Positions 1 through 64,000 of a DNA stretch of 64,000 nt are shown here, piece by piece. Numbering within the stretch: the stretch's first letter is position 1; each line of letters starts with the position of its first letter. Source of the DNA: Cloacibacterium sp. TD35 (GTDB lineage Bacteria; Bacteroidota; Bacteroidia; Flavobacteriales; Weeksellaceae); assembly GCF_028864635.1 (NCBI RefSeq), contig NZ_CP104850.1:186001-250000 (forward strand). The letters run 5' to 3'. A program made the translations under genes and the position numbers. The notes beneath the pieces were generated by a model. That model was not told the origin of the DNA. It was given only the letters and a program-made list of their open reading frames with translations, and made no database searches.

Positions 1-22
1 CCCGAAAATTTCGGGATTTTTT
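1..22 (+). terminator. Rho-independent terminator at the left window edge
   Basis: A short hairpin with arms CCCGA and TCGGG (1-15) is followed by a T-rich run. It would end a plus-strand gene lying to the left of the window. The left flank is not visible, so the full stem length is unknown. Confidence 0.6.
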
Positions 23-69
23 ATTTTAAAAATTTATTTTAAAGTATAATTTCAAAAATAGATTAGAAA

Positions 70-570
70 TTAGTGACCAGAGTTACCATCAATTCCGTGC
101 GCATGTCCATGTGCTAGTTCTTCTTCAGTAGCCTCTCTATGATCTACGATTTCTACATCGAAGTATAAAGTTTTTCCAGCCATTGGGTGATTAAGATCTG
201 CTACTACAGCTTCTGAAGTAACTTCTACCACCACTGCTTGAAAATTATTTCCTTGGTTATCTGAAAGTGGAAGAATTGCACCTACTGGTGGCATTCCTGA
301 CTCATTGAACATATCCAAAGGCAATTGTGCTACTGCTTGAGGATTTCTTTCGCCGTAACCTTCTGCTGGCAAAATAGTGAAAGAAGCTTTATCGCCAGAA
401 GTTAATCCTTTGATGCTTTCTTCAAATTTTGGAATCATCATTCCCACTCCATATAAAAATGTAAGCGGATTTCCCGCATCTGATTTTTCTACAAGAACTT
501 TTTCGTTATTTTCTCCATCTGTGTGAAGAATGTAGTTTAATGCAACTACGTGTTTGTTGTCTATTGTCAT
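70..570 (-). CDS. FKBP-type peptidyl-prolyl cis-trans isomerase, SlyD-like
   Basis: A 166-residue cytoplasmic prolyl isomerase/chaperone of the SlyD type. The N-terminal FKBP half carries the family pattern of a DG-containing strand and the GVGMMIPKFEESIKGLTSGD stretch. The middle insert-in-flap part and a return to FKBP (around YFDVEIVDHREAT) follow. The tail is short and His-rich (HGHAHG), which suggests metal binding as in E. coli SlyD, though it is much shorter. The frame extends upstream to a TTG at 660, but homology begins at the ATG at 570 (MTIDNKHVVAL), so that start is preferred. It is transcribed towards the left window edge and its downstream neighbour is not visible. Family assignment is secure; the substrate is unknown. 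Confidence 0.9.
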   Translation of the reverse strand: MTIDNKHVVALNYILHTDGENNEKVLVEKSDAGNPLTFLYGVGMMIPKFEESIKGLTSGDKASFTILPAEGYGERNPQAVAQLPLDMFNESGMPPVGAILPLSDNQGNNFQAVVVEVTSEAVVADLNHPMAGKTLYFDVEIVDHREATEEELAHGHAHGIDGNSGH

Positions 571-763
571 AATATTTTTGATTTTAGAGAATCTCTCTTT
601 TTTTATTGTATTGGTGTCAATTTTCTTGCCTTTAGAGAAAATAAAACTTTTAACTGCCAAATTGACCTATTTTACAAAAAACTCTATCTAAATTGAACCA
701 ATAATCTTTCAAAAAAAATTAATTCTTTAGAATTCGACCAATAAAAAAGTTCTTCTATAATAT

Positions 764-1795
764 TTATTGTGATATTTCTTTTGATTTTATCGCTTCATTT
801 CTAGCTTTTGCTAACATAGGGATAGAAATTAGCCCCATCACTAGCATAATTACCAATTGCATGGTATGAGATATAAAAGCATAGCTTAATCCTACTTCAC
901 TTCCTACTTTAGCATCTTTTCCCATAGAAAGAAATAGAGCTGATATCCCAAGCTTCATCGCTAAGTGAAACGCTCCAATCCCGCCAGAAGCTGGAACCAT
1001 CATTCCTAATGTTCCTACTACAATTAAGAAAAATCCGTCTGCAAATGTAAAATCTGAAGTCTCTGGCAATGCGAAACAAACTAAATATGCCGCCAAATAA
1101 TAAGCAACCCAAATCGCGATAGATAATATAATAAATTTTCCTTTTTGCTTGAGTTTAAAAATAGTAGTTAACCCATGGAAAACTCCTTCTACAAATTCTA
1201 TCACTTTTCCAATGAGAGGAAGATGTGTAAATTTGTCTTTGAATTTAAAGAAAATAAAAGTTCCTACTACCAATACTGCAATTCCACCTATAATATAAGT
1301 GGGATTTATTTTAATCCCTGATTTTTGGTAAAAAGTAATAATAGCATCTTCTTTAAAAACTACTGTGAGAACCAAAAAACCTAACATGCAAAATAAATCG
1401 ACTACCCTTTCTAAAATGATGGTTCCGAAAGATTTATCTACCGGTACTTTTTCTACACCATATAAGGCAGTAGAACGTGCTAATTCACCACTTCTAGGAA
1501 TAGTAAGATTCATGAGATACCCGAAAGAAATCGTCCACAATGAATTAGAATTAGAAATCTGGTAACCCATAGGTTCTAAAAGTAAATTCCAACGAATAGC
1601 TCTAAACCAATAGGCTAATAACCCAAAAATCATAGCAGCAAAAACCCAAAAATAATTGGCTTTGGCTAAAGAGGTTTTAATATTTGTAAAATCTAGTCCT
1701 TTTAATGCAAACCACATAAAAATGGCAGCAAAAGCAATAGATACCAGTATCGTAGAAACTGTTTTAAGAGACGATGATTTTTTTTGATTTTCCAA
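764..1795 (-). CDS. Flippase-like (LPG synthase TM / YbhN family) integral membrane protein
   Basis: A 343-residue polytopic membrane protein with about eight hydrophobic segments, of the lysylphosphatidylglycerol synthase transmembrane family (UPF0104, YbhN-like). Family motifs visible include the NLTIPRSGELARS segment after the second pair of helices and MMVPASGGIGAFHL near the C-terminus. There is no soluble aminoacyl-transfer domain, so it is not a full MprF. The likely role is lipid or lipid-linked substrate handling in the inner membrane, which is inferred. The start is a TTG at 1795 (reading MENQKKSSS); no nearby in-frame ATG exists. It lies 11 bases after panD on the same strand, so the two are probably co-transcribed. 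A second, shorter member of the same superfamily lies at 15683-16561. Confidence 0.8.
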   Translation of the reverse strand: MENQKKSSSLKTVSTILVSIAFAAIFMWFALKGLDFTNIKTSLAKANYFWVFAAMIFGLLAYWFRAIRWNLLLEPMGYQISNSNSLWTISFGYLMNLTIPRSGELARSTALYGVEKVPVDKSFGTIILERVVDLFCMLGFLVLTVVFKEDAIITFYQKSGIKINPTYIIGGIAVLVVGTFIFFKFKDKFTHLPLIGKVIEFVEGVFHGLTTIFKLKQKGKFIILSIAIWVAYYLAAYLVCFALPETSDFTFADGFFLIVVGTLGMMVPASGGIGAFHLAMKLGISALFLSMGKDAKVGSEVGLSYAFISHTMQLVIMLVMGLISIPMLAKARNEAIKSKEISQ

Positions 1796-1806
1796 AAGAA
1801 TAGCGA

Positions 1807-2157
1807 TTAAGTAAGAAGATTGGTTTTTTCGTCTGGGAAAATAATTTTAGGCTGGAAGTTTTGTGCTTCCTCTACAGACATCTGTGCGTAAGAAATAATG
1901 ATGATTACATCTCCTTTTTGTACTTTTCTAGCGGCAGGTCCGTTGAGACAAATTTCACCAGATTTTCTTTTACCTTTTATAACATAAGTATCAAAACGTT
2001 CGCCATTATTTACATTTACGATGTAAACTCTCTCTCCTACCACTAAACCGGCGGCATCAATAAGGTCTTCATCTACTGTAATACTCCCGATGTAATTAAG
2101 GTCAGAAGCAGTAACCGTAACACGATGAATTTTTGATTTAAAAACTTCTATTAACAT
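1807..2157 (-). CDS. panD: Aspartate 1-decarboxylase (pyruvoyl enzyme precursor)
   Basis: A 116-residue proenzyme that makes beta-alanine from L-aspartate for pantothenate and coenzyme A synthesis. The self-cleavage site Gly24-Ser25 is seen in NYIGSIT; Ser25 would become the pyruvoyl cofactor. The Lys/His-rich N-terminus (SKIHRVTVT) and NGPAARK match the family, and the length is normal. A TAAATTTG box lies on the minus strand at 2171-2164, only six bases from the ATG, suggesting an almost leaderless message. It is followed directly by the YbhN-like gene. No other pantothenate gene is present in the window. Confidence 0.95.
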
Positions 2158-2491
2158 GGCGCAAATTTAAATAAATTAATTGATTAGTAAAGAATTATCT
2201 GACATTTAAACAAATATAATATTCAGCATCTTTCCCTTTAAAATTAGACATTTTAGCAGTCATAAAACTTAAACATTAGATTTAATAGCAAAAAAGATTA
2301 AAAAAAATATCAAATTAACAAATTCATAATTCAAGAATTCTTTAAACACTTATTTAAAAAACACTTTATTCAAAGCATATAAAAAGAATTTAAATGCTTG
2401 AAAAAGCCTATTTTTTGTGATAGATAAAGATTATCATTTTCTCGTTAAATTATATGAAAATCTATAATTATCATTAAAATTGTGAAAAAAA
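2158..2491. other. Long AT-rich intergenic region between panD and HU
   Basis: About 400 bases separate the divergent panD and HU starts. The stretch is very AT-rich with runs of A and T. No open reading frame, RNA gene or strong hairpin was recognised. The left end carries the panD minus-strand promoter box (2164-2171) and the right end the HU promoter. The unusual length for this compact window may reflect regulation of the abundant HU protein, but no specific operator is evident. Confidence 0.5.
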
Positions 2492-2522
2492 TTTGCACAA
2501 TATGAAAATTGTTATATATTTG
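2492..2522 (+). promoter_or_regulatory. Consensus Bacteroidota promoter of the HU gene
   Basis: A TTTG at 2492-2495 is followed by exactly 19 bases and TATATTTG at 2515-2522, the published Bacteroidota -33/-7 arrangement. Transcription should start near 2528-2530, leaving a leader of about 30 bases before the HU ATG at 2559. It is one of the two best promoter matches in the window. Confidence 0.8.
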
Positions 2523-2558
2523 TCTAACGTAACAAATTAACAATTAATATTTATAACT

Positions 2559-2849
2559 ATGAACAAGTCTGAATTAATCGACGCAATGGCAAAAGATGCC
2601 GGTATTACTAAAGTTGCTGCTAAAGCTGCTCTTGAATCTTTCGTTGCTAACGTAACTGCTACTCTTAAGAAAAAAGATGGTAAAGTTGCTTTAGTTGGTT
2701 TTGGTACTTTCTCAGTAGCTGAAAGAGCTGCAAGACAAGGTATTAACCCTGCAACTAAAAAACCAATCAAAATTGCTGCTAAAAAAGTTGCAAAATTCAA
2801 AGCTGGTGCTGATTTAGCTGCTGCTGTTTCTGGTGCTAAAAAGAAATAA
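2559..2849 (+). CDS. HU-family nucleoid DNA-binding protein
   Basis: A 96-residue histone-like protein. It begins MNKSELIDAMAKDAGITK, has the family GFGTFSV turn leading into the DNA-binding arm, and the arm motif RQGINPATKKPI with its tip proline. A short Ala/Lys-rich tail (SGAKKK) follows. It would bind and bend DNA as a dimer across the nucleoid. The gene is monocistronic: a strong promoter lies upstream and a perfect-stem terminator follows. Codon use is biased to a few codons (GCT, AAA), as expected of a highly expressed gene. Confidence 0.95.
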   Translation: MNKSELIDAMAKDAGITKVAAKAALESFVANVTATLKKKDGKVALVGFGTFSVAERAARQGINPATKKPIKIAAKKVAKFKAGADLAAAVSGAKKK

Positions 2850-2870
2850 TTTAAATTATTCTAAAAAATT

Positions 2871-2896
2871 AAGCCTCACCAATTGGTGAGGCTTTT
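2871..2896. terminator. Bidirectional terminator between HU and pdxH
   Basis: A perfect 10-base stem AAGCCTCACC / GGTGAGGCTT with an AATT loop lies between two convergent genes. T-runs flank it on both strands, although the plus-strand one is short. Confidence 0.85.
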
Positions 2897-2897
2897 C

Positions 2898-3542
2898 TTA
2901 TGGAGCTAATCTAGAAATTTTCCAGTCGTAATTTTCATCAAGTTCATAGATAATCCTGTCATGTAAACGGTTTGGTCTTCCTTGCCAAAATTCTATCTGA
3001 TAAGGCTTTGCGATGAATCCACCCCAGTTTTTAGGCCTTGGAATTTCTTTTCCTTCGTATTCTTTTTCTAATGCTGCTAATTTATCCTCTAAATATTCTC
3101 GGTTGGGAATTACAGAACTCTGCGGAGAAACCGCTGCGCCTAATTGACTCCCTCTTGGCCTTGAGCTGAAGTAGCCATCACTTAAATTCTCAGCCACTTT
3201 TTCTAAATCCGCTTTTATTACAATCTGTCTTTCTAAACCTGGCCAAAAAAAGTGAAGGCAAGCCTTATTATTTTTTTGAAGAGCCTTCCCTTTTTTGCTA
3301 TCATAATTGGTGTAAAAAATAAAACCCTCCCATGTATAAGCCTTTAGCAAAACCATTCTGGTTCTGGGACAACCATCATCTTCTACTGTGGAAATCGCCA
3401 TCGCATTAGCTTCAGAGACAGAAGGACTCTCTTCTGCATCTAGAAACCAATCTCTAAACATTTCGATTGGATTTTCCTTAATTTCGCTTTCTAATAATTG
3501 TGACTTATCGTATACTTTTCTCTTATCATGAAGATTTTCCAT
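2898..3542 (-). CDS. pdxH: Pyridoxamine 5'-phosphate oxidase
   Basis: A 214-residue FMN-dependent cytoplasmic enzyme that oxidises pyridoxine or pyridoxamine 5'-phosphate to pyridoxal 5'-phosphate. It shows the family blocks DAEESPSVSEANAMAISTV, RMVLLKAYTWEGFIFYTNY with SKKGK, FFWPGLERQI and the C-terminal WQGRPNRLHDRI, which supplies FMN and substrate contacts. A TTG one codon earlier is possible, but the ATG at 3542 is the natural start. It diverges from yqgE with only 24 bases between the starts, so the two promoters must overlap each other's genes. A TACCTTTG box on the minus strand at 3588-3581, inside the yqgE coding region, is a candidate. Confidence 0.95.
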   Translation of the reverse strand: MENLHDKRKVYDKSQLLESEIKENPIEMFRDWFLDAEESPSVSEANAMAISTVEDDGCPRTRMVLLKAYTWEGFIFYTNYDSKKGKALQKNNKACLHFFWPGLERQIVIKADLEKVAENLSDGYFSSRPRGSQLGAAVSPQSSVIPNREYLEDKLAALEKEYEGKEIPRPKNWGGFIAKPYQIEFWQGRPNRLHDRIIYELDENYDWKISRLAP

Positions 3543-3566
3543 CAAAATTTTTTTTAAATTTGAGTA

Positions 3567-4115
3567 ATGAATAATTCTTACAAAGGTAAAATTTTAATTT
3601 CTACACCTGATATTTCAGGCGATATATTTTCTCGCTCTGTAGTTTTAATTATAGAGCATGATGCTCATGGCGCTTTCGGATTTATCTTGAATAAAAAAAA
3701 TTACTTATTGAGCGAAAACATGCACCATTTATTAGGGCATGAGATAGATGTCTATGAAGGCGGCCCTGTAGAGAATAATCGAGTGTTTTTTATGGTAAAA
3801 GGAAAACCCATCACTTCTGAATACTTATCGATTGATGAAGAGTTTTATATTACCGAACAGCAAGAAGAAGTGGTGACAGCCATGGTAAATAATGACCTCA
3901 ATAAAAATGATGTAAAAATTTTTACTGGATATTCTGGATGGAGCCCTTATCAGTTAGATCAAGAAATTAAAAATAAAATGTGGACAGTGGTAGATTCTTT
4001 CCAACTAGATTACACCTCACCAAATGACCAAACGCTCTGGAAAAAAATTATGCAAAATCTAGGCGGAGATTACTTGCTCTGGGCCAATTCTCCCGAAGAT
4101 GTGAGTTTGAATTAA
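3567..4115 (+). CDS. YqgE/AlgH family protein
   Basis: A 182-residue cytoplasmic protein of the YqgE/AlgH family (formerly DUF179). The signature blocks are visible: GKILISTPDISGDIFSRSVV at the N-terminus, GAFGFILNK, the EGGPV motif, and FTGYSGWSPYQLDQEI. The biochemical function of the family is not established. The start ATG lies only four bases after a TAAATTTG box (3555-3562), so if that box is used the transcript would be nearly leaderless; the -33 region is poor. It is divergent from pdxH. Confidence 0.9.
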   Translation: MNNSYKGKILISTPDISGDIFSRSVVLIIEHDAHGAFGFILNKKNYLLSENMHHLLGHEIDVYEGGPVENNRVFFMVKGKPITSEYLSIDEEFYITEQQEEVVTAMVNNDLNKNDVKIFTGYSGWSPYQLDQEIKNKMWTVVDSFQLDYTSPNDQTLWKKIMQNLGGDYLLWANSPEDVSLN

Positions 4116-4203
4116 CCCAATCTTATTTTTAACAAAAGTTTAGGATTTCGTTTAGAAATAATTATCGCTTAAATAGAGTTTTTATATAAACTCTCAATAT
4201 AAA

Positions 4204-4245
4204 GAACTCGGTCATTGACTCTAAAAAAGGTTGATTGCCGAGTTC
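4204..4245. repeat. Long-loop inverted repeat in the yqgE / aminotransferase-IV gap
   Basis: Arms GAACTCGG (4204-4211) and CCGAGTTC (4238-4245) are perfect complements separated by 26 bases. A smaller hairpin AGAGTTT / AAACTCT (4175-4181, 4188-4194) lies just before it. No T-run follows on either strand, so this is not a clear terminator, although it lies between convergent genes. Confidence 0.45.
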
Positions 4246-4252
4246 GTCAATT

Positions 4253-5062
4253 TTAAGCGAAACTATTTCCCCAAGATTCTACCATTGCAGAAAATCTTTC
4301 GTTGCCAATTTCTTTATTTCTAATTTTAGAAACCGAAAAAATTCCTTTCTCTTCAGAAATAACCAGAATTTCTTCTGCTTTTTGTGTTTCGAAAGCACTT
4401 AATTCTGCTTCTTCTATCATCACAAAATCATTTTTATGAAGAAATGTTACAAAATTTTCCATTAATGGCGAAATATAAGCACCTTCTGATTGTTTAGGAA
4501 TTTTAATCGTATTTTCTTCAAGCAACAAGAGATTTCCAGAGATAGTTCTCGCTACTCTTTTATCTGGATTTAGCAATATTACATCATCTAAATCATTTTC
4601 TACAGCGTAGATTTCGGCATAAATATTTTCTGGTGAATGCGTTCTGATGTTACTCAAAATATTCGTATTTACTGAAATTTCTTTAAGCAAATCTATTTCA
4701 ATATTTTTATGGATAGACAGTACATTTACACCATTATCCAACTCATAATAAAATTGCACAGGGGTTTTAGAAGAAAGTACATCTTCTCTATTTCTAAAAG
4801 CCATAAAAGCAATAACACCTTTAGCGAAATCATTCTCAGAAATAGCTTTATTAAAGGTTTCTGTGAAAAATTCAAGAGTAAAAGAAAGCGGAATATTCAT
4901 TCTCATTTTTCGCATAGAAGCCATCAAAAAAAAGTAGCATTCTTCTGCCATGATTAACTGATGATTCTTTACAAAAAAATAAACCTTTACAGCATCTCCA
5001 TTTAAAAATGCATTATTCTGAAGTACTATTTCCTGTGTTTTTTGTCCGTTTAAATAAATCAT
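4253..5062 (-). CDS. Aminotransferase class IV-like protein, probably lacking the PLP lysine
   Basis: A 269-residue protein with the fold-type IV pattern: an N-terminal strand, FLNGDAVKVYFFVKN (residues 19-33) in place of the usual D-G-F/V-F-E block, and DDVILLNPDKRVARTISGN (159-177) matching the A-I-L-L-N ... GSN region. In active enzymes a catalytic lysine sits just upstream in a N-x-K-S/T-x-N segment. Here the equivalent stretch reads SNIRTHSPENIY (137-148) with no lysine, and the acidic residue before GSN is also replaced. The fold is recognisable but transaminase activity is doubtful. A START-like gene follows upstream in the same direction at a distance of 84 bases. The true ligand is unknown; it might bind PLP-like molecules or serve as a regulator. 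Confidence 0.75.
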   Translation of the reverse strand: MIYLNGQKTQEIVLQNNAFLNGDAVKVYFFVKNHQLIMAEECYFFLMASMRKMRMNIPLSFTLEFFTETFNKAISENDFAKGVIAFMAFRNREDVLSSKTPVQFYYELDNGVNVLSIHKNIEIDLLKEISVNTNILSNIRTHSPENIYAEIYAVENDLDDVILLNPDKRVARTISGNLLLLEENTIKIPKQSEGAYISPLMENFVTFLHKNDFVMIEEAELSAFETQKAEEILVISEEKGIFSVSKIRNKEIGNERFSAMVESWGNSFA

Positions 5063-5146
5063 GTTGTAATGATTTTAGTTATGAAAATTGCAAAAAAAAT
5101 GATAACTGAAATTTCAATTATCAATCTTTTTACTTGGGTTGAAAGA

Positions 5147-5533
5147 TTAAGCTGCGCCTAGTTTGATTTGTAAATTTTCGATGAGATTATCCCAATATAA
5201 TCTGGTTTCTTCTTCATCTCCTTTTTCGCAGAAATCTGTGATATTAAGAGAAAGATCATTAGTAATTTCATCAATTATAATAGTCATTTCGAAGAAATAT
5301 TTAGTTCCTTCATCTTCTTCCCAACGGAAACGTACAAAAGATTCAGGTTTATATCTGATTAATGTCGCTTTTTCTGCGGGACCACCATTCCAACTGAAAT
5401 AAAAATCATCACCTCTTTCTACTGCTTCATCTGCAAACCATTCTGAAAGGCCTTCTGCAGTTGCCATATATTCATACAAAATCTCTGAAAGACAATGCAT
5501 TGTATATTCAAACTGTACCTTATGTTTCGTCAT
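5147..5533 (-). CDS. START-like (AHSA1/SRPBCC superfamily) domain protein
   Basis: A 128-residue soluble protein with the helix-grip pattern: an N-terminal strand VQFEYTMHC, a short helix SEILYEYMATAEGLSEWFAD, and beta strands including FYFSWNGGPAEKATLIRYK and FVRFRWEEDE, then a C-terminal helix (ETRLYWDNLIENLQIKLG). This matches the compact START-like family common in Bacteroidota. The ligand is unknown. It is transcribed in the same direction as the class IV aminotransferase-like gene just downstream, and the pair may be functionally linked. Confidence 0.8.
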   Translation of the reverse strand: MTKHKVQFEYTMHCLSEILYEYMATAEGLSEWFADEAVERGDDFYFSWNGGPAEKATLIRYKPESFVRFRWEEDEGTKYFFEMTIIIDEITNDLSLNITDFCEKGDEEETRLYWDNLIENLQIKLGAA

Positions 5534-5636
5534 ATTTTCACCATTTTTGGTGTCGCAATATATAAATTAATTTCATATATCTGCAACTATTTTTCGATAA
5601 AATCTATAATTTTTATATGAATTTTCGCATAAAAAA

Positions 5637-5662
5637 AAGAGTTTTAAATATTTAAAACTCTT
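5637..5662 (-). terminator. Terminator of the class III aminotransferase gene
   Basis: A perfect 26-base palindrome (arms AAGAGTTTTAAAT / ATTTAAAACTCTT) lies nine bases past the stop of the minus-strand aminotransferase and is followed on that strand by a run of T. Confidence 0.85.
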
Positions 5663-5670
5663 CATTTTAT

Positions 5671-6846
5671 TTAATGGTCATTTAAAGCTTCTAAAATAAT
5701 TTCGCAACCTTTTTTTATCTCTTCTTTACTAATAGTTAAAGGTGGAGAAATCCTCATAAATTCGTTTCGGTAGAGTTGCCAAAAAACAATGAGTCCTTTT
5801 TCCATACAACGTTTCGCTACGTCTAATGTATATCCTGGTGATTCTAATTCTACCGCGAGCATTAATCCTCTGCCGTTTACTTTTTTAATTTTAGGGTGAA
5901 CCAATAATTCTCTGAACAGTTTCTCTTTTTCATCTACTTCATTCATTAAACCACTTTCTAAAACTTCTTTTAAAGTAGCATAACTAGCAGCTGCAATTAG
6001 TGGATTGCCACCAAAAGTAGTAATGTGTCCTAGTTTAGGAGAATGCTGAAGAGATTTCATTATTTCTGCAGAACTCATAAAAGCTCCAACAGGAACTCCA
6101 CCTCCCATGCCTTTTCCCATCACGAGAATATCTGGAACCATATCATAATGCTCGAAAGAAAACAATTTACCTGTTCTCCCAAAACCTGGCTGTATTTCGT
6201 CTAGGATTAATAAAGCCCCAACTTCTTCACATCTTTTTTTCAAATTTTTGAAATAATTTTGAGAAGGCTTCAAAAAACCAGCAGCTCCTTGAATGGTTTC
6301 GGCGATAACACAAGCTGTTTTTTCAGTAATTTTAGAAAATTCTTCTTCATTATTAAATTCTATGAAGGAAATCATAGGCAACAGCGGACGAAATTCTCTT
6401 TTGTGAAACTCATTTCCCGAAACCGACAAAGCGCCATGGGTATTGCCATGATAAGAATTTTTCATGGAGATAATTTCTTCTCTTCCCGTGTATCTTTTCG
6501 CTAATTTCAATGCTCCATCAATGGCTTCTGCTCCAGAATTTACCAAGTAGGTAACTTCTAAAGGTTCTGGAGTAGCGGCAGCTAAAAGTTGACATAATTC
6601 TACTGGTTTTTCTTGAGCATATTCCCCATAAACCATTACATGAAGATATTTATCTGCCTGTTCTTTAATTGCATTAACCACTTTAGGATGAGAATGCCCT
6701 AAAGTATTGGCAGAAACTCCCGCTACAAAATCTAAATAAGCTCTACCATCTTTACCATAAATATAACTTCCTTCTGCTTTTTCTACTTCGAAACCTGCTG
6801 CATAAGGTGTAGTTTGCGCTTGATATTTAAAAAACTCTTGTTTCAT
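5671..6846 (-). CDS. Class III (acetylornithine/ornithine-type) PLP aminotransferase
   Basis: A 391-residue fold-type I aminotransferase. Visible motifs are the NSGAEAIDGALKLA block, SYHGNTHGALSVSG, the LILDEIQPGFGRTGK aspartate that contacts the PLP ring, and Lys245 in MGKGMGGG, the expected Schiff-base lysine. Length and order match the acetylornithine/ornithine/4-aminobutyrate transaminase group, but the substrate cannot be fixed from sequence, and no arginine biosynthesis genes are adjacent. It is a single gene with its own terminator. A TATCTTTG box on the minus strand at 6858-6851 sits four bases from the ATG. Confidence 0.85.
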   Translation of the reverse strand: MKQEFFKYQAQTTPYAAGFEVEKAEGSYIYGKDGRAYLDFVAGVSANTLGHSHPKVVNAIKEQADKYLHVMVYGEYAQEKPVELCQLLAAATPEPLEVTYLVNSGAEAIDGALKLAKRYTGREEIISMKNSYHGNTHGALSVSGNEFHKREFRPLLPMISFIEFNNEEEFSKITEKTACVIAETIQGAAGFLKPSQNYFKNLKKRCEEVGALLILDEIQPGFGRTGKLFSFEHYDMVPDILVMGKGMGGGVPVGAFMSSAEIMKSLQHSPKLGHITTFGGNPLIAAASYATLKEVLESGLMNEVDEKEKLFRELLVHPKIKKVNGRGLMLAVELESPGYTLDVAKRCMEKGLIVFWQLYRNEFMRISPPLTISKEEIKKGCEIILEALNDH

Positions 6847-6907
6847 TTTGCAAAGATAAAGAAGATAAAAGATGGAAGATGGAAGTTTTTGAAAAAAATT
6901 TCAAAGA

Positions 6908-6935
6908 AAAAGTCGGAACTTGAATTCCGACTTTT
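6908..6935 (-). terminator. Terminator after the OstA-like gene
   Basis: Stem AAAAGTCGGAA / TTCCGACTTTT with a six-base loop, immediately after the stop of the minus-strand OstA-like gene and followed by T-rich sequence on that strand. Confidence 0.85.
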
Positions 6936-6939
6936 CTAT

Positions 6940-8685
6940 TTATAGTTTTCGATCTCTTTTGATAGTTTTTGGTTTTTTCTTGGCTTCTTCCTTTTTACGA
7001 AGTTCTTCCGCTTTTTGGAACAGCGCATCATCTGTTTCGTATTTCACTTCTTCGTAATTAGGTGTATCAAGGAAAATATCTTCCCATTTTCGTGGTCGGT
7101 CTTTGGTATTCCAATTAAAATCGGTGAATTTTCTTTTGTCTGGAGCAATCATACTCATAGGATAAATATCAGAATTAGCACTAATATTACATGAAATAAT
7201 CTGAATTTTTCTTTCTTCAAAAAGTGCTTCAATTTGTCCGCAAGTAGAAAGCGCAATGCCAATTCTGTCTAACTGTTTCGTCTGTGCATCTTCAGAATCT
7301 GCATAGGTAATGGCTTGAGCGTTTCCTGTTACTTTGGCAATTTTAATTTCGTTGTTTTGATAAAAAACAGTCATTAAATTCCCTTTCACTTGGTTAAACT
7401 CATCTTTCAATGTAAGAGAATCTGCTTTAGAAATTGCAAAGGAATTTCCGATGACTTTTAGAGAGTCTATATTTTGTTCCGTTGTGTTGAAATATGCTTC
7501 TATTTTATCTCCAGAAATTTGTTTTTCTCCACTCCAGAAAAGAGGTTTCACGTTTAGATGAAGAATCCCATCAGTTTCATTAAAACTCAAAGAATCTGCT
7601 CTACCTTGGGCTTTGGTCATGAACAATCTTACTTTTTTATATCCACGAAGGAAACTTTTTTTCTTATTGGTAGAATCTAATTTTTGGTAACTTAAAAATC
7701 TTTCTGTAGCGATGTAAGCTGTATCTTGATTCATAATTTTTACCGCATAAGGTTTTTGGGTAATCATCGCCGAATCTATTTTTTCATAGATCTCTCCGTA
7801 ACCACCGATGATGTAACGATTTTCTTTCGGGTCATCTAATCTTACATTTCCTTCTGCCTTTCCAAAACCTGTGAGTTGATTAAAAAACATTTTATCTCCT
7901 TTCAGAATTTTACCATTGTAATAAATTCTAGAATTTTTGTTGAGATAAACCTGTTTTTCGTTCATGAGGTACTTACCGTTTTCCGTGTAAACGTAATTAG
8001 AAGGTTTCTCTTTATTGATAATGGTTGTAGGTCCGAAAAATTCTGCAATATTGGTGTTTTGATAATGTTTGATATTTTTTCCTTCTACTCTATACTGGGC
8101 ATTATCAATAGTGTAATTATTGGTAAATTCATTGGTTTTAGAATCAATGAAATAAGTAGCAGACTGAGTCCACATGGTATTTCTGCCATCATTAATGGTT
8201 CCGCCAGAATTGAAATAAGCTGTATTTTTTACTCTATCATAATACAAAACATCTGTAGAAATGGTTTGTTTCGCATCAGTGAGAACAACTTTTCCACGGG
8301 AAATTCCTCGTTGGGTATTTCCATCATACTCCATTTCGTTTGAGGTAATCCTGTTTCCGTCTGAAGTAACAAGCAAAACGTTTCCAATGGCTTTAGCGAA
8401 ATTTTCTTTTTCGTAGAAAATCACTCGGTCTGCCGTCAACATTGCACCTTGATGCTCGAATTGTACATTTCCTGTGAAGAAAGGATTTCCTCCGTACATG
8501 TCTGGTTTTCTTTCGAATAAATCTGAGTGAATGAAACGTACTTTTTGACCGGGCTGAACCGCTACATTGGTTTCTTTTTTGAAATAAGGTTCTTTTACTA
8601 AAGGTTCTTTGGAATTGAGTTTATCAATCTGCGAAAAACCTAAAGTGTGAATAAAAATGAAGATTGCGAAAAGGATTTTTTTCAT
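6940..8685 (-). CDS. OstA/LptA-like periplasmic protein
   Basis: A 581-residue exported protein. A signal peptide is clear (MKKILFAIFIFIHTLGFSQ). The body is a long run of short beta repeats typical of OstA/LptA-like jellyroll proteins, for example GNPFFTGNVQFEHQGAMLTA, AIGNVLLVTSDGNRITSNEM and GISRGKVVLTDAKQTI. The C-terminus is Lys/Glu-rich. The Bacteroidota version is larger than LptA and resembles an LptA/LptD N-terminal fusion without the barrel. The likely role is lipopolysaccharide transport across the periplasm. Its ATG overlaps the stop of the upstream Fur-family gene by one base (TAATG), implying translational coupling. Confidence 0.8.
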   Translation of the reverse strand: MKKILFAIFIFIHTLGFSQIDKLNSKEPLVKEPYFKKETNVAVQPGQKVRFIHSDLFERKPDMYGGNPFFTGNVQFEHQGAMLTADRVIFYEKENFAKAIGNVLLVTSDGNRITSNEMEYDGNTQRGISRGKVVLTDAKQTISTDVLYYDRVKNTAYFNSGGTINDGRNTMWTQSATYFIDSKTNEFTNNYTIDNAQYRVEGKNIKHYQNTNIAEFFGPTTIINKEKPSNYVYTENGKYLMNEKQVYLNKNSRIYYNGKILKGDKMFFNQLTGFGKAEGNVRLDDPKENRYIIGGYGEIYEKIDSAMITQKPYAVKIMNQDTAYIATERFLSYQKLDSTNKKKSFLRGYKKVRLFMTKAQGRADSLSFNETDGILHLNVKPLFWSGEKQISGDKIEAYFNTTEQNIDSLKVIGNSFAISKADSLTLKDEFNQVKGNLMTVFYQNNEIKIAKVTGNAQAITYADSEDAQTKQLDRIGIALSTCGQIEALFEERKIQIISCNISANSDIYPMSMIAPDKRKFTDFNWNTKDRPRKWEDIFLDTPNYEEVKYETDDALFQKAEELRKKEEAKKKPKTIKRDRKL

Positions 8686-9158
8686 TATTTTTTTTTGTGG
8701 CCGTAAAAATATAATGAATGATTGTCAATTTTCACGCCAAACGCTTCTTCGATGGATTGTTTGATGCCCTGAATTCTAGGGTCGCAAAATTCTATAATTT
8801 CTTCAATTTCTTTGTCTGAACCATCTTTGTAAATCACTAAATGGTCATGTTGTTTATCAAAATAAGACTTTTCGTATGAAGATGAAGAAAGTGTCTTTTC
8901 GCCGAACTGGTGTTTACGAATCAAGCCTGCATCTAGAAAAATTTCTATAGTATTATAGATGGTTGCTTTAGAAACATGATATTTTTTATTAATCATGATG
9001 AGATATAAATCATCTACATTAAAGTGATGATCCATATTATAAATCTCTTCTAAGATAGCATATCTTTCTGGAGTGTTTCTGTAGGCTTTATCTTGTAAAT
9101 ATTGCTTAAGAACATCTTTTATTACGCCTATATTTTTTTCTTTTTGAGTAGCTTCCAT
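8685..9158 (-). CDS. Fur-family transcriptional regulator
   Basis: A 157-residue metal-dependent repressor. The winged-helix part is clear: TPERYAILEEIYNMDHHFNVDDLY and HVSKATIYNTIEIFLDAGLI. The dimerisation part keeps QHDHLVIY and the EFCDPRIQ region. The CxxC pair that normally holds a structural zinc after the HDH motif is missing (LVIYKDGSDK). The FYGHKKK tail replaces the usual His/Cys-rich end. It could be Fur, Zur or PerR; the sequence does not decide. It overlaps the OstA-like start by one base. A TAAATTTG box lies at 9182-9175 on the minus strand. Confidence 0.85.
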   Translation of the reverse strand: MEATQKEKNIGVIKDVLKQYLQDKAYRNTPERYAILEEIYNMDHHFNVDDLYLIMINKKYHVSKATIYNTIEIFLDAGLIRKHQFGEKTLSSSSYEKSYFDKQHDHLVIYKDGSDKEIEEIIEFCDPRIQGIKQSIEEAFGVKIDNHSLYFYGHKKK

Positions 9159-9230
9159 TGTTTTAATTGAAAAGCAAATTTATTAATTTTTAACTAATAA
9201 AAGGTAAATTTTAATGAGATACAAAATCTA

Positions 9231-9254
9231 AAAACCTCAATTGCTTGAGGTTTT
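9231..9254 (-). terminator. Terminator after kup
   Basis: Perfect 10-base stem AAAACCTCAA / TTGAGGTTTT with a four-base loop, nine bases past the kup stop on the minus strand. Confidence 0.85.
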
Positions 9255-9263
9255 CATTTTATA

Positions 9264-11264
9264 TTAAGAATCGTAACGTTTAAATTCTTCTAAAATAATT
9301 TTTTTCTCTCTAATCGGGTTATTGATAAGCGGCACAGATTCTACCAAAACATTATGTGGAGCCAAACCGTACGCTTTGAAATCACTACTACCAATATATT
9401 TCACGAAATTATATATATTTAATGTAATTTTTTCTTTTACCGTCAATAAGAAGTCATTAATATAAACATTGTCAATAATCACATATTTTAAATCTGGCGG
9501 AATATTGTGATTTCTAAGAGAAGGGTGACTACTTCTATCTGGAATAATACCTTCTTTCATCATATCAAATAACACCTGATTAAAGTAATCATTGATTTTT
9601 CTATCAATTTTAAATCCTAAAAGGAAATTAATTTTATATACCGTTCCTGGCATTACCTCATCAATAGAATATCTATAGGTAAAAGGATCTTCTTGGTTAA
9701 TGATATTTAGAATAAAATAATGGTCTGCTCTTTTTGGTTGAGAACGCATGATTGAGTAAATAATTTTAGATTCAACCTCATCTTCTTTTTTCGCTCTACT
9801 CAAAAATGCTAAATTGGTAGCATATTTAGGAATAGACTCATCTAGTTTAATATCCTTGATGGTAGAAACATAATCTTTCAGTTTTACAAACTTGATGAAA
9901 TTCTGTTTAATCATTCTACCATTATACCAAGCGTACATACATACTGCCACGAAGCCTGCCAAGAATACTGTAATCCAACCTCCTTCAAAGAATTTAATGA
10001 TGTTTGCACTAAAAAATCCTATTTCTATAGACAAATGAACTAATGCAAAAATGGCAATTAAAAACTTATTCACTCTATTTCTCCATAACCAAGCTATTAA
10101 TAAGATGCTGGTCATCATCATAGTCACTGTAATAGATAAACCATAAGCAGCTTCCATATGTACTGATTCCTTGAAATAAAATACTATGATAAGGCAGAAA
10201 ATAAGTAAGCCCCAATTGATTCTAGGGATATACATTTGACCTTTTAAACCAGAAGGATATTGAATTTGCTGGAACGGCCAAAAATTAAGCGACATAGCTT
10301 CGGAAAATATCGTAAACGAGCCTGTAATTAATGCTTGAGAAGCGATAATAGCTGCTGCTGTAGCCAATATTACCGCTGGAATAATTAAGTAATGAGGCAA
10401 CATACCGAAGAAAGGATTCGTACCTGTGAAAACCATACCGTAGTTCTGAAGCAACCAAGCTCCTTGACCTAAATAATTTAAAATCAACATGGCTTTTACA
10501 AAAACCCAACTCACTCTGATATTTTTATAACCACAGTGTCCTAAATCTGAATATAAAGCTTCTGCCCCTGTAGTACATAGAAAAACAGCACCTAAAATGA
10601 GAATAGCACTGGGAGAAGTTACTATTAATTTATATGCATAGTAAGGATTAAATGATTTTACAATTTCTGGATGCTCCATCAAATTAACAACACCGAATCC
10701 ACCTAAAAATAAGAACCAAACAACCATAACTGGACCAAAAAACTTCCCAATAAAGCTGGTTCCAAATTGCTGAACTACGAAGATAACCACCAAAATTACA
10801 GACGTCATTGCCAAAATAGAATTGATTCCTAGATCCAATCCTTTAATTTGTTTAAGACCTTCAATAGAAGCCATTACTGTAAGAGAAGGTGTGATTACAC
10901 CATCTGCAATTAATGCCGAAGCTCCTACTATTGCAACCAGATAAAGCCATTTCGTTTTCATTTTTTTTACCAAAGAAAACAAAGCCAGAATGCCACCTTC
11001 ACCTTTGTTATCTGCTCTAAGTGAGATCAGAACGTACTTGATGGTAGTTTGTAGAGTTAGTGTCCAAATAATACAAGAAAGTGCTCCTTCTATATATTCT
11101 TCAGAAATCATTTTGGCTTCTTTTCCAGATTTGATAATCGCACTCATTACATATAGCGGTGATGTACCAATATCTCCGAAAACGATTCCTAATGAAACCA
11201 AAACTCCTATGAAAGTTAATTTTTTGGTGTCAAAATTGTGACCACCAGATAAAACGTCTGACAT
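9264..11264 (-). CDS. kup: KUP-type potassium uptake transporter
   Basis: A 666-residue inner-membrane potassium/proton symporter of the KUP/HAK/KT family. The N-terminal signature GVVFGDIGTSPLYV appears here as GIVFGDIGTSPLYVMSAII. About twelve hydrophobic segments fill roughly residues 15-445, followed by a cytoplasmic C-terminal domain of about 220 residues. The GEGGI segment and the DGVITPSLTVMASIEGL block match the family. The gene is monocistronic. A TAAATTTG box lies at 11294-11287 on the minus strand, giving a short leader before the ATG. Confidence 0.95.
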   Translation of the reverse strand: MSDVLSGGHNFDTKKLTFIGVLVSLGIVFGDIGTSPLYVMSAIIKSGKEAKMISEEYIEGALSCIIWTLTLQTTIKYVLISLRADNKGEGGILALFSLVKKMKTKWLYLVAIVGASALIADGVITPSLTVMASIEGLKQIKGLDLGINSILAMTSVILVVIFVVQQFGTSFIGKFFGPVMVVWFLFLGGFGVVNLMEHPEIVKSFNPYYAYKLIVTSPSAILILGAVFLCTTGAEALYSDLGHCGYKNIRVSWVFVKAMLILNYLGQGAWLLQNYGMVFTGTNPFFGMLPHYLIIPAVILATAAAIIASQALITGSFTIFSEAMSLNFWPFQQIQYPSGLKGQMYIPRINWGLLIFCLIIVFYFKESVHMEAAYGLSITVTMMMTSILLIAWLWRNRVNKFLIAIFALVHLSIEIGFFSANIIKFFEGGWITVFLAGFVAVCMYAWYNGRMIKQNFIKFVKLKDYVSTIKDIKLDESIPKYATNLAFLSRAKKEDEVESKIIYSIMRSQPKRADHYFILNIINQEDPFTYRYSIDEVMPGTVYKINFLLGFKIDRKINDYFNQVLFDMMKEGIIPDRSSHPSLRNHNIPPDLKYVIIDNVYINDFLLTVKEKITLNIYNFVKYIGSSDFKAYGLAPHNVLVESVPLINNPIREKKIILEEFKRYDS

Positions 11265-11346
11265 TTTTCAAGTATAAAAATAAGTGCAAATTTAATCTAA
11301 TTTCTAGAGGAAATAGTTTTTGATTAGAAAATTTTACATTAAAATT

Positions 11347-11378
11347 AAAAAGCGCAACCAAAAATGATTGCACTTTTT
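11347..11378 (-). terminator. Terminator after pdhB
   Basis: Imperfect stem AAAAAGCGCAACC / GATTGCACTTTTT with a six-base loop, 20 bases past the minus-strand pdhB stop. Confidence 0.7.
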
Positions 11379-11397
11379 ATAAAATATGATTAAAGTT

Positions 11398-12381
11398 TTA
11401 AGATTTTACGTATAAAACGTTTTTAATCTCTTGTTTTACTTTTTCTAATTTCGGGAACCATTCTGCAAATAATGCTGCTGAGTATGGAGCCGGTGCATCT
11501 GGAGTTGTAATTCTCTTAATTGGTGCATCTAAATAATCAAATGCTTTTTGCTGAACCATGTAAGTAATTTCTGAAGCTACAGAACCAAATGGCCATGCTT
11601 CTTCTAGAACTACTAATCTATTGGTCTTCTTCACAGAATTAAGAACTGTTTCGTAATCTAGCGGACGAATTGTTCTTAAATCTACTACTTCCACAGAAAT
11701 TCCTTCTTGTTCTAAATCAGCTGCAGCTTGCATTGCTAATTTTAAGATTTTACCAAAAGAAACCAAAGTTACATCTTTACCTTCTTTTTTGATATCAGCT
11801 TTACCAATTGGGATATAGTATTCTTCTTCAGGAATTTCCATTTTATCTCCGTACATCTGTTCAGATTCCATGAAAATTACAGGGTCATTATCTCTAATTG
11901 CAGATTTTAATAATCCTTTTGCATCATATGGATTAGAAGGAACAATTACTTTAAGACCAGGGCAGTTTGCATACCAGCTTTCAAAAGCTTGAGAGTGTGT
12001 AGCTCCTAACTGACCTGCAGAAGCAGTAGGTCCTCTAAAAACGATTGGCACATTCCACTGTCCACCACTCATTTGATACATTTTCGCTGCATTAGAAATA
12101 ATTTGGTCAATAGCAACCATAGAGAAGTTAAAAGTCATAAATTCTACTATAGGTCTATTTCCGTTCATCGCAGCTCCTACAGAAATCCCTGCAAAACCAA
12201 GTTCTGCAATGGGAGCATCTATTACTCTTTTTGGACCAAATTCTGCTAACATTCCTTTTGAAGCTTTGTAAGCTCCGTTATATTCTGCTACTTCTTCGCC
12301 AATGAGATATATCGATTCGTCTTTACGCATTTCTTCGCTCATTGCTTCACAGATAGCCTCACGAAATTGTACTTCTTTCAT
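11398..12381 (-). CDS. pdhB: Pyruvate dehydrogenase E1 component, beta subunit
   Basis: A 327-residue subunit of the thiamine-diphosphate E1 of a 2-oxo acid dehydrogenase. Visible blocks include YLIGEEVAEYNGAYKASKG, IDAPIAELGFAGISVGAAM, RGPTASAGQLGATHSQ, VPSNPYDAKGLLKSAI and ITTPDAPAPYS. These fit pyruvate dehydrogenase beta better than branched-chain E1, although the latter is the main alternative. The longest frame begins at a TTG (12405), but the ATG at 12381 (MKEVQFREAI) is the conserved start. The E1 alpha, E2 and E3 genes are not in this window, so the gene is apparently separate from its partners. Confidence 0.9.
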   Translation of the reverse strand: MKEVQFREAICEAMSEEMRKDESIYLIGEEVAEYNGAYKASKGMLAEFGPKRVIDAPIAELGFAGISVGAAMNGNRPIVEFMTFNFSMVAIDQIISNAAKMYQMSGGQWNVPIVFRGPTASAGQLGATHSQAFESWYANCPGLKVIVPSNPYDAKGLLKSAIRDNDPVIFMESEQMYGDKMEIPEEEYYIPIGKADIKKEGKDVTLVSFGKILKLAMQAAADLEQEGISVEVVDLRTIRPLDYETVLNSVKKTNRLVVLEEAWPFGSVASEITYMVQQKAFDYLDAPIKRITTPDAPAPYSAALFAEWFPKLEKVKQEIKNVLYVKS

Positions 12382-12466
12382 TTTGATTAATTTGTTGAGT
12401 TGCAAATTTAAGGAATTTTTATCAAATTATTATGTATCAATTATTACTTTCGTCAACAAATAAAAA

Positions 12467-12490
12467 AGACACATCTTTTAGGATGTGTCT
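12467..12490 (-). terminator. Terminator after the DUF2147 gene
   Basis: Nine-base perfect stem AGACACATC / GATGTGTCT with a six-base loop, followed on the minus strand by a T-run. Confidence 0.85.
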
Positions 12491-12516
12491 CACATGTTAA
12501 TATCTCTAGATTTAGA

Positions 12517-12936
12517 TTAATCTGCTTTGTGCCAAGTTTGGTTTCTACCGATTAATGAGATTCCTATAAATCCTCTTACATTTAGTTTATCCCCATTTCT
12601 GGTAACCGTACAATTGTAAGTTTTACCTTTTTTAGGATCTGTAATCGTTCCATCAGTAAATTCTGAACCATCTTTTGATAAACCTCTGATGATTTCTAAA
12701 CCAATTAATGGCTTGTTTTTTCTATCATCTGTACATTTTACACAGTTGTTATTTTCTGGCTTTTGTAATAATTGTACAATTTTACCATAATATTTACCGT
12801 CTGATTTTTTAAAAATCTCTACGATAGATTTAGGCTTCCCTGTTTCGTCATCAATTGTTTTCCACTTACCTTCTATCTGAGCATATGAAAGAACACTGAA
12901 GAACAAAGCTAAAAATGCGAATGCTAATTTTTTCAT
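12517..12936 (-). CDS. DUF2147 domain exported protein
   Basis: A 139-residue exported protein with a signal peptide (MKKLAFAFLALFFSVLSYAQ) and a DUF2147 beta-barrel-like domain: IEGKWKTIDDETGKPKSIVEI at the start and the C-terminal LNVRGFIGISLIGRNQTW typical of this family. Two cysteines (NNCVKCTDD) lie in the middle. Function is unknown; members are small periplasmic proteins. A sigma-54-like promoter motif lies about 80 bases upstream (see 13016-13033). Confidence 0.85.
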   Translation of the reverse strand: MKKLAFAFLALFFSVLSYAQIEGKWKTIDDETGKPKSIVEIFKKSDGKYYGKIVQLLQKPENNNCVKCTDDRKNKPLIGLEIIRGLSKDGSEFTDGTITDPKKGKTYNCTVTRNGDKLNVRGFIGISLIGRNQTWHKAD

Positions 12937-13015
12937 GTTTCTAATTTTAAATTTTTGTTAAAAGTAAATATTTTTTGTTAAACAACAAATTTATTATTAT
13001 TCTTATCATATTAAT

Positions 13016-13033
13016 AACAAAGCAGGTGCCAAA
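13016..13033 (-). promoter_or_regulatory. Sigma-54-like promoter motif upstream of the DUF2147 gene
   Basis: Read on the minus strand the sequence is TTTGGCACC, TGCT, TTGTT. This matches the sigma-54 (RpoN) -24/-12 consensus TGGCACG-N4-TTGCW with correct spacing and two mismatches. Transcription would start near 13005, about 70 bases before the ATG at 12936. The motif is seen in sequence; its use by RpoN is inferred. Confidence 0.5.
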
Positions 13034-13050
13034 TTTCAGAAAATTAAACA

Positions 13051-14679
13051 CTAGTTTAATATCTCTATTAAATATAAATTTTTAAACTTTTCATTTCTGG
13101 TTTTAGGATTCAGAAATTTAAGAGAAAGCCTAGTAATTTTAAAATGTGTTTCCTGATGGAGAATTTTATACGGTTGCGTAATACTTCGTAAATCATTTTC
13201 ATAGACCAGCACTCTATCACCTTTTTTCAGAAGAGAAACTTCTTTTCTTGGCGTGTTTTGTTTTGAATAAAAATCAAAAGACCAGATTTCATAATCTTTC
13301 GGCATGAAAAGATTTCGGGTTGAAAGGTGATTTTTCTCAAAATAATTTGCCATTTTTAAACCACCTTGGTATTGCGTCAAAACAGGATAAAACTGCGAAT
13401 TGAGAAAAATATTAATGGTAATTGCAAAAAGCAAAGAGACTAAAACCCATCTTCTTACTATATTTTCTTTTTTGAAAATATAAAGCAGTAAAGTTCCCAC
13501 AAAAAACAAACCTACCATAAATAAAACCACTTCATGAATTCCTGTAAAATAATACGTGAGCAATAAAACGCCTACTAAACTTACCGAAATAACCATCAAC
13601 TGAATCACCCAAAAACCTCTGGCTTTCTTCCATTGATTTTTTTCGAAAATTTCAAAAATATAAGAAGCGGTAAAAACCGAAAGAATGGGAATTAATCCGT
13701 TTAAGTAATGAGGCAACTTAAATTTAGAAAAACTAAATACCAACATCACCAACCAGAACCCGCCTAAAGTTAAAAACTCTACGCCTTCTATTTTTTTAAA
13801 TCTTTCTTTAATCAAATTTTTAGTTCTTTCGAAAACACCTGTATAAAATGCTACAGAAAAAGGTAAAAACGCCCAAAGTAATGTATGAAAAAAGAAAGAA
13901 TAATCAGGACTATTCTGCTCAAAACCTTTGGCCTGTAAACGATTTACACTTTGATTAAACAAAATAAATTCTACACCTTCGTTTCCAAACTGATGATAGT
14001 ATGCGTACAAAATCGGTAAAGTCCCCACTCCAAAACTGAGCGCAGCAAAAATAATTTTCAGATTAAAAAATTTCAACCATTCTCTAGAATACAGCAAATA
14101 AGAAAATACAGAAAATCCTATAATCACAATCGCCATCAATCCTTTTGAAGAAAAGGCTAAAGCTGTAAAAAATCCTGCTAAAAATACATTAATGATTTTT
14201 TGTGTTTTGATAAAAGCTAAAAATTGCCAAATAGAAAGTGCTATAAAACCCGTCAAAACAGCATCTGTTCTTACATCGTGTGCAGAAAGTATAATCGTTT
14301 GTGACGCTAAAAATATCAGTGAGGCGGTATAACTTAGATTTTCGTTTTTATACAATAAGTCAGCAATCTTTTTTACAGAAAAAGCTGCTAAAAACAAACA
14401 TAAAACCGCCGGAATTCTATAAGCAATGTGACTAATGCCAAAAATTTTCATCGATAAAGCTGCGAGCCAAAAATGCAAATGCGGTTTATCTAAATAAGGA
14501 TTATCACCTTTATAAATTTCTAGAAAATTGCCAGAATTGGCCATTCTCATCGCCATTGTAGCATGTTGAGCAGAATCATTTTCCATCAATGGAATAAAAA
14601 GTCCTACTAAGTACACCAAAACAAAGCCTACAAAAAGAAAAAAGATTTGATTTCTAGAAAGTAATTGATTTTGATTCAT
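13051..14679 (-). CDS. GT39/ArnT-like membrane glycosyltransferase
   Basis: A 542-residue polytopic protein of the PMT/ArnT (GT39, GT-C fold) family. The first periplasmic loop has the acidic MENDSAQHATMAMRMANSG segment (Glu-Asn-Asp) and the DKPHLHFWL motif typical of ArnT-like enzymes. About eleven hydrophobic segments follow, then a soluble C-terminal part of about 100 residues. Such enzymes transfer a sugar from a polyprenyl-phosphate donor to lipid A, another lipid, or protein on the outer face of the inner membrane. It diverges from a GT2 of the polyprenyl-phosphate sugar synthase kind, which could make its donor. The acceptor is unknown. Confidence 0.85.
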   Translation of the reverse strand: MNQNQLLSRNQIFFLFVGFVLVYLVGLFIPLMENDSAQHATMAMRMANSGNFLEIYKGDNPYLDKPHLHFWLAALSMKIFGISHIAYRIPAVLCLFLAAFSVKKIADLLYKNENLSYTASLIFLASQTIILSAHDVRTDAVLTGFIALSIWQFLAFIKTQKIINVFLAGFFTALAFSSKGLMAIVIIGFSVFSYLLYSREWLKFFNLKIIFAALSFGVGTLPILYAYYHQFGNEGVEFILFNQSVNRLQAKGFEQNSPDYSFFFHTLLWAFLPFSVAFYTGVFERTKNLIKERFKKIEGVEFLTLGGFWLVMLVFSFSKFKLPHYLNGLIPILSVFTASYIFEIFEKNQWKKARGFWVIQLMVISVSLVGVLLLTYYFTGIHEVVLFMVGLFFVGTLLLYIFKKENIVRRWVLVSLLFAITINIFLNSQFYPVLTQYQGGLKMANYFEKNHLSTRNLFMPKDYEIWSFDFYSKQNTPRKEVSLLKKGDRVLVYENDLRSITQPYKILHQETHFKITRLSLKFLNPKTRNEKFKNLYLIEILN

Positions 14680-14748
14680 TATAAAAATCAGGTTTTTTAG
14701 TATTTTTGCAAAAATTTGCTTTGCAAAGGTAACAAATCAAGCGCTACA

Positions 14749-15702
14749 ATGGATAAAAATAAATTCTACTCTCTCGTTATTCCTATGTATAACGAAGAAG
14801 GAAACGCAGGAATTTTAATCGATAGAATTTCTGATGCTATGAATGGATATCACTACGAACTCATCTTAATAGATGACAATTCTACGGATAAAACCATACA
14901 AGAAATTAAAGAAAAAAAACATCCAAATGTAGTGTTGATTGAGCTCAAAAAAAATTACGGACAAAGTTCTGCAATGATGGCTGGTTTCGATTATGCAACT
15001 GGTGATTATATAATTACACTTGATGGAGATTTGCAAAATGATCCTTCAGACATCCCAGCAATGGTAGAACTTTTAGAAAACGGAAATTATGATTTGGTGG
15101 TAGGAAAACGTCAGAAAAGAAAAGATTCTTCCATCAGAACTATTCCTTCAAAAATTGCGAATTTCATCATCAAAAAATCAACAAAACTCAATATTTCTGA
15201 CCAAGGTTGTGCGCTGAAAGTTTTCACCAATGAAACTGCAAAAGAACTGAATCTCTATGGAGAAAATCACAGATTCATCAGTTTAATGGCGCATTTAAAT
15301 GGTGCTAAAATCACAGAAATTCCCGTAAAACACCACCCAAGACAACACGGCGTTTCTAAATACGGAATGAACAGAACTTTCAAGGTCATTAATGACTTGC
15401 TTTTAGTTTTGTTCAATAAAAAATACCTTTCTAAACCCATTTATCTTTTCGGGAACATCGGTTTAATTACCTTTACACTAGGAGTTTTAGTTAATATTTA
15501 TTTATTGGCTCTCAAAATTTTAGGAAATGATATTGGCGGAAGACCTTTATTAATCCTTGGCGTGTTACTTATTTTCATTGGCATTCAGTTTTTTACCACA
15601 GGAATCATTGTAGATATGCTCATGAAAACCTACTACGAATCTCAGGAAAAAAGACCTTTTAATATAAGAAATATCACAACATTTGGAGAAAGTCAATCTT
15701 AA
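14749..15702 (+). CDS. GT2 polyprenyl-phosphate glycosyltransferase (DPM1/GtrB-like)
   Basis: A 317-residue enzyme. The GT-A domain shows VIPMYNEEGNAGILID, LIDDNSTDKT and the LDGDLQNDP metal site, then the SDQGCALKVF and HPRQHGVSKYGMNR blocks of the GtrB/DPM1 group. Two transmembrane helices lie at about residues 235-300. It should transfer a sugar from a nucleotide donor to undecaprenyl phosphate at the inner membrane. The frame extends to a TTG at 14716, but the ATG at 14749 fits the family start. A TATTTTTG box at 14701-14708 is the likely -7 element. The last 20 bases overlap the next gene. Confidence 0.9.
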   Translation: MDKNKFYSLVIPMYNEEGNAGILIDRISDAMNGYHYELILIDDNSTDKTIQEIKEKKHPNVVLIELKKNYGQSSAMMAGFDYATGDYIITLDGDLQNDPSDIPAMVELLENGNYDLVVGKRQKRKDSSIRTIPSKIANFIIKKSTKLNISDQGCALKVFTNETAKELNLYGENHRFISLMAHLNGAKITEIPVKHHPRQHGVSKYGMNRTFKVINDLLLVLFNKKYLSKPIYLFGNIGLITFTLGVLVNIYLLALKILGNDIGGRPLLILGVLLIFIGIQFFTTGIIVDMLMKTYYESQEKRPFNIRNITTFGESQS

Positions 15703-16561
15703 AAAACTACTCATCAACTTTGCTAAAATTTTAATTAGCGTTGCTTTGTTGTATTTTGTTTTTCAGAAAATTCCTTTTCGGGAAGTAACTGTTTTATGGG
15801 CAAAAACGAATGTTTTTTATCTCTTGATGGCTGCAATTCTATTTTTGGCATCTCAAATCATTTCTACCAAAAGACTTGAACTCTATTTTAAAGCCAATGA
15901 TTTCCATTTGAGTTTCAGAAGCAATTTAGAACTCTATTTTTTGGGAATGTTCTATAATTTTTTTATTCCAGGTGGAATTGGTGGAGACGCTTACAAAGTC
16001 TATCTTTTGAATAAAAATTTCGGTTGGAGTGCCAAAAAAATTACCTCATCGCTTTTTAATGACCGATTAAGCGGACTTTTGGCGATTTGCGTATTGATTT
16101 TAGTATTGATTTTAGTATTTTCCTTCAATTTACTGGAAGCCAAATTCTTCCCCATCTTATTTGTGCTTTTAGTGACAGGATTTTTCTTTACTTATTTTTT
16201 GACTAAAAAGCTTTTTTCTATCTATACCACAGTTTTTTTTAAAGCTTTCTCTTACTCATTTTTAGTCCAAATTTTACAAGTCATCAGTTTTATATTTTTA
16301 TTGAAAAGTTTAGACGTTACAAACAATTTCACCATTTACTCAGTAGTATTTTTGGCAAGTTCGGTGCTCAGTTTAATTTCTTTTGCAGGAATTGGAGTGA
16401 GAGAAATGCTCTTTTTACAAGCGTCTAAATGGTTTAGTTTTCAGCCAGAGATTTCGGTTTCTGCCTCTTTACTTTTTACAATGATTACTGCATTTTTTTC
16501 ACTTTTTGGAGTGATATTTCAAATAAGAAAGTTAAATTTGAAACTTGCTGAAACGCCATGA
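15683..16561 (+). CDS. Flippase-like (LPG synthase TM) integral membrane protein
   Basis: A 292-residue protein with about eight hydrophobic segments and family landmarks: YFLGMFYNFFIPGGIGGDAYK, SLFNDRLSGLLAI and SFAGIGVREMLFLQ. It resembles the UPF0104 proteins often found with polyprenyl-sugar enzymes, where they are suspected to move lipid-linked sugars. The only reasonable start is TTG at 15683, inside the 3' end of the GT2 gene, since the next Met is within a membrane helix. The 20-base overlap with GT2 and the ATGA overlap with pssA indicate one translationally coupled operon. Confidence 0.8.
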   Translation: MEKVNLKKLLINFAKILISVALLYFVFQKIPFREVTVLWAKTNVFYLLMAAILFLASQIISTKRLELYFKANDFHLSFRSNLELYFLGMFYNFFIPGGIGGDAYKVYLLNKNFGWSAKKITSSLFNDRLSGLLAICVLILVLILVFSFNLLEAKFFPILFVLLVTGFFFTYFLTKKLFSIYTTVFFKAFSYSFLVQILQVISFIFLLKSLDVTNNFTIYSVVFLASSVLSLISFAGIGVREMLFLQASKWFSFQPEISVSASLLFTMITAFFSLFGVIFQIRKLNLKLAETP

Positions 16562-17271
16562 ATTTTATAAAAAATAATCTAGCCAATGCTTTCACTCTCG
16601 GGAATTTATTTTCTGGAAGCATCGGTGTTATCAATTTAGTAGACGGAAATTATAAAGTTGCCGCACTTTGTATCATCATTTCTTTGGTTTTAGACTTTTT
16701 AGACGGATTTGTTGCCAGAGCGCTTAAAGCCAATTCTAATCTTGGCGCACAATTAGATTCTCTAGCAGACATGGTAAGTTTCGGACTTTTGCCTGGTGTA
16801 ACGATGTTTAAAGCACTAGAAGGTTTCGGCAATCAGTTTATGGATTTTGAACTTCCATTTCAGCTAAAATATTTGGGACTTTTCGTGGCTTTATTTTCAT
16901 GTCTCAGATTGGCTATTTTTAATTTAGATGAAGAGCAAAGCTATTATTTCAAAGGACTCAACACACCCAGTAATACCGTTTTACTTTTCGGAATGTATTA
17001 CGCGTTTCAAGAAACAGGAATGTTCTGGCGAACGTTTGAAAATCCTATGTTTTTGGTAGGACTCATTGCAGCAAGCTGTTGGTTACTTATCAGTCCCATC
17101 AAAATGATTGCGCTTAAATTTAAATCGATGAAACTGAAAGATAATTACCCAAAACTTATCTTACTTTTGGGCGGAATTCTACTGATTTCTATTTTAGGAT
17201 TGGCAGGAATCCCGATGGTTATCGTTTTTTATATAATCGTTTCTCTAATTTTTCAAAAACAACTTAAATAG
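16558..17271 (+). CDS. pssA: CDP-diacylglycerol--serine O-phosphatidyltransferase
   Basis: A 237-residue inner-membrane enzyme that makes phosphatidylserine, the precursor of phosphatidylethanolamine. The CDP-alcohol phosphatidyltransferase signature is complete: Asp46, Asp49-Gly50, Ala53-Arg54, Gly63, Asp67 and Asp71 (DFLDGFVAR ... GAQLDSLAD). About six hydrophobic segments are present. The pattern and length fit the type II PssA of Bacteroidota. The ATG overlaps the previous stop (ATGA). The phosphatidylserine decarboxylase gene is not in the window. Confidence 0.9.
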   Translation: MNFIKNNLANAFTLGNLFSGSIGVINLVDGNYKVAALCIIISLVLDFLDGFVARALKANSNLGAQLDSLADMVSFGLLPGVTMFKALEGFGNQFMDFELPFQLKYLGLFVALFSCLRLAIFNLDEEQSYYFKGLNTPSNTVLLFGMYYAFQETGMFWRTFENPMFLVGLIAASCWLLISPIKMIALKFKSMKLKDNYPKLILLLGGILLISILGLAGIPMVIVFYIIVSLIFQKQLK

Positions 17272-17275
17272 TTTT

Positions 17276-17345
17276 GAGTTATGAATTAGAAGTTATAACC
17301 TAACTATAACTTTTAAAACTCATCACTCATAATTGATAACTCATA
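17276..17345. repeat. Imperfect palindromic intergenic repeat
   Basis: The gap between pssA and the exonuclease is filled by GAGTTATGAATTAGAAGTTATA (17276-17297, given here only to mark the arm) and a degenerate reverse complement running from TATAAC (17305) to ATAACTC (17336-17342). Sub-words such as AACTCAT recur. It looks like a decayed dispersed element rather than a terminator, since no T-run follows. Confidence 0.4.
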
Positions 17346-17354
17346 CTTAAAAAA

Positions 17355-18119
17355 ATGAATCTAAAACTCCATAAACCGCTCTGTATCTTTGATTTAGAAA
17401 CTACCGGAATCAACATTTCTAAAGACAGAATTGTAGAAATCTGCATTTTAAAAGTTTTTCCAGATGCTTCTAGAGAAAGCAAAACTTGGTACGTAAATCC
17501 TGAAATGCCTATTCCTGCAGAAGCTACTGCTGTTCACGGAATTTCTGATGAAGATGTAAAAGATTCTCCTACTTTTAAAGAATTGGCTCCGAAAATCATC
17601 GATATGATTAAGGATTCTGATTTAGGAGGTTTTAATTCGAATAGATTTGATATTCCACTTTTGGCAGAAGAATTGTTGAGAGCTGGCTATGATTTTGATT
17701 TATCTAAACACAAACCTGTAGATGCACAAACCATTTTCCACAAAATGGAACCTAGAAATCTAAGTGCTGCGTACCAATTTTATTGCGGAAAATCTCTAGA
17801 AAATGCACATTCTGCGGAAGCAGATACATTGGCAACCTTCGAAGTTCTGGATGCTCAAATCGAAAAATATGAAGATTTACCGAATGATATTGCTGCTCTG
17901 AGTGAGTTTTCTTTCCATAATAAATTTGCAGATTTGGCAGGATTTATCGCCTTCGATGATAAAAATGAAGAAATTTTCACTTTCGGAAAATACAAAGGTC
18001 AAAAAGTGAAAGATGTCTTCACGAAAGATGTAGGATATTTCGGTTGGATTCAGAATGCTGATTTCCCACTTTACACCAAGAAGGTCTTGACTAAGATTCA
18101 ATTGAGAAGTAAATTCTAA
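17355..18119 (+). CDS. DnaQ-like (DEDDh) 3'-5' exonuclease
   Basis: A 254-residue exonuclease of the DNA polymerase III epsilon superfamily. ExoI is FDLETTG (Asp and Glu), ExoII is GFNSNRFDIPLL, and ExoIII is HSAEADTLA with the catalytic His and Asp, so it is DEDDh type. The C-terminal 60 residues (FTFGKYKGQKVKDVF ... YFGWIQNADFPLYTKK) form the small domain often attached to such nucleases in Bacteroidota. It could be the proofreading subunit or a repair or RNA-processing nuclease. A DUF2007 gene follows nine bases later. Confidence 0.85.
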   Translation: MNLKLHKPLCIFDLETTGINISKDRIVEICILKVFPDASRESKTWYVNPEMPIPAEATAVHGISDEDVKDSPTFKELAPKIIDMIKDSDLGGFNSNRFDIPLLAEELLRAGYDFDLSKHKPVDAQTIFHKMEPRNLSAAYQFYCGKSLENAHSAEADTLATFEVLDAQIEKYEDLPNDIAALSEFSFHNKFADLAGFIAFDDKNEEIFTFGKYKGQKVKDVFTKDVGYFGWIQNADFPLYTKKVLTKIQLRSKF

Positions 18120-18128
18120 TTAAATAAA

Positions 18129-18551
18129 ATGTCTAAACTCATTCGCATAAAATACTACGAAAGCTCTATTGAAGCCAATAGAGACAAACAAATTTTGGCA
18201 GAAAACGGGATTGAAAGTTTTATTGCAAATGAACAGACTATACAATCAGATTGGTTGCTTTCTCAAGCCATTGGAGGTTTACAACTTCAGGTTTTCGAAG
18301 ACCAAGTAGAAAAAGCCAAAGAAATTTTACAGAATTTTGTAGAAAATGAAGAAGTTGCCTTAGAAGTAGAACATACAATTGAAAATCCTGAGTATGATTT
18401 TACTTGTCCTAAATGTGGTTCTAACCATATTTATCAATATGAAAAACCAGATGGGATTTTTGGGGTAAGTTGGCTATTATTAGGATTCCCAGTAAAAGTT
18501 CCGAGCAGTAAATACATTTGTTATTACTGCGGAAATGAATTTAAGCATTAA
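18129..18551 (+). CDS. DUF2007 protein with C-terminal zinc ribbon
   Basis: A 140-residue cytoplasmic protein. The N-terminal ferredoxin-like DUF2007 part reads LIRIKYYESSIEANRDKQIL ... GGLQLQVFEDQVEKA, a fold related to PII/putative signal-transducing proteins. The C-terminus has two CxxC knuckles (CPKC and CYYC) separated by about 35 residues, a likely zinc ribbon. The function is unknown. It is tightly spaced after the exonuclease gene and 27 bases before the FAH-family gene. Confidence 0.75.
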   Translation: MSKLIRIKYYESSIEANRDKQILAENGIESFIANEQTIQSDWLLSQAIGGLQLQVFEDQVEKAKEILQNFVENEEVALEVEHTIENPEYDFTCPKCGSNHIYQYEKPDGIFGVSWLLLGFPVKVPSSKYICYYCGNEFKH

Positions 18552-18578
18552 CTATTTAAAATTTTCAAAAGATATATT

Positions 18579-19187
18579 ATGAAAATCATTTGCATAGGAA
18601 GAAATTACGCAGAACACGCGAAAGAATTAGGAAACGAAATTCCCGAAAATCCAGTTATTTTCATGAAACCTGACACTGCTGTATTGAAAAAAGGTAGTGA
18701 TTTTTACATTCCAGAATTTTCTGATGATGTGCATTATGAATTAGAAGTGGTGCTAAAAATTTCTAAAGGAGGAAAATATATCCAAAAAGAAAATGCACCT
18801 AAACATTATGACGAAATTGCGCTTGGAATAGATTTTACGGCTAGAGATTTACAGTCTCAGCTCAAAGGAAAAGGTTTGCCTTGGGAACTCGCAAAAGGTT
18901 TTGACGGAAGCGCTGTAGTTTCTGATTTTTTCCCAAAAGAGAATTTTGATTTGAGTAATTTGAAATTTCAACTTCAAAAAAATAAAGAAATCGTGCAAGA
19001 TGGCAATACCAATCTGATGATGTTTTCACCAGATGATATTATTGCTTTTGTTTCTCAGTACTTCACTTTAAGAGTAGGAGATTTAATTTTCACAGGAACT
19101 CCAAAAGGTGTAGGAAAGGTGTCAGAAAATGATGAACTAGAAATGTTTTTAGAAGGCGAAAAGGTTTATCATCTTCGTGTACAATAA
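18579..19187 (+). CDS. Fumarylacetoacetate hydrolase (FAH) family protein
   Basis: A 202-residue member of the short FAH family. It begins MKIICIGRNYAEHAKELG and has the metal-binding E-x-E pair in YELEVVLKI followed by the GIDFTARDLQ Asp, the family metal triad. FTGTPKGVGKV near the C-terminus is also typical. Members act on 2-oxo acids such as acylpyruvates or oxaloacetate; the substrate here is uncertain. It is probably read with the upstream exonuclease and DUF2007 genes. Confidence 0.85.
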   Translation: MKIICIGRNYAEHAKELGNEIPENPVIFMKPDTAVLKKGSDFYIPEFSDDVHYELEVVLKISKGGKYIQKENAPKHYDEIALGIDFTARDLQSQLKGKGLPWELAKGFDGSAVVSDFFPKENFDLSNLKFQLQKNKEIVQDGNTNLMMFSPDDIIAFVSQYFTLRVGDLIFTGTPKGVGKVSENDELEMFLEGEKVYHLRVQ

Positions 19188-19256
19188 TAAATCATGTCCA
19201 AAAGCTTTTATTTCCAATTTAAAAATTGTAATTTAGTAGTGTTTTAAAAGCACGCC

Positions 19257-19694
19257 ATGAAAAACATTATTTTACCAATCGATTTTTCTGACACTACAGA
19301 TGTTCTAGTAGCAGGTGCTATAGATTTTGCGAAAGAAATAGCCGGAAAAATTTATTTAATACACGTAGCTCCAGCAGATATTGGTTTTGCTATTGGAGAT
19401 ATGGGATTTCAATATTTCCCAGAGATAGAAAAATCTGAAATTTCTGAAGAACTCGCAGAGTTAAATGAAATAGAGAAAAGAATAGAAGCAAAAGGAGTAG
19501 CTTGTGAGCATTTGCTGAAACAAGGCATCGCTGCTGAAATTATTTTAGACTATGCTAAAGACAAAAAAGCCAATTATATTGTAATGGGCAGTCATGGAAG
19601 AAGCGGAATATATGATGTTTTTGTAGGTAGTCTTACGAAGGATATTACTAAAAAATCTCCTATTCCGGTTTTGGTAGTACCTTGCCACAAATAA
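19257..19694 (+). CDS. Universal stress protein
   Basis: A 145-residue UspA-fold protein. It opens with the conserved ILPIDFSDTT and ends with GSHGRSGIYDVFVGS, matching the ATP-binding pattern G-x2-G-x9-G-S, so it is probably an ATP-binding type. VPVLVVP-like final strand is present (IPVLVVP). Its cellular role is unknown. It is followed by a strong bidirectional terminator. Confidence 0.9.
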   Translation: MKNIILPIDFSDTTDVLVAGAIDFAKEIAGKIYLIHVAPADIGFAIGDMGFQYFPEIEKSEISEELAELNEIEKRIEAKGVACEHLLKQGIAAEIILDYAKDKKANYIVMGSHGRSGIYDVFVGSLTKDITKKSPIPVLVVPCHK

Positions 19695-19720
19695 TTTTAA
19701 CAAAAAGAAAATAAAAAAAT

Positions 19721-19742
19721 CCCGAAATTCTAGAATTTCGGG
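19721..19742. terminator. Bidirectional terminator
   Basis: A perfect 22-base palindrome with arms CCCGAAATTCT and AGAATTTCGGG, flanked by A-runs on the left and T-runs on the right, between convergent genes. The stem is a longer relative of the hairpin at 1-15. Confidence 0.9.
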
Positions 19743-19766
19743 ATTTTATATTGTTAAGAAATCTGA

Positions 19767-20000
19767 TTAATCTTCTTTAGTGTGTAATTCTGGGTTGTAA
19801 TATGGGAATTTACCTTCTGTAGGCGAATAATATTCTTTATCTTTATTGTTCCCTAATGTAGTTACTAAAACATAACACCAATAGCAAAATAAAGTACTAG
19901 CTACAATAAAAAGAATCCAGTTCAACACGTTTCCAGCGAAATCATAGAATCCGAAAGACCATTTGAACAAATCACTTAAGAATAACCAAAAAGACGTCAT
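19767..20000 (-). CDS. Small membrane protein, DUF6341-like
   Basis: A 77-residue protein with one clear transmembrane helix (about residues 26-48, NWILFIVASTLFCYWCYVL) and a weakly hydrophobic amphipathic N-terminus. The C-terminal third is polar. It resembles the DUF6341 family found in flavobacteria next to DUF6427 genes, and the neighbour here is indeed DUF6427-like, read divergently from 42 bases away. Function is unknown. Such proteins have sometimes been mislabelled uracil phosphoribosyltransferase, which this is not. Confidence 0.65.
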   Translation of the reverse strand: MTSFWLFLSDLFKWSFGFYDFAGNVLNWILFIVASTLFCYWCYVLVTTLGNNKDKEYYSPTEGKFPYYNPELHTKED

Positions 20001-20042
20001 TTTTTTCTTATTTTAAATTAACTTTGCACAAAATTAATAAAA

Positions 20043-20963
20043 ATGTTCAGATTACTATCAAAAGAAAGCAATATTTTTTCGATTCCTGTCTATATATTTT
20101 TTTTATTTCTTTTGATAATAACATTTAATATATTGGATTTCAAAACGTTAGGCGTTTTTTCTAGCATTATTACGTTTTGTGGATTTGCATTAGGATATTT
20201 TCTTTTCAATGCTATTGGCCTGAATTACAATACTCATCTTCCTCTTTTTCTGTATACATTTTTTGTATTTGCATTATATCCGGGAAGTTTAGATATAGGA
20301 ATTGCAATGTCACTGTTTACCAACTCCTTTATAATGGTTTTATTGACCAGCAATCAAGATGAAGTAAGAAAAAATTCATACCTAATCATCGGAGCGATTT
20401 TGGCAGTTAATTTCTTATTTCTGCCTACAACGTGGCCTATGTTTATTTTTGTATTGATTCACCTTATTTCTACTTCAGACCATATTTCTCTTAATCTTTT
20501 TAGACTTTTCTTTGGGAAAATTTTGGTTTTCGGGACTTATTTTGGTGTAATGTATTTAATTGGTTATCATGATTTTGACGAGAACTACATTCCATATGTA
20601 GAAACCTCTCTGATGCAAGATTATTACCCATTATATTTTCTTTTGCCTGTGGCTTTATATGTTTTATATGCAATAATGGACCACTTTGCCAATTTTAATA
20701 AAAAAAGTCCGTCTAGTAAATTTAAGTATACTTTTATGCTCTTGTTTTTCTTGGCACAATTGGTGACGGTATTTCTCTACATGGGCAAAAATTACGAGTA
20801 TTTACTTCTACTTGTTTTACCAAATGTAATTATTCTTTCCAGAGCATTGAGATTTTTAAAAAAATATTGGATGAAAGAATTAGGTTTATGGATACTTATA
20901 CTCACTTTATTACTTTTTAAACTTACTACCTATATAGATATAGATGAACTAATTAGAATATGA
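20043..20963 (+). CDS. DUF6427-like integral membrane protein
   Basis: A 306-residue polytopic protein with about nine hydrophobic segments. The N-terminus (MFRLLSKESNIFSIP) and overall pattern fit the DUF6427 family of flavobacteria. There is no catalytic motif that I recognise. The last codons overlap the DUF3109 start (ATGA), so the two are co-translated. Confidence 0.65.
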   Translation: MFRLLSKESNIFSIPVYIFFLFLLIITFNILDFKTLGVFSSIITFCGFALGYFLFNAIGLNYNTHLPLFLYTFFVFALYPGSLDIGIAMSLFTNSFIMVLLTSNQDEVRKNSYLIIGAILAVNFLFLPTTWPMFIFVLIHLISTSDHISLNLFRLFFGKILVFGTYFGVMYLIGYHDFDENYIPYVETSLMQDYYPLYFLLPVALYVLYAIMDHFANFNKKSPSSKFKYTFMLLFFLAQLVTVFLYMGKNYEYLLLLVLPNVIILSRALRFLKKYWMKELGLWILILTLLLFKLTTYIDIDELIRI

Positions 20964-21541
20964 TTCAAATAGATGATAAATTAATTTCTGAAGATATTTT
21001 TTCTGAAGAATTTGTATGCAACCTTAGCAAATGTAAAGGTATCTGCTGTGTAGAAGGAGATGCGGGGGCTCCGCTTGATAAAAACGAAACTGAAATTCTG
21101 GAAAGAATTTACCCTAAAATTAAAAGTTATTTAAGGCCAGAAGGAATTGCTGCCATCGAAGAGCAAGGAACACACGTTACCGATATTGATGGAGATTTGG
21201 TAACGCCACTCGTAAATGGTGGAGAATGTGCTTATGTAATTTTTGATGAAAAAGGCATTATAAAATGTGGCATAGAAAAAGCATATGAAGATGGTATAGT
21301 AGATTGGCAAAAACCCATTTCTTGTCATCTCTATCCTATTAGAGTAACGGAGTATAGAACATTTACCGCTCTCAATTATCATGAGTGGGATGTATGTAGT
21401 GACGCTTGTACTCTTGGAAAAGAACTGCATGTTCCTGTGTATAAATTTCTAAAAACGCCACTGATTAGAAAATACGGAGAAGATTTTTACAAAACCCTCT
21501 GCGAAGCTGCAGAAGAGTGGGAACGCGAATTTAATTCGTAG
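20960..21541 (+). CDS. DUF3109 family cysteine-rich protein
   Basis: A 193-residue soluble protein of the DUF3109 family. Cysteines are clustered: FVCNLSKCKGICC near residue 20-32, a Cys in GGECAYV, KCGIEKA, SCHLYPIRV and VCSDACTLG. The pattern resembles the CxxCxxxCC zinc or iron-sulfur cluster proteins of the YkgJ kind. The metal and role are unknown. It is translationally coupled to the upstream membrane gene. Confidence 0.85.
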   Translation: MIQIDDKLISEDIFSEEFVCNLSKCKGICCVEGDAGAPLDKNETEILERIYPKIKSYLRPEGIAAIEEQGTHVTDIDGDLVTPLVNGGECAYVIFDEKGIIKCGIEKAYEDGIVDWQKPISCHLYPIRVTEYRTFTALNYHEWDVCSDACTLGKELHVPVYKFLKTPLIRKYGEDFYKTLCEAAEEWEREFNS

Positions 21542-21571
21542 GAAAATAAATTTTTATTTTAAATATTAAAA

Positions 21572-21600
21572 AAATCCGTCTCGAAATTCGAGACGGATTT
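21572..21600. terminator. Bidirectional terminator between DUF3109 gene and tig
   Basis: A 12-base perfect stem AAATCCGTCTCG / CGAGACGGATTT with a five-base loop lies between convergent genes. Confidence 0.9.
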
Positions 21601-21625
21601 ATATTTTTATGAAATATCTAGAAAA

Positions 21626-22960
21626 TTACTTTTGTAATTCTGCTAAAAATTTCTCGTGTGTAATTTTAGTTTCTTTTTTCTTTGCTTTTTCTAGGATAAC
21701 ATCTTTCAGTTTACCCATAGCAACTTCTTGAGAAATCTGTCTTACTTGCTCTTCTTGTTTTAGCATTTCTACAGCATATTTCTGCACTTCTTCTTGCGGA
21801 AGATTATGAATTCCATACATTGCTAACTGATTGTTAACTAATACTTCTGCCTGACCTAAAACATCTGCATAATCTACTTTTACATCATAATCTTGGAATA
21901 ATTTTCCTTCGATGATTTGATTTTTGATGATAGTTTTTTCTGCTTCTAAAATTTCTTTAGCTTGTTCTTCAGAAGTAATGTTTGGATTAGAGAATAGTAA
22001 CCATTTTACTAAGAATGCTTCTGGTAAATGAACATCTGTCTTTTCAGAAACGCTTTCTAATACTTTATTCACAAAGTGAATATCAGCATTTTGTTGGAAA
22101 TATTCGTCTAATTCAGTTTTTACTCTTGTTTTTAGTTCTTCTTCAGAATTGATGTTTCCTTCACCATATACTTTATCAAATAATTCTTGATCTAGTGGTG
22201 CTAAGTTTAATTTATAGATTTCTGTAACTGTAGCTTCTAAATCTTCGTGATGAATGTGACCTAGTTCATGCTCGTTGTAATTTAAATCTTTAGCCAATGT
22301 TTCGTTTTCAGTTAACTGAGTTTTAGTTAACTTCACTACATCACCTACTTTGTGAGATTTTACCAAACCGAAAGCTTCTTTTTGCTCCGCAGAAACTACT
22401 ACATTTTTCGGTGGATGATTGTGCTCTCCCTCTGCATCAGCTTCTACTACTTGTGCAATAGAAAGTGCTACATAAGAATCTTTAGTTGCTTTATCTTGAG
22501 CATCTTTGTCTGCAAATCTTTTTTGCATGTTTTCGATGCTTTGGTTGATTTCTTTATCAGTAGCTTCTACTTTGTAGTGAGGAGCTTCGTAAGAAGATAA
22601 ATCAATATTAAAATCTGGTTCAAAACCAACTTCGAAACCTACAGAAACTTCTTCTGCATTGTAATCTAGTTCGTTCATAGGAACTGGAACTGGCTGACCA
22701 ACTAATCTTAAATTACTTTCGTTTACATAGTTGTTCAATACTTCAGAAATTTGTTTGTTAATTTCTTCAAAAGCAATACCTGCTTCAAATTGTTTTCTAA
22801 CCATGCTCAATGGAACTTTTCCTTTTCTGAAACCAGGAACAGTAGCATTTTTAGCATAATTGATCAGTTGTTTTTCAACTTTATCTTTGTAATCAGATTT
22901 ATTTAAAGTTACTGTAAGCAAAGCACTTACTTCGTCATGATTGGTTCTTGTAACATTCAT
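21626..22960 (-). CDS. tig: Trigger factor chaperone
   Basis: A 444-residue ribosome-associated chaperone. The N-terminal ribosome-binding region is visible (VSALLTVTLNKSDYKDKVEK) with the family signature PGFRKGKVPLSMVRKQF at about residues 35-52, where Gly-Phe-Arg-Lys contacts the ribosome. The middle FKBP domain is divergent and the C-terminal helical arms are present. The frame extends 30 codons upstream, but that part has no family similarity, and the ATG at 22960 is the natural start. A TATTTTTG box on the minus strand at 22989-22982 is within the false extension, which supports the shorter start. Confidence 0.9.
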   Translation of the reverse strand: MNVTRTNHDEVSALLTVTLNKSDYKDKVEKQLINYAKNATVPGFRKGKVPLSMVRKQFEAGIAFEEINKQISEVLNNYVNESNLRLVGQPVPVPMNELDYNAEEVSVGFEVGFEPDFNIDLSSYEAPHYKVEATDKEINQSIENMQKRFADKDAQDKATKDSYVALSIAQVVEADAEGEHNHPPKNVVVSAEQKEAFGLVKSHKVGDVVKLTKTQLTENETLAKDLNYNEHELGHIHHEDLEATVTEIYKLNLAPLDQELFDKVYGEGNINSEEELKTRVKTELDEYFQQNADIHFVNKVLESVSEKTDVHLPEAFLVKWLLFSNPNITSEEQAKEILEAEKTIIKNQIIEGKLFQDYDVKVDYADVLGQAEVLVNNQLAMYGIHNLPQEEVQKYAVEMLKQEEQVRQISQEVAMGKLKDVILEKAKKKETKITHEKFLAELQK

Positions 22961-23101
22961 CTTGTTAAAAATTTTGAGTTGCAAAAATAGTGTTTTTTTA
23001 TGAAAACAGAAAGCATTTTTTATAGGTAAATTTTCCTTATAAAAAGTCAATTCGCTTTACAGTGAATTTTATAATCTCAAGAAAGTAATTTTCTTAGATT
23101 T

Positions 23102-25471
23102 TTAGAAATTCATCATCAGTTTCACACTGAAATTTCTTCCCATATTGTAAACACCTATTCTGCCTGTTGTTGGATTTTCAGGAGCATATTTTAATCTGCT
23201 CAAATGGTTTTGATACGCTACATCTGTTAAATTTTCTCCGCTAATAAAAATATTGAAAAAGTCTTTTTTGCCAAAAGCTTTAACGTCTGCACCAATTCCA
23301 ACACTCAAAAGTGTGTAACTAGGAGTAGCTGTTTCGGTATCAAAAGCACTGTAAATATCATTTTGTTTGAAATAATGGTCTACCGAAAATTTAGCATAAA
23401 AATCAGAAAAAGTATTATTCACCTTCTCGAAATTAGTTTTAATTTCTCCACGATATTTTGGTGCTGGAATAAATGGCAAGAACTTTTCGTTTTCTGGACG
23501 ATTGTTCTGCGTAGCTCTTACATAAGAAAATGAGTTTTCTACATGCAACCAATCAAATGGATGCGGGTGAAAATCTAAGAAAATCTCTCCACCGAAAAGC
23601 TGAGCGTTTCCTTGGGTAAATTTAAATGCAGGAACTGGATCATTTGGGTCTACAATCACATCATTTCCGTTTGCATCTTGCATTTTTTCAGTATAAATAT
23701 AATTAGAAATGAAGTTTACAAACGGCGTAAACTCAAAACTAATGTGGTCTGAATTCAAGAAATAAGCCGCATCAATCTGGTGACTGATTTCGGATTTCAG
23801 GTTGATGTCACCAATTTCGTATCTGAAAGTTCCTTCGTGAATTCCGTTAGAAGAAAGTTCTGCAATATTCGGCGCTCTGAAACCTCTAGAAAGATTTAAT
23901 TTAAAAGTAGATTGCTTGTCTAATTGGTAAGACAAGCCTAAACTACCAGAGATTCCGCTGTAATTTTTATTAAATTTAGCAAATTTCACTTCAGCATCTT
24001 CCAACATTTCTTGAGCATCTACATTTCTATTGTCAAATCTCAATCCTCCCGCTAAAGTTAGATTTTTGTTAAAAGTTTTTTGTGTAAAAACAAACGCTCC
24101 TGCATCGAAAAATTGATAATCAGGAATGAGCGCTTCTACTCCTTTGTTGGTATTCGATTGCTGCATACCTCCAATTCCGAAAGAAGTTTCCCAATTATTG
24201 GTTTCTTTCAAGTTATATCTTACGTTATAGTTGAAGGTATTTAAATCGAAGAACAATTCTTTTTCATCAGGATTAGTTGCGTCTGCAAATTCTTTTCTTT
24301 TATTGTTTTGAAAGGCAAAATCAGCATTAATGGTTCCGTTTTTCAATAAAAAATAATTGTTTGAAGTTAATCTCAAATGATTAATTTCTTGGTGCGGAAA
24401 TCCTACTTTATATCCTTTATAATCTTCATCAGTAGCGGTAACATCATCGCCATTGCTATTGATGAACGTGAATTTTCCATCAGCATCTCTTTCTCCTTCT
24501 ACAATATTCAAAGTGGTATTATATGAACTCACATTGAAATAAGAATGCCCCCAGTTTTTATTGATTCCTAGCATTAAGTTGCCGTCAAATTCTTTGAAAC
24601 CAGAGTTCAGTACTTTTCCGTCATACTTGTTTTCATAATTTCCTGCCAATTTGTTGGTGAATCTCCCTTCCCAAACGAAGCCCTTTTTGTTTCCTTTATT
24701 CGAAAAAGAAGTCGCAATTAAATTGTTATTCGTCTGATAATTGGTAATCAATTGATTTTCGATTTTACCATTTGCAGCCACTTTTGGAGAAATAAAATTC
24801 AGTACCCCCGCAATTCCGTCTGAACCATACATTAAACTTCCCGGACCTTTTACAATTTCTACTTTCCCCACGGAAAATTCATCAATTTCTATTCCGTGTT
24901 CGCCTCCCCATTGTTGACCTTCTTGCTTAATTCCATCTACCAAAGTGATGACTCTGTTATATCCTAAACCTCTGATTACTGGTTTAGAAATCGCCGCTCC
25001 AGAGGTAATTTGATTGACTCCTGGAATATTTTTTAACCCATCAATTAAATTGGTGGATGAGTTTTGGTTGATGATATTTTTATCTACAGATTTAATGACT
25101 ACTGGAATCTTTTTCAGTTCCGAAGCTCTTGTTACGGCTGTTACCACCACCTCATCTATTTCTTTGGCCGATTTTTGAAGAGAGAAATCAGAAACAGCTT
25201 CTTGGTTTACTTCTATTGAAACCAATAATGAAGTATAGTTATCACTAGTAATTTCTACGAAATATTTTCCAGATTTTAGATTTTGGAAAAAATAATTACC
25301 ATTTTGGTCTGAAACGGTACTGGTTTTAAGGTCTACCAGATAAACAGAAGCATTTTTTACAGGCTCTTGAGTATCAAAATCAGTGATTTTTCCACTTAAT
25401 TTATATTGGGCCATCACCAATTGTGTTGCAAAAAACAATGCAACAAGAAAATATATTTTTTTGATTAACAT
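23102..25471 (-). CDS. TonB-dependent outer-membrane receptor
   Basis: A 789-residue receptor. A signal peptide (about residues 1-21) is followed by a carboxypeptidase-D-like regulatory domain (YKLSGKITDFDTQEPVKNAS), then the TonB box/plug region (EIDEVVVTA, SSTNLIDGLKNIPGVNQI, GLGYNRVITLVDGIKQ) and a 22-strand barrel ending in the typical C-terminal Phe. The plug and barrel resemble haem, siderophore or metal receptors of the FecA/ZnuD type rather than SusC. The substrate is not decidable. The small RAPP-tailed protein upstream is transcribed in the same direction 79 bases before it and may take part in the same uptake. No strong terminator was seen after it. Confidence 0.9.
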   Translation of the reverse strand: MLIKKIYFLVALFFATQLVMAQYKLSGKITDFDTQEPVKNASVYLVDLKTSTVSDQNGNYFFQNLKSGKYFVEITSDNYTSLLVSIEVNQEAVSDFSLQKSAKEIDEVVVTAVTRASELKKIPVVIKSVDKNIINQNSSTNLIDGLKNIPGVNQITSGAAISKPVIRGLGYNRVITLVDGIKQEGQQWGGEHGIEIDEFSVGKVEIVKGPGSLMYGSDGIAGVLNFISPKVAANGKIENQLITNYQTNNNLIATSFSNKGNKKGFVWEGRFTNKLAGNYENKYDGKVLNSGFKEFDGNLMLGINKNWGHSYFNVSSYNTTLNIVEGERDADGKFTFINSNGDDVTATDEDYKGYKVGFPHQEINHLRLTSNNYFLLKNGTINADFAFQNNKRKEFADATNPDEKELFFDLNTFNYNVRYNLKETNNWETSFGIGGMQQSNTNKGVEALIPDYQFFDAGAFVFTQKTFNKNLTLAGGLRFDNRNVDAQEMLEDAEVKFAKFNKNYSGISGSLGLSYQLDKQSTFKLNLSRGFRAPNIAELSSNGIHEGTFRYEIGDINLKSEISHQIDAAYFLNSDHISFEFTPFVNFISNYIYTEKMQDANGNDVIVDPNDPVPAFKFTQGNAQLFGGEIFLDFHPHPFDWLHVENSFSYVRATQNNRPENEKFLPFIPAPKYRGEIKTNFEKVNNTFSDFYAKFSVDHYFKQNDIYSAFDTETATPSYTLLSVGIGADVKAFGKKDFFNIFISGENLTDVAYQNHLSRLKYAPENPTTGRIGVYNMGRNFSVKLMMNF

Positions 25472-25550
25472 TTAGATTAATTTTTGTTAAAATTGAAATA
25501 ATAATAGTATATGCGAACTTCTAAAAATAGCATCGCAACTCGTAAAATTT

Positions 25551-25904
25551 CTAAATGAAAACTGGTGGAGCCCGTAATGAAAAGAATACTACTTTTTCTG
25601 TAGGTACAGTAAAGTGATATTGGAAATTTTTTGGTATAAATTTTTTAGAAATAATGAACTGAAAATTTGACTCGGCATCTAAAATTCCTATCCCAGCATT
25701 AAAAAAGTGTGAAGAGAAACAATCATCTACTCCACCAAAATTTACAATTTTTCCAGAGACTGGTGTCTTGCTAAAAGACAGTAAATCTTCTTTGAAATTA
25801 TTGGTATGAGTATGAAAAAAGCCCGAAAACACTACAGCAAACAGATATACACTTGCGAAAAGTGACGCCAGAAATCTCCTGTTAGAATGTAGTTTTTTGT
25901 TCAT
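25551..25904 (-). CDS. Small exported protein with RAPP tail, unknown function
   Basis: A 117-residue protein with an N-terminal hydrophobic segment (FLASLFASVYLFAVVFSGFF, about residues 12-31) that could be a signal or anchor. His residues follow (FFHTHTNN), then DDCFSSHFF with a Cys and His, and the end is SLRAPPVFI. I do not recognise a named family, but small proteins of this layout occur beside TonB receptors in Bacteroidota and the Cys/His content hints at metal. This is inferred. It has its own near-perfect promoter (25910-25940) and leads into the receptor gene. Confidence 0.65.
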   Translation of the reverse strand: MNKKLHSNRRFLASLFASVYLFAVVFSGFFHTHTNNFKEDLLSFSKTPVSGKIVNFGGVDDCFSSHFFNAGIGILDAESNFQFIISKKFIPKNFQYHFTVPTEKVVFFSLRAPPVFI

Positions 25905-25909
25905 TTTTG

Positions 25910-25940
25910 CAAAAATAGCAATATTTTATTAATAGCCAAA
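25910..25940 (-). promoter_or_regulatory. Consensus promoter of the RAPP-tailed protein gene
   Basis: On the minus strand TTTG (25940-25937), exactly 19 bases, then TATTTTTG (25917-25910). The ATG begins only five bases later at 25904, so transcription should start at or within a few bases of the start codon, implying a leaderless message. Confidence 0.75.
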
Positions 25941-26014
25941 AAATCAAATATGACCAAAAACATGGTACCCCGTTTTGTATTATTTTGTAAATTTGCATGT
26001 CAAATTAAAACACT

Positions 26015-28034
<2,020 letters not shown>

Positions 28035-28060
28035 TTAGCAAGAAATAATATCAAACATAA

Positions 28061-28090
28061 AAACCTTCAGAATGTTTCTGAAGGTTTTTT
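28061..28090 (+). terminator. Terminator after pfkA-gapA
   Basis: A 12-base perfect stem AAACCTTCAGAA / TTCTGAAGGTTT with loop TGT, followed by a run of T on the plus strand. Confidence 0.95.
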
Positions 28091-28112
28091 TATGACAATA
28101 TTTTTCAAAAAT

Positions 28113-28142
28113 AAAAAAGCCACTCGGAAAGAGTGGCTTTTT
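28113..28142 (-). terminator. Terminator after the alpha-amylase gene
   Basis: Stem AAAAGCCACTC / GAGTGGCTTTT with a five-base loop, reading into T on the minus strand. The convergent genes here have separate terminators 22 bases apart. Confidence 0.9.
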
Positions 28143-28160
28143 AAATTGATGTTCTAATAT

Positions 28161-30350
28161 CTATTTGATAATCACTTTCGAGACAGACATTCCTTGATCT
28201 GATTTCAGTATCAGTAAATAGTTACCACTTTGTAAATTGTTGACAAAAATCGTTTCGTCGCCTGAATTAGAATTTACTTTTTGAGTTTTAAGCATTTTAC
28301 CGCTCAAATCATAAAGATAAAGATTACCGCCTTTTGCATTAGAGTATCTTATATGAATCACTCCATTTAAAGCAGGATTTTGTAAAACCTCTAAGGTTAC
28401 CTTTTTAGCGTTCAAAGCTAAATCATCAGTAGATAAATTCACTTGTTTGACAAATAAAGAATTAGTTGCATCCCATTCATACCAAGAATCCTGAGTTACA
28501 TTAACAATATCACCTGTTTGAGTCTGTCCTAAAGTACCAGTAGCATTCCCGTCTCTAAACAAGAAACTCACTTGAATGATGCTTGGAAAAGTATACTTAA
28601 ACCATCCTGGATTATTTACGTCTGCTGTCATATCAATGGGTGTATTCCAGTTTGCAGCAGGAAGAGCATTGGTTGGAGAATAATTCCAATAATGGATTTT
28701 TGGCAAAGGCCAATTTGGATTTGTTGTTGGTGGTTTAAATCTTACTACAATATCTTTTGGTGTTTCAAAAGTATAAGTTTTTTCTATAACGCCTGAACTT
28801 AACCCTAAATTATCAAAAGCCACTGCTTTAATAGTTGTATTAGAATTTACTGTAAAAGAAGAAGTATAAATTGGCGATGAAGATGTAGGTTCTGAACCAT
28901 CTGTGGTGTATCTAATTGTAGGAGCATTTCCACTATCATCAGTAGCAGTAATACTAACGCTAACATTAGTTCCAGCTAAATATTTACTACTAGAAGGAGC
29001 AAGAGTTATGGTTGGAGCAACATTTATTGCTATTTTAGTCCAAACAGCATAGTCCGTACCCGAAGCAGAAAGAATCCAACCTGTTCCTAAAGAAGGTGTC
29101 CATCCATAAGGCCCTATTTTAACCGCAACTACTGGCTCGGTATCCGATGCATTTTTTTTAATATATGCAGCATACAAGCCTGCTTCCGCCTTGTCAATTG
29201 TAACATTACTATAAGCATTAATACCTGTAGTTTTTCTTATTGCCATTAACAAGTTAATGGCTGTAGCATAACCAGACCCGTAACTTCTAGTAACTCCATC
29301 TTTAGAATAACTACCACCATAATAATGTGGGGCAAAAACACTTGGTATACCCGGATGGGTAAGAATATAAGCATAAGCTTTCGGAATATTAGTCCCCAAA
29401 AAAGATGAATCATGCACAAAAGTATCATGGTTATCTACGAAGGTTACCGCTTTTTCGCTGAATCCATATTGACCTGCTAAACCAGCCATGCTTCCTGACC
29501 AATTTAGTGATGCATAATTATTAGAAGCAATTTGTTTTCCATTAGTAACCATAACTCCAGAAAGAGTATAATATAAAGAAAAGTCAAAGGCGCCAGAGAT
29601 TGTTGCTCCACCAGCATAAGTTCCATTAATCCAAGTTTTTAGAGCATTTACATCACTATCCCAAAATTCACCTACAGAGTAATATGGTTTACTATCATTG
29701 ATATAGTTTCCAAAATATGATGCAGAAAAACCTTTAGCTACATCCCATCTCCATCCTTTGAAGCCTAATCCTTTTAACCTTGTTAAAAACTCTTTATACC
29801 CATTTTGTACTGTTAAGTTGGTATGATCCATATCCCTTGAACCTCCAAATTCCATTCCTGTATCTAGTGCACCAGAAGGTCTACAACCTACATAAGAAGC
29901 ACTCGCTGCATCATCATTACTACAGATGGTTTCACAACCCCATGCTGGATTGGTAAAGTCTACCCACCCAGTAGTTCCACTTCTGTGATTAGCTACAACG
30001 TCTGCAATAGGATAAAGCCCTCTCGCATTCATATTAGTTAACATTTTTCTCAATTGTGCTTCAGATCCCCAAGTAGTTTGAGAAAAATTATACAATTCTG
30101 TAGGGAAATAACCCACTCCTCCAGTAGAAGCACTTGGTGGCGGTAGCCAAATCATATCAAATCCCATCGCTTTTAAATTACCTGCTCTAGAATTATAATA
30201 TTGATAAAAACTACCCTCACTTGTTATTCTTGATTGTGAATACTCATCCCATCCAAAGGACTGAAGCATAATATCATCTATATAATCTTGCGATTTCACT
30301 GAGATTACAGATAATAATAGCACTACTAATAAGGTAAACCTATGTTTCAT
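28161..30350 (-). CDS. Secreted GH13 alpha-amylase with starch-binding module and T9SS sorting tail
   Basis: A 729-residue secreted enzyme. A signal peptide covers about residues 1-20 (MKHRFTLLVVLLLSVISVKS). The four GH13 regions are complete: DVVANH (117-122), GWRWDVAKG with nucleophile Asp203, VGEFWD with acid/base Glu228, and FVDNHD ending at Asp309. After the barrel come a chitobiase-like repeat (YTTDGSEPTSSSPIY) and a CBM26-like starch-binding module (IHYWNYSPTNALPAANW). The last 75 residues are a type IX secretion C-terminal sorting domain (YLYDLSGKMLKTQ, LQSGNYLLIL, SKVIIK). It should be exported across the outer membrane and cut starch or glycogen. It is monocistronic. Confidence 0.95.
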   Translation of the reverse strand: MKHRFTLLVVLLLSVISVKSQDYIDDIMLQSFGWDEYSQSRITSEGSFYQYYNSRAGNLKAMGFDMIWLPPPSASTGGVGYFPTELYNFSQTTWGSEAQLRKMLTNMNARGLYPIADVVANHRSGTTGWVDFTNPAWGCETICSNDDAASASYVGCRPSGALDTGMEFGGSRDMDHTNLTVQNGYKEFLTRLKGLGFKGWRWDVAKGFSASYFGNYINDSKPYYSVGEFWDSDVNALKTWINGTYAGGATISGAFDFSLYYTLSGVMVTNGKQIASNNYASLNWSGSMAGLAGQYGFSEKAVTFVDNHDTFVHDSSFLGTNIPKAYAYILTHPGIPSVFAPHYYGGSYSKDGVTRSYGSGYATAINLLMAIRKTTGINAYSNVTIDKAEAGLYAAYIKKNASDTEPVVAVKIGPYGWTPSLGTGWILSASGTDYAVWTKIAINVAPTITLAPSSSKYLAGTNVSVSITATDDSGNAPTIRYTTDGSEPTSSSPIYTSSFTVNSNTTIKAVAFDNLGLSSGVIEKTYTFETPKDIVVRFKPPTTNPNWPLPKIHYWNYSPTNALPAANWNTPIDMTADVNNPGWFKYTFPSIIQVSFLFRDGNATGTLGQTQTGDIVNVTQDSWYEWDATNSLFVKQVNLSTDDLALNAKKVTLEVLQNPALNGVIHIRYSNAKGGNLYLYDLSGKMLKTQKVNSNSGDETIFVNNLQSGNYLLILKSDQGMSVSKVIIK

Positions 30351-30555
30351 TTCGTTTGATTTTCAAAAGGTAAAGATATATAAAAGAAATCTTTTTTAGT
30401 GGCATTTTTTTATGACTTTTTTAATTTCTCTTGAGAATTATTAGACGTAGTATTCACTATTACAAGATACTTCATTGTGATATAATACATCACAACTCAA
30501 TGTTTATTTTCTAAGAAGTTAAAGTAGGTTCTTCAACTATAGTCAAAGTAGAATT

Positions 30556-31590
30556 TTATGAAACCAATAAACTACAACCGCGAATATCAGAATGGTCAAT
30601 TCTTCCTAGAACCTGAAAAGCATTTTTCCCATTCAGATTATAGCGAGCACCCTCAAAATCATTTACAATTTTGCCCAAATCTTGTGTCGCAATAAAACTG
30701 CAAGAATGTCTATTCGCTAAGTCTATAATATTAATGGCGCCAGTTCTCCCTGATTCCATATAAGAAAATGGATCTTCGGTATTTCTGATGAGAACTCGCA
30801 TACAGTTCGGCGTTTCATATACATTTTCTCCTAAAGAATATGCCTGAGAAAGCAGTTCTGTCATAGAATATTCAGAGAAAATTTTATCTGTCCCGAAACC
30901 TTTTTGTAGAATTTTCAAAAGTTCATCTTTGGTCATTTCCTCTTTTCTGCCTTTCATTCCACCCGTTTCTATCACTGTGAGAAATTCAGAATGAATTGAA
31001 ACAGATTCTTCACTTCGTTCAGAATGACAGTAGTCTAAGAAATCTAATAAGGCAAAAGAAACCCCAAAAAGAATAACGTTTTTATTTTCTTGACCTAATT
31101 TTTGTAAAAGTTCAAACAATTCTTGGTGATTATAGAGAAAATACCCGTTTTCTAGCTTTGCTGATTTTTTCATCAAAAAATCTACCATATAGATCAATGA
31201 AGAATGCGGATTTTCTGAATAATTAGGAAGAAGACCTAAGAAAATATAGTCTTCTGGCTTGCCAATAAACTGTTCAAAACTCTTATAAATACTTTCTTCG
31301 TAAAGGTTAAAATCTGCAATATAATGTTTTGAACGAGTCTGAATTTGCGTAGTTCCCGAACTTTGAAAATAATCTTCAGTTTTAAAATTCTTGTCTAAGA
31401 CCAAATGATTTTTAAACATTTCAATTGGTAAAAAAGGAATATCTTTTATTTCTTTAATTTCCGAAGGATTTTTACCTAAAAAATCTACAAATTTTCGGTA
31501 AACTTCTACATTTTCGTACTGATAAAGAAATGTTTCCAAACATGCTGCTTGGAAATCTGCTTCAGATTTTATGTTGAAAATGTTTTTCAA
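30556..31590 (-). CDS. LuxE-like acyl-protein synthetase / AMP-binding family protein
   Basis: A 344-residue protein of the LuxE/phenylacetate-CoA-ligase-like adenylation family. FQSSGTTQIQTRS (around 97-109) is the phosphate-binding SSGTT motif, and TELLSQAY and a later SFIATQDLG match adenylation family segments. It is shorter than a full ligase. Residues 188-196 (CHSERSEES) derive from a dispersed DNA repeat inserted in frame (see separate entry). The start is TTG at 31590 with an in-frame stop two codons upstream. It lies 10 bases after lpxH, so it may join the queD-lpxH operon. The acyl substrate is unknown. Confidence 0.75.
   Translation of the reverse strand: MKNIFNIKSEADFQAACLETFLYQYENVEVYRKFVDFLGKNPSEIKEIKDIPFLPIEMFKNHLVLDKNFKTEDYFQSSGTTQIQTRSKHYIADFNLYEESIYKSFEQFIGKPEDYIFLGLLPNYSENPHSSLIYMVDFLMKKSAKLENGYFLYNHQELFELLQKLGQENKNVILFGVSFALLDFLDYCHSERSEESVSIHSEFLTVIETGGMKGRKEEMTKDELLKILQKGFGTDKIFSEYSMTELLSQAYSLGENVYETPNCMRVLIRNTEDPFSYMESGRTGAINIIDLANRHSCSFIATQDLGKIVNDFEGARYNLNGKNAFQVLGRIDHSDIRGCSLLVS
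31003..31030. repeat. Dispersed repeat element inside the LuxE-like coding sequence
   Basis: The plus strand contains AGATTCTTCACTTCGTTC then AGAATGACAG, which on the coding strand translates to C-HSERSEES. This is the reading of a widely scattered bacterial repeat (CTGTCATTCTGAACGAAGTG and onwards). A TTCAGAATGA direct repeat occurs at 30985-30994 and again at 31018-31027. The insertion preserves the frame. Confidence 0.65.
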
Positions 31591-31600
31591 AACTTACTCC

Positions 31601-32371
31601 TTATTTATATTCTAAAACTTTAAATTCTTCTCCATCAAAAACACCATACGTAAAATACGAAATCCAGTCACCTAGATTTACGTGTTTTGCTTCTTTTCCA
31701 TCGACTTTCAAATCTAAAATCATAGGCAAATGACGATGACCATAAACGAAGTAATCTAAATTTTCAGACTTCAATTTTTCTTTAGAATAAATGATGAGAA
31801 ATTCTTTGTCCTCGCCTAAAAACTTCATGTCTTCTACTCCACTAATCATCTTATTTTTGGTAGAAAAATAAATCGCAACTTTCATCGCAATATCAGGATG
31901 AAGCCACTTAAAAAACCATTGCGCAATAGGATTAGTAAAGAGTTTTTTCATTCTCTTGTAACCTTTATCACCTGGTCCAAGTCCATCACCATGAGCTAAA
32001 AGAAAGTTTTTCCCAGAAACTTCATAATATTGCTTTTCAAAAAAAACAGGAATCCCAATTTCTTCTTCCAGATAATCTTTCATCCACAAATCATGGTTAC
32101 CCACGAAGAAATAAATGTCAATTCCACTGTCTTTCAATTCTGCTAATTTCCCTAAAATTCTTACATAACCCTTCGGAACTACATATTTCCATTCGTGCCA
32201 AAAATCAAACAAATCGCCCATTAAAAAAAGCACTTGTGCATCTTGTTTTATTTCGTCTAACCATGCTAAAAATTTAGCTTCTCTTGGCTTACTCAACTCA
32301 GGAGTTGGCGCACCAAAATGCTGATCAGAAGCAAAGTAGATTTTTTTATTAGGCTGTAATTCGATTTTCAT
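31601..32371 (-). CDS. UDP-2,3-diacylglucosamine diphosphatase (LpxH-like phosphoesterase)
   Basis: A 256-residue cytoplasmic metallophosphoesterase, most like LpxH of lipid A synthesis, which removes UMP from UDP-2,3-diacylglucosamine. Metal-binding motifs are in order: SDQHFG, GDLFDFW, GNHDLW, HGDG and GHRH. The frame extends 41 codons upstream through a repeat-rich gap, but the family starts at the ATG at 32371 (MKIELQPNKKIYFASD). The queD gene lies upstream in the same direction and the LuxE-like gene downstream. Confidence 0.85.
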   Translation of the reverse strand: MKIELQPNKKIYFASDQHFGAPTPELSKPREAKFLAWLDEIKQDAQVLFLMGDLFDFWHEWKYVVPKGYVRILGKLAELKDSGIDIYFFVGNHDLWMKDYLEEEIGIPVFFEKQYYEVSGKNFLLAHGDGLGPGDKGYKRMKKLFTNPIAQWFFKWLHPDIAMKVAIYFSTKNKMISGVEDMKFLGEDKEFLIIYSKEKLKSENLDYFVYGHRHLPMILDLKVDGKEAKHVNLGDWISYFTYGVFDGEEFKVLEYK

Positions 32372-32379
32372 TTTTTTAT

Positions 32380-32478
32380 CTAAGATTAAAATCTTAGGGT
32401 AAAATATTTTTCGTCGCTCTGCGACTTCATTAATAATTCTATTTTTTGGCTCTTTTAACTTTTTTCTTGGCTCTTTAA
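32380..32478. repeat. Compound palindromic and direct-repeat element between queD and lpxH
   Basis: Two hairpins stand side by side: CTAAGAT-TAAA-ATCTTAG (32380-32397) and GTCGC-TCT-GCGAC (32413-32425). A direct repeat follows, TTGGCTCTTTTAA (32446-32458) and TTGGCTCTTTAA (32467-32478), whose second copy contains the queD stop codon. The structure is that of a dispersed intergenic repeat. A similar TTACTTGGCTCTT occurs at 36545-36556. Confidence 0.5.
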
Positions 32479-32921
32479 GAATTCTCTTCCGCAAACCATT
32501 CTCCGTAAGAATTTTCGGTTTCGTGGAGTTTCAGATACGCCAATTGAACGTGAGAAGGCAATTTATTCTTAATTTTTTCGGCAATTTCGTAGAGCATATT
32601 TTCGCAAGTCGGTTGGTAATTGCACTCAATTACTTTATGTCCTTTTTGCGCCAAATCTTCTCCCAATTCTTTATGTGGCGTCAATGCATTCAATAAAACA
32701 GCATGATCCCAAACATCTACAATTTCCTCTTTTACAATTTTTTTGATATCTCCGAAATCCACCACCATTCCGTTTTTCACGTTATTGATGTCATTAATTG
32801 GAGTTCCTTTTACGGTCACAAAAAGTTTGTAAGAATGTCCGTGCATATTTTTGCATTTGCCGTCATAGTTATACAAAACATGCGCCGTCTCGAAGGTGAA
32901 AATTTTAGTAATGCGTATCAT
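32475..32921 (-). CDS. 6-carboxytetrahydropterin synthase (QueD-like)
   Basis: A 148-residue enzyme of the 6-pyruvoyl-tetrahydropterin synthase family. Zinc ligands are visible as FETAH near the start and MHGHSY. VVDFGDIKK and EATCENM-type (PTCENMLYEIAEKI) blocks match QueD, which makes 6-carboxytetrahydropterin for queuosine. The pterin precursor would come from folE at 57883. A TATCTTTG box at 32933-32926 on the minus strand lies four bases from the ATG. Whether it is QueD or a related PTPS-like enzyme is not fully decided. Confidence 0.85.
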   Translation of the reverse strand: MIRITKIFTFETAHVLYNYDGKCKNMHGHSYKLFVTVKGTPINDINNVKNGMVVDFGDIKKIVKEEIVDVWDHAVLLNALTPHKELGEDLAQKGHKVIECNYQPTCENMLYEIAEKIKNKLPSHVQLAYLKLHETENSYGEWFAEENS

Positions 32922-32973
32922 GGTGCAAAGATAATTAGAAATTTAATACCTTTTGTAACTTATAATACATGTC

Positions 32974-32993
32974 AAATTTCCTTACCTTTATGC
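32974..32993 (+). promoter_or_regulatory. Promoter-like word, first copy
   Basis: The 20 bases AAATTTCCTTACCTTTATGC precede the secreted hypothetical gene by 18 bases. TACCTTTA resembles the -7 element TAnnTTTG with one mismatch. A copy with one difference occurs at 33917-33936 before the GH31 gene. Confidence 0.45.
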
Positions 32994-33010
32994 ATATAAA
33001 ATTGACAACC

Positions 33011-33901
33011 ATGAAACTTTTTTTTAAAACATTCTTCTTTCTCATATCAATTCATTGCTTTGGAAGCCCACAAATCCCTGATTACATCATTTATAAAAAA
33101 GACACGATTCCTACTTACAATTTGATTGTAGAAAACTATTTACAAAGTTTAAATCCAAATGAAGATAAGTTATTTGGTTTAAGTTTTAGAAACACAACAG
33201 AAGGATTGGGAACAAGCCTAAATTGTTGGAGAGGCTACCAAGCAATTTATGAAGTAGAAAATGACAGTTTATTTGTAAAGCATATTATTTCATGTTTTGA
33301 ATTAAAAGATAATAAAAAAATAAACCTCGTCGCATCACAAGAGAGAATGAATAAAATTTTTGGTAAAAAAGTAAAAAACGGAAAAGTCTTTATTGATTGG
33401 TATTCTGGAATTATAAATTTTCCACTAAAAATTAAAAAAAATAAAATGTTAAGATGGGATGGTGTTTTCTATAGAATTTATGAAAATGAAAATATTCTGG
33501 TTTTTTCTGACGGACTTCTTAAAAAATACGACATTGTAAATAATTATGAAAAAGTTCCGAATGGAATATATAGAAAAGATAAAACTAAATTATCAGATAT
33601 TATTTTCAAAAAACTAAAAAAAATAAAATGGAAAGGAGATTGCTCTGAAAAATTTTTAGTCACCATAAACGAAAAAGGGAAAATATCTAAAATTATAATG
33701 CAAGACTATAAAACAGATAAGGAAATTGATGAGGCTTTTGATAGAAATGAATACAACTATTGTATAAATACCATGCTTGAAGCATTGAAAAACTTACAAT
33801 TTGACATTATAAAAAATAAAGGAATTCCAATTTCTGAAGATGTCTATTTAGAAATTTGGCTAGATTCAGATACTGGAAAACTTGAAAACTGGACAGATTA
33901 A
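33011..33901 (+). CDS. Secreted protein of unknown function
   Basis: A 296-residue protein with a signal peptide (MKLFFKTFFFLISIHCFGS) and no family that I recognise. The mature part is Lys- and Asn-rich with single cysteines at LNCWRGY, ISCFEL, GDCSEKF and NYCINTM. The region after about residue 190 (CSEKFLVTINEKGKISKIIM) has the look of a TonB C-terminal-like beta strand pair, common in Bacteroidota exported proteins, but this is weak. The ATG at 33011 is chosen because the longer frame lacks a signal sequence. Its promoter word is shared with the downstream GH31 gene, 59 bases after its stop. Confidence 0.6.
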   Translation: MKLFFKTFFFLISIHCFGSPQIPDYIIYKKDTIPTYNLIVENYLQSLNPNEDKLFGLSFRNTTEGLGTSLNCWRGYQAIYEVENDSLFVKHIISCFELKDNKKINLVASQERMNKIFGKKVKNGKVFIDWYSGIINFPLKIKKNKMLRWDGVFYRIYENENILVFSDGLLKKYDIVNNYEKVPNGIYRKDKTKLSDIIFKKLKKIKWKGDCSEKFLVTINEKGKISKIIMQDYKTDKEIDEAFDRNEYNYCINTMLEALKNLQFDIIKNKGIPISEDVYLEIWLDSDTGKLENWTD

Positions 33902-33916
33902 AAATCATAGAAATTT

Positions 33917-33936
33917 AAATTTCCTTACCTTTACGC
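33917..33936 (+). promoter_or_regulatory. Promoter-like word, second copy
   Basis: AAATTTCCTTACCTTTACGC, 24 bases before the GH31 start, differs by one base from the word at 32974-32993. It could place the two genes under one control, or it is a duplicated fragment. Confidence 0.45.
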
Positions 33937-33960
33937 TAACAAATTTTAATGCTTTAGGAA

Positions 33961-36372
33961 ATGAATAACGTTTTCAAGTTTTTGTTGCTTTTCTTAGCAG
34001 CAAATCTTTTCGCACAAAACAATCAAAGATTTTTTCAAAAAATTAAATTTAAAAATAACACCGCCGAAATTTCTGTCAATGATGGATTATATCAAGTGAA
34101 ATTCTACACTCCAGAAATGGTAGAAACGGCATTTATTCCTAAAAACCAAACGATTACAGAAAATTCTCACGCTGTAATTCTTGCTCCACAATCTGTAAAA
34201 TACAATTTCAGAGAAACCAGAGGTTTTGCATGGATTGAAACATCTGGAATTACCGTAAAAATTCAAAAAGTACCTTTTCAAATTTCATATTATAAAGATG
34301 ATGAACTCTTGATTTCCGAAAAAAACGGTTACGGAACGTATGAAAATGGCGAAATCAATAATCATCCACAAAATTTTGAAACGTTGAATTTTAATATAAC
34401 ACCAGACGAAATTTTATTTGGAGCTGGTTCTAGAGCTCTTGGAATGAACAGACGAGGAAACAGATTAATGCTCTACAATCGTGCTCAATATGGTTTTGAA
34501 ACTCACGCTCCATTGCTCAATTTCTCGATGCCCATCGTAGTTTCGAGTAAAAAATATTTACTGCATTTTGATAATTCACCAATTGGTTACCTAGATTTGG
34601 ACAGCAAAAAAGACAATTCTCTCACTTACGAAACGGTTTCTGGAAGAAAAGTTTACCAAGTGATTTCAGGAAATTCTTGGGACGATTTGGTTAAAAATTA
34701 TACGGATTTAACAGGAAAACAACCGATGCTTCCAAGATGGAGTTTAGGAAATTTTTCGAGCAGATTTGGATATCATACACAGCAACAAACTTTAGAAACG
34801 ATTGAGAAATTCAGAGCCGAAAAAATTCCGGTTGATGCCATTATTTTAGATTTATATTGGTTCGGAAAATCTATTCAAGGAACGCTCGGAAATTTTGCTT
34901 GGGACAAAGATAATTTCCCAAAACCTCAACAAATGATTGACGATTTGCGAAAAAACAACGTAGAAACCATTCTCATCACCGAACCTTTCGTGGTGAATAC
35001 TTCTTCGCGTTATCAAGAAGCTCTTGACAAAGAAATTTTGGCAAAAAACAATGAGGGAAAAGCATTTATGTACGATTTTTATTTCGGGCACACTGGTTTG
35101 ATTGACATTTACAGCCAAAAAGGAAATTCTTGGTTCAAAAATATTTACAAAGACTTATTAAATCAAGGCGTTACAGGAATTTGGGGAGATTTAGGTGAGC
35201 CAGAAGTTCATCCTTCTACCATTCTTCACGGAAACGGTAAAAACGGCGACCAAGTTCACAATATTTACGGAATGGATTGGGCGAAATTGGTCAAAGAAAG
35301 TTTTGCAGAAACTTCACCAAATGCTCGTCCGTTTATTTTGATGAGAGCTGGTTATTCTGGTGCTCAAAGAAATGGCCTCGTTCCTTGGAGTGGCGACGTT
35401 TCTAGAAGTTGGGGCGGTTTGCAAAGTCAGCCTGATATTGCACTACAAATGGGACTTCAAGGAATAGCTTTTATGCACAGTGATTTGGGAGGTTTTGCAG
35501 GAAAAAATGAAGACGATGAATTGTATGCTCGTTGGTTGCAATACGGCGTTTTCAACCCAATTTACAGACCTCACGCTGATGAAAATGTACCAAGCGAACC
35601 AATTTACAGAAGCGAAAAAGCAAAAAATTTAGCCAAAAAAGCGATTGAATTGCGTTACGCTTTGCTTCCTTACAATTACAATTTAGTTTTCGAAAATCAC
35701 AAAAACGGAACTCCGTTAATGAGACCTTTATTTTTTGAAGAACCAGAAAATCAAAAATTGTACACGTATAATACCGCTTATTTTTGGGGCAAAGATTTCT
35801 TAATTTCTCCGATTTTAAATAAAGGACAAAAAGAACAAAGCATTTATTTTCCTAAAAATTCTGATTGGGTAAATTTCTATACTGATGAAAAAATTTCTGG
35901 CGGAACTACTCAGACTTTTGCCACGGAAGAAGATAAAATCCCAACTTTTGTAAGAGCAGGAAGCATCATTCCGATAGCGAAACCGATGCAATCTACCAAA
36001 GAATATGATGGAAATTCTTTGATTTTGCATTATTATTTTGACGAAAAAGTAAAAGAAACCGAACTGAAATTGTATAATGACGATGGTTTACAAAACGAAG
36101 CCTACGAAATAGGACAATTTGAACTCATGGAATTCGAAGCCAAACCCAATGGAAAAAACATCACTTTTGAGTTAGAAAATGAAGTGGGCGCAAATTTTTC
36201 TGCAAAATCTAAAAGTATAGAACTCATTATTCACCATGTTTCTAAAAATCCAAATTATGTAAAAGCAGGTTGTAAAAAATTAGAATACACTTATGATTCT
36301 GAGAAGAAAACATTGAAAGTAAATTTAGTTTGGGATTCTGCTAAAGAAAGTAAAGTGAAAATAAAACTATAA
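33961..36372 (+). CDS. GH31 alpha-glucosidase family protein, exported
   Basis: An 803-residue exported glycoside hydrolase. Signal peptide about residues 1-19 (MNNVFKFLLLFLAANLFAQ). After an N-terminal galactose-mutarotase-like part, the catalytic barrel carries the GH31 nucleophile Asp410 in GIWGDLGEPEVH and the acid/base candidate Asp479 in WSGDVSRSWGG. HSDLGGF follows, and a C-terminal beta domain closes the protein. Family members act on alpha-glucosides or transfer glucosyl units; exact specificity is unknown. With the amylase and malQ it fits alpha-glucan use. A strong terminator follows. Confidence 0.9.
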   Translation: MNNVFKFLLLFLAANLFAQNNQRFFQKIKFKNNTAEISVNDGLYQVKFYTPEMVETAFIPKNQTITENSHAVILAPQSVKYNFRETRGFAWIETSGITVKIQKVPFQISYYKDDELLISEKNGYGTYENGEINNHPQNFETLNFNITPDEILFGAGSRALGMNRRGNRLMLYNRAQYGFETHAPLLNFSMPIVVSSKKYLLHFDNSPIGYLDLDSKKDNSLTYETVSGRKVYQVISGNSWDDLVKNYTDLTGKQPMLPRWSLGNFSSRFGYHTQQQTLETIEKFRAEKIPVDAIILDLYWFGKSIQGTLGNFAWDKDNFPKPQQMIDDLRKNNVETILITEPFVVNTSSRYQEALDKEILAKNNEGKAFMYDFYFGHTGLIDIYSQKGNSWFKNIYKDLLNQGVTGIWGDLGEPEVHPSTILHGNGKNGDQVHNIYGMDWAKLVKESFAETSPNARPFILMRAGYSGAQRNGLVPWSGDVSRSWGGLQSQPDIALQMGLQGIAFMHSDLGGFAGKNEDDELYARWLQYGVFNPIYRPHADENVPSEPIYRSEKAKNLAKKAIELRYALLPYNYNLVFENHKNGTPLMRPLFFEEPENQKLYTYNTAYFWGKDFLISPILNKGQKEQSIYFPKNSDWVNFYTDEKISGGTTQTFATEEDKIPTFVRAGSIIPIAKPMQSTKEYDGNSLILHYYFDEKVKETELKLYNDDGLQNEAYEIGQFELMEFEAKPNGKNITFELENEVGANFSAKSKSIELIIHHVSKNPNYVKAGCKKLEYTYDSEKKTLKVNLVWDSAKESKVKIKL

Positions 36373-36376
36373 TTAC

Positions 36377-36410
36377 AAAATCGCCTCGCAAAATTGCGAG
36401 GCGATTTTTT
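36377..36410 (+). terminator. Terminator after the GH31 gene
   Basis: A 14-base stem AAAATCGCCTCGCA / TGCGAGGCGATTTT with a four-base loop and a T-run on the plus strand, six bases past the stop. Confidence 0.95.
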
Positions 36411-36430
36411 CAACAAATTAAAAACTATGG

Positions 36431-36556
36431 ACTCTTAGTTTGTTAAGAGTGACAAATGGAAATGAATTATGAATAAATCATTTTTTATTTTCTAAAATTT
36501 AAGAATCCTTTTAAACTATATTCTTACTTTTTACTTGAGTCTTTTTACTTGGCTCT
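36431..36556. repeat. Hairpin and direct-repeat remnants between GH31 gene and aceA
   Basis: A hairpin ACTCTTA-GTTTGT-TAAGAGT (36431-36450) is followed at 36527-36537 and 36541-36551 by two copies of CTTTTTACTTG. The second leads into TTGGCTCTT, the word seen in the queD-lpxH gap. It is probably a decayed dispersed repeat and partly serves as aceA 3' sequence. Confidence 0.4.
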
Positions 36557-36559
36557 TGA

Positions 36560-37837
36560 TTAATGGAATTGCTCCGCTTCCGTAGAACCAGCTAAAGCTG
36601 TAGTAGAAACATTTCCAGAAGTAACAGTGGTTTGAACTGCATCAAAATAACCTGTTCCCACGAAACTTTGGTGTTTCACTGCACGGAAACCTTTAGCCTG
36701 TAAAGCAAATTCTCTTTCCTGTAATTCGCTGTAACCAGCCATTCCTCTTTCTTTATAAGCCAACGCCAATTCGAACATCGCAGTATTCAATGCGTGGAAA
36801 CCTGCCAAAGTGATAAATTGGAATTTGTATCCCATTTTCGCTAATTCTTCGCGGAATGTTTCCATTTCAGGAACCGTCAATTTCGCTGCCCAATTGAAAG
36901 AAGGTGAACAGTTGTAAGCCAACATTTTACCAGGGAATTTTGCTTGAATTCCTTCTGCAAATTTTCTCGCATATTCCAAATCAGGATTAGAAGTTTCCAT
37001 CCAAATTAAATCAGCATAAGGCGCATAAGAAAGTCCTCTATCAATACCTTGTTCTACTCCACAATTCACTTGGAAGAAACCTTCAGAAGTCCTTGCACCA
37101 GTAACGAATTTTTTATCTCTATCATCAATATCAGAAGTCAATAAATCTGCTGCATCAGCATCTGTTCTTGCCACTAAAACAGTAGGAACTCCGCAAACAT
37201 CTGCTGCTAATCTTGCTGCAATCAATTTATTAATCGCTTCTTGAGTAGGAACCAAAACCTTTCCACCAAGGTGACCGCATTTTTTTGCAGAAGACAATTG
37301 ATCTTCGAAGTGAACACCAGCTGCACCAGCTTCTATCATTTGTTTCATCAGTTCAAAAGCATTTAGATTCCCCCCGAAACCAGCTTCTGCATCTGCAACG
37401 ATTGGAACCAAATAATCTTTTTCACCACCTCCATTTACAGACTGAATTTGGTCTGCTCTCAAAAGTGCATTATTGATTTTTTTCACAACTGCTGGAACTG
37501 AATTCGCAGGATAAAGCGATTGGTCAGGATACATTTCTCCAGAAAGATTCGCATCTGCAGCAACTTGCCAACCAGAAAGATAAATAGCTTCTAAACCTGC
37601 GTCCACTTCTTGAACCGCTTGATTTCCCGTTAAAGCTCCTAATCCGGCTACAAAATCTTGATTATTTAGCTTTTCCCAAAGCAACTCTGACATTTGTGTA
37701 GCGATGGTATAATCTAGCTTGTATTTTCCTCTTAGTTTTAAAACTTCTTCAGCCGAATAAGGCCTTGTAATTCCGCTCCATCTTGGATTTTCTCTCCATT
37801 CTTTTTCGAGCGCTTGGATTTGTTCTTGTCTGTTCAT
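36560..37837 (-). CDS. aceA: Isocitrate lyase
   Basis: A 425-residue enzyme that splits isocitrate to glyoxylate and succinate. The catalytic Cys187 lies in the signature [10 protein letters not shown] (184-193). [11 protein letters not shown] and the flexible loop and substrate motifs ([20 protein letters not shown]) match the bacterial AceA form. It is read after aceB with 35 bases between, on the same strand, so an aceB-aceA operon is likely. The divergent regulator upstream of aceB is the probable controller. Confidence 0.95.
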
Positions 37838-37872
37838 GATATTTTGGGTTTGTTTGTTAAATTTTAGGGCTC

Positions 37873-39444
37873 TTAAATAAACGGATACGCTTTTAAGGTT
37901 AAAAAGTCCTCGAAATTTTCATCGAAAACCAACTCATTAAAGAGTTTTGTTGCCAAATCAAATTTTCCCTTTTCGTAACGATTTTCGCCTACATATTTTT
38001 TGATATTTTCGAGTTCTTCTTTCTCAAATTCCAGAACCATTTCTTGGGTCAATGTTCTTCCATCATTTAGTTTTGCTTTATTTTTCAGCCATTGCCAAAT
38101 TTGAGTTCTAGAAATTTCCGCAGTTGCAGCATCTTCCATTAAATTATACAATGCAGCAGCTCCAGTTCCCATGAGCCAAGATTCTATATAAAGAATTCCT
38201 ACGTTAATATTTTTTCTCACGCCTTTTTCGGTGATTTCCCCTTTTGGAACTTCTAATAAATCTGCCTCTGTAATATGATAATCTTCGTGTTTTTCAGAAA
38301 TTTGATTTGGAGTAGGCATAAATTCATCAAAAATTTGCTTCGCAACAGGAACCAAACCAGGATGTGCTACCCAAGTTCCATCGTGCCCGTTTTTCACTTC
38401 ACGTTCTTTGTCTGCTCTAACTTTTGCATATGCCAATTCGTTTTCTTCTTCATTATTTTTTACGGGAATTTGCGCTGCCATTCCTCCCATTGCATGAACT
38501 CCTCGTTTATGACAAACCTGAATCACTCGTTTTGAATAGGCACTCATAAAAGGAGAAGTCATGGTCACTTGATCTCTATCTGGAAATAAAAATTCCTTAT
38601 GATTTCTAAATTTTTTGATGTAAGAGAAAATGTAATCCCATCTTCCACAATTGAGTCCAGAACTATGTTCTTTGAGTTCGTATAAAATTTCATCGAGCTG
38701 AAAAGAAGCAGTAATGGTTTCTATAAGAACTGTGGCCTTAATTGTGCCTTGTGAAATACCTAAATAATTTTGTGAGAAATTGAAGATCTCATTCCACCAT
38801 TGTGCTTCTTTATAGTGCTCTAATTTTGGTAAATAAAAGTAGGGACCGCTTCCGTTTTCTAATAATTTCTTCGCATTTCTGAAAAAATAAATCCCGAAAT
38901 CTATAAGAGAACCAGAAGCTTTTTCTCCGTTTATCATTATATTTTTTTCGTCTAAATGTAACCCACGAGGTCTTACCAAAAGTACCGCCAATTTTTCGCC
39001 CAATTGGTATGCTTTTCCTTCTTCGTTTAAAAAATCTATGGTTCTATTGATAGCATCAGAAAGATTAATCTGTCCTTCCATGCAATTTTCCCAAGTTGGC
39101 GAATTAGAATCCTCAAAATCTGCCATAAAAGTAGACGCTCCAGAATTTAAGGCATTGATAATCATTTTTCTATCAACCGGACCAGTTATTTCTACACGTC
39201 TGTCTTGTAAATCTTTTGGCAATCTGCTGCACACCCAATTTTCTTCTCTAATTCCTAAAGTTTCTTCTGGGAATTTAGGAAAAATGCCTTCATCTATTTT
39301 TTGTTGCACCATTTTCCTTGCAGACAATAATTCTAATCTGTTTTGATTAAAATTTTTATGCAAGTGAATTAAAAATTTCACCAGTTCTTCCGAAAAAATT
39401 TCGGGATAATGATGAGCGGATGTGATTTTAAAATTAGACTCCAT
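37873..39444 (-). CDS. aceB: Malate synthase A
   Basis: A 523-residue enzyme condensing glyoxylate with acetyl-CoA to malate. The malate synthase A signature [17 protein letters not shown] is complete, with [20 protein letters not shown] and [12 protein letters not shown] blocks. The length fits the A isoform, not G. The frame extends to a TTG at 39468, but the ATG at 39444 is the family start. Its promoter region carries a TATATTTG box on the minus strand (39537-39530) and a perfect palindrome over the -33 position. Confidence 0.95.
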
Positions 39445-39529
39445 AGTATATTTTGTTGTGGGTTTCAAAAAAATGTGGTTATTAGTTTTATTTGAAACGA
39501 AATGAATAGATTTTGAATTTGTTCTTTTG

Positions 39530-39622
39530 CAAATATAAAAAATATTTTCACTTACAGCGAACGTTCGCTAAATTTTTAATAAAAATTATTATGCGAAAAA
39601 TCGCTTATAATTCTTATCTTTG
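39530..39622. promoter_or_regulatory. Divergent aceB / regulator promoter with two operator-like palindromes
   Basis: Site 1 is the perfect palindrome AGCGAACGTTCGCT (39556-39569). It overlaps the expected -33 position of the aceB promoter, whose -7 box TATATTTG is at 39537-39530 on the minus strand. Site 2 is TGCGAAAAATCGCT (39592-39605), with the same GCGA/TCGC half-sites and the same length. It overlaps the -33 position of the regulator promoter, whose -7 box TATCTTTG is at 39615-39622. Centres are 36 bases apart. Binding by the divergent regulator is inferred. Confidence 0.65.
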
Positions 39623-39671
39623 AATTTTAAAGGGTTTTTACCTCTTATTTAGATTCAATAAAAATTTTATA

Positions 39672-41147
39672 ATGAACAGCGAAAGTGATTTTATCAAAAC
39701 CGTTTTTGGTTTAAAACTGAGACAACAGAGACAAAAAAGAAATTGGTCACTGCAAGATTTGGCAGACAAAACCAAACTTTCAAAATCTTATCTTAATGAA
39801 ATAGAAAACGGAAAAAAATATCCTAAACATGATAAAATCATTCAGTTAGCTGATGTACTGAATTGCAAATTTGACGATTTAGTCTCTACCAAACTGGACA
39901 AAAACCTTGCTCCTTTTAGTGAAATTTTACAAAGCGATTTCTTCAAAGAAATTCCGCTAGAACTTTTTGGAATCAATAAAAATACACTCATTAATATCAT
40001 CAGTGAAGCTCCTAAAAAAGTAACTGCATTTATCAACACTTTGATTGAAATTTCCCAAAATTACAATCTCGGAAAAGAGCGTTTTTACTTCGCTGTGGTC
40101 AGAAGTTTTCAAGAATTATACGACAATCATTTTCCAGATATTGAAGAAAAAGCCAAAAATTTCGCTGATGAAAATCAATTAAAGCTCGGAAAAAACATTG
40201 ATATTAAACATTTAGAAAAAATTCTACTTGATGTTTTCGATTATGAAATAAAATCCGAAGATTTTGAGCAATATGGAACTTTAAATCATCTTCGTTCGCT
40301 TTACGTTCCTGAAAAAAAATTATTGATTCTCAATCGTTTACTTGATGAGAATCAAAAAACCTTCATTCTTGCTAAAGAAATTGGCTTTCAAGTTTTAGAA
40401 CTCAATCCAAGACCAAATACTTATTCCTGGTTAGACTTCACCAGTTTCGAAGAATTATTGAGTAATTTCTACGCTTCATATTTTGCAGGTTGTATTCTGA
40501 TACCAAAAGATGAATTGATCGAAAAAACAGAAGAATTCTTTGACGAACCAGACTTTGATTCTCAAAAATTCGATGAATTAATTGCCCATTTCACCAATTC
40601 TCCTGAGACTTTTTATTATCGCTTAACCAATTTACTTTCAGCCGAATTCGGGATAAAAGATTTATTTTATTTGTGTTTCGTCAAAAAGAAAAACACTGAC
40701 AAGGTGCAAATTCTGAAAGAATTACACTTGAATCAACAACAAGCTCCTCACGGAAACGCTACCAACGAACATTACTGCAGACGCTGGGTTGCAATTAAAA
40801 ATTTAAAAGAATTGCAAGAAAATGAAACCGCAACTTCTGCACAAATTTCTCATTACAAAGATTCTGGATTGAGCTATCTGGTAATTTCTACTTCGCACAG
40901 AAACCCATTTTCAGACGGAACCAACAGAAGTTACTGCTTGGGAATTTTACTGAATTCTAATTCCTTGAAAAAAATAAAATTTGCAAAAAACGACAGCATT
41001 AAATCTGAAGACGTAGGCGTTACTTGCGAAACATGCAGCATCTCTGACTGCGAAGTAAGAAAAGCACCACCAACCCGATTAGAAAAAGAACACTTCAACG
41101 AAAGCATGAAAAAAGCGATTGCTAAAATCAGAAAAGAAGTGCTCTAA
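39672..41147 (+). CDS. XRE-family regulator with IrrE-like and ScfR/RamB C-terminal domains
   Basis: A 491-residue transcription regulator. The helix-turn-helix is at about residues 13-68 (LRQQRQKRNWSLQDLADKTK, SKSYLNEIENGKKYP). The middle has the ImmA/IrrE-like region, but the HExxH is degenerate (LAKEIGF), so no protease activity is expected. The C-terminus has the short-chain fatty acyl regulator domain with CETCSISDCEVRKAPP. RamB of Corynebacterium, of the same architecture, controls acetate and glyoxylate genes. Here the gene is divergent from aceBA, so it likely senses an acyl-CoA or acetate state and controls that operon and itself. Confidence 0.85.
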   Translation: MNSESDFIKTVFGLKLRQQRQKRNWSLQDLADKTKLSKSYLNEIENGKKYPKHDKIIQLADVLNCKFDDLVSTKLDKNLAPFSEILQSDFFKEIPLELFGINKNTLINIISEAPKKVTAFINTLIEISQNYNLGKERFYFAVVRSFQELYDNHFPDIEEKAKNFADENQLKLGKNIDIKHLEKILLDVFDYEIKSEDFEQYGTLNHLRSLYVPEKKLLILNRLLDENQKTFILAKEIGFQVLELNPRPNTYSWLDFTSFEELLSNFYASYFAGCILIPKDELIEKTEEFFDEPDFDSQKFDELIAHFTNSPETFYYRLTNLLSAEFGIKDLFYLCFVKKKNTDKVQILKELHLNQQQAPHGNATNEHYCRRWVAIKNLKELQENETATSAQISHYKDSGLSYLVISTSHRNPFSDGTNRSYCLGILLNSNSLKKIKFAKNDSIKSEDVGVTCETCSISDCEVRKAPPTRLEKEHFNESMKKAIAKIRKEVL

Positions 41148-41230
41148 ATTTTAACATTTTTTGCGGATAACTTTAGACAAAATCTATTGAAATTTTATTT
41201 TGCGCGAACTATCTTTGACCTAAGAAGATT

Positions 41231-42487
41231 ATGAATTTAGACAGAATAAAAGAAAAATTAGAAATCCTTGCAGACGCCGCTAAATACGACGTTTCCTGCT
41301 CTTCGAGTGGTGGAAATCGTAAAAACAAAGGCGGATTAGGCAATAGTCATACTGCGGGAATTTGTCACTCCTTTACAGAAGATGGCAGATGTATTTCTTT
41401 GCTCAAAATTCTCTTAACCAATCATTGCATTTACGACTGTTTATATTGCGTTTCCAGAAAATCAAACGACATAAAACGGGCTGCTTTCACGGTAGAAGAA
41501 GTGGTAGACCTCACGATGAATTTCTACCGCAGAAATTATATTGAGGGCTTATTTTTAAGTTCTGGAATTTTTAAAAATGCAGATTTCACTATGGAACGAT
41601 TGGTGAGAATTGCCCAAAAATTGAGAGAAGAACATAACTTCAATGGCTACATTCACCTAAAAACCATTCCTGGAGCAAGTGATGAACTAATTAGAGAAGC
41701 GGGTTTATACGCAGACAGACTTTCCATCAATTTGGAAATTCCTACAGAATCTGGTTTAAAACTTCTCGCTCCCGAAAAATCTCATCAAGACATGATAAAA
41801 CCGATGGGTTTTATTAAAAATGCTTTAACGGTTTATCAAGAAGAAAGAAAAATTTTTAGAAAAGTTCCCAAATTCGCTCCAGCTGGTCAATCTACCCAAA
41901 TGATTGTGGGTGCAACCAACGAAACTGACCTGAAAATCATTCATGTAGCCAAACATTTTTATCAAAATTACAACATGAAACGGGTGTATTATTCTGGTTA
42001 CGTTCCTGTTTTAGAAGATAAAAATTTACCTTCCATTCATGCTCAAGTTCCGATGCAAAGGGAAAACCGGCTGTATCAAGCAGATTGGCTGATGCGTTTT
42101 TATGGTTTTGATGCCAATGAAATTTTAGATAAAAATCATCCGTTTCTAGATTTAGAAGTAGACCCAAAATTAGCTTGGGCACTTAGAAACAGAGAAAAGT
42201 TCCCAGTAAATATCAATACTGCACCGAAAGAAATGCTACTAAGGATTCCTGGAGTGGGTGTAACTTCTGTAAATAAAATTCTGATGGCGAGAAAATTTCA
42301 GAAATTGAATTTAGAACACCTCAAAAAAATGGGCGTTGCAATCAACAGAGCCAAATACTTTATAGAATTTGAAAGTCAAAATATTTTCAGCCGATTAATT
42401 GATGAGCAAAATTTCAGACAAATCATTGTAAATGGCATGAAATCTAAATGGCAAAATCCGTTTTCGGAGCAGTTAAGTTTGTTTTAA
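41231..42487 (+). CDS. Putative DNA modification/repair radical SAM protein
   Basis: A 418-residue radical S-adenosylmethionine protein of the TIGR03916 type. The iron-sulfur triad is Cys66, Cys70, Cys73 in NHCIYDCLYC. A helix-hairpin-helix DNA-binding part is near residues 330-350 (MLLRIPGVGVTSVNKI). The N-terminus has a conserved CSSSGGNRK segment and GICHSF. The reaction is unknown. A TATCTTTG box at 41210-41217 with TTG 20 bases upstream is the likely promoter. The partner gene follows 15 bases later. Confidence 0.85.
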   Translation: MNLDRIKEKLEILADAAKYDVSCSSSGGNRKNKGGLGNSHTAGICHSFTEDGRCISLLKILLTNHCIYDCLYCVSRKSNDIKRAAFTVEEVVDLTMNFYRRNYIEGLFLSSGIFKNADFTMERLVRIAQKLREEHNFNGYIHLKTIPGASDELIREAGLYADRLSINLEIPTESGLKLLAPEKSHQDMIKPMGFIKNALTVYQEERKIFRKVPKFAPAGQSTQMIVGATNETDLKIIHVAKHFYQNYNMKRVYYSGYVPVLEDKNLPSIHAQVPMQRENRLYQADWLMRFYGFDANEILDKNHPFLDLEVDPKLAWALRNREKFPVNINTAPKEMLLRIPGVGVTSVNKILMARKFQKLNLEHLKKMGVAINRAKYFIEFESQNIFSRLIDEQNFRQIIVNGMKSKWQNPFSEQLSLF

Positions 42488-42502
42488 TTGATTTCGATTG
42501 AA

Positions 42503-43267
42503 ATGACTACATTAATATATGATTCCACTTTTGAAGGATTAATGACCGCTGTATTTGAAGTTTTCGAGTACAAATATGATACTGTGGAAATTGTTGCTCA
42601 ACAAAATTACAGTCAAGAAAATTTCTTCGCAGAAACACATGAGGTGATTACTGATTTTACCAAATCTGACCGAGTTCTGAAAAAATTGGAAGAAAACCTA
42701 GGAAAGCAAGGCATTTCTCAACTCATGATGGTTTATTTGTCGGAGAGAAAAGACTTGGAACGATTAATTTTGAGTGTAATTCGACACTCCATAAAACATC
42801 CAAAACAAAATATTTTACAAGATTTTGGGAATGAAGATATTTTAGAAATTTCTAAAATATGCAGAAGCGTGAGCAGAGAACGACACAGAATGCTGGCTTT
42901 TGTACGTTTTGAATTATTACAAGACGAAGTTTATTTTGCCAAAATAGAACCTGATTTTAATGTTTTACCACTTATCAGAAAACATTTTAAAGAAAGATAC
43001 GCTGACCAAAAATGGATGATTTTCGATTTGAAAAGGCATTATGGAATTTTTTACGATTTAAAAGAAGTTCATTTTTTCACGACTGATTCTTCTCAAATGC
43101 AAAATTTCAGAAACTCTGAGCAGTTCCATCACGATGAAGAGAAAAAATACCAAAAACTTTGGCAACGTTACTTTGTAAAAACTGGAATTCCTGAACGAAA
43201 AAACATGAAACTTCATATTCAGTGGGTTCCGAAACGCTATTGGAAATATCTGACGGAGAAGTTTTAA
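42503..43267 (+). CDS. Putative DNA repair protein, TIGR03915 type (DUF4130)
   Basis: A 254-residue protein regularly found beside the radical SAM protein above. It begins MTTLIYDSTFEGLMTAVFEVF and has RHSIKHPKQNIL, RERHRMLAFVRFE and YADQKWMIFDLKRHYGIFYD blocks of the family. No catalytic motif is established. In some species it is fused to uracil-DNA glycosylase, which is why repair is proposed. The longer frame starts at a TTG one base after the previous stop; the ATG at 42503 fits the family. Confidence 0.8.
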   Translation: MTTLIYDSTFEGLMTAVFEVFEYKYDTVEIVAQQNYSQENFFAETHEVITDFTKSDRVLKKLEENLGKQGISQLMMVYLSERKDLERLILSVIRHSIKHPKQNILQDFGNEDILEISKICRSVSRERHRMLAFVRFELLQDEVYFAKIEPDFNVLPLIRKHFKERYADQKWMIFDLKRHYGIFYDLKEVHFFTTDSSQMQNFRNSEQFHHDEEKKYQKLWQRYFVKTGIPERKNMKLHIQWVPKRYWKYLTEKF

Positions 43268-43394
43268 TTCTTAAAAAAAACAGAAACCGTCTTGCTCTAA
43301 TAAAAAAAAATCATTTCTTAACTTACATCAATGCATCTAGGTTTAAGTACATCGTACATTTGCACCATAATAATTAACTAAAATACAAAATATT

Positions 43395-43904
43395 ATGGCA
43401 ACAAAATGGAACTTAGACACTACACACAGTGAAATCACTTTCAAAGTAAGACACATGATGATTTCTAACGTAAAAGGAGCGTTTAACACTTTTACTGCAG
43501 AAGTAGAAGCAGAAGATGATACTTTTAAGAATGCAAAAGTAAGCGCAACCATCCAAACAGATTCTATTGACACAAATAATGATGACAGAGACGCTCACTT
43601 AAAAAGCGCAGACTTTTTCAATGCTGAGCAAAACCCAACGATTACTTTTGAAAGTTCTTCTTTAGCAGATGATGTAACAGGACATTTGACCATCAATGGT
43701 GTAACTAAGCCTGTACAATTAGAAGTTGAATTTGGTGGAATCAACCAAGACCCTTGGGGAAACACTAAAGCTGGATTTACTTTTGAAGGAAAAATCAAAA
43801 GAAGTGATTTCGGTCTAAACTGGAATGCAGCCTTAGAAACCGGCGGTGTTTTAGTAAGCGATGATGTAAAAATCGCTGGAGAATTACAATTTGTAAAAGG
43901 ATAA
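43395..43904 (+). CDS. YceI family lipid-binding-like protein
   Basis: A 169-residue protein with the YceI lipocalin-like barrel: WNLDTTHSEITFKVRHMMISN at the start, GAFNTFTAEV, VTGHLTINGVTKPVQLEVEFGG and KRSDFGLNW. No signal peptide is seen, so this member appears cytoplasmic. YceI proteins bind isoprenoids or similar lipids; the ligand here is unknown. A TACATTTG box at 43355-43362 gives a likely start site. The gene is monocistronic with a terminator. Confidence 0.9.
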   Translation: MATKWNLDTTHSEITFKVRHMMISNVKGAFNTFTAEVEAEDDTFKNAKVSATIQTDSIDTNNDDRDAHLKSADFFNAEQNPTITFESSSLADDVTGHLTINGVTKPVQLEVEFGGINQDPWGNTKAGFTFEGKIKRSDFGLNWNAALETGGVLVSDDVKIAGELQFVKG

Positions 43905-43920
43905 AAAACAAACGATGAAA

Positions 43921-43959
43921 GATGCAGAATGTTTTTTCAATATTCTGCATCATTTTTTT
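43921..43959 (+). terminator. Terminator after the YceI gene
   Basis: Stem GATGCAGAAT / ATTCTGCATC (43921-43930, 43942-43951) with an 11-base loop followed by a T-run. A TTG at 43929 lies inside it, so that cannot be the start of the next gene. Confidence 0.9.
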
Positions 43960-43967
43960 TAATCAAA

Positions 43968-44795
43968 ATGAACATCAACGTATTAGAATACATTTCTGAA
44001 CAATTGCCAAAAAGCGAGAAAATGCCAGTTCTATTTTTAGGACATGGCTCGCCAATGAATGCAATAGAAGAAAACCAATTTGTAAGAGGTTTTAGAGAAA
44101 TTTCTAAGAAAATTCCTACTCCTAATGCTATTTTGTGTATTTCTGCGCATTGGTACACCAAAGGGACCTATGTAACTTCGGGAGAAATTCAGAAAACGAT
44201 TCATGATTTTTATGGATTCCCGCAAGAACTTTTCGAGGTAGAATATCCCGCAAAAGGAAATCCTGAATTAGCCAAAGAAACCGCAGAACTTTTGGCACCA
44301 ACTTCTGTAATAGAAACCGATAGTTGGGGACTGGATCATGGAGCGTGGAGTGTGATTAAACACTTATATCCTTCTGCGAACATTCCTGTGATTCAGATGA
44401 GTATAGATTACACTCAGCCTGCTCAATATCATTTTGATTTGGCTAAAAAATTACAAAAATTAAGAGAAAAAGGAATTCTGATTATCGGAAGCGGAAACGT
44501 AGTTCATAACCTAAGAATGATTGACTGGAAAAACATCAATACCATTGGTGCTGGTTGGGACTGGGCAATAGAAGCTAGAGCTAAAACGAATGAATGGATT
44601 CTTGATGGAAATTTTCAGAATTTAATTCATTTTGAAAAACAAGGTGCAGCTTTACAAAATGCAATTCCTACTCCTGATCATTATTTACCCCTAATTTACA
44701 CACTTGGTTTGAAAGAAAAAAGCGACAACATATCACTTTTTAACGACGAACTCATCGGTGGAAGTCTAAGCATGACGAGTGTTTACATAGACTAA
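43968..44795 (+). CDS. Extradiol dioxygenase, DODA type (YgiD-like)
   Basis: A 275-residue non-haem iron or zinc dioxygenase of the class III extradiol family, like 4,5-DOPA dioxygenase YgiD. Visible features: LFLGHGSPMNAI (first His ligand), ISAHWYTKGTYVTS (second His) and LDHGAWSVIKHLYP. The natural substrate of bacterial members is uncertain. The ATG at 43968 is chosen because the longer frame starts inside the yceI terminator. It ends at a bidirectional terminator opposite hutH. Confidence 0.85.
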   Translation: MNINVLEYISEQLPKSEKMPVLFLGHGSPMNAIEENQFVRGFREISKKIPTPNAILCISAHWYTKGTYVTSGEIQKTIHDFYGFPQELFEVEYPAKGNPELAKETAELLAPTSVIETDSWGLDHGAWSVIKHLYPSANIPVIQMSIDYTQPAQYHFDLAKKLQKLREKGILIIGSGNVVHNLRMIDWKNINTIGAGWDWAIEARAKTNEWILDGNFQNLIHFEKQGAALQNAIPTPDHYLPLIYTLGLKEKSDNISLFNDELIGGSLSMTSVYID

Positions 44796-44816
44796 AACGA
44801 CTTGAGTAAAATAAAA

Positions 44817-44846
44817 AAAACCGCCAAAGTTAAGTTTGGCGGTTTT
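44817..44846. terminator. Bidirectional terminator between dioxygenase gene and hutH
   Basis: A 12-base stem AAAACCGCCAAA / TTTGGCGGTTTT with a six-base loop, A-run before and T-run after, between convergent genes. Confidence 0.95.
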
Positions 44847-44862
44847 TTATTTTAATAGCGAT

Positions 44863-46356
44863 TTAAACCTCCACTTTAAATACTCTATTTTTAACCATTT
44901 CTGCAATGGTGAGAATGTCTTCGCCGATTAATCGGTCATCTTCTAGTTTTCTTACTTTTTGGCGGATGATTTCGTAGTTTTCTTCGATGATTTTAGAAGA
45001 TTTCAGCGGTCTGCGGAATTCTAAACCTTGCGCCGCAAACATAAGTTCTATCGCTAAAATATTTTCTAAATTCCCTAAAACTTGATTGAATTTTCTACCC
45101 GAAATACTTCCCATAGAAACGTGGTCTTCTTGACCTAAACTCGTAGGAACAGAATCTGCCGAAGCTGGGAAACAAAGCGTTTTGTTCTCGGTAACCAATG
45201 CGGCTGTAGTATATTGCGGAATCATGAATCCTGAATTAAGACCAGAACTTTCGATGAGTAATTTTGGCAAACCATATTTCCCTTCGAGTAAAAGATAACT
45301 TCTTCTATCAGAAATATTTCCTAATTCTGCTGCAGCTAAAGTGGCATAATCAATGGGTAAGGCCATTAATTGACCATGAAAATTCCCTCCAGAAATCGCT
45401 TCTTCATCAGAAATTACGATAGGATTATCGGTTACAGAATTCAGTTCTGTTTCTGCCATTTGTTTTAGATGTTCATAAGCATTTCTACTCGCACCGTGAA
45501 CTTGCGGAACGCAGCGCATAGAATATGGGTCTTGAACTCTTCCACAATTTTCGTGGTATTCTAAATTTTCAGAATTTTTAAGCAGTTTGGTCATTCTTTT
45601 TGCGACCAATTGACTGCCTTTATACGCTCTAATTTCGTGCAATTCTTTCTTAAAAGGACTTGCAGAACCTTGATACGCTTCTATCGAAAATGCAGCAGCT
45701 ACATCTGCTAAATCTAATAAATATTTGAATTTATCTAATCCTAAAATTGCATGTGCCAGAATAAATTGAGTTCCATTGATTAATGCTAAACCTTCTTTAG
45801 CTTGTAATTTTAGAGGTTGTAATTGATGTTTTTCTAAAACTTGGGCAGTTTGTACTATATTTTCGCCTTCCCAAACTTTTCCTAAACCCAAAAGTGGTAA
45901 AACCAAATGAGAAAGCGGTGCTAAATCTCCACTTGCGCCAACTGATCCTTGCTCTGGAACTACAGGAATAATATCTTTTTCTAGCATAAGCATCAATCGT
46001 TCTACAACGTCTAAAGAAATCCCCGAATACCCTTTTGACAAGGCGTGAATTTTACACACCATCATGATTTTTGAGAGTTCTTTAGCAATCGGTTTTCCTA
46101 CCCCTACTGAATGCGAAATGATAAGATTTTCTTGTAACTGTGCAGTTTCTTCTTCGGAAATTTTTACATCACAGAGCGGACCAAAACCGGTATTAATTCC
46201 ATAAACGGTTTTATCTGATTTTACAATCTTTTGTACATTTTGGTAAGAATTCTGAATTTGGTTTTTTGACTGTTTATCCAAATTTGCTATTTGCTTACCA
46301 TTAATGATATTGATAACATCTTGGTAAGTAAAGTGGTCTACTCCGTAAATTAACAT
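44863..46356 (-). CDS. hutH: Histidine ammonia-lyase
   Basis: A 497-residue enzyme that deaminates histidine to urocanate. The Ala141-Ser142-Gly143 triad, which forms the MIO cofactor, is in GSVGASGDLAPLSH. NTGFGPLCDV, YSMRCVPQVHGAS and SSGLNSGFMIPQYT are typical blocks. The length is normal for HutH. No other hut gene is in the window, so histidine breakdown depends on genes elsewhere; a phenylalanine or tyrosine lyase would be the alternative but is less likely from the motifs. Confidence 0.9.
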   Translation of the reverse strand: MLIYGVDHFTYQDVINIINGKQIANLDKQSKNQIQNSYQNVQKIVKSDKTVYGINTGFGPLCDVKISEEETAQLQENLIISHSVGVGKPIAKELSKIMMVCKIHALSKGYSGISLDVVERLMLMLEKDIIPVVPEQGSVGASGDLAPLSHLVLPLLGLGKVWEGENIVQTAQVLEKHQLQPLKLQAKEGLALINGTQFILAHAILGLDKFKYLLDLADVAAAFSIEAYQGSASPFKKELHEIRAYKGSQLVAKRMTKLLKNSENLEYHENCGRVQDPYSMRCVPQVHGASRNAYEHLKQMAETELNSVTDNPIVISDEEAISGGNFHGQLMALPIDYATLAAAELGNISDRRSYLLLEGKYGLPKLLIESSGLNSGFMIPQYTTAALVTENKTLCFPASADSVPTSLGQEDHVSMGSISGRKFNQVLGNLENILAIELMFAAQGLEFRRPLKSSKIIEENYEIIRQKVRKLEDDRLIGEDILTIAEMVKNRVFKVEV

Positions 46357-46398
46357 TTTAAAATATTTTGCCTAAAATTACACAAATCATCGCAAAGA

Positions 46399-46425
46399 AA
46401 AAAGCGAGAAAAAATCTCGCTTTTT
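46399..46425 (-). terminator. Terminator after the DUF3857 operon
   Basis: Stem AAAAAGCGAGA / TCTCGCTTTTT with a five-base loop, two bases past the minus-strand stop, reading into T-rich sequence on that strand. Confidence 0.85.
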
Positions 46426-46427
46426 GT

Positions 46428-48353
46428 TTATTTTTTTACCAGCGTTACTAGCTGACCTTCGAGTTGTGTAATACCATCAAAAATCTGCTTAAATGCTGGG
46501 TAATATTCTCTCGGGAAGTTATCAGAATCTATTTTCACAGAGGTTTCTACGGTGATTTTATTTCCTTCTGTACTTACTACATAAGAATAAACAATTCCAT
46601 CATCTTCCGTCTTAAATTTTTTAGACTTCGGTAGATTTTCAAACTTATAGTTATCCGGGATTGTAATTACCACTTTTTTTACCGTTTCGTAAGGAGAAAC
46701 GAATTCTATAGGATATTTTCTTGATTCAGTTTGATTAAACTCATGATTTTGTCTGTATAAAAAAAGTAATGGGTTAAAAATTAATTTACCTCCTACACCA
46801 TCTACAAAACCGTCTGAATTAAAATCAAAACTAGTTTGAAACTCATTATCATTTACTACTTCTGATTTGTAATTATTGAAAGTAAAAGTGTACTTATTTT
46901 TATATTTTTTCTCGTAATCTTGTTTATTGTCTAAATATTCGTCATAAGACAGAATAGCAAAAGTTTTAGTATCTCTGTCTTTGAACTTTCCTTCAAAAGT
47001 ATTATCATTATTGAGTTTAGCTTCTACATCTAAATAGGTTTTACTCTCAATAAAATTATTAATCTGTAGAATTTCCGTTTTTTTCTCTTTTAAAAGAATT
47101 GCGTTATAATTGTAAGCTCTCGGAGGCAATAGATTGGGTAAAGAAAACTTAGAAGTCGCATCATATAAATAGTAACTTCCGTTATCTTCTAGACACGCTA
47201 CTACATAATTAGGTGCACCAATAGTGGGAAAAGAGATGTTTAGAAACCCTCTATTCACAGTATTCATTATCATCGGGCTTACGTTAAGACCAGCTTCTCT
47301 CATCAGCATAATGAGATATAGATTAATCTCTGCACTATTCCCGATTTTAGTATCTAACAAACTCTTAATTCCATTTTCTGTAAATAGTCCTGTATTTCCG
47401 TTCCAAGTGTAGCTAGTTTGCACGAATTTTAAAATTTTATTGGCTTTTTCTTTGGGTAAGGTCATACTCAAAATATCTTGTGAAAGAACATTTCTCGCCA
47501 ATGATTTTTTGCCTAATTGTACTCCAAAATCATCATATTCTTTTAATTTATCTCTAATATCATCCCAGCTGGTAGCATAAGATTTAAAGATATTATTAAA
47601 ATTGGTAGAATTAAGCTCTGGTCTTACACTTGTGATGTAATTTCTTTCATTTTTTATGAAATTTTCTGCTTTAAACGGCTGCACATTTTCGAAGCCTAAT
47701 CTTAGAGAGTAATAGTCTTCTCCGTACATAATTTCTACCTTATCTTGCTTATATTTTGGTATTAATCCTCCTTGAAAATTATAATTATATCCTAAATACC
47801 TCGGAAAATCAAAAATATATTCCTCATATATAACAGGTATATCAAACTCTAAATAAGTTTTATCTAACATCTGTAAAAAAGGAGAATTTACTTGATACTG
47901 ATATTCTATAATAGAACCATCTTTCACATTGGGAAAAGTAAATTTCTGAAGGAATAAATTTTTCTGTTCTTTTGATTTAAATTTAGCATCTTTTTCAACT
48001 TTAGAAGTGATTACTTTATCATTTTCGATGTTATAAGTATATGCTTTAAGACCAGAAACGGTTTCTTTTTCTCCACTGTATTCATAAAGAGGAACTTCTA
48101 CATCTAGATATTTAGAGGCTTTATCTTTATTATAGATTTTAATTCTCCCAAAAACTTTAGTTTCTAATTGACCATTAGAAATAACATGACTCACTGAACT
48201 ATAAAGAATTTCTGCTGGAGCATCTTCTTTGATGGTAGATTTGACCTTAGAAAGGTCATTTTTATTAAATTCTGGATATTTCAAAAACTTGTGCTGAGAA
48301 AACACAAACATTGAAATAAAAAATAAAAAAATGGTTAAAAATTTAGTTTTCAT
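46428..48353 (-). CDS. DUF3857 protein with degenerate transglutaminase-like domain
   Basis: A 641-residue exported protein; signal peptide MKTKFLTIFLFFISMFVFSQ. An N-terminal DUF3857 beta domain is followed by a transglutaminase-like core and a C-terminal DUF3858-like part. In active transglutaminases the core holds a GDC-K cysteine and a His. Here the position reads IGNSAEI with Ser340 for Cys, and PNYVV with Tyr383 for His, while an aspartate (Asp398, YDATS) remains. It is likely a pseudoenzyme. It is the second gene of a two-gene operon with a three-base gap from its intact paralogue. Confidence 0.85.
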   Translation of the reverse strand: MKTKFLTIFLFFISMFVFSQHKFLKYPEFNKNDLSKVKSTIKEDAPAEILYSSVSHVISNGQLETKVFGRIKIYNKDKASKYLDVEVPLYEYSGEKETVSGLKAYTYNIENDKVITSKVEKDAKFKSKEQKNLFLQKFTFPNVKDGSIIEYQYQVNSPFLQMLDKTYLEFDIPVIYEEYIFDFPRYLGYNYNFQGGLIPKYKQDKVEIMYGEDYYSLRLGFENVQPFKAENFIKNERNYITSVRPELNSTNFNNIFKSYATSWDDIRDKLKEYDDFGVQLGKKSLARNVLSQDILSMTLPKEKANKILKFVQTSYTWNGNTGLFTENGIKSLLDTKIGNSAEINLYLIMLMREAGLNVSPMIMNTVNRGFLNISFPTIGAPNYVVACLEDNGSYYLYDATSKFSLPNLLPPRAYNYNAILLKEKKTEILQINNFIESKTYLDVEAKLNNDNTFEGKFKDRDTKTFAILSYDEYLDNKQDYEKKYKNKYTFTFNNYKSEVVNDNEFQTSFDFNSDGFVDGVGGKLIFNPLLFLYRQNHEFNQTESRKYPIEFVSPYETVKKVVITIPDNYKFENLPKSKKFKTEDDGIVYSYVVSTEGNKITVETSVKIDSDNFPREYYPAFKQIFDGITQLEGQLVTLVKK

Positions 48354-48356
48354 GAA

Positions 48357-50243
48357 TTAGATTTTAGTTAAAAGAATTTTTGTATTATCGTGATTATTGG
48401 TTTTTTTTCTGAATTCTATATATTCTTTGTATTTTTCTTTAGGATAAATGTTTTTCTGAATGGTGATTTTTCTTTGGGTGACTAATTTGCCATTTTCCAA
48501 TGAAAAACTAATAGAATAGCTTCCAAATTCTGAATTGAGAGATACAGATTTTGGGATTTCAGCTAATTTATAACCTTCAGGAATCTCTAGTGAAAAATTG
48601 TAAGTATCTTGATAAGGAAAATATACTTCTAATGGCAGTTTTCTATCTTCGTGACCGGTAGTTTGCAATAGGTCTAGAAATGGCATTGCTCTTAAAATAA
48701 CGTCATTCCCTATCTTTTTAGAATAATTTTTGGCTTGGAGCTTTAATTCATAATTTACCAATGCTTCATCTCTATTATTGGTAATATTATTAGCTTCTAG
48801 GTTTTCCAGATTGAGGTAATAAAATCTTTCTTTAATAGCTTCTTTTACCTCATCTTTATTTAAAGTGGTAAGTGGCAATTGAAAATCATATTGTGCCCCA
48901 GAATATCTAAATTTAGCATCTATGTGAATGCTATTATCTGGACTTAATTTCACATGAGCATTTAGAATTTCGCTACTCTCTTCTGGCTTGTAAGAAGGCG
49001 TATTGATTAATTTGATTTCATTTTCAGAAATTGCCATCACGTTTCTATTGAGAGAAGTGTAATTCAAGTGATTAAAAGCAATTTCCTGCGATGTATTTTC
49101 TAGCCAAATATTCCCTTTTTCTGTAGGAATCATCAGAATGGCGTGATTACCAAACATTTTAGGAAAATCTTCGGAAAATTTTATGGGTGAGCGATCATCT
49201 GTGATAATACAATAATAAGATTTAATTCCTGCAGCCTGTAAAAGCGTTCTCATGTAATTCGTCAAAGCTTTACAATCACCATAACCTTTTTTTCTAACAT
49301 CTTCTACCAACATAGGTTTCCAACCACCTATTCCTATTGCTACCAAAACATATCTGGTTTTACTCTGCATGTATTGATAGAGTTTTTTTACTTTGTCATG
49401 GGTACTTCCTGTTAAATTAAGTGCTGCTACTTCTGCTTGCAGTGCTGGTGTAACTTCAGAAACAGGCTGAATGAGGCTTTGGTAATACCAGCTTCCAAAT
49501 TCATTCCATTGGGTAAGATTTCCTTGTTTACCTTCTAATGAAAATTTATCCAAAGAAAACTCTGCTTTTGGTAAAAAATCTATTAAACTTGGTGAGCGTG
49601 GTTCATCTTCTACTGCAGGAACATTAGAAAAACTATAAAAATATTTTTGTCCATTTTCAGAAAACGTAATCTTTGCAAAATCTGCCTCATGAACTTTGGT
49701 TCTTAGTCTAATACCAGATTTATTATTAATGACTAAACTCGTTTTTTCTGTAGAAACATTATACCCTTCAATGGGGAAAAAATCTGGCAGAAACACTGTA
49801 TTTCTTGTTTCTGTGGTGTACGAATACTGTAAAGAATATGGGTAGCTAACAGACATATATTTCAGAAAAAGAATTCTGTTATCATCATAAAATGAAAAAC
49901 TTGGGCTATGACTTGCATCGGTAAAATCACTTTTAGAATATTTTTTGATTACCTTTCCATTTTCGTCTAAAACCGCCACTTTTATATTACTTACAGATAC
50001 ACTTTTATCGTAAGGAATACTGATACTCGAGAAATCTTCTCCAGATTTATTAAGAATAGTAATGGTTTTACTGAAGGTTTGCACCATATTATCTATGGCA
50101 TTAATATCAATAGAGGTCTCATCATTTCTTACAACAGCATTGGCTTTATGAAGTAAATTTTCTGGAATCGCTGAAACAGCAAAATTTTGAGAAAAATGTA
50201 AAGAACTGAAAATAAACAAGAAAATAGATAAAAATTTGCTCAT
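48357..50243 (-). CDS. DUF3857 protein with intact transglutaminase-like domain
   Basis: A 628-residue exported protein; signal peptide MSKFLSIFLFIFSSLHFSQ. DUF3857 precedes a transglutaminase-like core with Cys324 in GYGDCKALT and His367 in GNHAILM. The third residue is Glu382 (WLENT) rather than the more usual Asp. A C-terminal beta domain follows. It may be a periplasmic cysteine protease or amide-forming enzyme, but no substrate is known. It is the first gene of the operon with the degenerate paralogue. Confidence 0.85.
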   Translation of the reverse strand: MSKFLSIFLFIFSSLHFSQNFAVSAIPENLLHKANAVVRNDETSIDINAIDNMVQTFSKTITILNKSGEDFSSISIPYDKSVSVSNIKVAVLDENGKVIKKYSKSDFTDASHSPSFSFYDDNRILFLKYMSVSYPYSLQYSYTTETRNTVFLPDFFPIEGYNVSTEKTSLVINNKSGIRLRTKVHEADFAKITFSENGQKYFYSFSNVPAVEDEPRSPSLIDFLPKAEFSLDKFSLEGKQGNLTQWNEFGSWYYQSLIQPVSEVTPALQAEVAALNLTGSTHDKVKKLYQYMQSKTRYVLVAIGIGGWKPMLVEDVRKKGYGDCKALTNYMRTLLQAAGIKSYYCIITDDRSPIKFSEDFPKMFGNHAILMIPTEKGNIWLENTSQEIAFNHLNYTSLNRNVMAISENEIKLINTPSYKPEESSEILNAHVKLSPDNSIHIDAKFRYSGAQYDFQLPLTTLNKDEVKEAIKERFYYLNLENLEANNITNNRDEALVNYELKLQAKNYSKKIGNDVILRAMPFLDLLQTTGHEDRKLPLEVYFPYQDTYNFSLEIPEGYKLAEIPKSVSLNSEFGSYSISFSLENGKLVTQRKITIQKNIYPKEKYKEYIEFRKKTNNHDNTKILLTKI

Positions 50244-50322
50244 ATAATGGTTTTATAGTTTTTCGCTAAATTTATAAAAAAAGTTTTATCAAGCAAAGCT
50301 TTCTTACCTTGATATAAATCAC

Positions 50323-50349
50323 AAAAAAAGCGAAAAAAAATCTCGCTTG
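50323..50349 (-). terminator. Terminator after the Spy-like gene
   Basis: Six-base stem AAGCGA / TCGCTT, long A/T loop and T-run on the minus strand, 30 bases past the stop. It is weaker than others and resembles the terminator at 46399-46425. Confidence 0.6.
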
Positions 50350-50377
50350 TAATATTAAAAATATGAAAGAAAATTAA

Positions 50378-50821
50378 TTATTGAGGTGAATTTTGTGGTT
50401 TCATTCCGCCTTTTCTCATAGCTTTATTTCTCCATGCATCTCTCTGTTTTTGCATGTTATCTAATCTTTGTTTTTGCCATTTATCATACTGCTCTGGCGA
50501 AAGTATTTTTTTCATTTCTGCTTCGTTAGCATCTTTTTTGGCTTGCATTTCTTGAAGTCGTTGCTTTCTCATTTCTTCCATTTTTGCTCTATTCGCTTCT
50601 CTTTCTGCATTATTTTTTTCTTGCAAACTTTTTATTTGTTCTACTTGCTTTTTAGAAAGATTAAGTTCTGCAGTCATCTTTTCTAAATTAGCTTGTTGTC
50701 TTTCTTTCGCTTTTTGAACCATTTCTGCTTTTTTAGCTTCTCGTTGTTCAGGAGTAAGTTTCTGTCCGAACATAAACACAGCACCGAAAATAGCTGCACT
50801 TAAAATTATTTTTTTAGTCAT
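50378..50821 (-). CDS. Spy/CpxP-like exported coiled-coil protein
   Basis: A 147-residue exported protein. Signal peptide MTKKIILSAAIFGAVFMFGQ. The rest is almost all helix, rich in Lys, Glu, Gln and Met, with the LTPEQREAK motif near the N-terminus and ILSPEQYDKW near the C-terminus, both like the LTxxQ repeats of Spy and CpxP. A periplasmic chaperone or stress sensor role is likely by analogy. No strong promoter was seen directly upstream. Confidence 0.75.
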   Translation of the reverse strand: MTKKIILSAAIFGAVFMFGQKLTPEQREAKKAEMVQKAKERQQANLEKMTAELNLSKKQVEQIKSLQEKNNAEREANRAKMEEMRKQRLQEMQAKKDANEAEMKKILSPEQYDKWQKQRLDNMQKQRDAWRNKAMRKGGMKPQNSPQ

Positions 50822-50910
50822 TTTTTTTTAATTATTTGGTTAACTGTCTTTTTGATAGTAAAACAAAACAAAGGTTAAATTCCCAAAAGCTAAAATTTCG
50901 TTAAAATAGT

Positions 50911-51891
50911 TTAACCGTATTTTTCGATAAGGTTTTTAATGACGATTTCTGTCTCATCAGGAAAATCTACTTGAATAGGCTCTGCATTTCTGAGCCAATA
51001 ATCTAATTTTTGGTCAAATTCTTTTTCATTCCAAATCACAGTTACTCCCATTCTTTCGGCAGCCAAAGCATTGCACTGCTGTTCGTACTGATGAAACATG
51101 GGAACACACAAAAGCTTTTTTCCCAAAAATAAAGCTTCAGCAGGTCCTTCGAAGCCTCCCCCGGTTAATAGACCTTCGGATTTTGCTAAAGATTGATTAA
51201 ATTTTTCATTATTCACCTTGTAAACCTCCACATTATCATGTATGTAATCAGTTCGTGTATGTTTAGAAAAAACTTGAAATTTTTGGTCTGGATGTTTTGA
51301 TAATTTTTTCAAAATAAACTTATCTGAATACGCAGGTAGATAAACTGTGTAATGTCCTAAATATTCTGGGTTTAAATTTCTGATTTCCGAACGGATTACT
51401 GGAGTTCTAATAAAATTATCATATCGCTGAAAATGAAAACCCACTTTATAAGTAGCTGGCGCATAATTTTTGAGAATAATTGCACCCAGATGAATTCCAG
51501 AAATAATAGGTGTTTTAGGAGAAAGAAATGCAGACTGATGACTTAGCGCAACCGATTTTTTACCTCTTAGTTTACAAGCCCAAGCGGTAACGGGTTCAAA
51601 ATCATTAATCACCAAATCATAATCTTTCACAGGGAGATTTCTAATATCTTTTATTAATTGTGAAAAATCTGCTTTTCGGAAACTGCTTTTGTAATTTATT
51701 CCACCGTTTGTTCCGAAATCAAACCCGAAACCTTTGAATTGATATTTTATTTCTTTATCTAAATTCACATCTGCTTGTGTTCCGCTGATGAGAATATCTA
51801 GTTCACCATATTTTTTGAGGATGGGAATTATTTCTCTAGCCCTAGAAACATGTCCATTCCCCGTTCCTTGAATCGAATACAAAATTTTCAT
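50911..51891 (-). CDS. MurG-like (GT-B) glycosyltransferase
   Basis: A 326-residue cytoplasmic enzyme of the GT-B fold. The N-terminal GTGNGHVSRAREI is the MurG-like acceptor loop, and LLTGGGFEGPAEAL and HQYEQQCNALAAERMG are the C-terminal nucleotide-sugar motifs. It is related to the family of glycosyltransferases found in many Bacteroidota, with unknown acceptor. A GTG two codons earlier is possible, but the ATG at 51891 is preferred. The gene stands alone; a terminator lies upstream of it at 51957-51983. Confidence 0.8.
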   Translation of the reverse strand: MKILYSIQGTGNGHVSRAREIIPILKKYGELDILISGTQADVNLDKEIKYQFKGFGFDFGTNGGINYKSSFRKADFSQLIKDIRNLPVKDYDLVINDFEPVTAWACKLRGKKSVALSHQSAFLSPKTPIISGIHLGAIILKNYAPATYKVGFHFQRYDNFIRTPVIRSEIRNLNPEYLGHYTVYLPAYSDKFILKKLSKHPDQKFQVFSKHTRTDYIHDNVEVYKVNNEKFNQSLAKSEGLLTGGGFEGPAEALFLGKKLLCVPMFHQYEQQCNALAAERMGVTVIWNEKEFDQKLDYWLRNAEPIQVDFPDETEIVIKNLIEKYG

Positions 51892-51956
51892 AACCACTAA
51901 GTTAGAAGAAATAATTACTCAAAATTCAAGTTTAAATAAATTTAACATTAGAATAA

Positions 51957-51983
51957 AAAAAGCGGAGATAATTCCCGCTTTTT
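51957..51983 (-). terminator. Terminator-like hairpin upstream of the glycosyltransferase gene
   Basis: Nine-base stem AAAAAGCGG / CCGCTTTTT with a nine-base loop. It lies about 170 bases past the stop of the Tyr/Asn-rich protein gene and after its likely main terminator, so it may end read-through or a separate short transcript. Confidence 0.7.
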
Positions 51984-52076
51984 CTGTGAATGTAAAAAAT
52001 TAATTTGATATGAAGAGTTACCTCCATTTATGTTATATCAAATCTCGTGCCTAAACAATTGTTTAGCTTTTTTTTG

Positions 52077-52108
52077 TAAAAAAATGAGGAACAAGTGAAT
52101 TGTTCCCC
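52077..52108 (-). terminator. Terminator after the Tyr/Asn-rich protein gene
   Basis: Stem GGAACAA / TTGTTCC (52088-52094 and 52100-52106) with a five-base loop, followed on the minus strand by a run of seven T (52083-52077). Confidence 0.75.
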
Positions 52109-52150
52109 ATTTTAAAAATCAAAGTATTTAGTATGTAAAGTATGATGTTT

Positions 52151-53074
52151 CTATCTAAATCCTCCACCTCTGTTTCCGTTTCCTCTTCCATTTCCATTTC
52201 CATTCCCAGTAGAACGACTTTCTGAAGCTTTATTTTCTTGACCTCTGAAACCACCACTTCTTACGGCGTCATTTCCTCTGTTTTGGTTTTCATTTCTTTG
52301 AGGTGAAGCACTTCTGAAGCCATCATTTCTAGATGGTTGTTGATTTTGGTTTCCGTAATTTCTGTCATTATCATTTCTAGAATCTGAACTCCTAAAACCA
52401 CCGTTATCTCTAGGTCTTTCTGCAGATGAACCTGATCTAAAACCTGAATTTTCTCGAGATTTTTCGAAGTTTCTATTGTCATTATACGATCTATCATTAT
52501 TTCTGAAACCACCTGTTCTGTAAGCATCATTTTTAAAAGTTCTTACATCTAAATTTCTATATCTAGGCGTAACATAAACTGTTGGTCTATAATGTTTTAC
52601 TCTATAATTTTGATAATAAACGATTGGATTATAATTGCGATAATATCTTTGATAATACACTACGTAAATTCTAGGACCTAGAATTCTTTCTAATGCAATA
52701 AATCTGTCATAGTACCATCTGTTAGGATTATATCTGTAATATCTGTGCCAGTTTCCGTAACTAGAGAAACGTGAGTTTAAAATTCTTATTTCTCTGATTT
52801 GATAAGGAGAAAGCCTGAATTCTACAAAAAATCTATCCCAATTGATGCTAATAATCGTGTTCCTATAATCATTATAATATCCTCTATATAAATCATTGGT
52901 ATAATAATCATTAGGATATTCATAATAATATTCGTCTGGATAATTGTAATCATCATAATAATATTCTTGGCCATAATTGTTGCCATAATCATCATTAGGA
53001 TAATATTGTGCGTATGAAATTCCTGTAACTGATAAAGCAGAGACGAGGAATAATTTTGTGAATATGGATTTCAT
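52151..53074 (-). CDS. Exported Tyr/Asn-rich protein with GFR repeats
   Basis: A 307-residue exported protein. Signal peptide MKSIFTKLFLVSALSVTGIS. Residues about 23-75 are extremely rich in Tyr, Asp and Asn (YYPNDDYGNNYGQEYYYDD). A middle region (SPYQIREIRILNSRF) looks like a small helical motif. From about 190 on there is a low-complexity Arg/Asn/Ser/Gly tail with six copies of the word GFR (TGGFRN, NSGFRS, NGGFRS, NDGFRS, SGGFRG, GGGFR). The C-terminus is coded by a run of near-hexamer repeats of TTCCAT. Function unknown; adhesive or matrix-like roles are only a guess. Confidence 0.7.
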   Translation of the reverse strand: MKSIFTKLFLVSALSVTGISYAQYYPNDDYGNNYGQEYYYDDYNYPDEYYYEYPNDYYTNDLYRGYYNDYRNTIISINWDRFFVEFRLSPYQIREIRILNSRFSSYGNWHRYYRYNPNRWYYDRFIALERILGPRIYVVYYQRYYRNYNPIVYYQNYRVKHYRPTVYVTPRYRNLDVRTFKNDAYRTGGFRNNDRSYNDNRNFEKSRENSGFRSGSSAERPRDNGGFRSSDSRNDNDRNYGNQNQQPSRNDGFRSASPQRNENQNRGNDAVRSGGFRGQENKASESRSTGNGNGNGRGNGNRGGGFR

Positions 53075-53107
53075 CTTCTTAATTATTAAAGGTTCTATTA
53101 AGCATTA

Positions 53108-53125
53108 TTAAAAATACGTGCCAAA
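53108..53125 (-). promoter_or_regulatory. Sigma-54-like motif upstream of the Tyr/Asn-rich protein gene
   Basis: On the minus strand the sequence is TTTGGCACG, TATT, TTTAA. The -24 half TGGCACG is perfect and the spacing correct, but the -12 half TTTAA differs from TTGCW at three positions. The start site would be about 25 bases before the ATG at 53074. Confidence 0.4.
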
Positions 53126-53220
53126 CTTTTTATTTTTTGATAACGATTGAAGCATATTTTTTCGAAAATGTAGAATTCAAGCCATATTTAATAACTAAAA
53201 ATTTGATGTAGAAAAATAAA

Positions 53221-53253
53221 AAAAGTTAAAATCTAAACTCGATTTTAACTTTT
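53221..53253 (-). terminator. Terminator after malQ
   Basis: A 13-base stem AAAAGTTAAAATC / GATTTTAACTTTT with a seven-base loop, 31 bases past the minus-strand malQ stop, flanked by A and T runs on both sides. Confidence 0.85.
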
Positions 53254-53284
53254 TTATTGTGTAACTAAGTAATTTTAATCTCAA

Positions 53285-55936
53285 TTATTGTCTGTTTGAT
53301 TCACTAACAAACTGTGCAATTTTATCATTAAAATGTTCTTTTTGTAATAAATCTTCTAGTGCGATATGCATTCTGTATCTCCAATAATGAGGGAAAACCG
53401 CTGGATTATTGATTCTCTCGTCATCAGCATAAGGATTTACAATTTCATAATCTGTAGCAAAATACTCTTGAATTGGGAAAATCGCTAACATCGCTTGAGA
53501 ATGTAAATGCTGTTTCATAATAATCTCTGCCAATTCTGGAAAAAGTTCCGAAGGTGCAGTTCCGTATTGATTAAGCTGATTATTATAGTAATTCTGTGTA
53601 AGTTCTCTGTTTTCTTTCCACCATTGTCTTAGTGTAGAACTGTCGTGAGAAGAAGCCGTAACTACGTTCATATAACCTGCATTTTGAGGGTTATAATATG
53701 GAACATCTTCTTTTGGCGAACGCTGAACTTTTAATGCTGTAATTCCTAAAGCATCCATCACACCAGGAACACAATCTGGAACCAAACCTAAATCTTCACC
53801 ACAAATTAACATATCTGTTGCTGAAAGCAGCATTGGTAATTTTTCCATGGCTTTTTCATGCCAAAGTCCATCTTGTCTTCTGAAGAAATAATCGATATAT
53901 ACTTCATGCAACGCATTCTTTTCCCAATCAGAAAGATGTTGATATGAAGATGTTTTTTGAATATTAAATCTTGGGTGATAAACAATGTCTTCACCATTAT
54001 TTTCGGTTAAGAATAACACATTCGCAGCAAGTGAAATCATTTTTTCTTCCATCCAATCTCTTGGATGAGTTTTAAAATAATCTACTAATTTTCTTTGCGA
54101 ATCATATTCTGATTTAAAATGATACACTCCATTTTCTTGATACAAGAAATGTTCTGCAATCACCTCTTTTTCGTATCCGAAATTATCCCAAAGAATTTGG
54201 TCATTGATAAAAGGTCTGCAATATCTATCATAATTAAATGGAATATGTCTTGCCGAAAATTCTAGCAAAGTCACAGGAACCGCAGGATAAAAATACCCTA
54301 AAATTCCTTGTGTAGCAGACATTGGCATTCTCCAAATTCTGAAAAATCCTAGAATATGGTCTATTCTCATTGCATCAAAATAGCGCGCAATTACGTTAAA
54401 GCGTTTTTTCCACCAATCGTAATTGTTTTCTTTCATCACTTCCCAGTTATAAGTTGGGAATTCCCAGTTTTGACCTAAATCAGAGAATTCATCAGGTGGT
54501 GCTCCTGCTTGAAAATCCATTCCGAAAAGTTCTGGCTCTGTCCACGCATCGGCAGAAAATCTGTAAATACCGATTGGCAAATCTCCTTTCAGAGAAATTC
54601 CTAAACAGTGAGTATAATCTACAGCATCTTTTAACTGTAAATGCAACTGGTATTGCACCCAAGAATGAAGCATTACGCTTTCAAATTCGGCATGTTTTGC
54701 ATCAAAAAACTGAGAAATTTTTCCTGCAACATATTTTTTATGCGTTTTCCAATTGTTAAAATTAGGCGTATTATTTTTGTCTCTTAAAACACAAAAGGCT
54801 GCATAAGGTTTCAGCCAATCTGCATTTTCTTTCAAGAATTTCAAGAAATCTTTGTCTTTAAGAATTTCAGATTTATTTTCTTCAAAAACAGCTTTGATGA
54901 ATTTCCATTTCCCTGAAATCATTTGTTCATAATCCACAAATTTCTCAGCATTTAATTCATCTTTTCTGTGCTTATATTCTACTTTTAAATTTTCTGGAAT
55001 TGAATACTGCAGATTTTCTAAACTCAAATACTGTGGATGCAATGCATACACCGAAATCGCCGCATAAGGATAAGAATCCGTCCAACTGTAATTAGCGGTA
55101 GTATCATTAATCGGCAAAATCTGAATGATAGAAAGATGGGTTTTATGTGCCCAATCTGCTAATTTTTTAATATCGGTAAATTCCCCAACTCCAAAACCGC
55201 TTTCGCTTCTTAAACTGAAAACAGGAATAGCAACTCCAGCTGCTTTGTAGAGCTGTTCGGCATTAAATCTGAAATAATGATCTGCATGAATTTGTAAAAC
55301 TTCTGCATCTTGATTTGGGAAAGCTAATCTATTTTCGCCGTATTCTACTGCAATGATTTCACCTTTTTTCTCATCGAAAATTCCATATTTATACTGTACA
55401 AATTCTTTTTGTTTTTTTAAATCTACCGCCAATTCCCAAACGCCAACAGAAGTTTGAGCCATTTTTGGAGCGTCAGCATAACTCCAATTCCCTAAAGCTT
55501 CATTATTTCCTAAAATCACGATTTTCCAATCAGGCGAATACAGCGGAGCTTCTATTCTGAAATGATGCGTATGTTTTTTAAGAATTGTAACTTTCTCTGC
55601 TTTGAAATCTCCTAATTTATTTTGAAGAATCTTATTATTGAGATAGTTTTCGGGGAAATTTTTATTGTTCCAGACATCATAAATATTATACTCTTGGAAA
55701 TTATTCACAAAATTCAATCTGTGATGGCAAATCTCCTCGTTAATGATTTGATTATTAGCATCTAGAACCAAATATTTGTATTCTATAGATTTAGAGAAAA
55801 AATCGATTTCGCCCTTCCAATTTCTATTATCAGAGAAATGAAGGTCATGTGTTTTCACATTTTTCCCTTCAGAAACTTGAATGGCTAACCTCTGCCCAAA
55901 CTCAGTTCCATAATTAATAGTGAAATATAATTTCAT
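53285..55936 (-). CDS. malQ: 4-alpha-glucanotransferase (amylomaltase) with N-terminal CBM20 modules
   Basis: An 883-residue cytoplasmic GH77 enzyme that rearranges maltooligosaccharides. The N-terminal 250 residues form two starch-binding CBM20-like modules (NRNWKGEIDFF; WKIVILGNNEALGNW). The catalytic barrel has nucleophile Asp526 in MRIDHILGF, acid/base Glu714 in CGEDLGLVP and Asp765 in SHDSSTLRQWW. This plant DPE2-like, CBM-bearing type is common in Bacteroidota. No signal peptide is present. It is monocistronic. With the exported amylase and GH31 enzyme it suggests alpha-glucan or glycogen metabolism. Confidence 0.95.
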   Translation of the reverse strand: MKLYFTINYGTEFGQRLAIQVSEGKNVKTHDLHFSDNRNWKGEIDFFSKSIEYKYLVLDANNQIINEEICHHRLNFVNNFQEYNIYDVWNNKNFPENYLNNKILQNKLGDFKAEKVTILKKHTHHFRIEAPLYSPDWKIVILGNNEALGNWSYADAPKMAQTSVGVWELAVDLKKQKEFVQYKYGIFDEKKGEIIAVEYGENRLAFPNQDAEVLQIHADHYFRFNAEQLYKAAGVAIPVFSLRSESGFGVGEFTDIKKLADWAHKTHLSIIQILPINDTTANYSWTDSYPYAAISVYALHPQYLSLENLQYSIPENLKVEYKHRKDELNAEKFVDYEQMISGKWKFIKAVFEENKSEILKDKDFLKFLKENADWLKPYAAFCVLRDKNNTPNFNNWKTHKKYVAGKISQFFDAKHAEFESVMLHSWVQYQLHLQLKDAVDYTHCLGISLKGDLPIGIYRFSADAWTEPELFGMDFQAGAPPDEFSDLGQNWEFPTYNWEVMKENNYDWWKKRFNVIARYFDAMRIDHILGFFRIWRMPMSATQGILGYFYPAVPVTLLEFSARHIPFNYDRYCRPFINDQILWDNFGYEKEVIAEHFLYQENGVYHFKSEYDSQRKLVDYFKTHPRDWMEEKMISLAANVLFLTENNGEDIVYHPRFNIQKTSSYQHLSDWEKNALHEVYIDYFFRRQDGLWHEKAMEKLPMLLSATDMLICGEDLGLVPDCVPGVMDALGITALKVQRSPKEDVPYYNPQNAGYMNVVTASSHDSSTLRQWWKENRELTQNYYNNQLNQYGTAPSELFPELAEIIMKQHLHSQAMLAIFPIQEYFATDYEIVNPYADDERINNPAVFPHYWRYRMHIALEDLLQKEHFNDKIAQFVSESNRQ

Positions 55937-56246
55937 TTTTTTCGTTTTTCAACTCACGAATTTACAAAAATATATATGCTCTAGAAAAAATTAATTATAT
56001 GATTTTTAATTTGTTTCTGATTATTTATGTCTTTAAATAAAGGGATTTAATGTCTCCTGATGACATAATAATATCTAGTAAAGTATATAAAAAATCAAGT
56101 ATTTTAAAAAATTTTATTCTGCTGTAAATTTGTCATTTTTAGTAAAAAGTATTCTAATTTTATAAACAGGAGTTTCTTTTCAAGAAAACAAAAACCCTTT
56201 CTGCATTTAGAATACAAAAAGGGTATATTATAAAAAATTGATTTTT
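55937..56246. other. AT-rich gap between malQ and cysS
   Basis: About 310 bases with no open frame of coding quality and no recognisable RNA gene. It must hold the malQ promoter, which was not resolved to a clear TAnnTTTG box. The right end has the cysS terminator. Confidence 0.5.
56194..56224 (-). terminator. Terminator after cysS
   Basis: Seven-base stem ACCCTTT / AAAGGGT with a long loop, followed on the minus strand by a T-rich run, 23 bases past the cysS stop. Confidence 0.7.
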
Positions 56247-57719
56247 TTAATTTAAAACGTAAGAAGTTCCTTCTCTTCCGTCTTTCAGTTCTATGCCTTG
56301 TTCTAATAACTTATCACGAATTTGGTCAGAAAGTTCAAAATTTTTGGCTTTTCTGGCTTGATTTCTTAGTTCTATAAGCACTTGTAATGTTTGGTCTAAT
56401 TTCGAATTGTTATTTTCTTCAATATTTTGTAAACCTAGAACATCAAATACAAAAGCATTCATCAAGGTTTTTAATTCTTCTAAATCTTCTGCAGTAATGT
56501 TTTCTTTGCCATCTTTCAGTTTAAAAATAAAACTTACCGCTTCAAAAAGATGAGAAATTAAAATTGGCGAATTGAAATCATCATTCAAAGCATCATAGCA
56601 TTTCTGTTTCCATTCTTTCAAATCAAAACTGGATTGTTCTTTATTTTTAGAATTTGATTCTTGATTCATCAAAATTTTCACTGCTTCCATTAAACGTTGG
56701 AAACCTTTTTCTGAAGCCAACATCGCTTCGTTTGAAATATCAAGAACGCTTCTGTAATGTGCTTGTAAAAAATTAAAACGAACTACGCTTGGATGAAACG
56801 GTTTTTCAAAAAAATCATTTTCACCAGAAATCAATTGCTGCGGAAGAATGTAGTTTCCTGTAGATTTACTCATTCTTTGTCCGTTCATGGTCAGCATATT
56901 CGCATGCATCCAATATTTCACTGGCGAAACACCGTTGCAACCTTTTCCTTGTGCAATTTCGCATTCGTGGTGCGGAAATTTAAGATCTATTCCACCTCCG
57001 TGAATATCAAATTGTTCACCTAAATACTTGGTAGACATCGCGGTACATTCAAGATGCCAACCTGGGAAACCTTCTCCCCAAGGTGAAATCCATTTCATAA
57101 TATGTTCTGGACTGGCTTTTTTCCAAAGGGCAAAATCCTGTGGATTTTTCTTTTCGTTTTGTCCGTCTAAATCGCGGGTATTGGCAAAAAGTTCGTCTAT
57201 ATTTCTCTTTGAAAGTTCACCATAATTTCCACCTTTTTCGTTGTAAGCACGAACATCAAAATAAACAGAACCGTTGCTTTCATAAGCCAAACCTTTTTCG
57301 ATTAAATCTTTGGTCAATTCTATTTGTTCGATGATGTGACCAGTTGCAGTTGGCTCAATCGTTGGAGGCAAAAGATTAAATTTTTCTAAAACTTTATGAA
57401 AATCTACGGTGTATTTCTGTACAATTTCCATAGGTTCTAGTTTTTCTAGACGAGACTGCTTCACGAAACGGTCGTTATTTACATCTCCATCGTCTGTTAA
57501 ATGCCCTGCATCTGTAATATTTCTTACATAACGAACATCATAACCCAAATGTTTCAAACTTCTATAAATAAAGTCGAAATTCATAAAAGTTCTCACATTT
57601 CCTAAGTGCACATTGCTGTAAACGGTAGGTCCACAAACGTACATTCCTACTTTGTTACCGTTAATAGGTGTGAAAATTTCTTTTTCCGCAGAAAGCGAAT
57701 TGTATATTTTAAGTTGCAT
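56247..57719 (-). CDS. cysS: Cysteinyl-tRNA synthetase
   Basis: A 490-residue class I tRNA synthetase. The HIGH-type motif is HLGNVRTF within [15 protein letters not shown], where the Cys is a zinc ligand. WHLECTAMS and [13 protein letters not shown] are the zinc and CysS blocks, and the KMSKS loop is RMSKSTGN. The C-terminal DALR-like part is normal. It charges tRNA-Cys for translation. It is monocistronic; folE lies 163 bases upstream on the same strand. Confidence 0.95.
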
Positions 57720-57882
57720 TATTTTATAATTAAGATTTAAAAATTAAAGAATTAAGATTTTATTTTATAAAAATCAGCAACAACAAATAATTGTAGTTGT
57801 AAAAATCTGGTGTGATATTTTTTTAAATCTGGTCATAATTAATTATTTGAAGTTTAGATCAAAATAAATTTTCCAATTGAAA

Positions 57883-58548
57883 TTAATCAAACTTCGCATG
57901 ACTTCCTACGTAATGTAAGAATTCTTGTCTTGTAATAGGATTGGTTCTGAATATTCCGCTTAATTCTGCGGTAATCGTAGAACTTGCAGTGTCTTTTATT
58001 CCTCTGCAATTTACGCAAAGGTGTTTAGCATCTATAATACAAGCTACATCTTTCGTTCCGAGTGCTTCTTTCAGCGCATCTACAATCTGCATCGTTAATC
58101 TTTCCTGCACTTGCGGACGTTTTGCGTAATAATCTACAATTCTATTGATTTTAGAAAGCCCAATTACGTCTCCGTTTGAAATATAAGCAACGTGCGCTTT
58201 GCCAATAATGGGTAAAAAATGATGCTCACAGAAAGAATACACGGTAATATCTTTCTCTACCAGCATTTGTCTATACTTATATTTATTACTGAAAGTAGAA
58301 ATTCCTGGTTTGTTTTCTGGCAAAAGTCCACCAAAGATTTCGTTTACATACATCTTAGCAACACGTTTTGGTGAATCTTTAAGGGAATCATCGGTCATAT
58401 CAAGACCCAAAGTGTGCATAATCTCTGCAAACTTTTCTTCTATAATTTTTATTTTTTCTTCTGGAGTCTTTACGAAAGCATCCTCACGAAGCGGAGTATG
58501 GTCTTTGCCTGTAAAAACATCATCATCGTTTTCAAAAAAGTTACTCAT
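57883..58548 (-). CDS. folE: GTP cyclohydrolase I
   Basis: A 221-residue enzyme that converts GTP to dihydroneopterin triphosphate, the first step to folate and also the precursor for QueD-type synthesis. Zinc ligands are visible in FCEHHFLPI and CVNCRGI. SKINRIVDYYAKRPQVQERL is the substrate-binding block. The frame extends six codons upstream to a GTG, but the ATG at 58548 is preferred. It is divergent from acpP, with a promoter-rich 170-base gap. Confidence 0.95.
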   Translation of the reverse strand: MSNFFENDDDVFTGKDHTPLREDAFVKTPEEKIKIIEEKFAEIMHTLGLDMTDDSLKDSPKRVAKMYVNEIFGGLLPENKPGISTFSNKYKYRQMLVEKDITVYSFCEHHFLPIIGKAHVAYISNGDVIGLSKINRIVDYYAKRPQVQERLTMQIVDALKEALGTKDVACIIDAKHLCVNCRGIKDTASSTITAELSGIFRTNPITRQEFLHYVGSHAKFD

Positions 58549-58653
58549 AGTCTGAAATAATGTCACAAAATTAAGAATTAATCTCTAAATCGTATTACTA
58601 AAATATTATTAGACTGATTTACAATAATTTAAAATCAAAATATATGAAAAAAA

Positions 58654-58683
58654 TTTGTATTGGCACAGAATTTTATATATTTG
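58654..58683 (+). promoter_or_regulatory. Promoter of the acpP cluster
   Basis: TTTG (58654-58657), 18 bases, TATATTTG (58676-58683). It closely resembles the HU promoter. A TTGGCAC word lies in the spacer at 58660-58666. The leader to the acpP ATG would be about 30 bases. Confidence 0.75.
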
Positions 58684-58719
58684 CACTTGAATTAACAAAA
58701 ATTTTTAAAACAAATTGCT

Positions 58720-58959
58720 ATGTCAGACATTACATCAAGAGTAAAAGCTATCATCGCAGATAAGCTAGACGTGGAAGAAACAGAAGTAACTCCTGAAGCA
58801 AGCTTCACTAATGATTTAGGTGCAGATTCTTTAGATACTGTAGAATTAATTATGGAATTTGAAAAAGAATTCAACATTCAGATTCCTGATGATCAGGCAG
58901 AAAAAATCACTACTGTAGGTCACGCAATCGCTTATATTGAAGAAGTTATCAAACAATAA
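58720..58959 (+). CDS. acpP: Acyl carrier protein
   Basis: A 79-residue carrier for fatty acid synthesis. The phosphopantetheine serine is Ser37 in [10 protein letters not shown]. Acidic helix II and the whole length are typical. It opens the cluster acpP-fabF-rnc-IPExxxVDY-pyk, all on the plus strand with short gaps or overlaps. Confidence 0.97.
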
Positions 58960-58985
58960 TTTTTATTACAAAAATTAACAAAACT

Positions 58986-60233
58986 ATGGAATTGAAGAGA
59001 GTTGTAGTAACAGGATTTGGTGCAATTACACCAATTGGTAATAATGCTCAAGAGTATTGGGAAAACCTTGTAAAAGGTGTAAGTGGCGCTGCTCCTATCA
59101 CTCTCTTCGATTCCACTAACTTCAAAACAAAATTTGCTTGTGAGGTTAAAAACTTCAATCCTTTAGATAATTTCGAGAAAAAGGAAGCAAAAAAAATGGA
59201 CCGAAACACTCAACTCGGTGTGGTGGCAGCTCGCGAAGCTGTATCACATTCTAGAATTATCGAAGATCAAGTAGATAAAAACAGAGTGGGTGTAATCTGG
59301 GGCTCAGGAATTGGAGGTTTAGAAACTTTCGAAACCGAAGTTCTAGGCTGGGCAAAATCTGAAGGAATACCTAGATTTAATCCTTTCTTCATACCAAAAA
59401 TGATTGCGGATATTACTCCGGGTCATGTTTCTATGGAATACGGTTTTCATGGACCTAATTACACTACAGTTTCTGCATGTGCATCTTCTACAAATGCATT
59501 GATAGATGCTAAAATGCTTCTCCAATTAGGAAAAGCAGATGTAATAGTATGTGGAGGTTCAGAAGCTGCTGTTACCGCATCTGGAATGGGAGGATTTAAT
59601 TCTATGATGGCTCTTTCTACAAGAAATGATGATTATAAAACTGCTTCTAGACCATTTGACAAAGACAGAGATGGATTTGTACTAGGAGAAGGTGCAGGTT
59701 GTATCATCCTTGAAGAGTATGAACATGCTAAAAAACGTGGCGCTACCATTTATGCAGAACTTGCAGGTGGTGGTTTAAGTGCAGATGCATATCATATGAC
59801 TGCACCTCATCCAGAAGGATTAGGCGCTTATCTGGTTATGAAAAATTGTTTAGAAGACGCTGGTGTAACTCCAGATGAAGTAGACCATATCAATATGCAT
59901 GGTACCTCTACTCCATTAGGAGACATTGCCGAATCTAATGCAATTGTTAAACTTTTAGGCGAACATGCATATGATATTCAAATAAACTCTACTAAATCTA
60001 TGACTGGCCACCTTCTAGGTGCAGCTGGTGTAATAGAAGCTATAGCAGCGTTAGGAACTATTTTACATGGTATTGTTCCTCCTACCATTAACCATTTTAC
60101 TGATGACGAAAACATAGACAGCAGATTAGATTTTACATTTAATCATGCCGTAAAAAAAGATGTAAAAATAGCCATGAGTAACACCTTTGGTTTCGGAGGT
60201 CACAATGCTTGCGTTCTATTCAAGAAATTATAA
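58986..60233 (+). CDS. fabF: 3-oxoacyl-[acyl-carrier-protein] synthase II
   Basis: A 415-residue condensing enzyme elongating acyl-ACP with malonyl-ACP. The Cys-His-His triad is visible in SACASSTNAL (Cys), NMHGTSTPLGD (His) and MTGHLLGAAG (His). FGFGGHNA near the end is the family glycine loop. It follows acpP at 26 bases. Its stop overlaps the rnc start by one base (TAATG). Confidence 0.95.
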   Translation: MELKRVVVTGFGAITPIGNNAQEYWENLVKGVSGAAPITLFDSTNFKTKFACEVKNFNPLDNFEKKEAKKMDRNTQLGVVAAREAVSHSRIIEDQVDKNRVGVIWGSGIGGLETFETEVLGWAKSEGIPRFNPFFIPKMIADITPGHVSMEYGFHGPNYTTVSACASSTNALIDAKMLLQLGKADVIVCGGSEAAVTASGMGGFNSMMALSTRNDDYKTASRPFDKDRDGFVLGEGAGCIILEEYEHAKKRGATIYAELAGGGLSADAYHMTAPHPEGLGAYLVMKNCLEDAGVTPDEVDHINMHGTSTPLGDIAESNAIVKLLGEHAYDIQINSTKSMTGHLLGAAGVIEAIAALGTILHGIVPPTINHFTDDENIDSRLDFTFNHAVKKDVKIAMSNTFGFGGHNACVLFKKL

Positions 60234-61000
60234 TGGGCTTAAAAAATTCATTACAAAAATTTCTACTTAAAAGACCTTTCAAAAAAAAGACTGAAAAAGA
60301 AAAGCTACTTTCTGCCAGAGTTAGTAAAATAATTGGGCAGAATGTGAAAAATCTTGATTATTATCATGAAGCTTTTTCTCTGAAAATTACTAATAAAACG
60401 TCTGGAACTAAAAACTACGAAAGATTAGAATTTTTAGGAGATGCAGTCTTAGGAAGCATTATATCCTGCTACCTTTATAAAAATTACCCCGATGCCAATG
60501 AAGGATTTCTTACCCAAATGAAATCAAAAATTGTCAATCGAAAAAACCTTAACTCTCTAGGCGAAAAACTGAAGCTTACAGATTTTATTCAAAATGGTGG
60601 CAATGGTAATTTAGGTGAAAACATTTCGGGGAATCTTTTCGAAGCCTTTATTGGTGCACTTTATTTAGACACCAATTATGAAACTTGCGAAAAAATTGTT
60701 TTAGAAAAATTGTTTACAGATAAACATATCGAAAAACTAGAAAACAAAATCGTAAGCTACAAAGGATTATTGCTAGAATGGAGCCAAAAGAAAAAGGTGA
60801 CTATAAAGTATGAAATCACCGAAGAAACTTTGCCCAATAAGAACCTTCTATTTAAGAGTTGTATCTACTTAAATAATGTAAAAATCTCTTCTGCCACAGA
60901 AACTTCTAAGAAAAAAGCAGAAGAAAAAGCAGCACAAAGAGCGTTTTATTCCTTAAATAAAAAAGAAAACATTGTTGAAAAACAAAAAAATATTTCTTGA
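60233..61000 (+). CDS. rnc: Ribonuclease III
   Basis: A 255-residue double-strand-specific RNase. The signature ERLEFLGDA is at residues 63-71 with the catalytic acidic residues, and NLFEAFIGALYLD is the second metal block. The dsRNA-binding domain is C-terminal (about 170-245). The start is the ATG at 60233, overlapping the fabF stop. The 3' end overlaps the next gene by about 29 bases. Confidence 0.95.
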   Translation: MGLKNSLQKFLLKRPFKKKTEKEKLLSARVSKIIGQNVKNLDYYHEAFSLKITNKTSGTKNYERLEFLGDAVLGSIISCYLYKNYPDANEGFLTQMKSKIVNRKNLNSLGEKLKLTDFIQNGGNGNLGENISGNLFEAFIGALYLDTNYETCEKIVLEKLFTDKHIEKLENKIVSYKGLLLEWSQKKKVTIKYEITEETLPNKNLLFKSCIYLNNVKISSATETSKKKAEEKAAQRAFYSLNKKENIVEKQKNIS

Positions 61001-61430
61001 CCTAGAAGATGACGAACCAATGGACATTGGTTTAGTAAGATTGGCTAAAAAATTACCCGATCACGAAATATTTTTCGAAATTAATAAAATAAATTCCTTT
61101 CAATTCGTAAGAACAGACGACTTAAAAATTAAACAGTTTTGTTTTACAAAATTCGAAGGATATCACAAAGAAACTAAAAATTGCTATTCTATAGTATCTA
61201 ACAAATCAGCACCATTACGAAAAAAAACAGACAACGAACTCTTTGCCCAGACTGAAGAAATAAAATTTCTGATGCCTAAAAATAAAGATGTAGACTACAT
61301 TATTTATGCAAAGGATAGTTTTAAAGATTTTTCACTAATTTTGCTGCCAGAAAACATCATGTTTCAAATACAAGATTTTTCTTTACAACCCAATAGCGAA
61401 CTATACAAGCTAATAAATTATTATGAATAA
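60972..61430 (+). CDS. IPExxxVDY family protein
   Basis: A 152-residue protein of a family found mainly in Bacteroidota between rnc and pyk. The family motif appears here as MPKNKDVDYII. Function unknown. The best start is a TTG (60972, or the next TTG codon) that overlaps the rnc 3' end; an ATG at 61020 would lose the conserved N-terminal strand. The stop overlaps the pyk start by eight bases. Confidence 0.75.
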   Translation: MLKNKKIFLDLEDDEPMDIGLVRLAKKLPDHEIFFEINKINSFQFVRTDDLKIKQFCFTKFEGYHKETKNCYSIVSNKSAPLRKKTDNELFAQTEEIKFLMPKNKDVDYIIYAKDSFKDFSLILLPENIMFQIQDFSLQPNSELYKLINYYE

Positions 61431-62859
61431 GAGAGCGAAAAAAACCAAAGTAATCGCAACATTAGGACCTGCTTCTTCTACGAAAGAAATCATGCTAGAA
61501 CTGGTAAAAGCTGGAGCCGATGTTTTTAGAATAAATTTTTCTCATGCCGATTACGAACTGGTTAAGAGAAATGTAGACATTATTAGAGAAATCAATCAAG
61601 AATACGGTTATAACATCTCTATTTTAGGAGATTTACAAGGTCCTAAATTAAGAGTAGGCGTGGTAAAAGAAGGTTCTTTCCTTAATTCAGGAGACGTACT
61701 TACCTTTACCAATGAACCTTGCGAAGGAGATTCTACCAAAGTATTCATGACTTATGAAAAATTCCCGCAAGATGTAAAAGTTGGAGAAAGAATTCTTATT
61801 GACGACGGAAAATTAGTTTTCGAAGTCATCGAAACCAACCAAAAAGATACGGTAAAAGCAAAAACGATTCAAGGTGGACCATTAAGCTCTAAAAAAGGAG
61901 TGAATTTGCCAAACACTAATGTTTCTCTTCCTGCTTTGACAGAAAAAGACATCGAAGATGCTAAATTCATGATTGAAAATGAATTCGACTGGATTGCGCT
62001 TTCGTTTGTTCGTCATGCTCAAGACATCATCGATTTAAAGAAATTAATTCAGGCGCATTCTGATTTCAAAATTCCAATTATTGCAAAAATTGAAAAACCA
62101 GAAGGGGTAAAAAATATTGACGAAATTCTTCTAGAATGTGACGGATTAATGGTTGCACGTGGAGATTTAGGAGTAGAAGTTCCTATGGAAGAAGTTCCTG
62201 TCATTCAGAAAAAATTAGTAGACAAAGCCAGATATTACTCTAAACCAGTAATTATCGCTACACAAATGATGGAAACCATGATTAGTAGCCTTACTCCAAC
62301 TAGAGCCGAAGTAAATGACGTGGCAAATAATGTATTAGACGGTGCTGATGCGGTGATGCTTTCTGGCGAAACTTCTGTAGGAAAATATCCGGTAGATGTA
62401 GTTAAAAACATCACGAAGATTATTAAGAATATAGAATCTACTAATCTTTACGAAAAGAAAAATGATATTATAGAAAAAATAACTTGTGTAGACGACCGTT
62501 TCGTAACAGATATGGTTTGTCTAAATGCAGTTAAAATTGCAGAAACCACTGGTGCAGCAGCTATTATTACGCTTACTCACTCTGGTTATACTGCTTTCCA
62601 AATTTCTGCACACAGACCTACTTCTAGAATTATCGTTTTCAGTTCAAACAGAAGAGTTCTTACCATGCTTAACCTTTTATGGGGAGTAAGAGCGTTCTAC
62701 TATGATATGAACAAATCTACAGACGAAACGGTAATCCAAGTAAACATGTTGACACACCATTACGGCTATGTAGAAAAAGGAGATTTCGTAGTAAATCTTA
62801 ATGCAATGCCAGTTTATGAAGGTGGAAAAACCAATACACTCAGATTAACAACTATATAA
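61423..62859 (+). CDS. pyk: Pyruvate kinase
   Basis: A 478-residue glycolytic enzyme making pyruvate and ATP. It shows KVIATLGPASS, ILGDLQGPKLRVG, IIAKIEKPEGV, MVARGDLGVEVP, IIATQMMETM and PTRAEVNDVANNV, which cover substrate, metal and ATP sites. The C-terminal allosteric domain is complete. It ends the acpP-fabF-rnc-IPExxxVDY-pyk cluster. Confidence 0.97.
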   Translation: MNKRAKKTKVIATLGPASSTKEIMLELVKAGADVFRINFSHADYELVKRNVDIIREINQEYGYNISILGDLQGPKLRVGVVKEGSFLNSGDVLTFTNEPCEGDSTKVFMTYEKFPQDVKVGERILIDDGKLVFEVIETNQKDTVKAKTIQGGPLSSKKGVNLPNTNVSLPALTEKDIEDAKFMIENEFDWIALSFVRHAQDIIDLKKLIQAHSDFKIPIIAKIEKPEGVKNIDEILLECDGLMVARGDLGVEVPMEEVPVIQKKLVDKARYYSKPVIIATQMMETMISSLTPTRAEVNDVANNVLDGADAVMLSGETSVGKYPVDVVKNITKIIKNIESTNLYEKKNDIIEKITCVDDRFVTDMVCLNAVKIAETTGAAAIITLTHSGYTAFQISAHRPTSRIIVFSSNRRVLTMLNLLWGVRAFYYDMNKSTDETVIQVNMLTHHYGYVEKGDFVVNLNAMPVYEGGKTNTLRLTTI

Positions 62860-62863
62860 AATG

Positions 62864-62890
62864 AAAGCTCCAAATTTTGGAGCTTTTTTT
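62864..62890. terminator. Terminator after pyk (bidirectional)
   Basis: An 11-base stem AAAGCTCCAAA / TTTGGAGCTTT with a one-base formal loop, T-run on the plus strand. The minus-strand dehydrogenase gene ends 12 bases to the right, so it may serve both. Confidence 0.9.
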
Positions 62891-62901
62891 TATTTACACT
62901 T

Positions 62902-64000
62902 CTAAAACTTACCGATAATGGTTTTGGGAGCGGTAAATTCTTTAAGTGCATAAAGAGACAATTCTACTCCATATCCAGAATTTTTTCTTCCACCAAAAGG
63001 TAATCTTACGTCGGAACGAAAAATTTGATTAACTGCCACACTTCCGCTTTCTAAATTATCAGCAAAGAACAAAGCTCTTTCTCTATTTGAGGTGAAAACA
63101 GCGTTTCCTAATCCAAACATTGTATTATTGGCAATTTGCAGAGCTTCTTCATCACTTTTCACTTTAAAAACCATTGCCAATGGACCAAATAATTCTTCCT
63201 GAGCAATGGGATTTTCGGGATTCATTTCTAAAATCCCAGGTTTAAAAGCCATATTTCCTGTAGATTCTAACTCTAAAATAGCTTTAGCTCCGTTTTTAAG
63301 GGCTGTTTGATATTGTTTATCTAAATCTGTAGCTAAATCTTCTCTCGCCATCCATCCTAGTTTTGTTTCTTCATTCATAGGATTTTCTGGTTGGTATTTT
63401 TTATACTCTTCGATAAAATTTTCTACAAAATCTTGATATATTTTTTCGTGAATAATAAATCTTTTCCCTGCCACACAAGTCTGTCCGTTATTCTGTAATC
63501 TTGCTGAAGCACCATATTTAGCTGCTTTTTGTACATCTGCGTCATCACAAACTATAAAAGCATCACTTCCACCTAATTCCATCACACATTTTTTTAAATT
63601 TTTCCCTGCGGTTTCGGCAATTTTTCTTCCTGCAGCTTCGCTACCTGTGAGAGAAACTCCTCTGATAATAGGATGAGCAATCATTTCTTCTACTTGCGCA
63701 TGAGAAACCTTTAAAAAAGTAAAAATGCCTTTTGGGAAACCTGCTTTTTCAAAAATTTCTTGCATGGTTTCACCAGATTTCTCACAAATAGAAGCGTGTT
63801 TCAACACAATTACATTTCCCGCTAAAATAGTAGGAACTGCAAATCTAATCGCTTGCCAAAAAGGAAAATTCCATGGCATAACTCCCAAAATAACACCCAA
63901 AGGTTCGTGATGGATTTCGGAAATTTGAAATTCTGTTTCTACTTGTTCTGTTTTCAGTACATTTTCTGCGGCAGCATAATAATCACATAACGCCGCACAT
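62902..64000 (-). CDS. Aldehyde dehydrogenase, succinate-semialdehyde type (5' end beyond window)
   Basis: A partial NAD(P)-dependent aldehyde dehydrogenase; the reading frame is open through the right edge (about 365 residues seen). MPWNFPFWQA is the conserved substrate-entry block, LELGGSDAFIV the catalytic Glu, and NNGQTCVAGKRF holds the nucleophile Cys. EEPFGP-like EELFGPLAMV and PFGGRKNSGYG complete the family. A TTG near 63900 is only an internal Leu. The family fits short-type succinate-semialdehyde dehydrogenases of Bacteroidota; the exact substrate is uncertain. Confidence 0.9.
   Translation of the reverse strand, partial: CAALCDYYAAAENVLKTEQVETEFQISEIHHEPLGVILGVMPWNFPFWQAIRFAVPTILAGNVIVLKHASICEKSGETMQEIFEKAGFPKGIFTFLKVSHAQVEEMIAHPIIRGVSLTGSEAAGRKIAETAGKNLKKCVMELGGSDAFIVCDDADVQKAAKYGASARLQNNGQTCVAGKRFIIHEKIYQDFVENFIEEYKKYQPENPMNEETKLGWMAREDLATDLDKQYQTALKNGAKAILELESTGNMAFKPGILEMNPENPIAQEELFGPLAMVFKVKSDEEALQIANNTMFGLGNAVFTSNRERALFFADNLESGSVAVNQIFRSDVRLPFGGRKNSGYGVELSLYALKEFTAPKTIIGKF

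Follow-up and report, generated by a model that had tools for sequence, protein, structure and literature searches.

Within the window, a 64,000-nucleotide stretch of the genome of Cloacibacterium sp. TD35, the genes for malate synthase and isocitrate lyase are transcribed divergently from the gene for a predicted DNA-binding regulator, and two related palindromes lie in the intergenic region. This layout raises the question of whether the palindromes are operators through which the regulator controls the glyoxylate shunt genes, its own gene, or both.

The aceB-regulator intergenic region and the regulator

The aceB gene for malate synthase A (37873-39444, minus strand) begins with an ATG at 39444, the start given by the ORF lister being a TTG at 39468, and aceA for isocitrate lyase, recognized by a profile match, occupies 36560-37837 on the same strand. 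The regulator gene (39672-41147, plus strand) encodes a protein of 491 residues that is 98% identical to that of C. normanense IMET F, the closest named organism among the best 80 of 124 relatives. Downstream of the regulator gene, the plus strand carries a radical SAM gene of a putative DNA modification/repair type (TIGR03916, 688.8 bits) and a 259-residue ORF (41231-43267).

Site 1 (AGCGAACGTTCGCT, 39556-39569) is a perfect 14-bp palindrome and the predicted main operator, and site 2 (TGCGAAAAATCGCT, 39592-39605) is an imperfect palindrome and a predicted weaker operator. The earlier note had described the two as related, and on re-reading all of its letters and coordinates, for both palindromes and both -7 boxes, proved correct. 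The sites share the GCGA-N4-TCGC frame, with one half of site 2 intact (GCGAA) and the other carrying a mismatch (ATCGC). They are 22 bp apart; the distance is 36 bp from centre to centre and likewise between their right halves. GCGAN4TCGC matches only five positions in the 2.6-Mb genome (the reversed control pattern matches ten), and two of the five are sites 1 and 2, a pairing that exceeds the chance expectation. The exact site 1 14-mer is present in a single copy.

Promoter positions were deduced from two predicted -7 boxes located by eye, which we take to be such boxes from the Bacteroidota consensus. The aceB box lies at 39530-39537 on the minus strand (CAAATATA as read, TATATTTG on the minus strand) and that of the regulator gene at 39615-39622 on the plus strand (TATCTTTG). 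In the aceB promoter, site 1, which starts 18 bp from the -7 box, would thus span about -30 to -43. Between the end of site 2 and the regulator box there are 9 bp, which would place site 2 between -33 and -7 (about -20 to -33), with its far edge touching -33. Both palindromes had been placed at -33; this position fits site 1, but site 2 lies mostly in the spacer of its promoter. Of the 155 order regions with site 1 that are described below, 117 have CAAANNTA, the minus-strand aceB -7 box, at 18-22 bp from site 1; three have it at a different spacing, and in 35 it was not found. The first TANNTTTG comes 41-46 bp past site 1 in 113 of them. By eye, the Cloacibacterium intergenic region shows no TTTG where a -33 element of the aceB promoter would normally stand. 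The same region has TTTTCAC at 39545-39551, 4 bp ahead of site 1 and equally spaced in many of the family rows, which may be a further degenerate half-site.

The regulator has an N-terminal XRE-type helix-turn-helix (HTH_3, 54.2 bits against a cut-off of 23) and a C-terminal ScfRs domain (PF09856) that clears its cut-off of 24 narrowly at 25.6 bits, or 28.4 bits in a second search; it was the only ScfRs match found in the Cloacibacterium genome. The middle region is IrrE-like (PF06114 match), and no HExxH motif occurs anywhere in the protein, residues 235-239 reading KEIGF. Four cysteines, C369 and the C452-X2-C455-X4-C460 cluster, are the counterparts of the four cluster cysteines of PrpR and are invariant in all 20 aligned relatives, with a longer last gap in L228. 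Within the stretch 37-51 of the helix-turn-helix, S37, S39, Y40, E43, I44, E45, G47, K49 and P51 are likewise invariant (20/20), in line with a constant predicted operator. An AlphaFold model was weak (mean pLDDT 60, from 15 input sequences that are all at least 71% identical), and a fold search with this weak model returned, as its six best PDB matches, chains of a Mycobacterium tuberculosis transcriptional regulator (E 3.5e-8 to 9.5e-7), entries that presumably represent PrpR. The match is modest, with TM scores of 0.38-0.42 by query length and 17% identity, and single-sequence and profile searches of PDB sequences retrieved only helix-turn-helix domains. By its helix-turn-helix, ScfRs domain, cysteine pattern, absence of HEXXH and PrpR-like modelled fold, the protein is a predicted regulator of the ScfR/IsaR type. 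It had been called RamB/ScfR-like, and domains, cysteines and fold bear out the second half of that name. It is not a RamB equivalog, because it scores 52 bits against a cut-off of 700 with the corresponding profile (NF038139), over residues 12-468; 19 of the 20 aligned relatives match the same profile at E<=1e-10.

Conservation of site 1 with the regulator

We collected 173 regions upstream of regulator genes from the order, of which 156 are distinct over their last 263 bases, some organisms being represented in both sources. Site 1 was found in 155 of the 156, and the remaining region (L141) reads AGTGAACGTTCGCT. The exact AGCGAACGTTCGCT is present in 136 of the 155, the others varying at the two central bases or at one other base; in region L030 the script took site 2 instead, because site 1 there ends in C.

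The palindrome also tracks the regulator from genome to genome, in cross-tables compiled by hand from search lists and covering related genomes that do not count as independent, so that linkage alone could carry part of the co-occurrence. In the family survey of 148 genomes, 82 had a full-length regulator match and 79 had aceB, each of the 79 alongside the regulator. The degenerate form AGCGAANNTTCGCT occurs in 79 of the 82 genomes with the regulator, the three exceptions (L027, L030 and L151) being one-base variants, versus 8 of the 66 without it; three of these eight have other central bases among the matches listed. In the order survey, the exact 14-mer was found, in one copy each, in 42 of 54 genomes with the regulator and in 0 of 192 without it, and the reversed control pattern in 2 of 246. 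Of the 32 regulator-bearing order genomes that do not belong to the family, 20 contain the exact 14-mer. All 12 order genomes that have the regulator and lack the exact sequence carry a near form: AGCGAACGTACGCT, AGCGAACGTTCGCA or A/TGCGAATTTTCGCT.

The association extends well beyond the order. Among 345 genomes of the phylum, the regulator was detected at E<=1e-20 in 66, 42 of them outside the order, and we examined 41 of these 42, leaving out a partial match in G567. These 41 proteins are 31-43% identical to the Cloacibacterium regulator. AGCGAA-NN-TTCGCT (AGCGAANNTTCGCT) lies within 300 bp upstream of 29 of the 41 genes, and of 34 if one mismatch is allowed; 8,200 dinucleotide shuffles gave no exact match and 14 within one mismatch. 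The other seven have no such site in the 300 bp, one of them (L236) having it at -517. The upstream partner is aceB or aceA in some genomes. For the others, the longest upstream ORF was considered, which does not imply that it adjoins the regulator gene; its product is an AMP-binding enzyme in 5 of those scanned, adenylate kinase in 2, RNase P protein in 2 and something else in the rest.

Allowing two mismatches, the site is present in 220 of 226 upstream regions. In 52 of these, chosen to be less than 75% identical, the five inner positions of each half-site carry 1.4-2.3 bits and the outer A/T 1.0-1.1 bits, values inflated by the selection of rows by their match, the fair test being the shuffles. 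The two central bases carry only 0.17 and 0.49 bits, and the flanks at most 0.32 bits apart from 0.63 at -1, 0.79 at +15 and 0.40 at +16. Both half-sites are thus kept while the central two bases vary, the pattern predicted for a symmetric dimer site, and site 1 is, as judged from these alignments, a predicted ancient operator. The earlier note had held that free variation of the palindromes among close relatives would speak against its operator prediction; site 1 is conserved far beyond close relatives and tracks the regulator.

Several genomes separate the site from one or other of its usual neighbors. In C. rupense, aceB and the regulator gene are separated by an ORF of 206 residues with a signal-like start (L009:684-1304); site 1 has kept its 18-bp distance to the aceB -7 box and is 939 bp away from the regulator gene, with site 2 absent. 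In G221, aceB and the regulator gene are on separate contigs, and the palindrome accompanies aceB, with over 14 kb of sequence to each end of that contig; it was not found in the 837 bp ahead of the regulator gene, which may be damaged, given one internal stop in its frame. In both cases in which the two genes have parted, therefore, the site has stayed with aceB. Conversely, G021, G028 and G098 have the regulator with no aceB match at E<=1e-50, and the palindrome is still found upstream of the regulator gene. Together, these patterns indicate that neighborhood alone does not account for site 1.

Site 2, additional half-sites and candidate targets elsewhere

Site 2 has a narrower distribution. 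Exact copies of TGCGAN4TCGC at 20-23 bp from site 1 occur in 6 of the 7 distinct regions from Cloacibacterium, in 70 of the 99 from the Chryseobacterium/Epilithonimonas/Kaistella group and its neighbors (16 more have one mismatch), and in 4 of 5 g23-type regions. In the remaining family genera and outside the family, it was not found within two mismatches (0/3, 0/20 and 0/22), so site 2 is, by this comparison, apparently confined to part of the family. Because site 2 is displaced from -33 and limited within the family, the conserved unit would be site 1 alone, accompanied elsewhere by extra half-sites.

Such half-sites emerged from a scan in which every distance from the site 1 half-site, over 36 offsets on two sides, was checked for TTCGC with up to one mismatch. 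The scan was made after the pattern had been noticed, and some counts are inflated by close relatives; the average over all distances is 0.00-0.04. Towards the regulator gene, the Cloacibacterium/Chryseobacterium-type group has TTCGC at 35-36 bp in 93 of its 109 regions, where it corresponds to site 2; the other family genera have it at 18 bp (18 of 22 regions), and genomes from outside the order at 17 bp (15 of 34). On the side of the partner gene, it is found at 17-18 bp in 15 of the 22 and at 17-19 bp in 16 of the 34. Order genomes outside the family gave a weaker signal: among their 33 regions, TTCGC is at 35 bp in 7, at 17-18 bp in 7 and at 25 bp in 8. The 17-18 bp step, single or double, may reflect the geometry of a tetramer or of neighboring dimers. 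Between site 1 and the regulator start, L196 has four copies of TTCGC at exact 17-bp steps and L181 three, the palindrome half included. Region L037 (L037:2798-2968) is without site 2 and has TTCGCTAAATCATACTTTAGCGAA (2945) nearer the regulator gene, with the same half-sites oppositely arranged; this is perhaps a replacement autoregulatory site.

We found no second target in the Cloacibacterium genome at the two positions inspected, 1870018 and 612926; the further GCGAN4TCGC matches at 1403690 and 2060085 were left out. Gene names in this search (murE, mazG, pyrophosphatase) were assigned by eye. Position 1870018 is the sole other AGCGAANNTTCGCT match in the genome. There, AGCGAATATTCGCT is the center of a more extended hairpin with a T-run behind it, located between pyrophosphatase-like and membrane pyrophosphatase-like genes (L193:2617-2642), and the match accordingly looks like an intrinsic terminator behind a pyrophosphatase gene and was rejected as an operator. 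The match at 612926, with two mismatches, is inside a murE-like ORF. In genus g21, the two second sites inspected (L189 and L190) extend into the 3' end of a mazG-like ORF, so that coding accounts for them, and a further site, L191, has no evident link.

Outside the order, we searched 21 of the 42 genomes with the regulator for the site, and all 21 had a match. Twenty matches are away from the regulator gene; 19 were retrieved and the neighbors of nine were scanned. Four of the nine are upstream of genes with fitting functions, namely acyl-CoA dehydrogenase, 3-hydroxyacyl-CoA dehydrogenase, phosphoenolpyruvate (PEP) carboxykinase and aconitase (211 bp away), and the other five have neighbors that are unfitting or without a family. 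Three unscanned distant matches are inside ORFs (L292, L298 and L304). We make no regulon claim from these distant matches. Two of them, L289 and L290 in G389, begin 2-3 bp past the TAnnTTTG boxes of the acyl-CoA and 3-hydroxyacyl-CoA dehydrogenase genes, a hint from the sequence that the regulator may control beta-oxidation in that genome.

Known relatives and the predicted mode of control

Relatives of this regulator have been characterized in other phyla. Paracoccus denitrificans is reported to have a class 2 RamB of the ScfR family whose gene is divergent from those for malate synthase and isocitrate lyase, which is reported to activate on acetate and to repress on succinate, and which has a predicted acyl-CoA pocket and [4Fe-4S] cluster (PMC10370305). 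Two near-identical boxes with an 18-bp spacer lie in the shared intergenic region, and both are needed (PMC10370305). The gene layout thus resembles that in Cloacibacterium. The operators appear to differ: here a single palindrome is conserved and further half-sites are optional, the Cloacibacterium sites are 22 bp apart, the second is absent in many lineages, and half-sites at 17-19 or 35 bp recur.

M. tuberculosis PrpR is reported to bind short-chain acyl-CoA near a [4Fe-4S] cluster held by cysteine ligands (PMC6765138). With M. tuberculosis PrpR and RamB, the Cloacibacterium protein shares the domain order, the Cys + CX2CX4C pattern and the absence of HEXXH. The mycobacterial PrpR site is given in PMC3420887 as TTTGCAAA, one base, and TTTGCgAA, unlike AGCGAA-NN-TTCGCT in Bacteroidota, although the extended half TTAGCGAA of some relatives is one base off that TTTGCgAA. 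The Cloacibacterium intergenic region has one TTTGCAAA, at 39526-39533, formed by the -7 box, and inspection of the intergenic regions of L009, L010 and the Chryseobacterium-type rows by eye found none. As for Corynebacterium RamB (NF038139), similarity extends over residues 12-468 and the same metabolic role is expected, despite the gap in score.

Because site 1 is conserved almost letter for letter in many relatives that carry the regulator, it is very probably the docking site of this protein. From these comparisons, we think it probable that site 1 is the operator through which the divergent ScfR/IsaR-type regulator controls aceBA. An XRE-type helix-turn-helix dimer would read the two inverted AGCGAA half-sites, leaving the central two bases unread, and would cover the -33 region of the aceB promoter, thereby setting the activity of aceBA and of the glyoxylate shunt. 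In Cloacibacterium, Chryseobacterium and near relatives, the weaker site 2 would most likely serve autorepression, with a second dimer, possibly within a tetramer as in PrpR, limiting synthesis of the regulator; half-sites about 17-19 or 35 bp away suggest such a tetramer or a second dimer beside the first. By analogy with PrpR and Paracoccus RamB, the signal would probably be a short-chain acyl-CoA bound close to a [4Fe-4S] cluster. Repression without ligand would be the likelier sign of control, with growth on acetate or fatty acids lifting it and perhaps converting it into activation.

The sign of control is where the strongest alternative lies. The same protein on the same site could act mainly as an activator of aceBA, recruiting polymerase when loaded with acyl-CoA to a promoter that has no -33 element. 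Activation is conceivable given that aceB has no evident -33 element (TTTG is not seen at its normal spacing) and that site 1 lies near -37, and the recurrent 18-22 bp between site 1 and the aceB box (117/155) would suit it, as would the PEP carboxykinase site of G505, which is upstream of a TATTTTTG box. The relatives point both ways: PrpR is an activator, as Paracoccus RamB is reported to be on acetate (PMC10370305), but M. tuberculosis RamB represses icl1 (PMC6765138, PMC3420887). Against activation stand the two G389 operators directly past -7-like boxes and the position of site 2 within the spacer of the regulator promoter, and on these two observations we favor repression, leaving predominant activation a real but distinctly less probable reading.

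A second alternative is that an unlinked transcription factor binds the palindrome and that the adjoining regulator is simply a linked gene, and linkage could account for part of the co-occurrence. We regard this as improbable: the exact 14-mer is missing from all 192 order genomes that lack the regulator, the site is also found upstream of regulators whose scanned upstream ORFs are not aceB, and it persists in the three family genomes with no aceB match. That the palindrome acts as RNA, in a terminator or leader hairpin, or is a chance leftover is hardly credible, since, for all the resemblance of the AGCGAANNTTCGCT match at 1870018 to an intrinsic terminator, site 1 precedes both predicted transcription starts, lacks a longer stem and a neighboring T-run, and is conserved far above shuffles.

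Repression by the ScfR/IsaR-type regulator from site 1 thus remains our preferred reading for Cloacibacterium. On a wider scale, we lean towards the view of a phylum-wide operator, AGCGAA-NN-TTCGCT, flanked to either side by auxiliary half-sites spaced in steps of about 17-18 bp, which has been kept with one acyl-CoA/iron-sulfur type of regulator through much of the history of Bacteroidota. Across lineages, this operator would tie the glyoxylate shunt, its target in some, to genes of beta-oxidation and gluconeogenesis, its targets in others, using inverted GCGAA half-sites rather than the tandem TTTGCAAA boxes of the mycobacterial relatives.

In the open-licence literature searched, the 14-mer appears in no paper, and we found no description of glyoxylate-shunt control in Bacteroidota; the type of regulator is already known, and no description of its operator was found in those papers. 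A 14-bp operator that can be read from sequence offers a specific test for this regulator and a marker for its targets in other genomes of the phylum. The predicted DNA-binding specificity appears to have been held while the protein diverged to 31-43% identity, and the locus provides a harmless system for studying the possible joint control of central metabolism by acyl-CoA and an iron-sulfur cluster.
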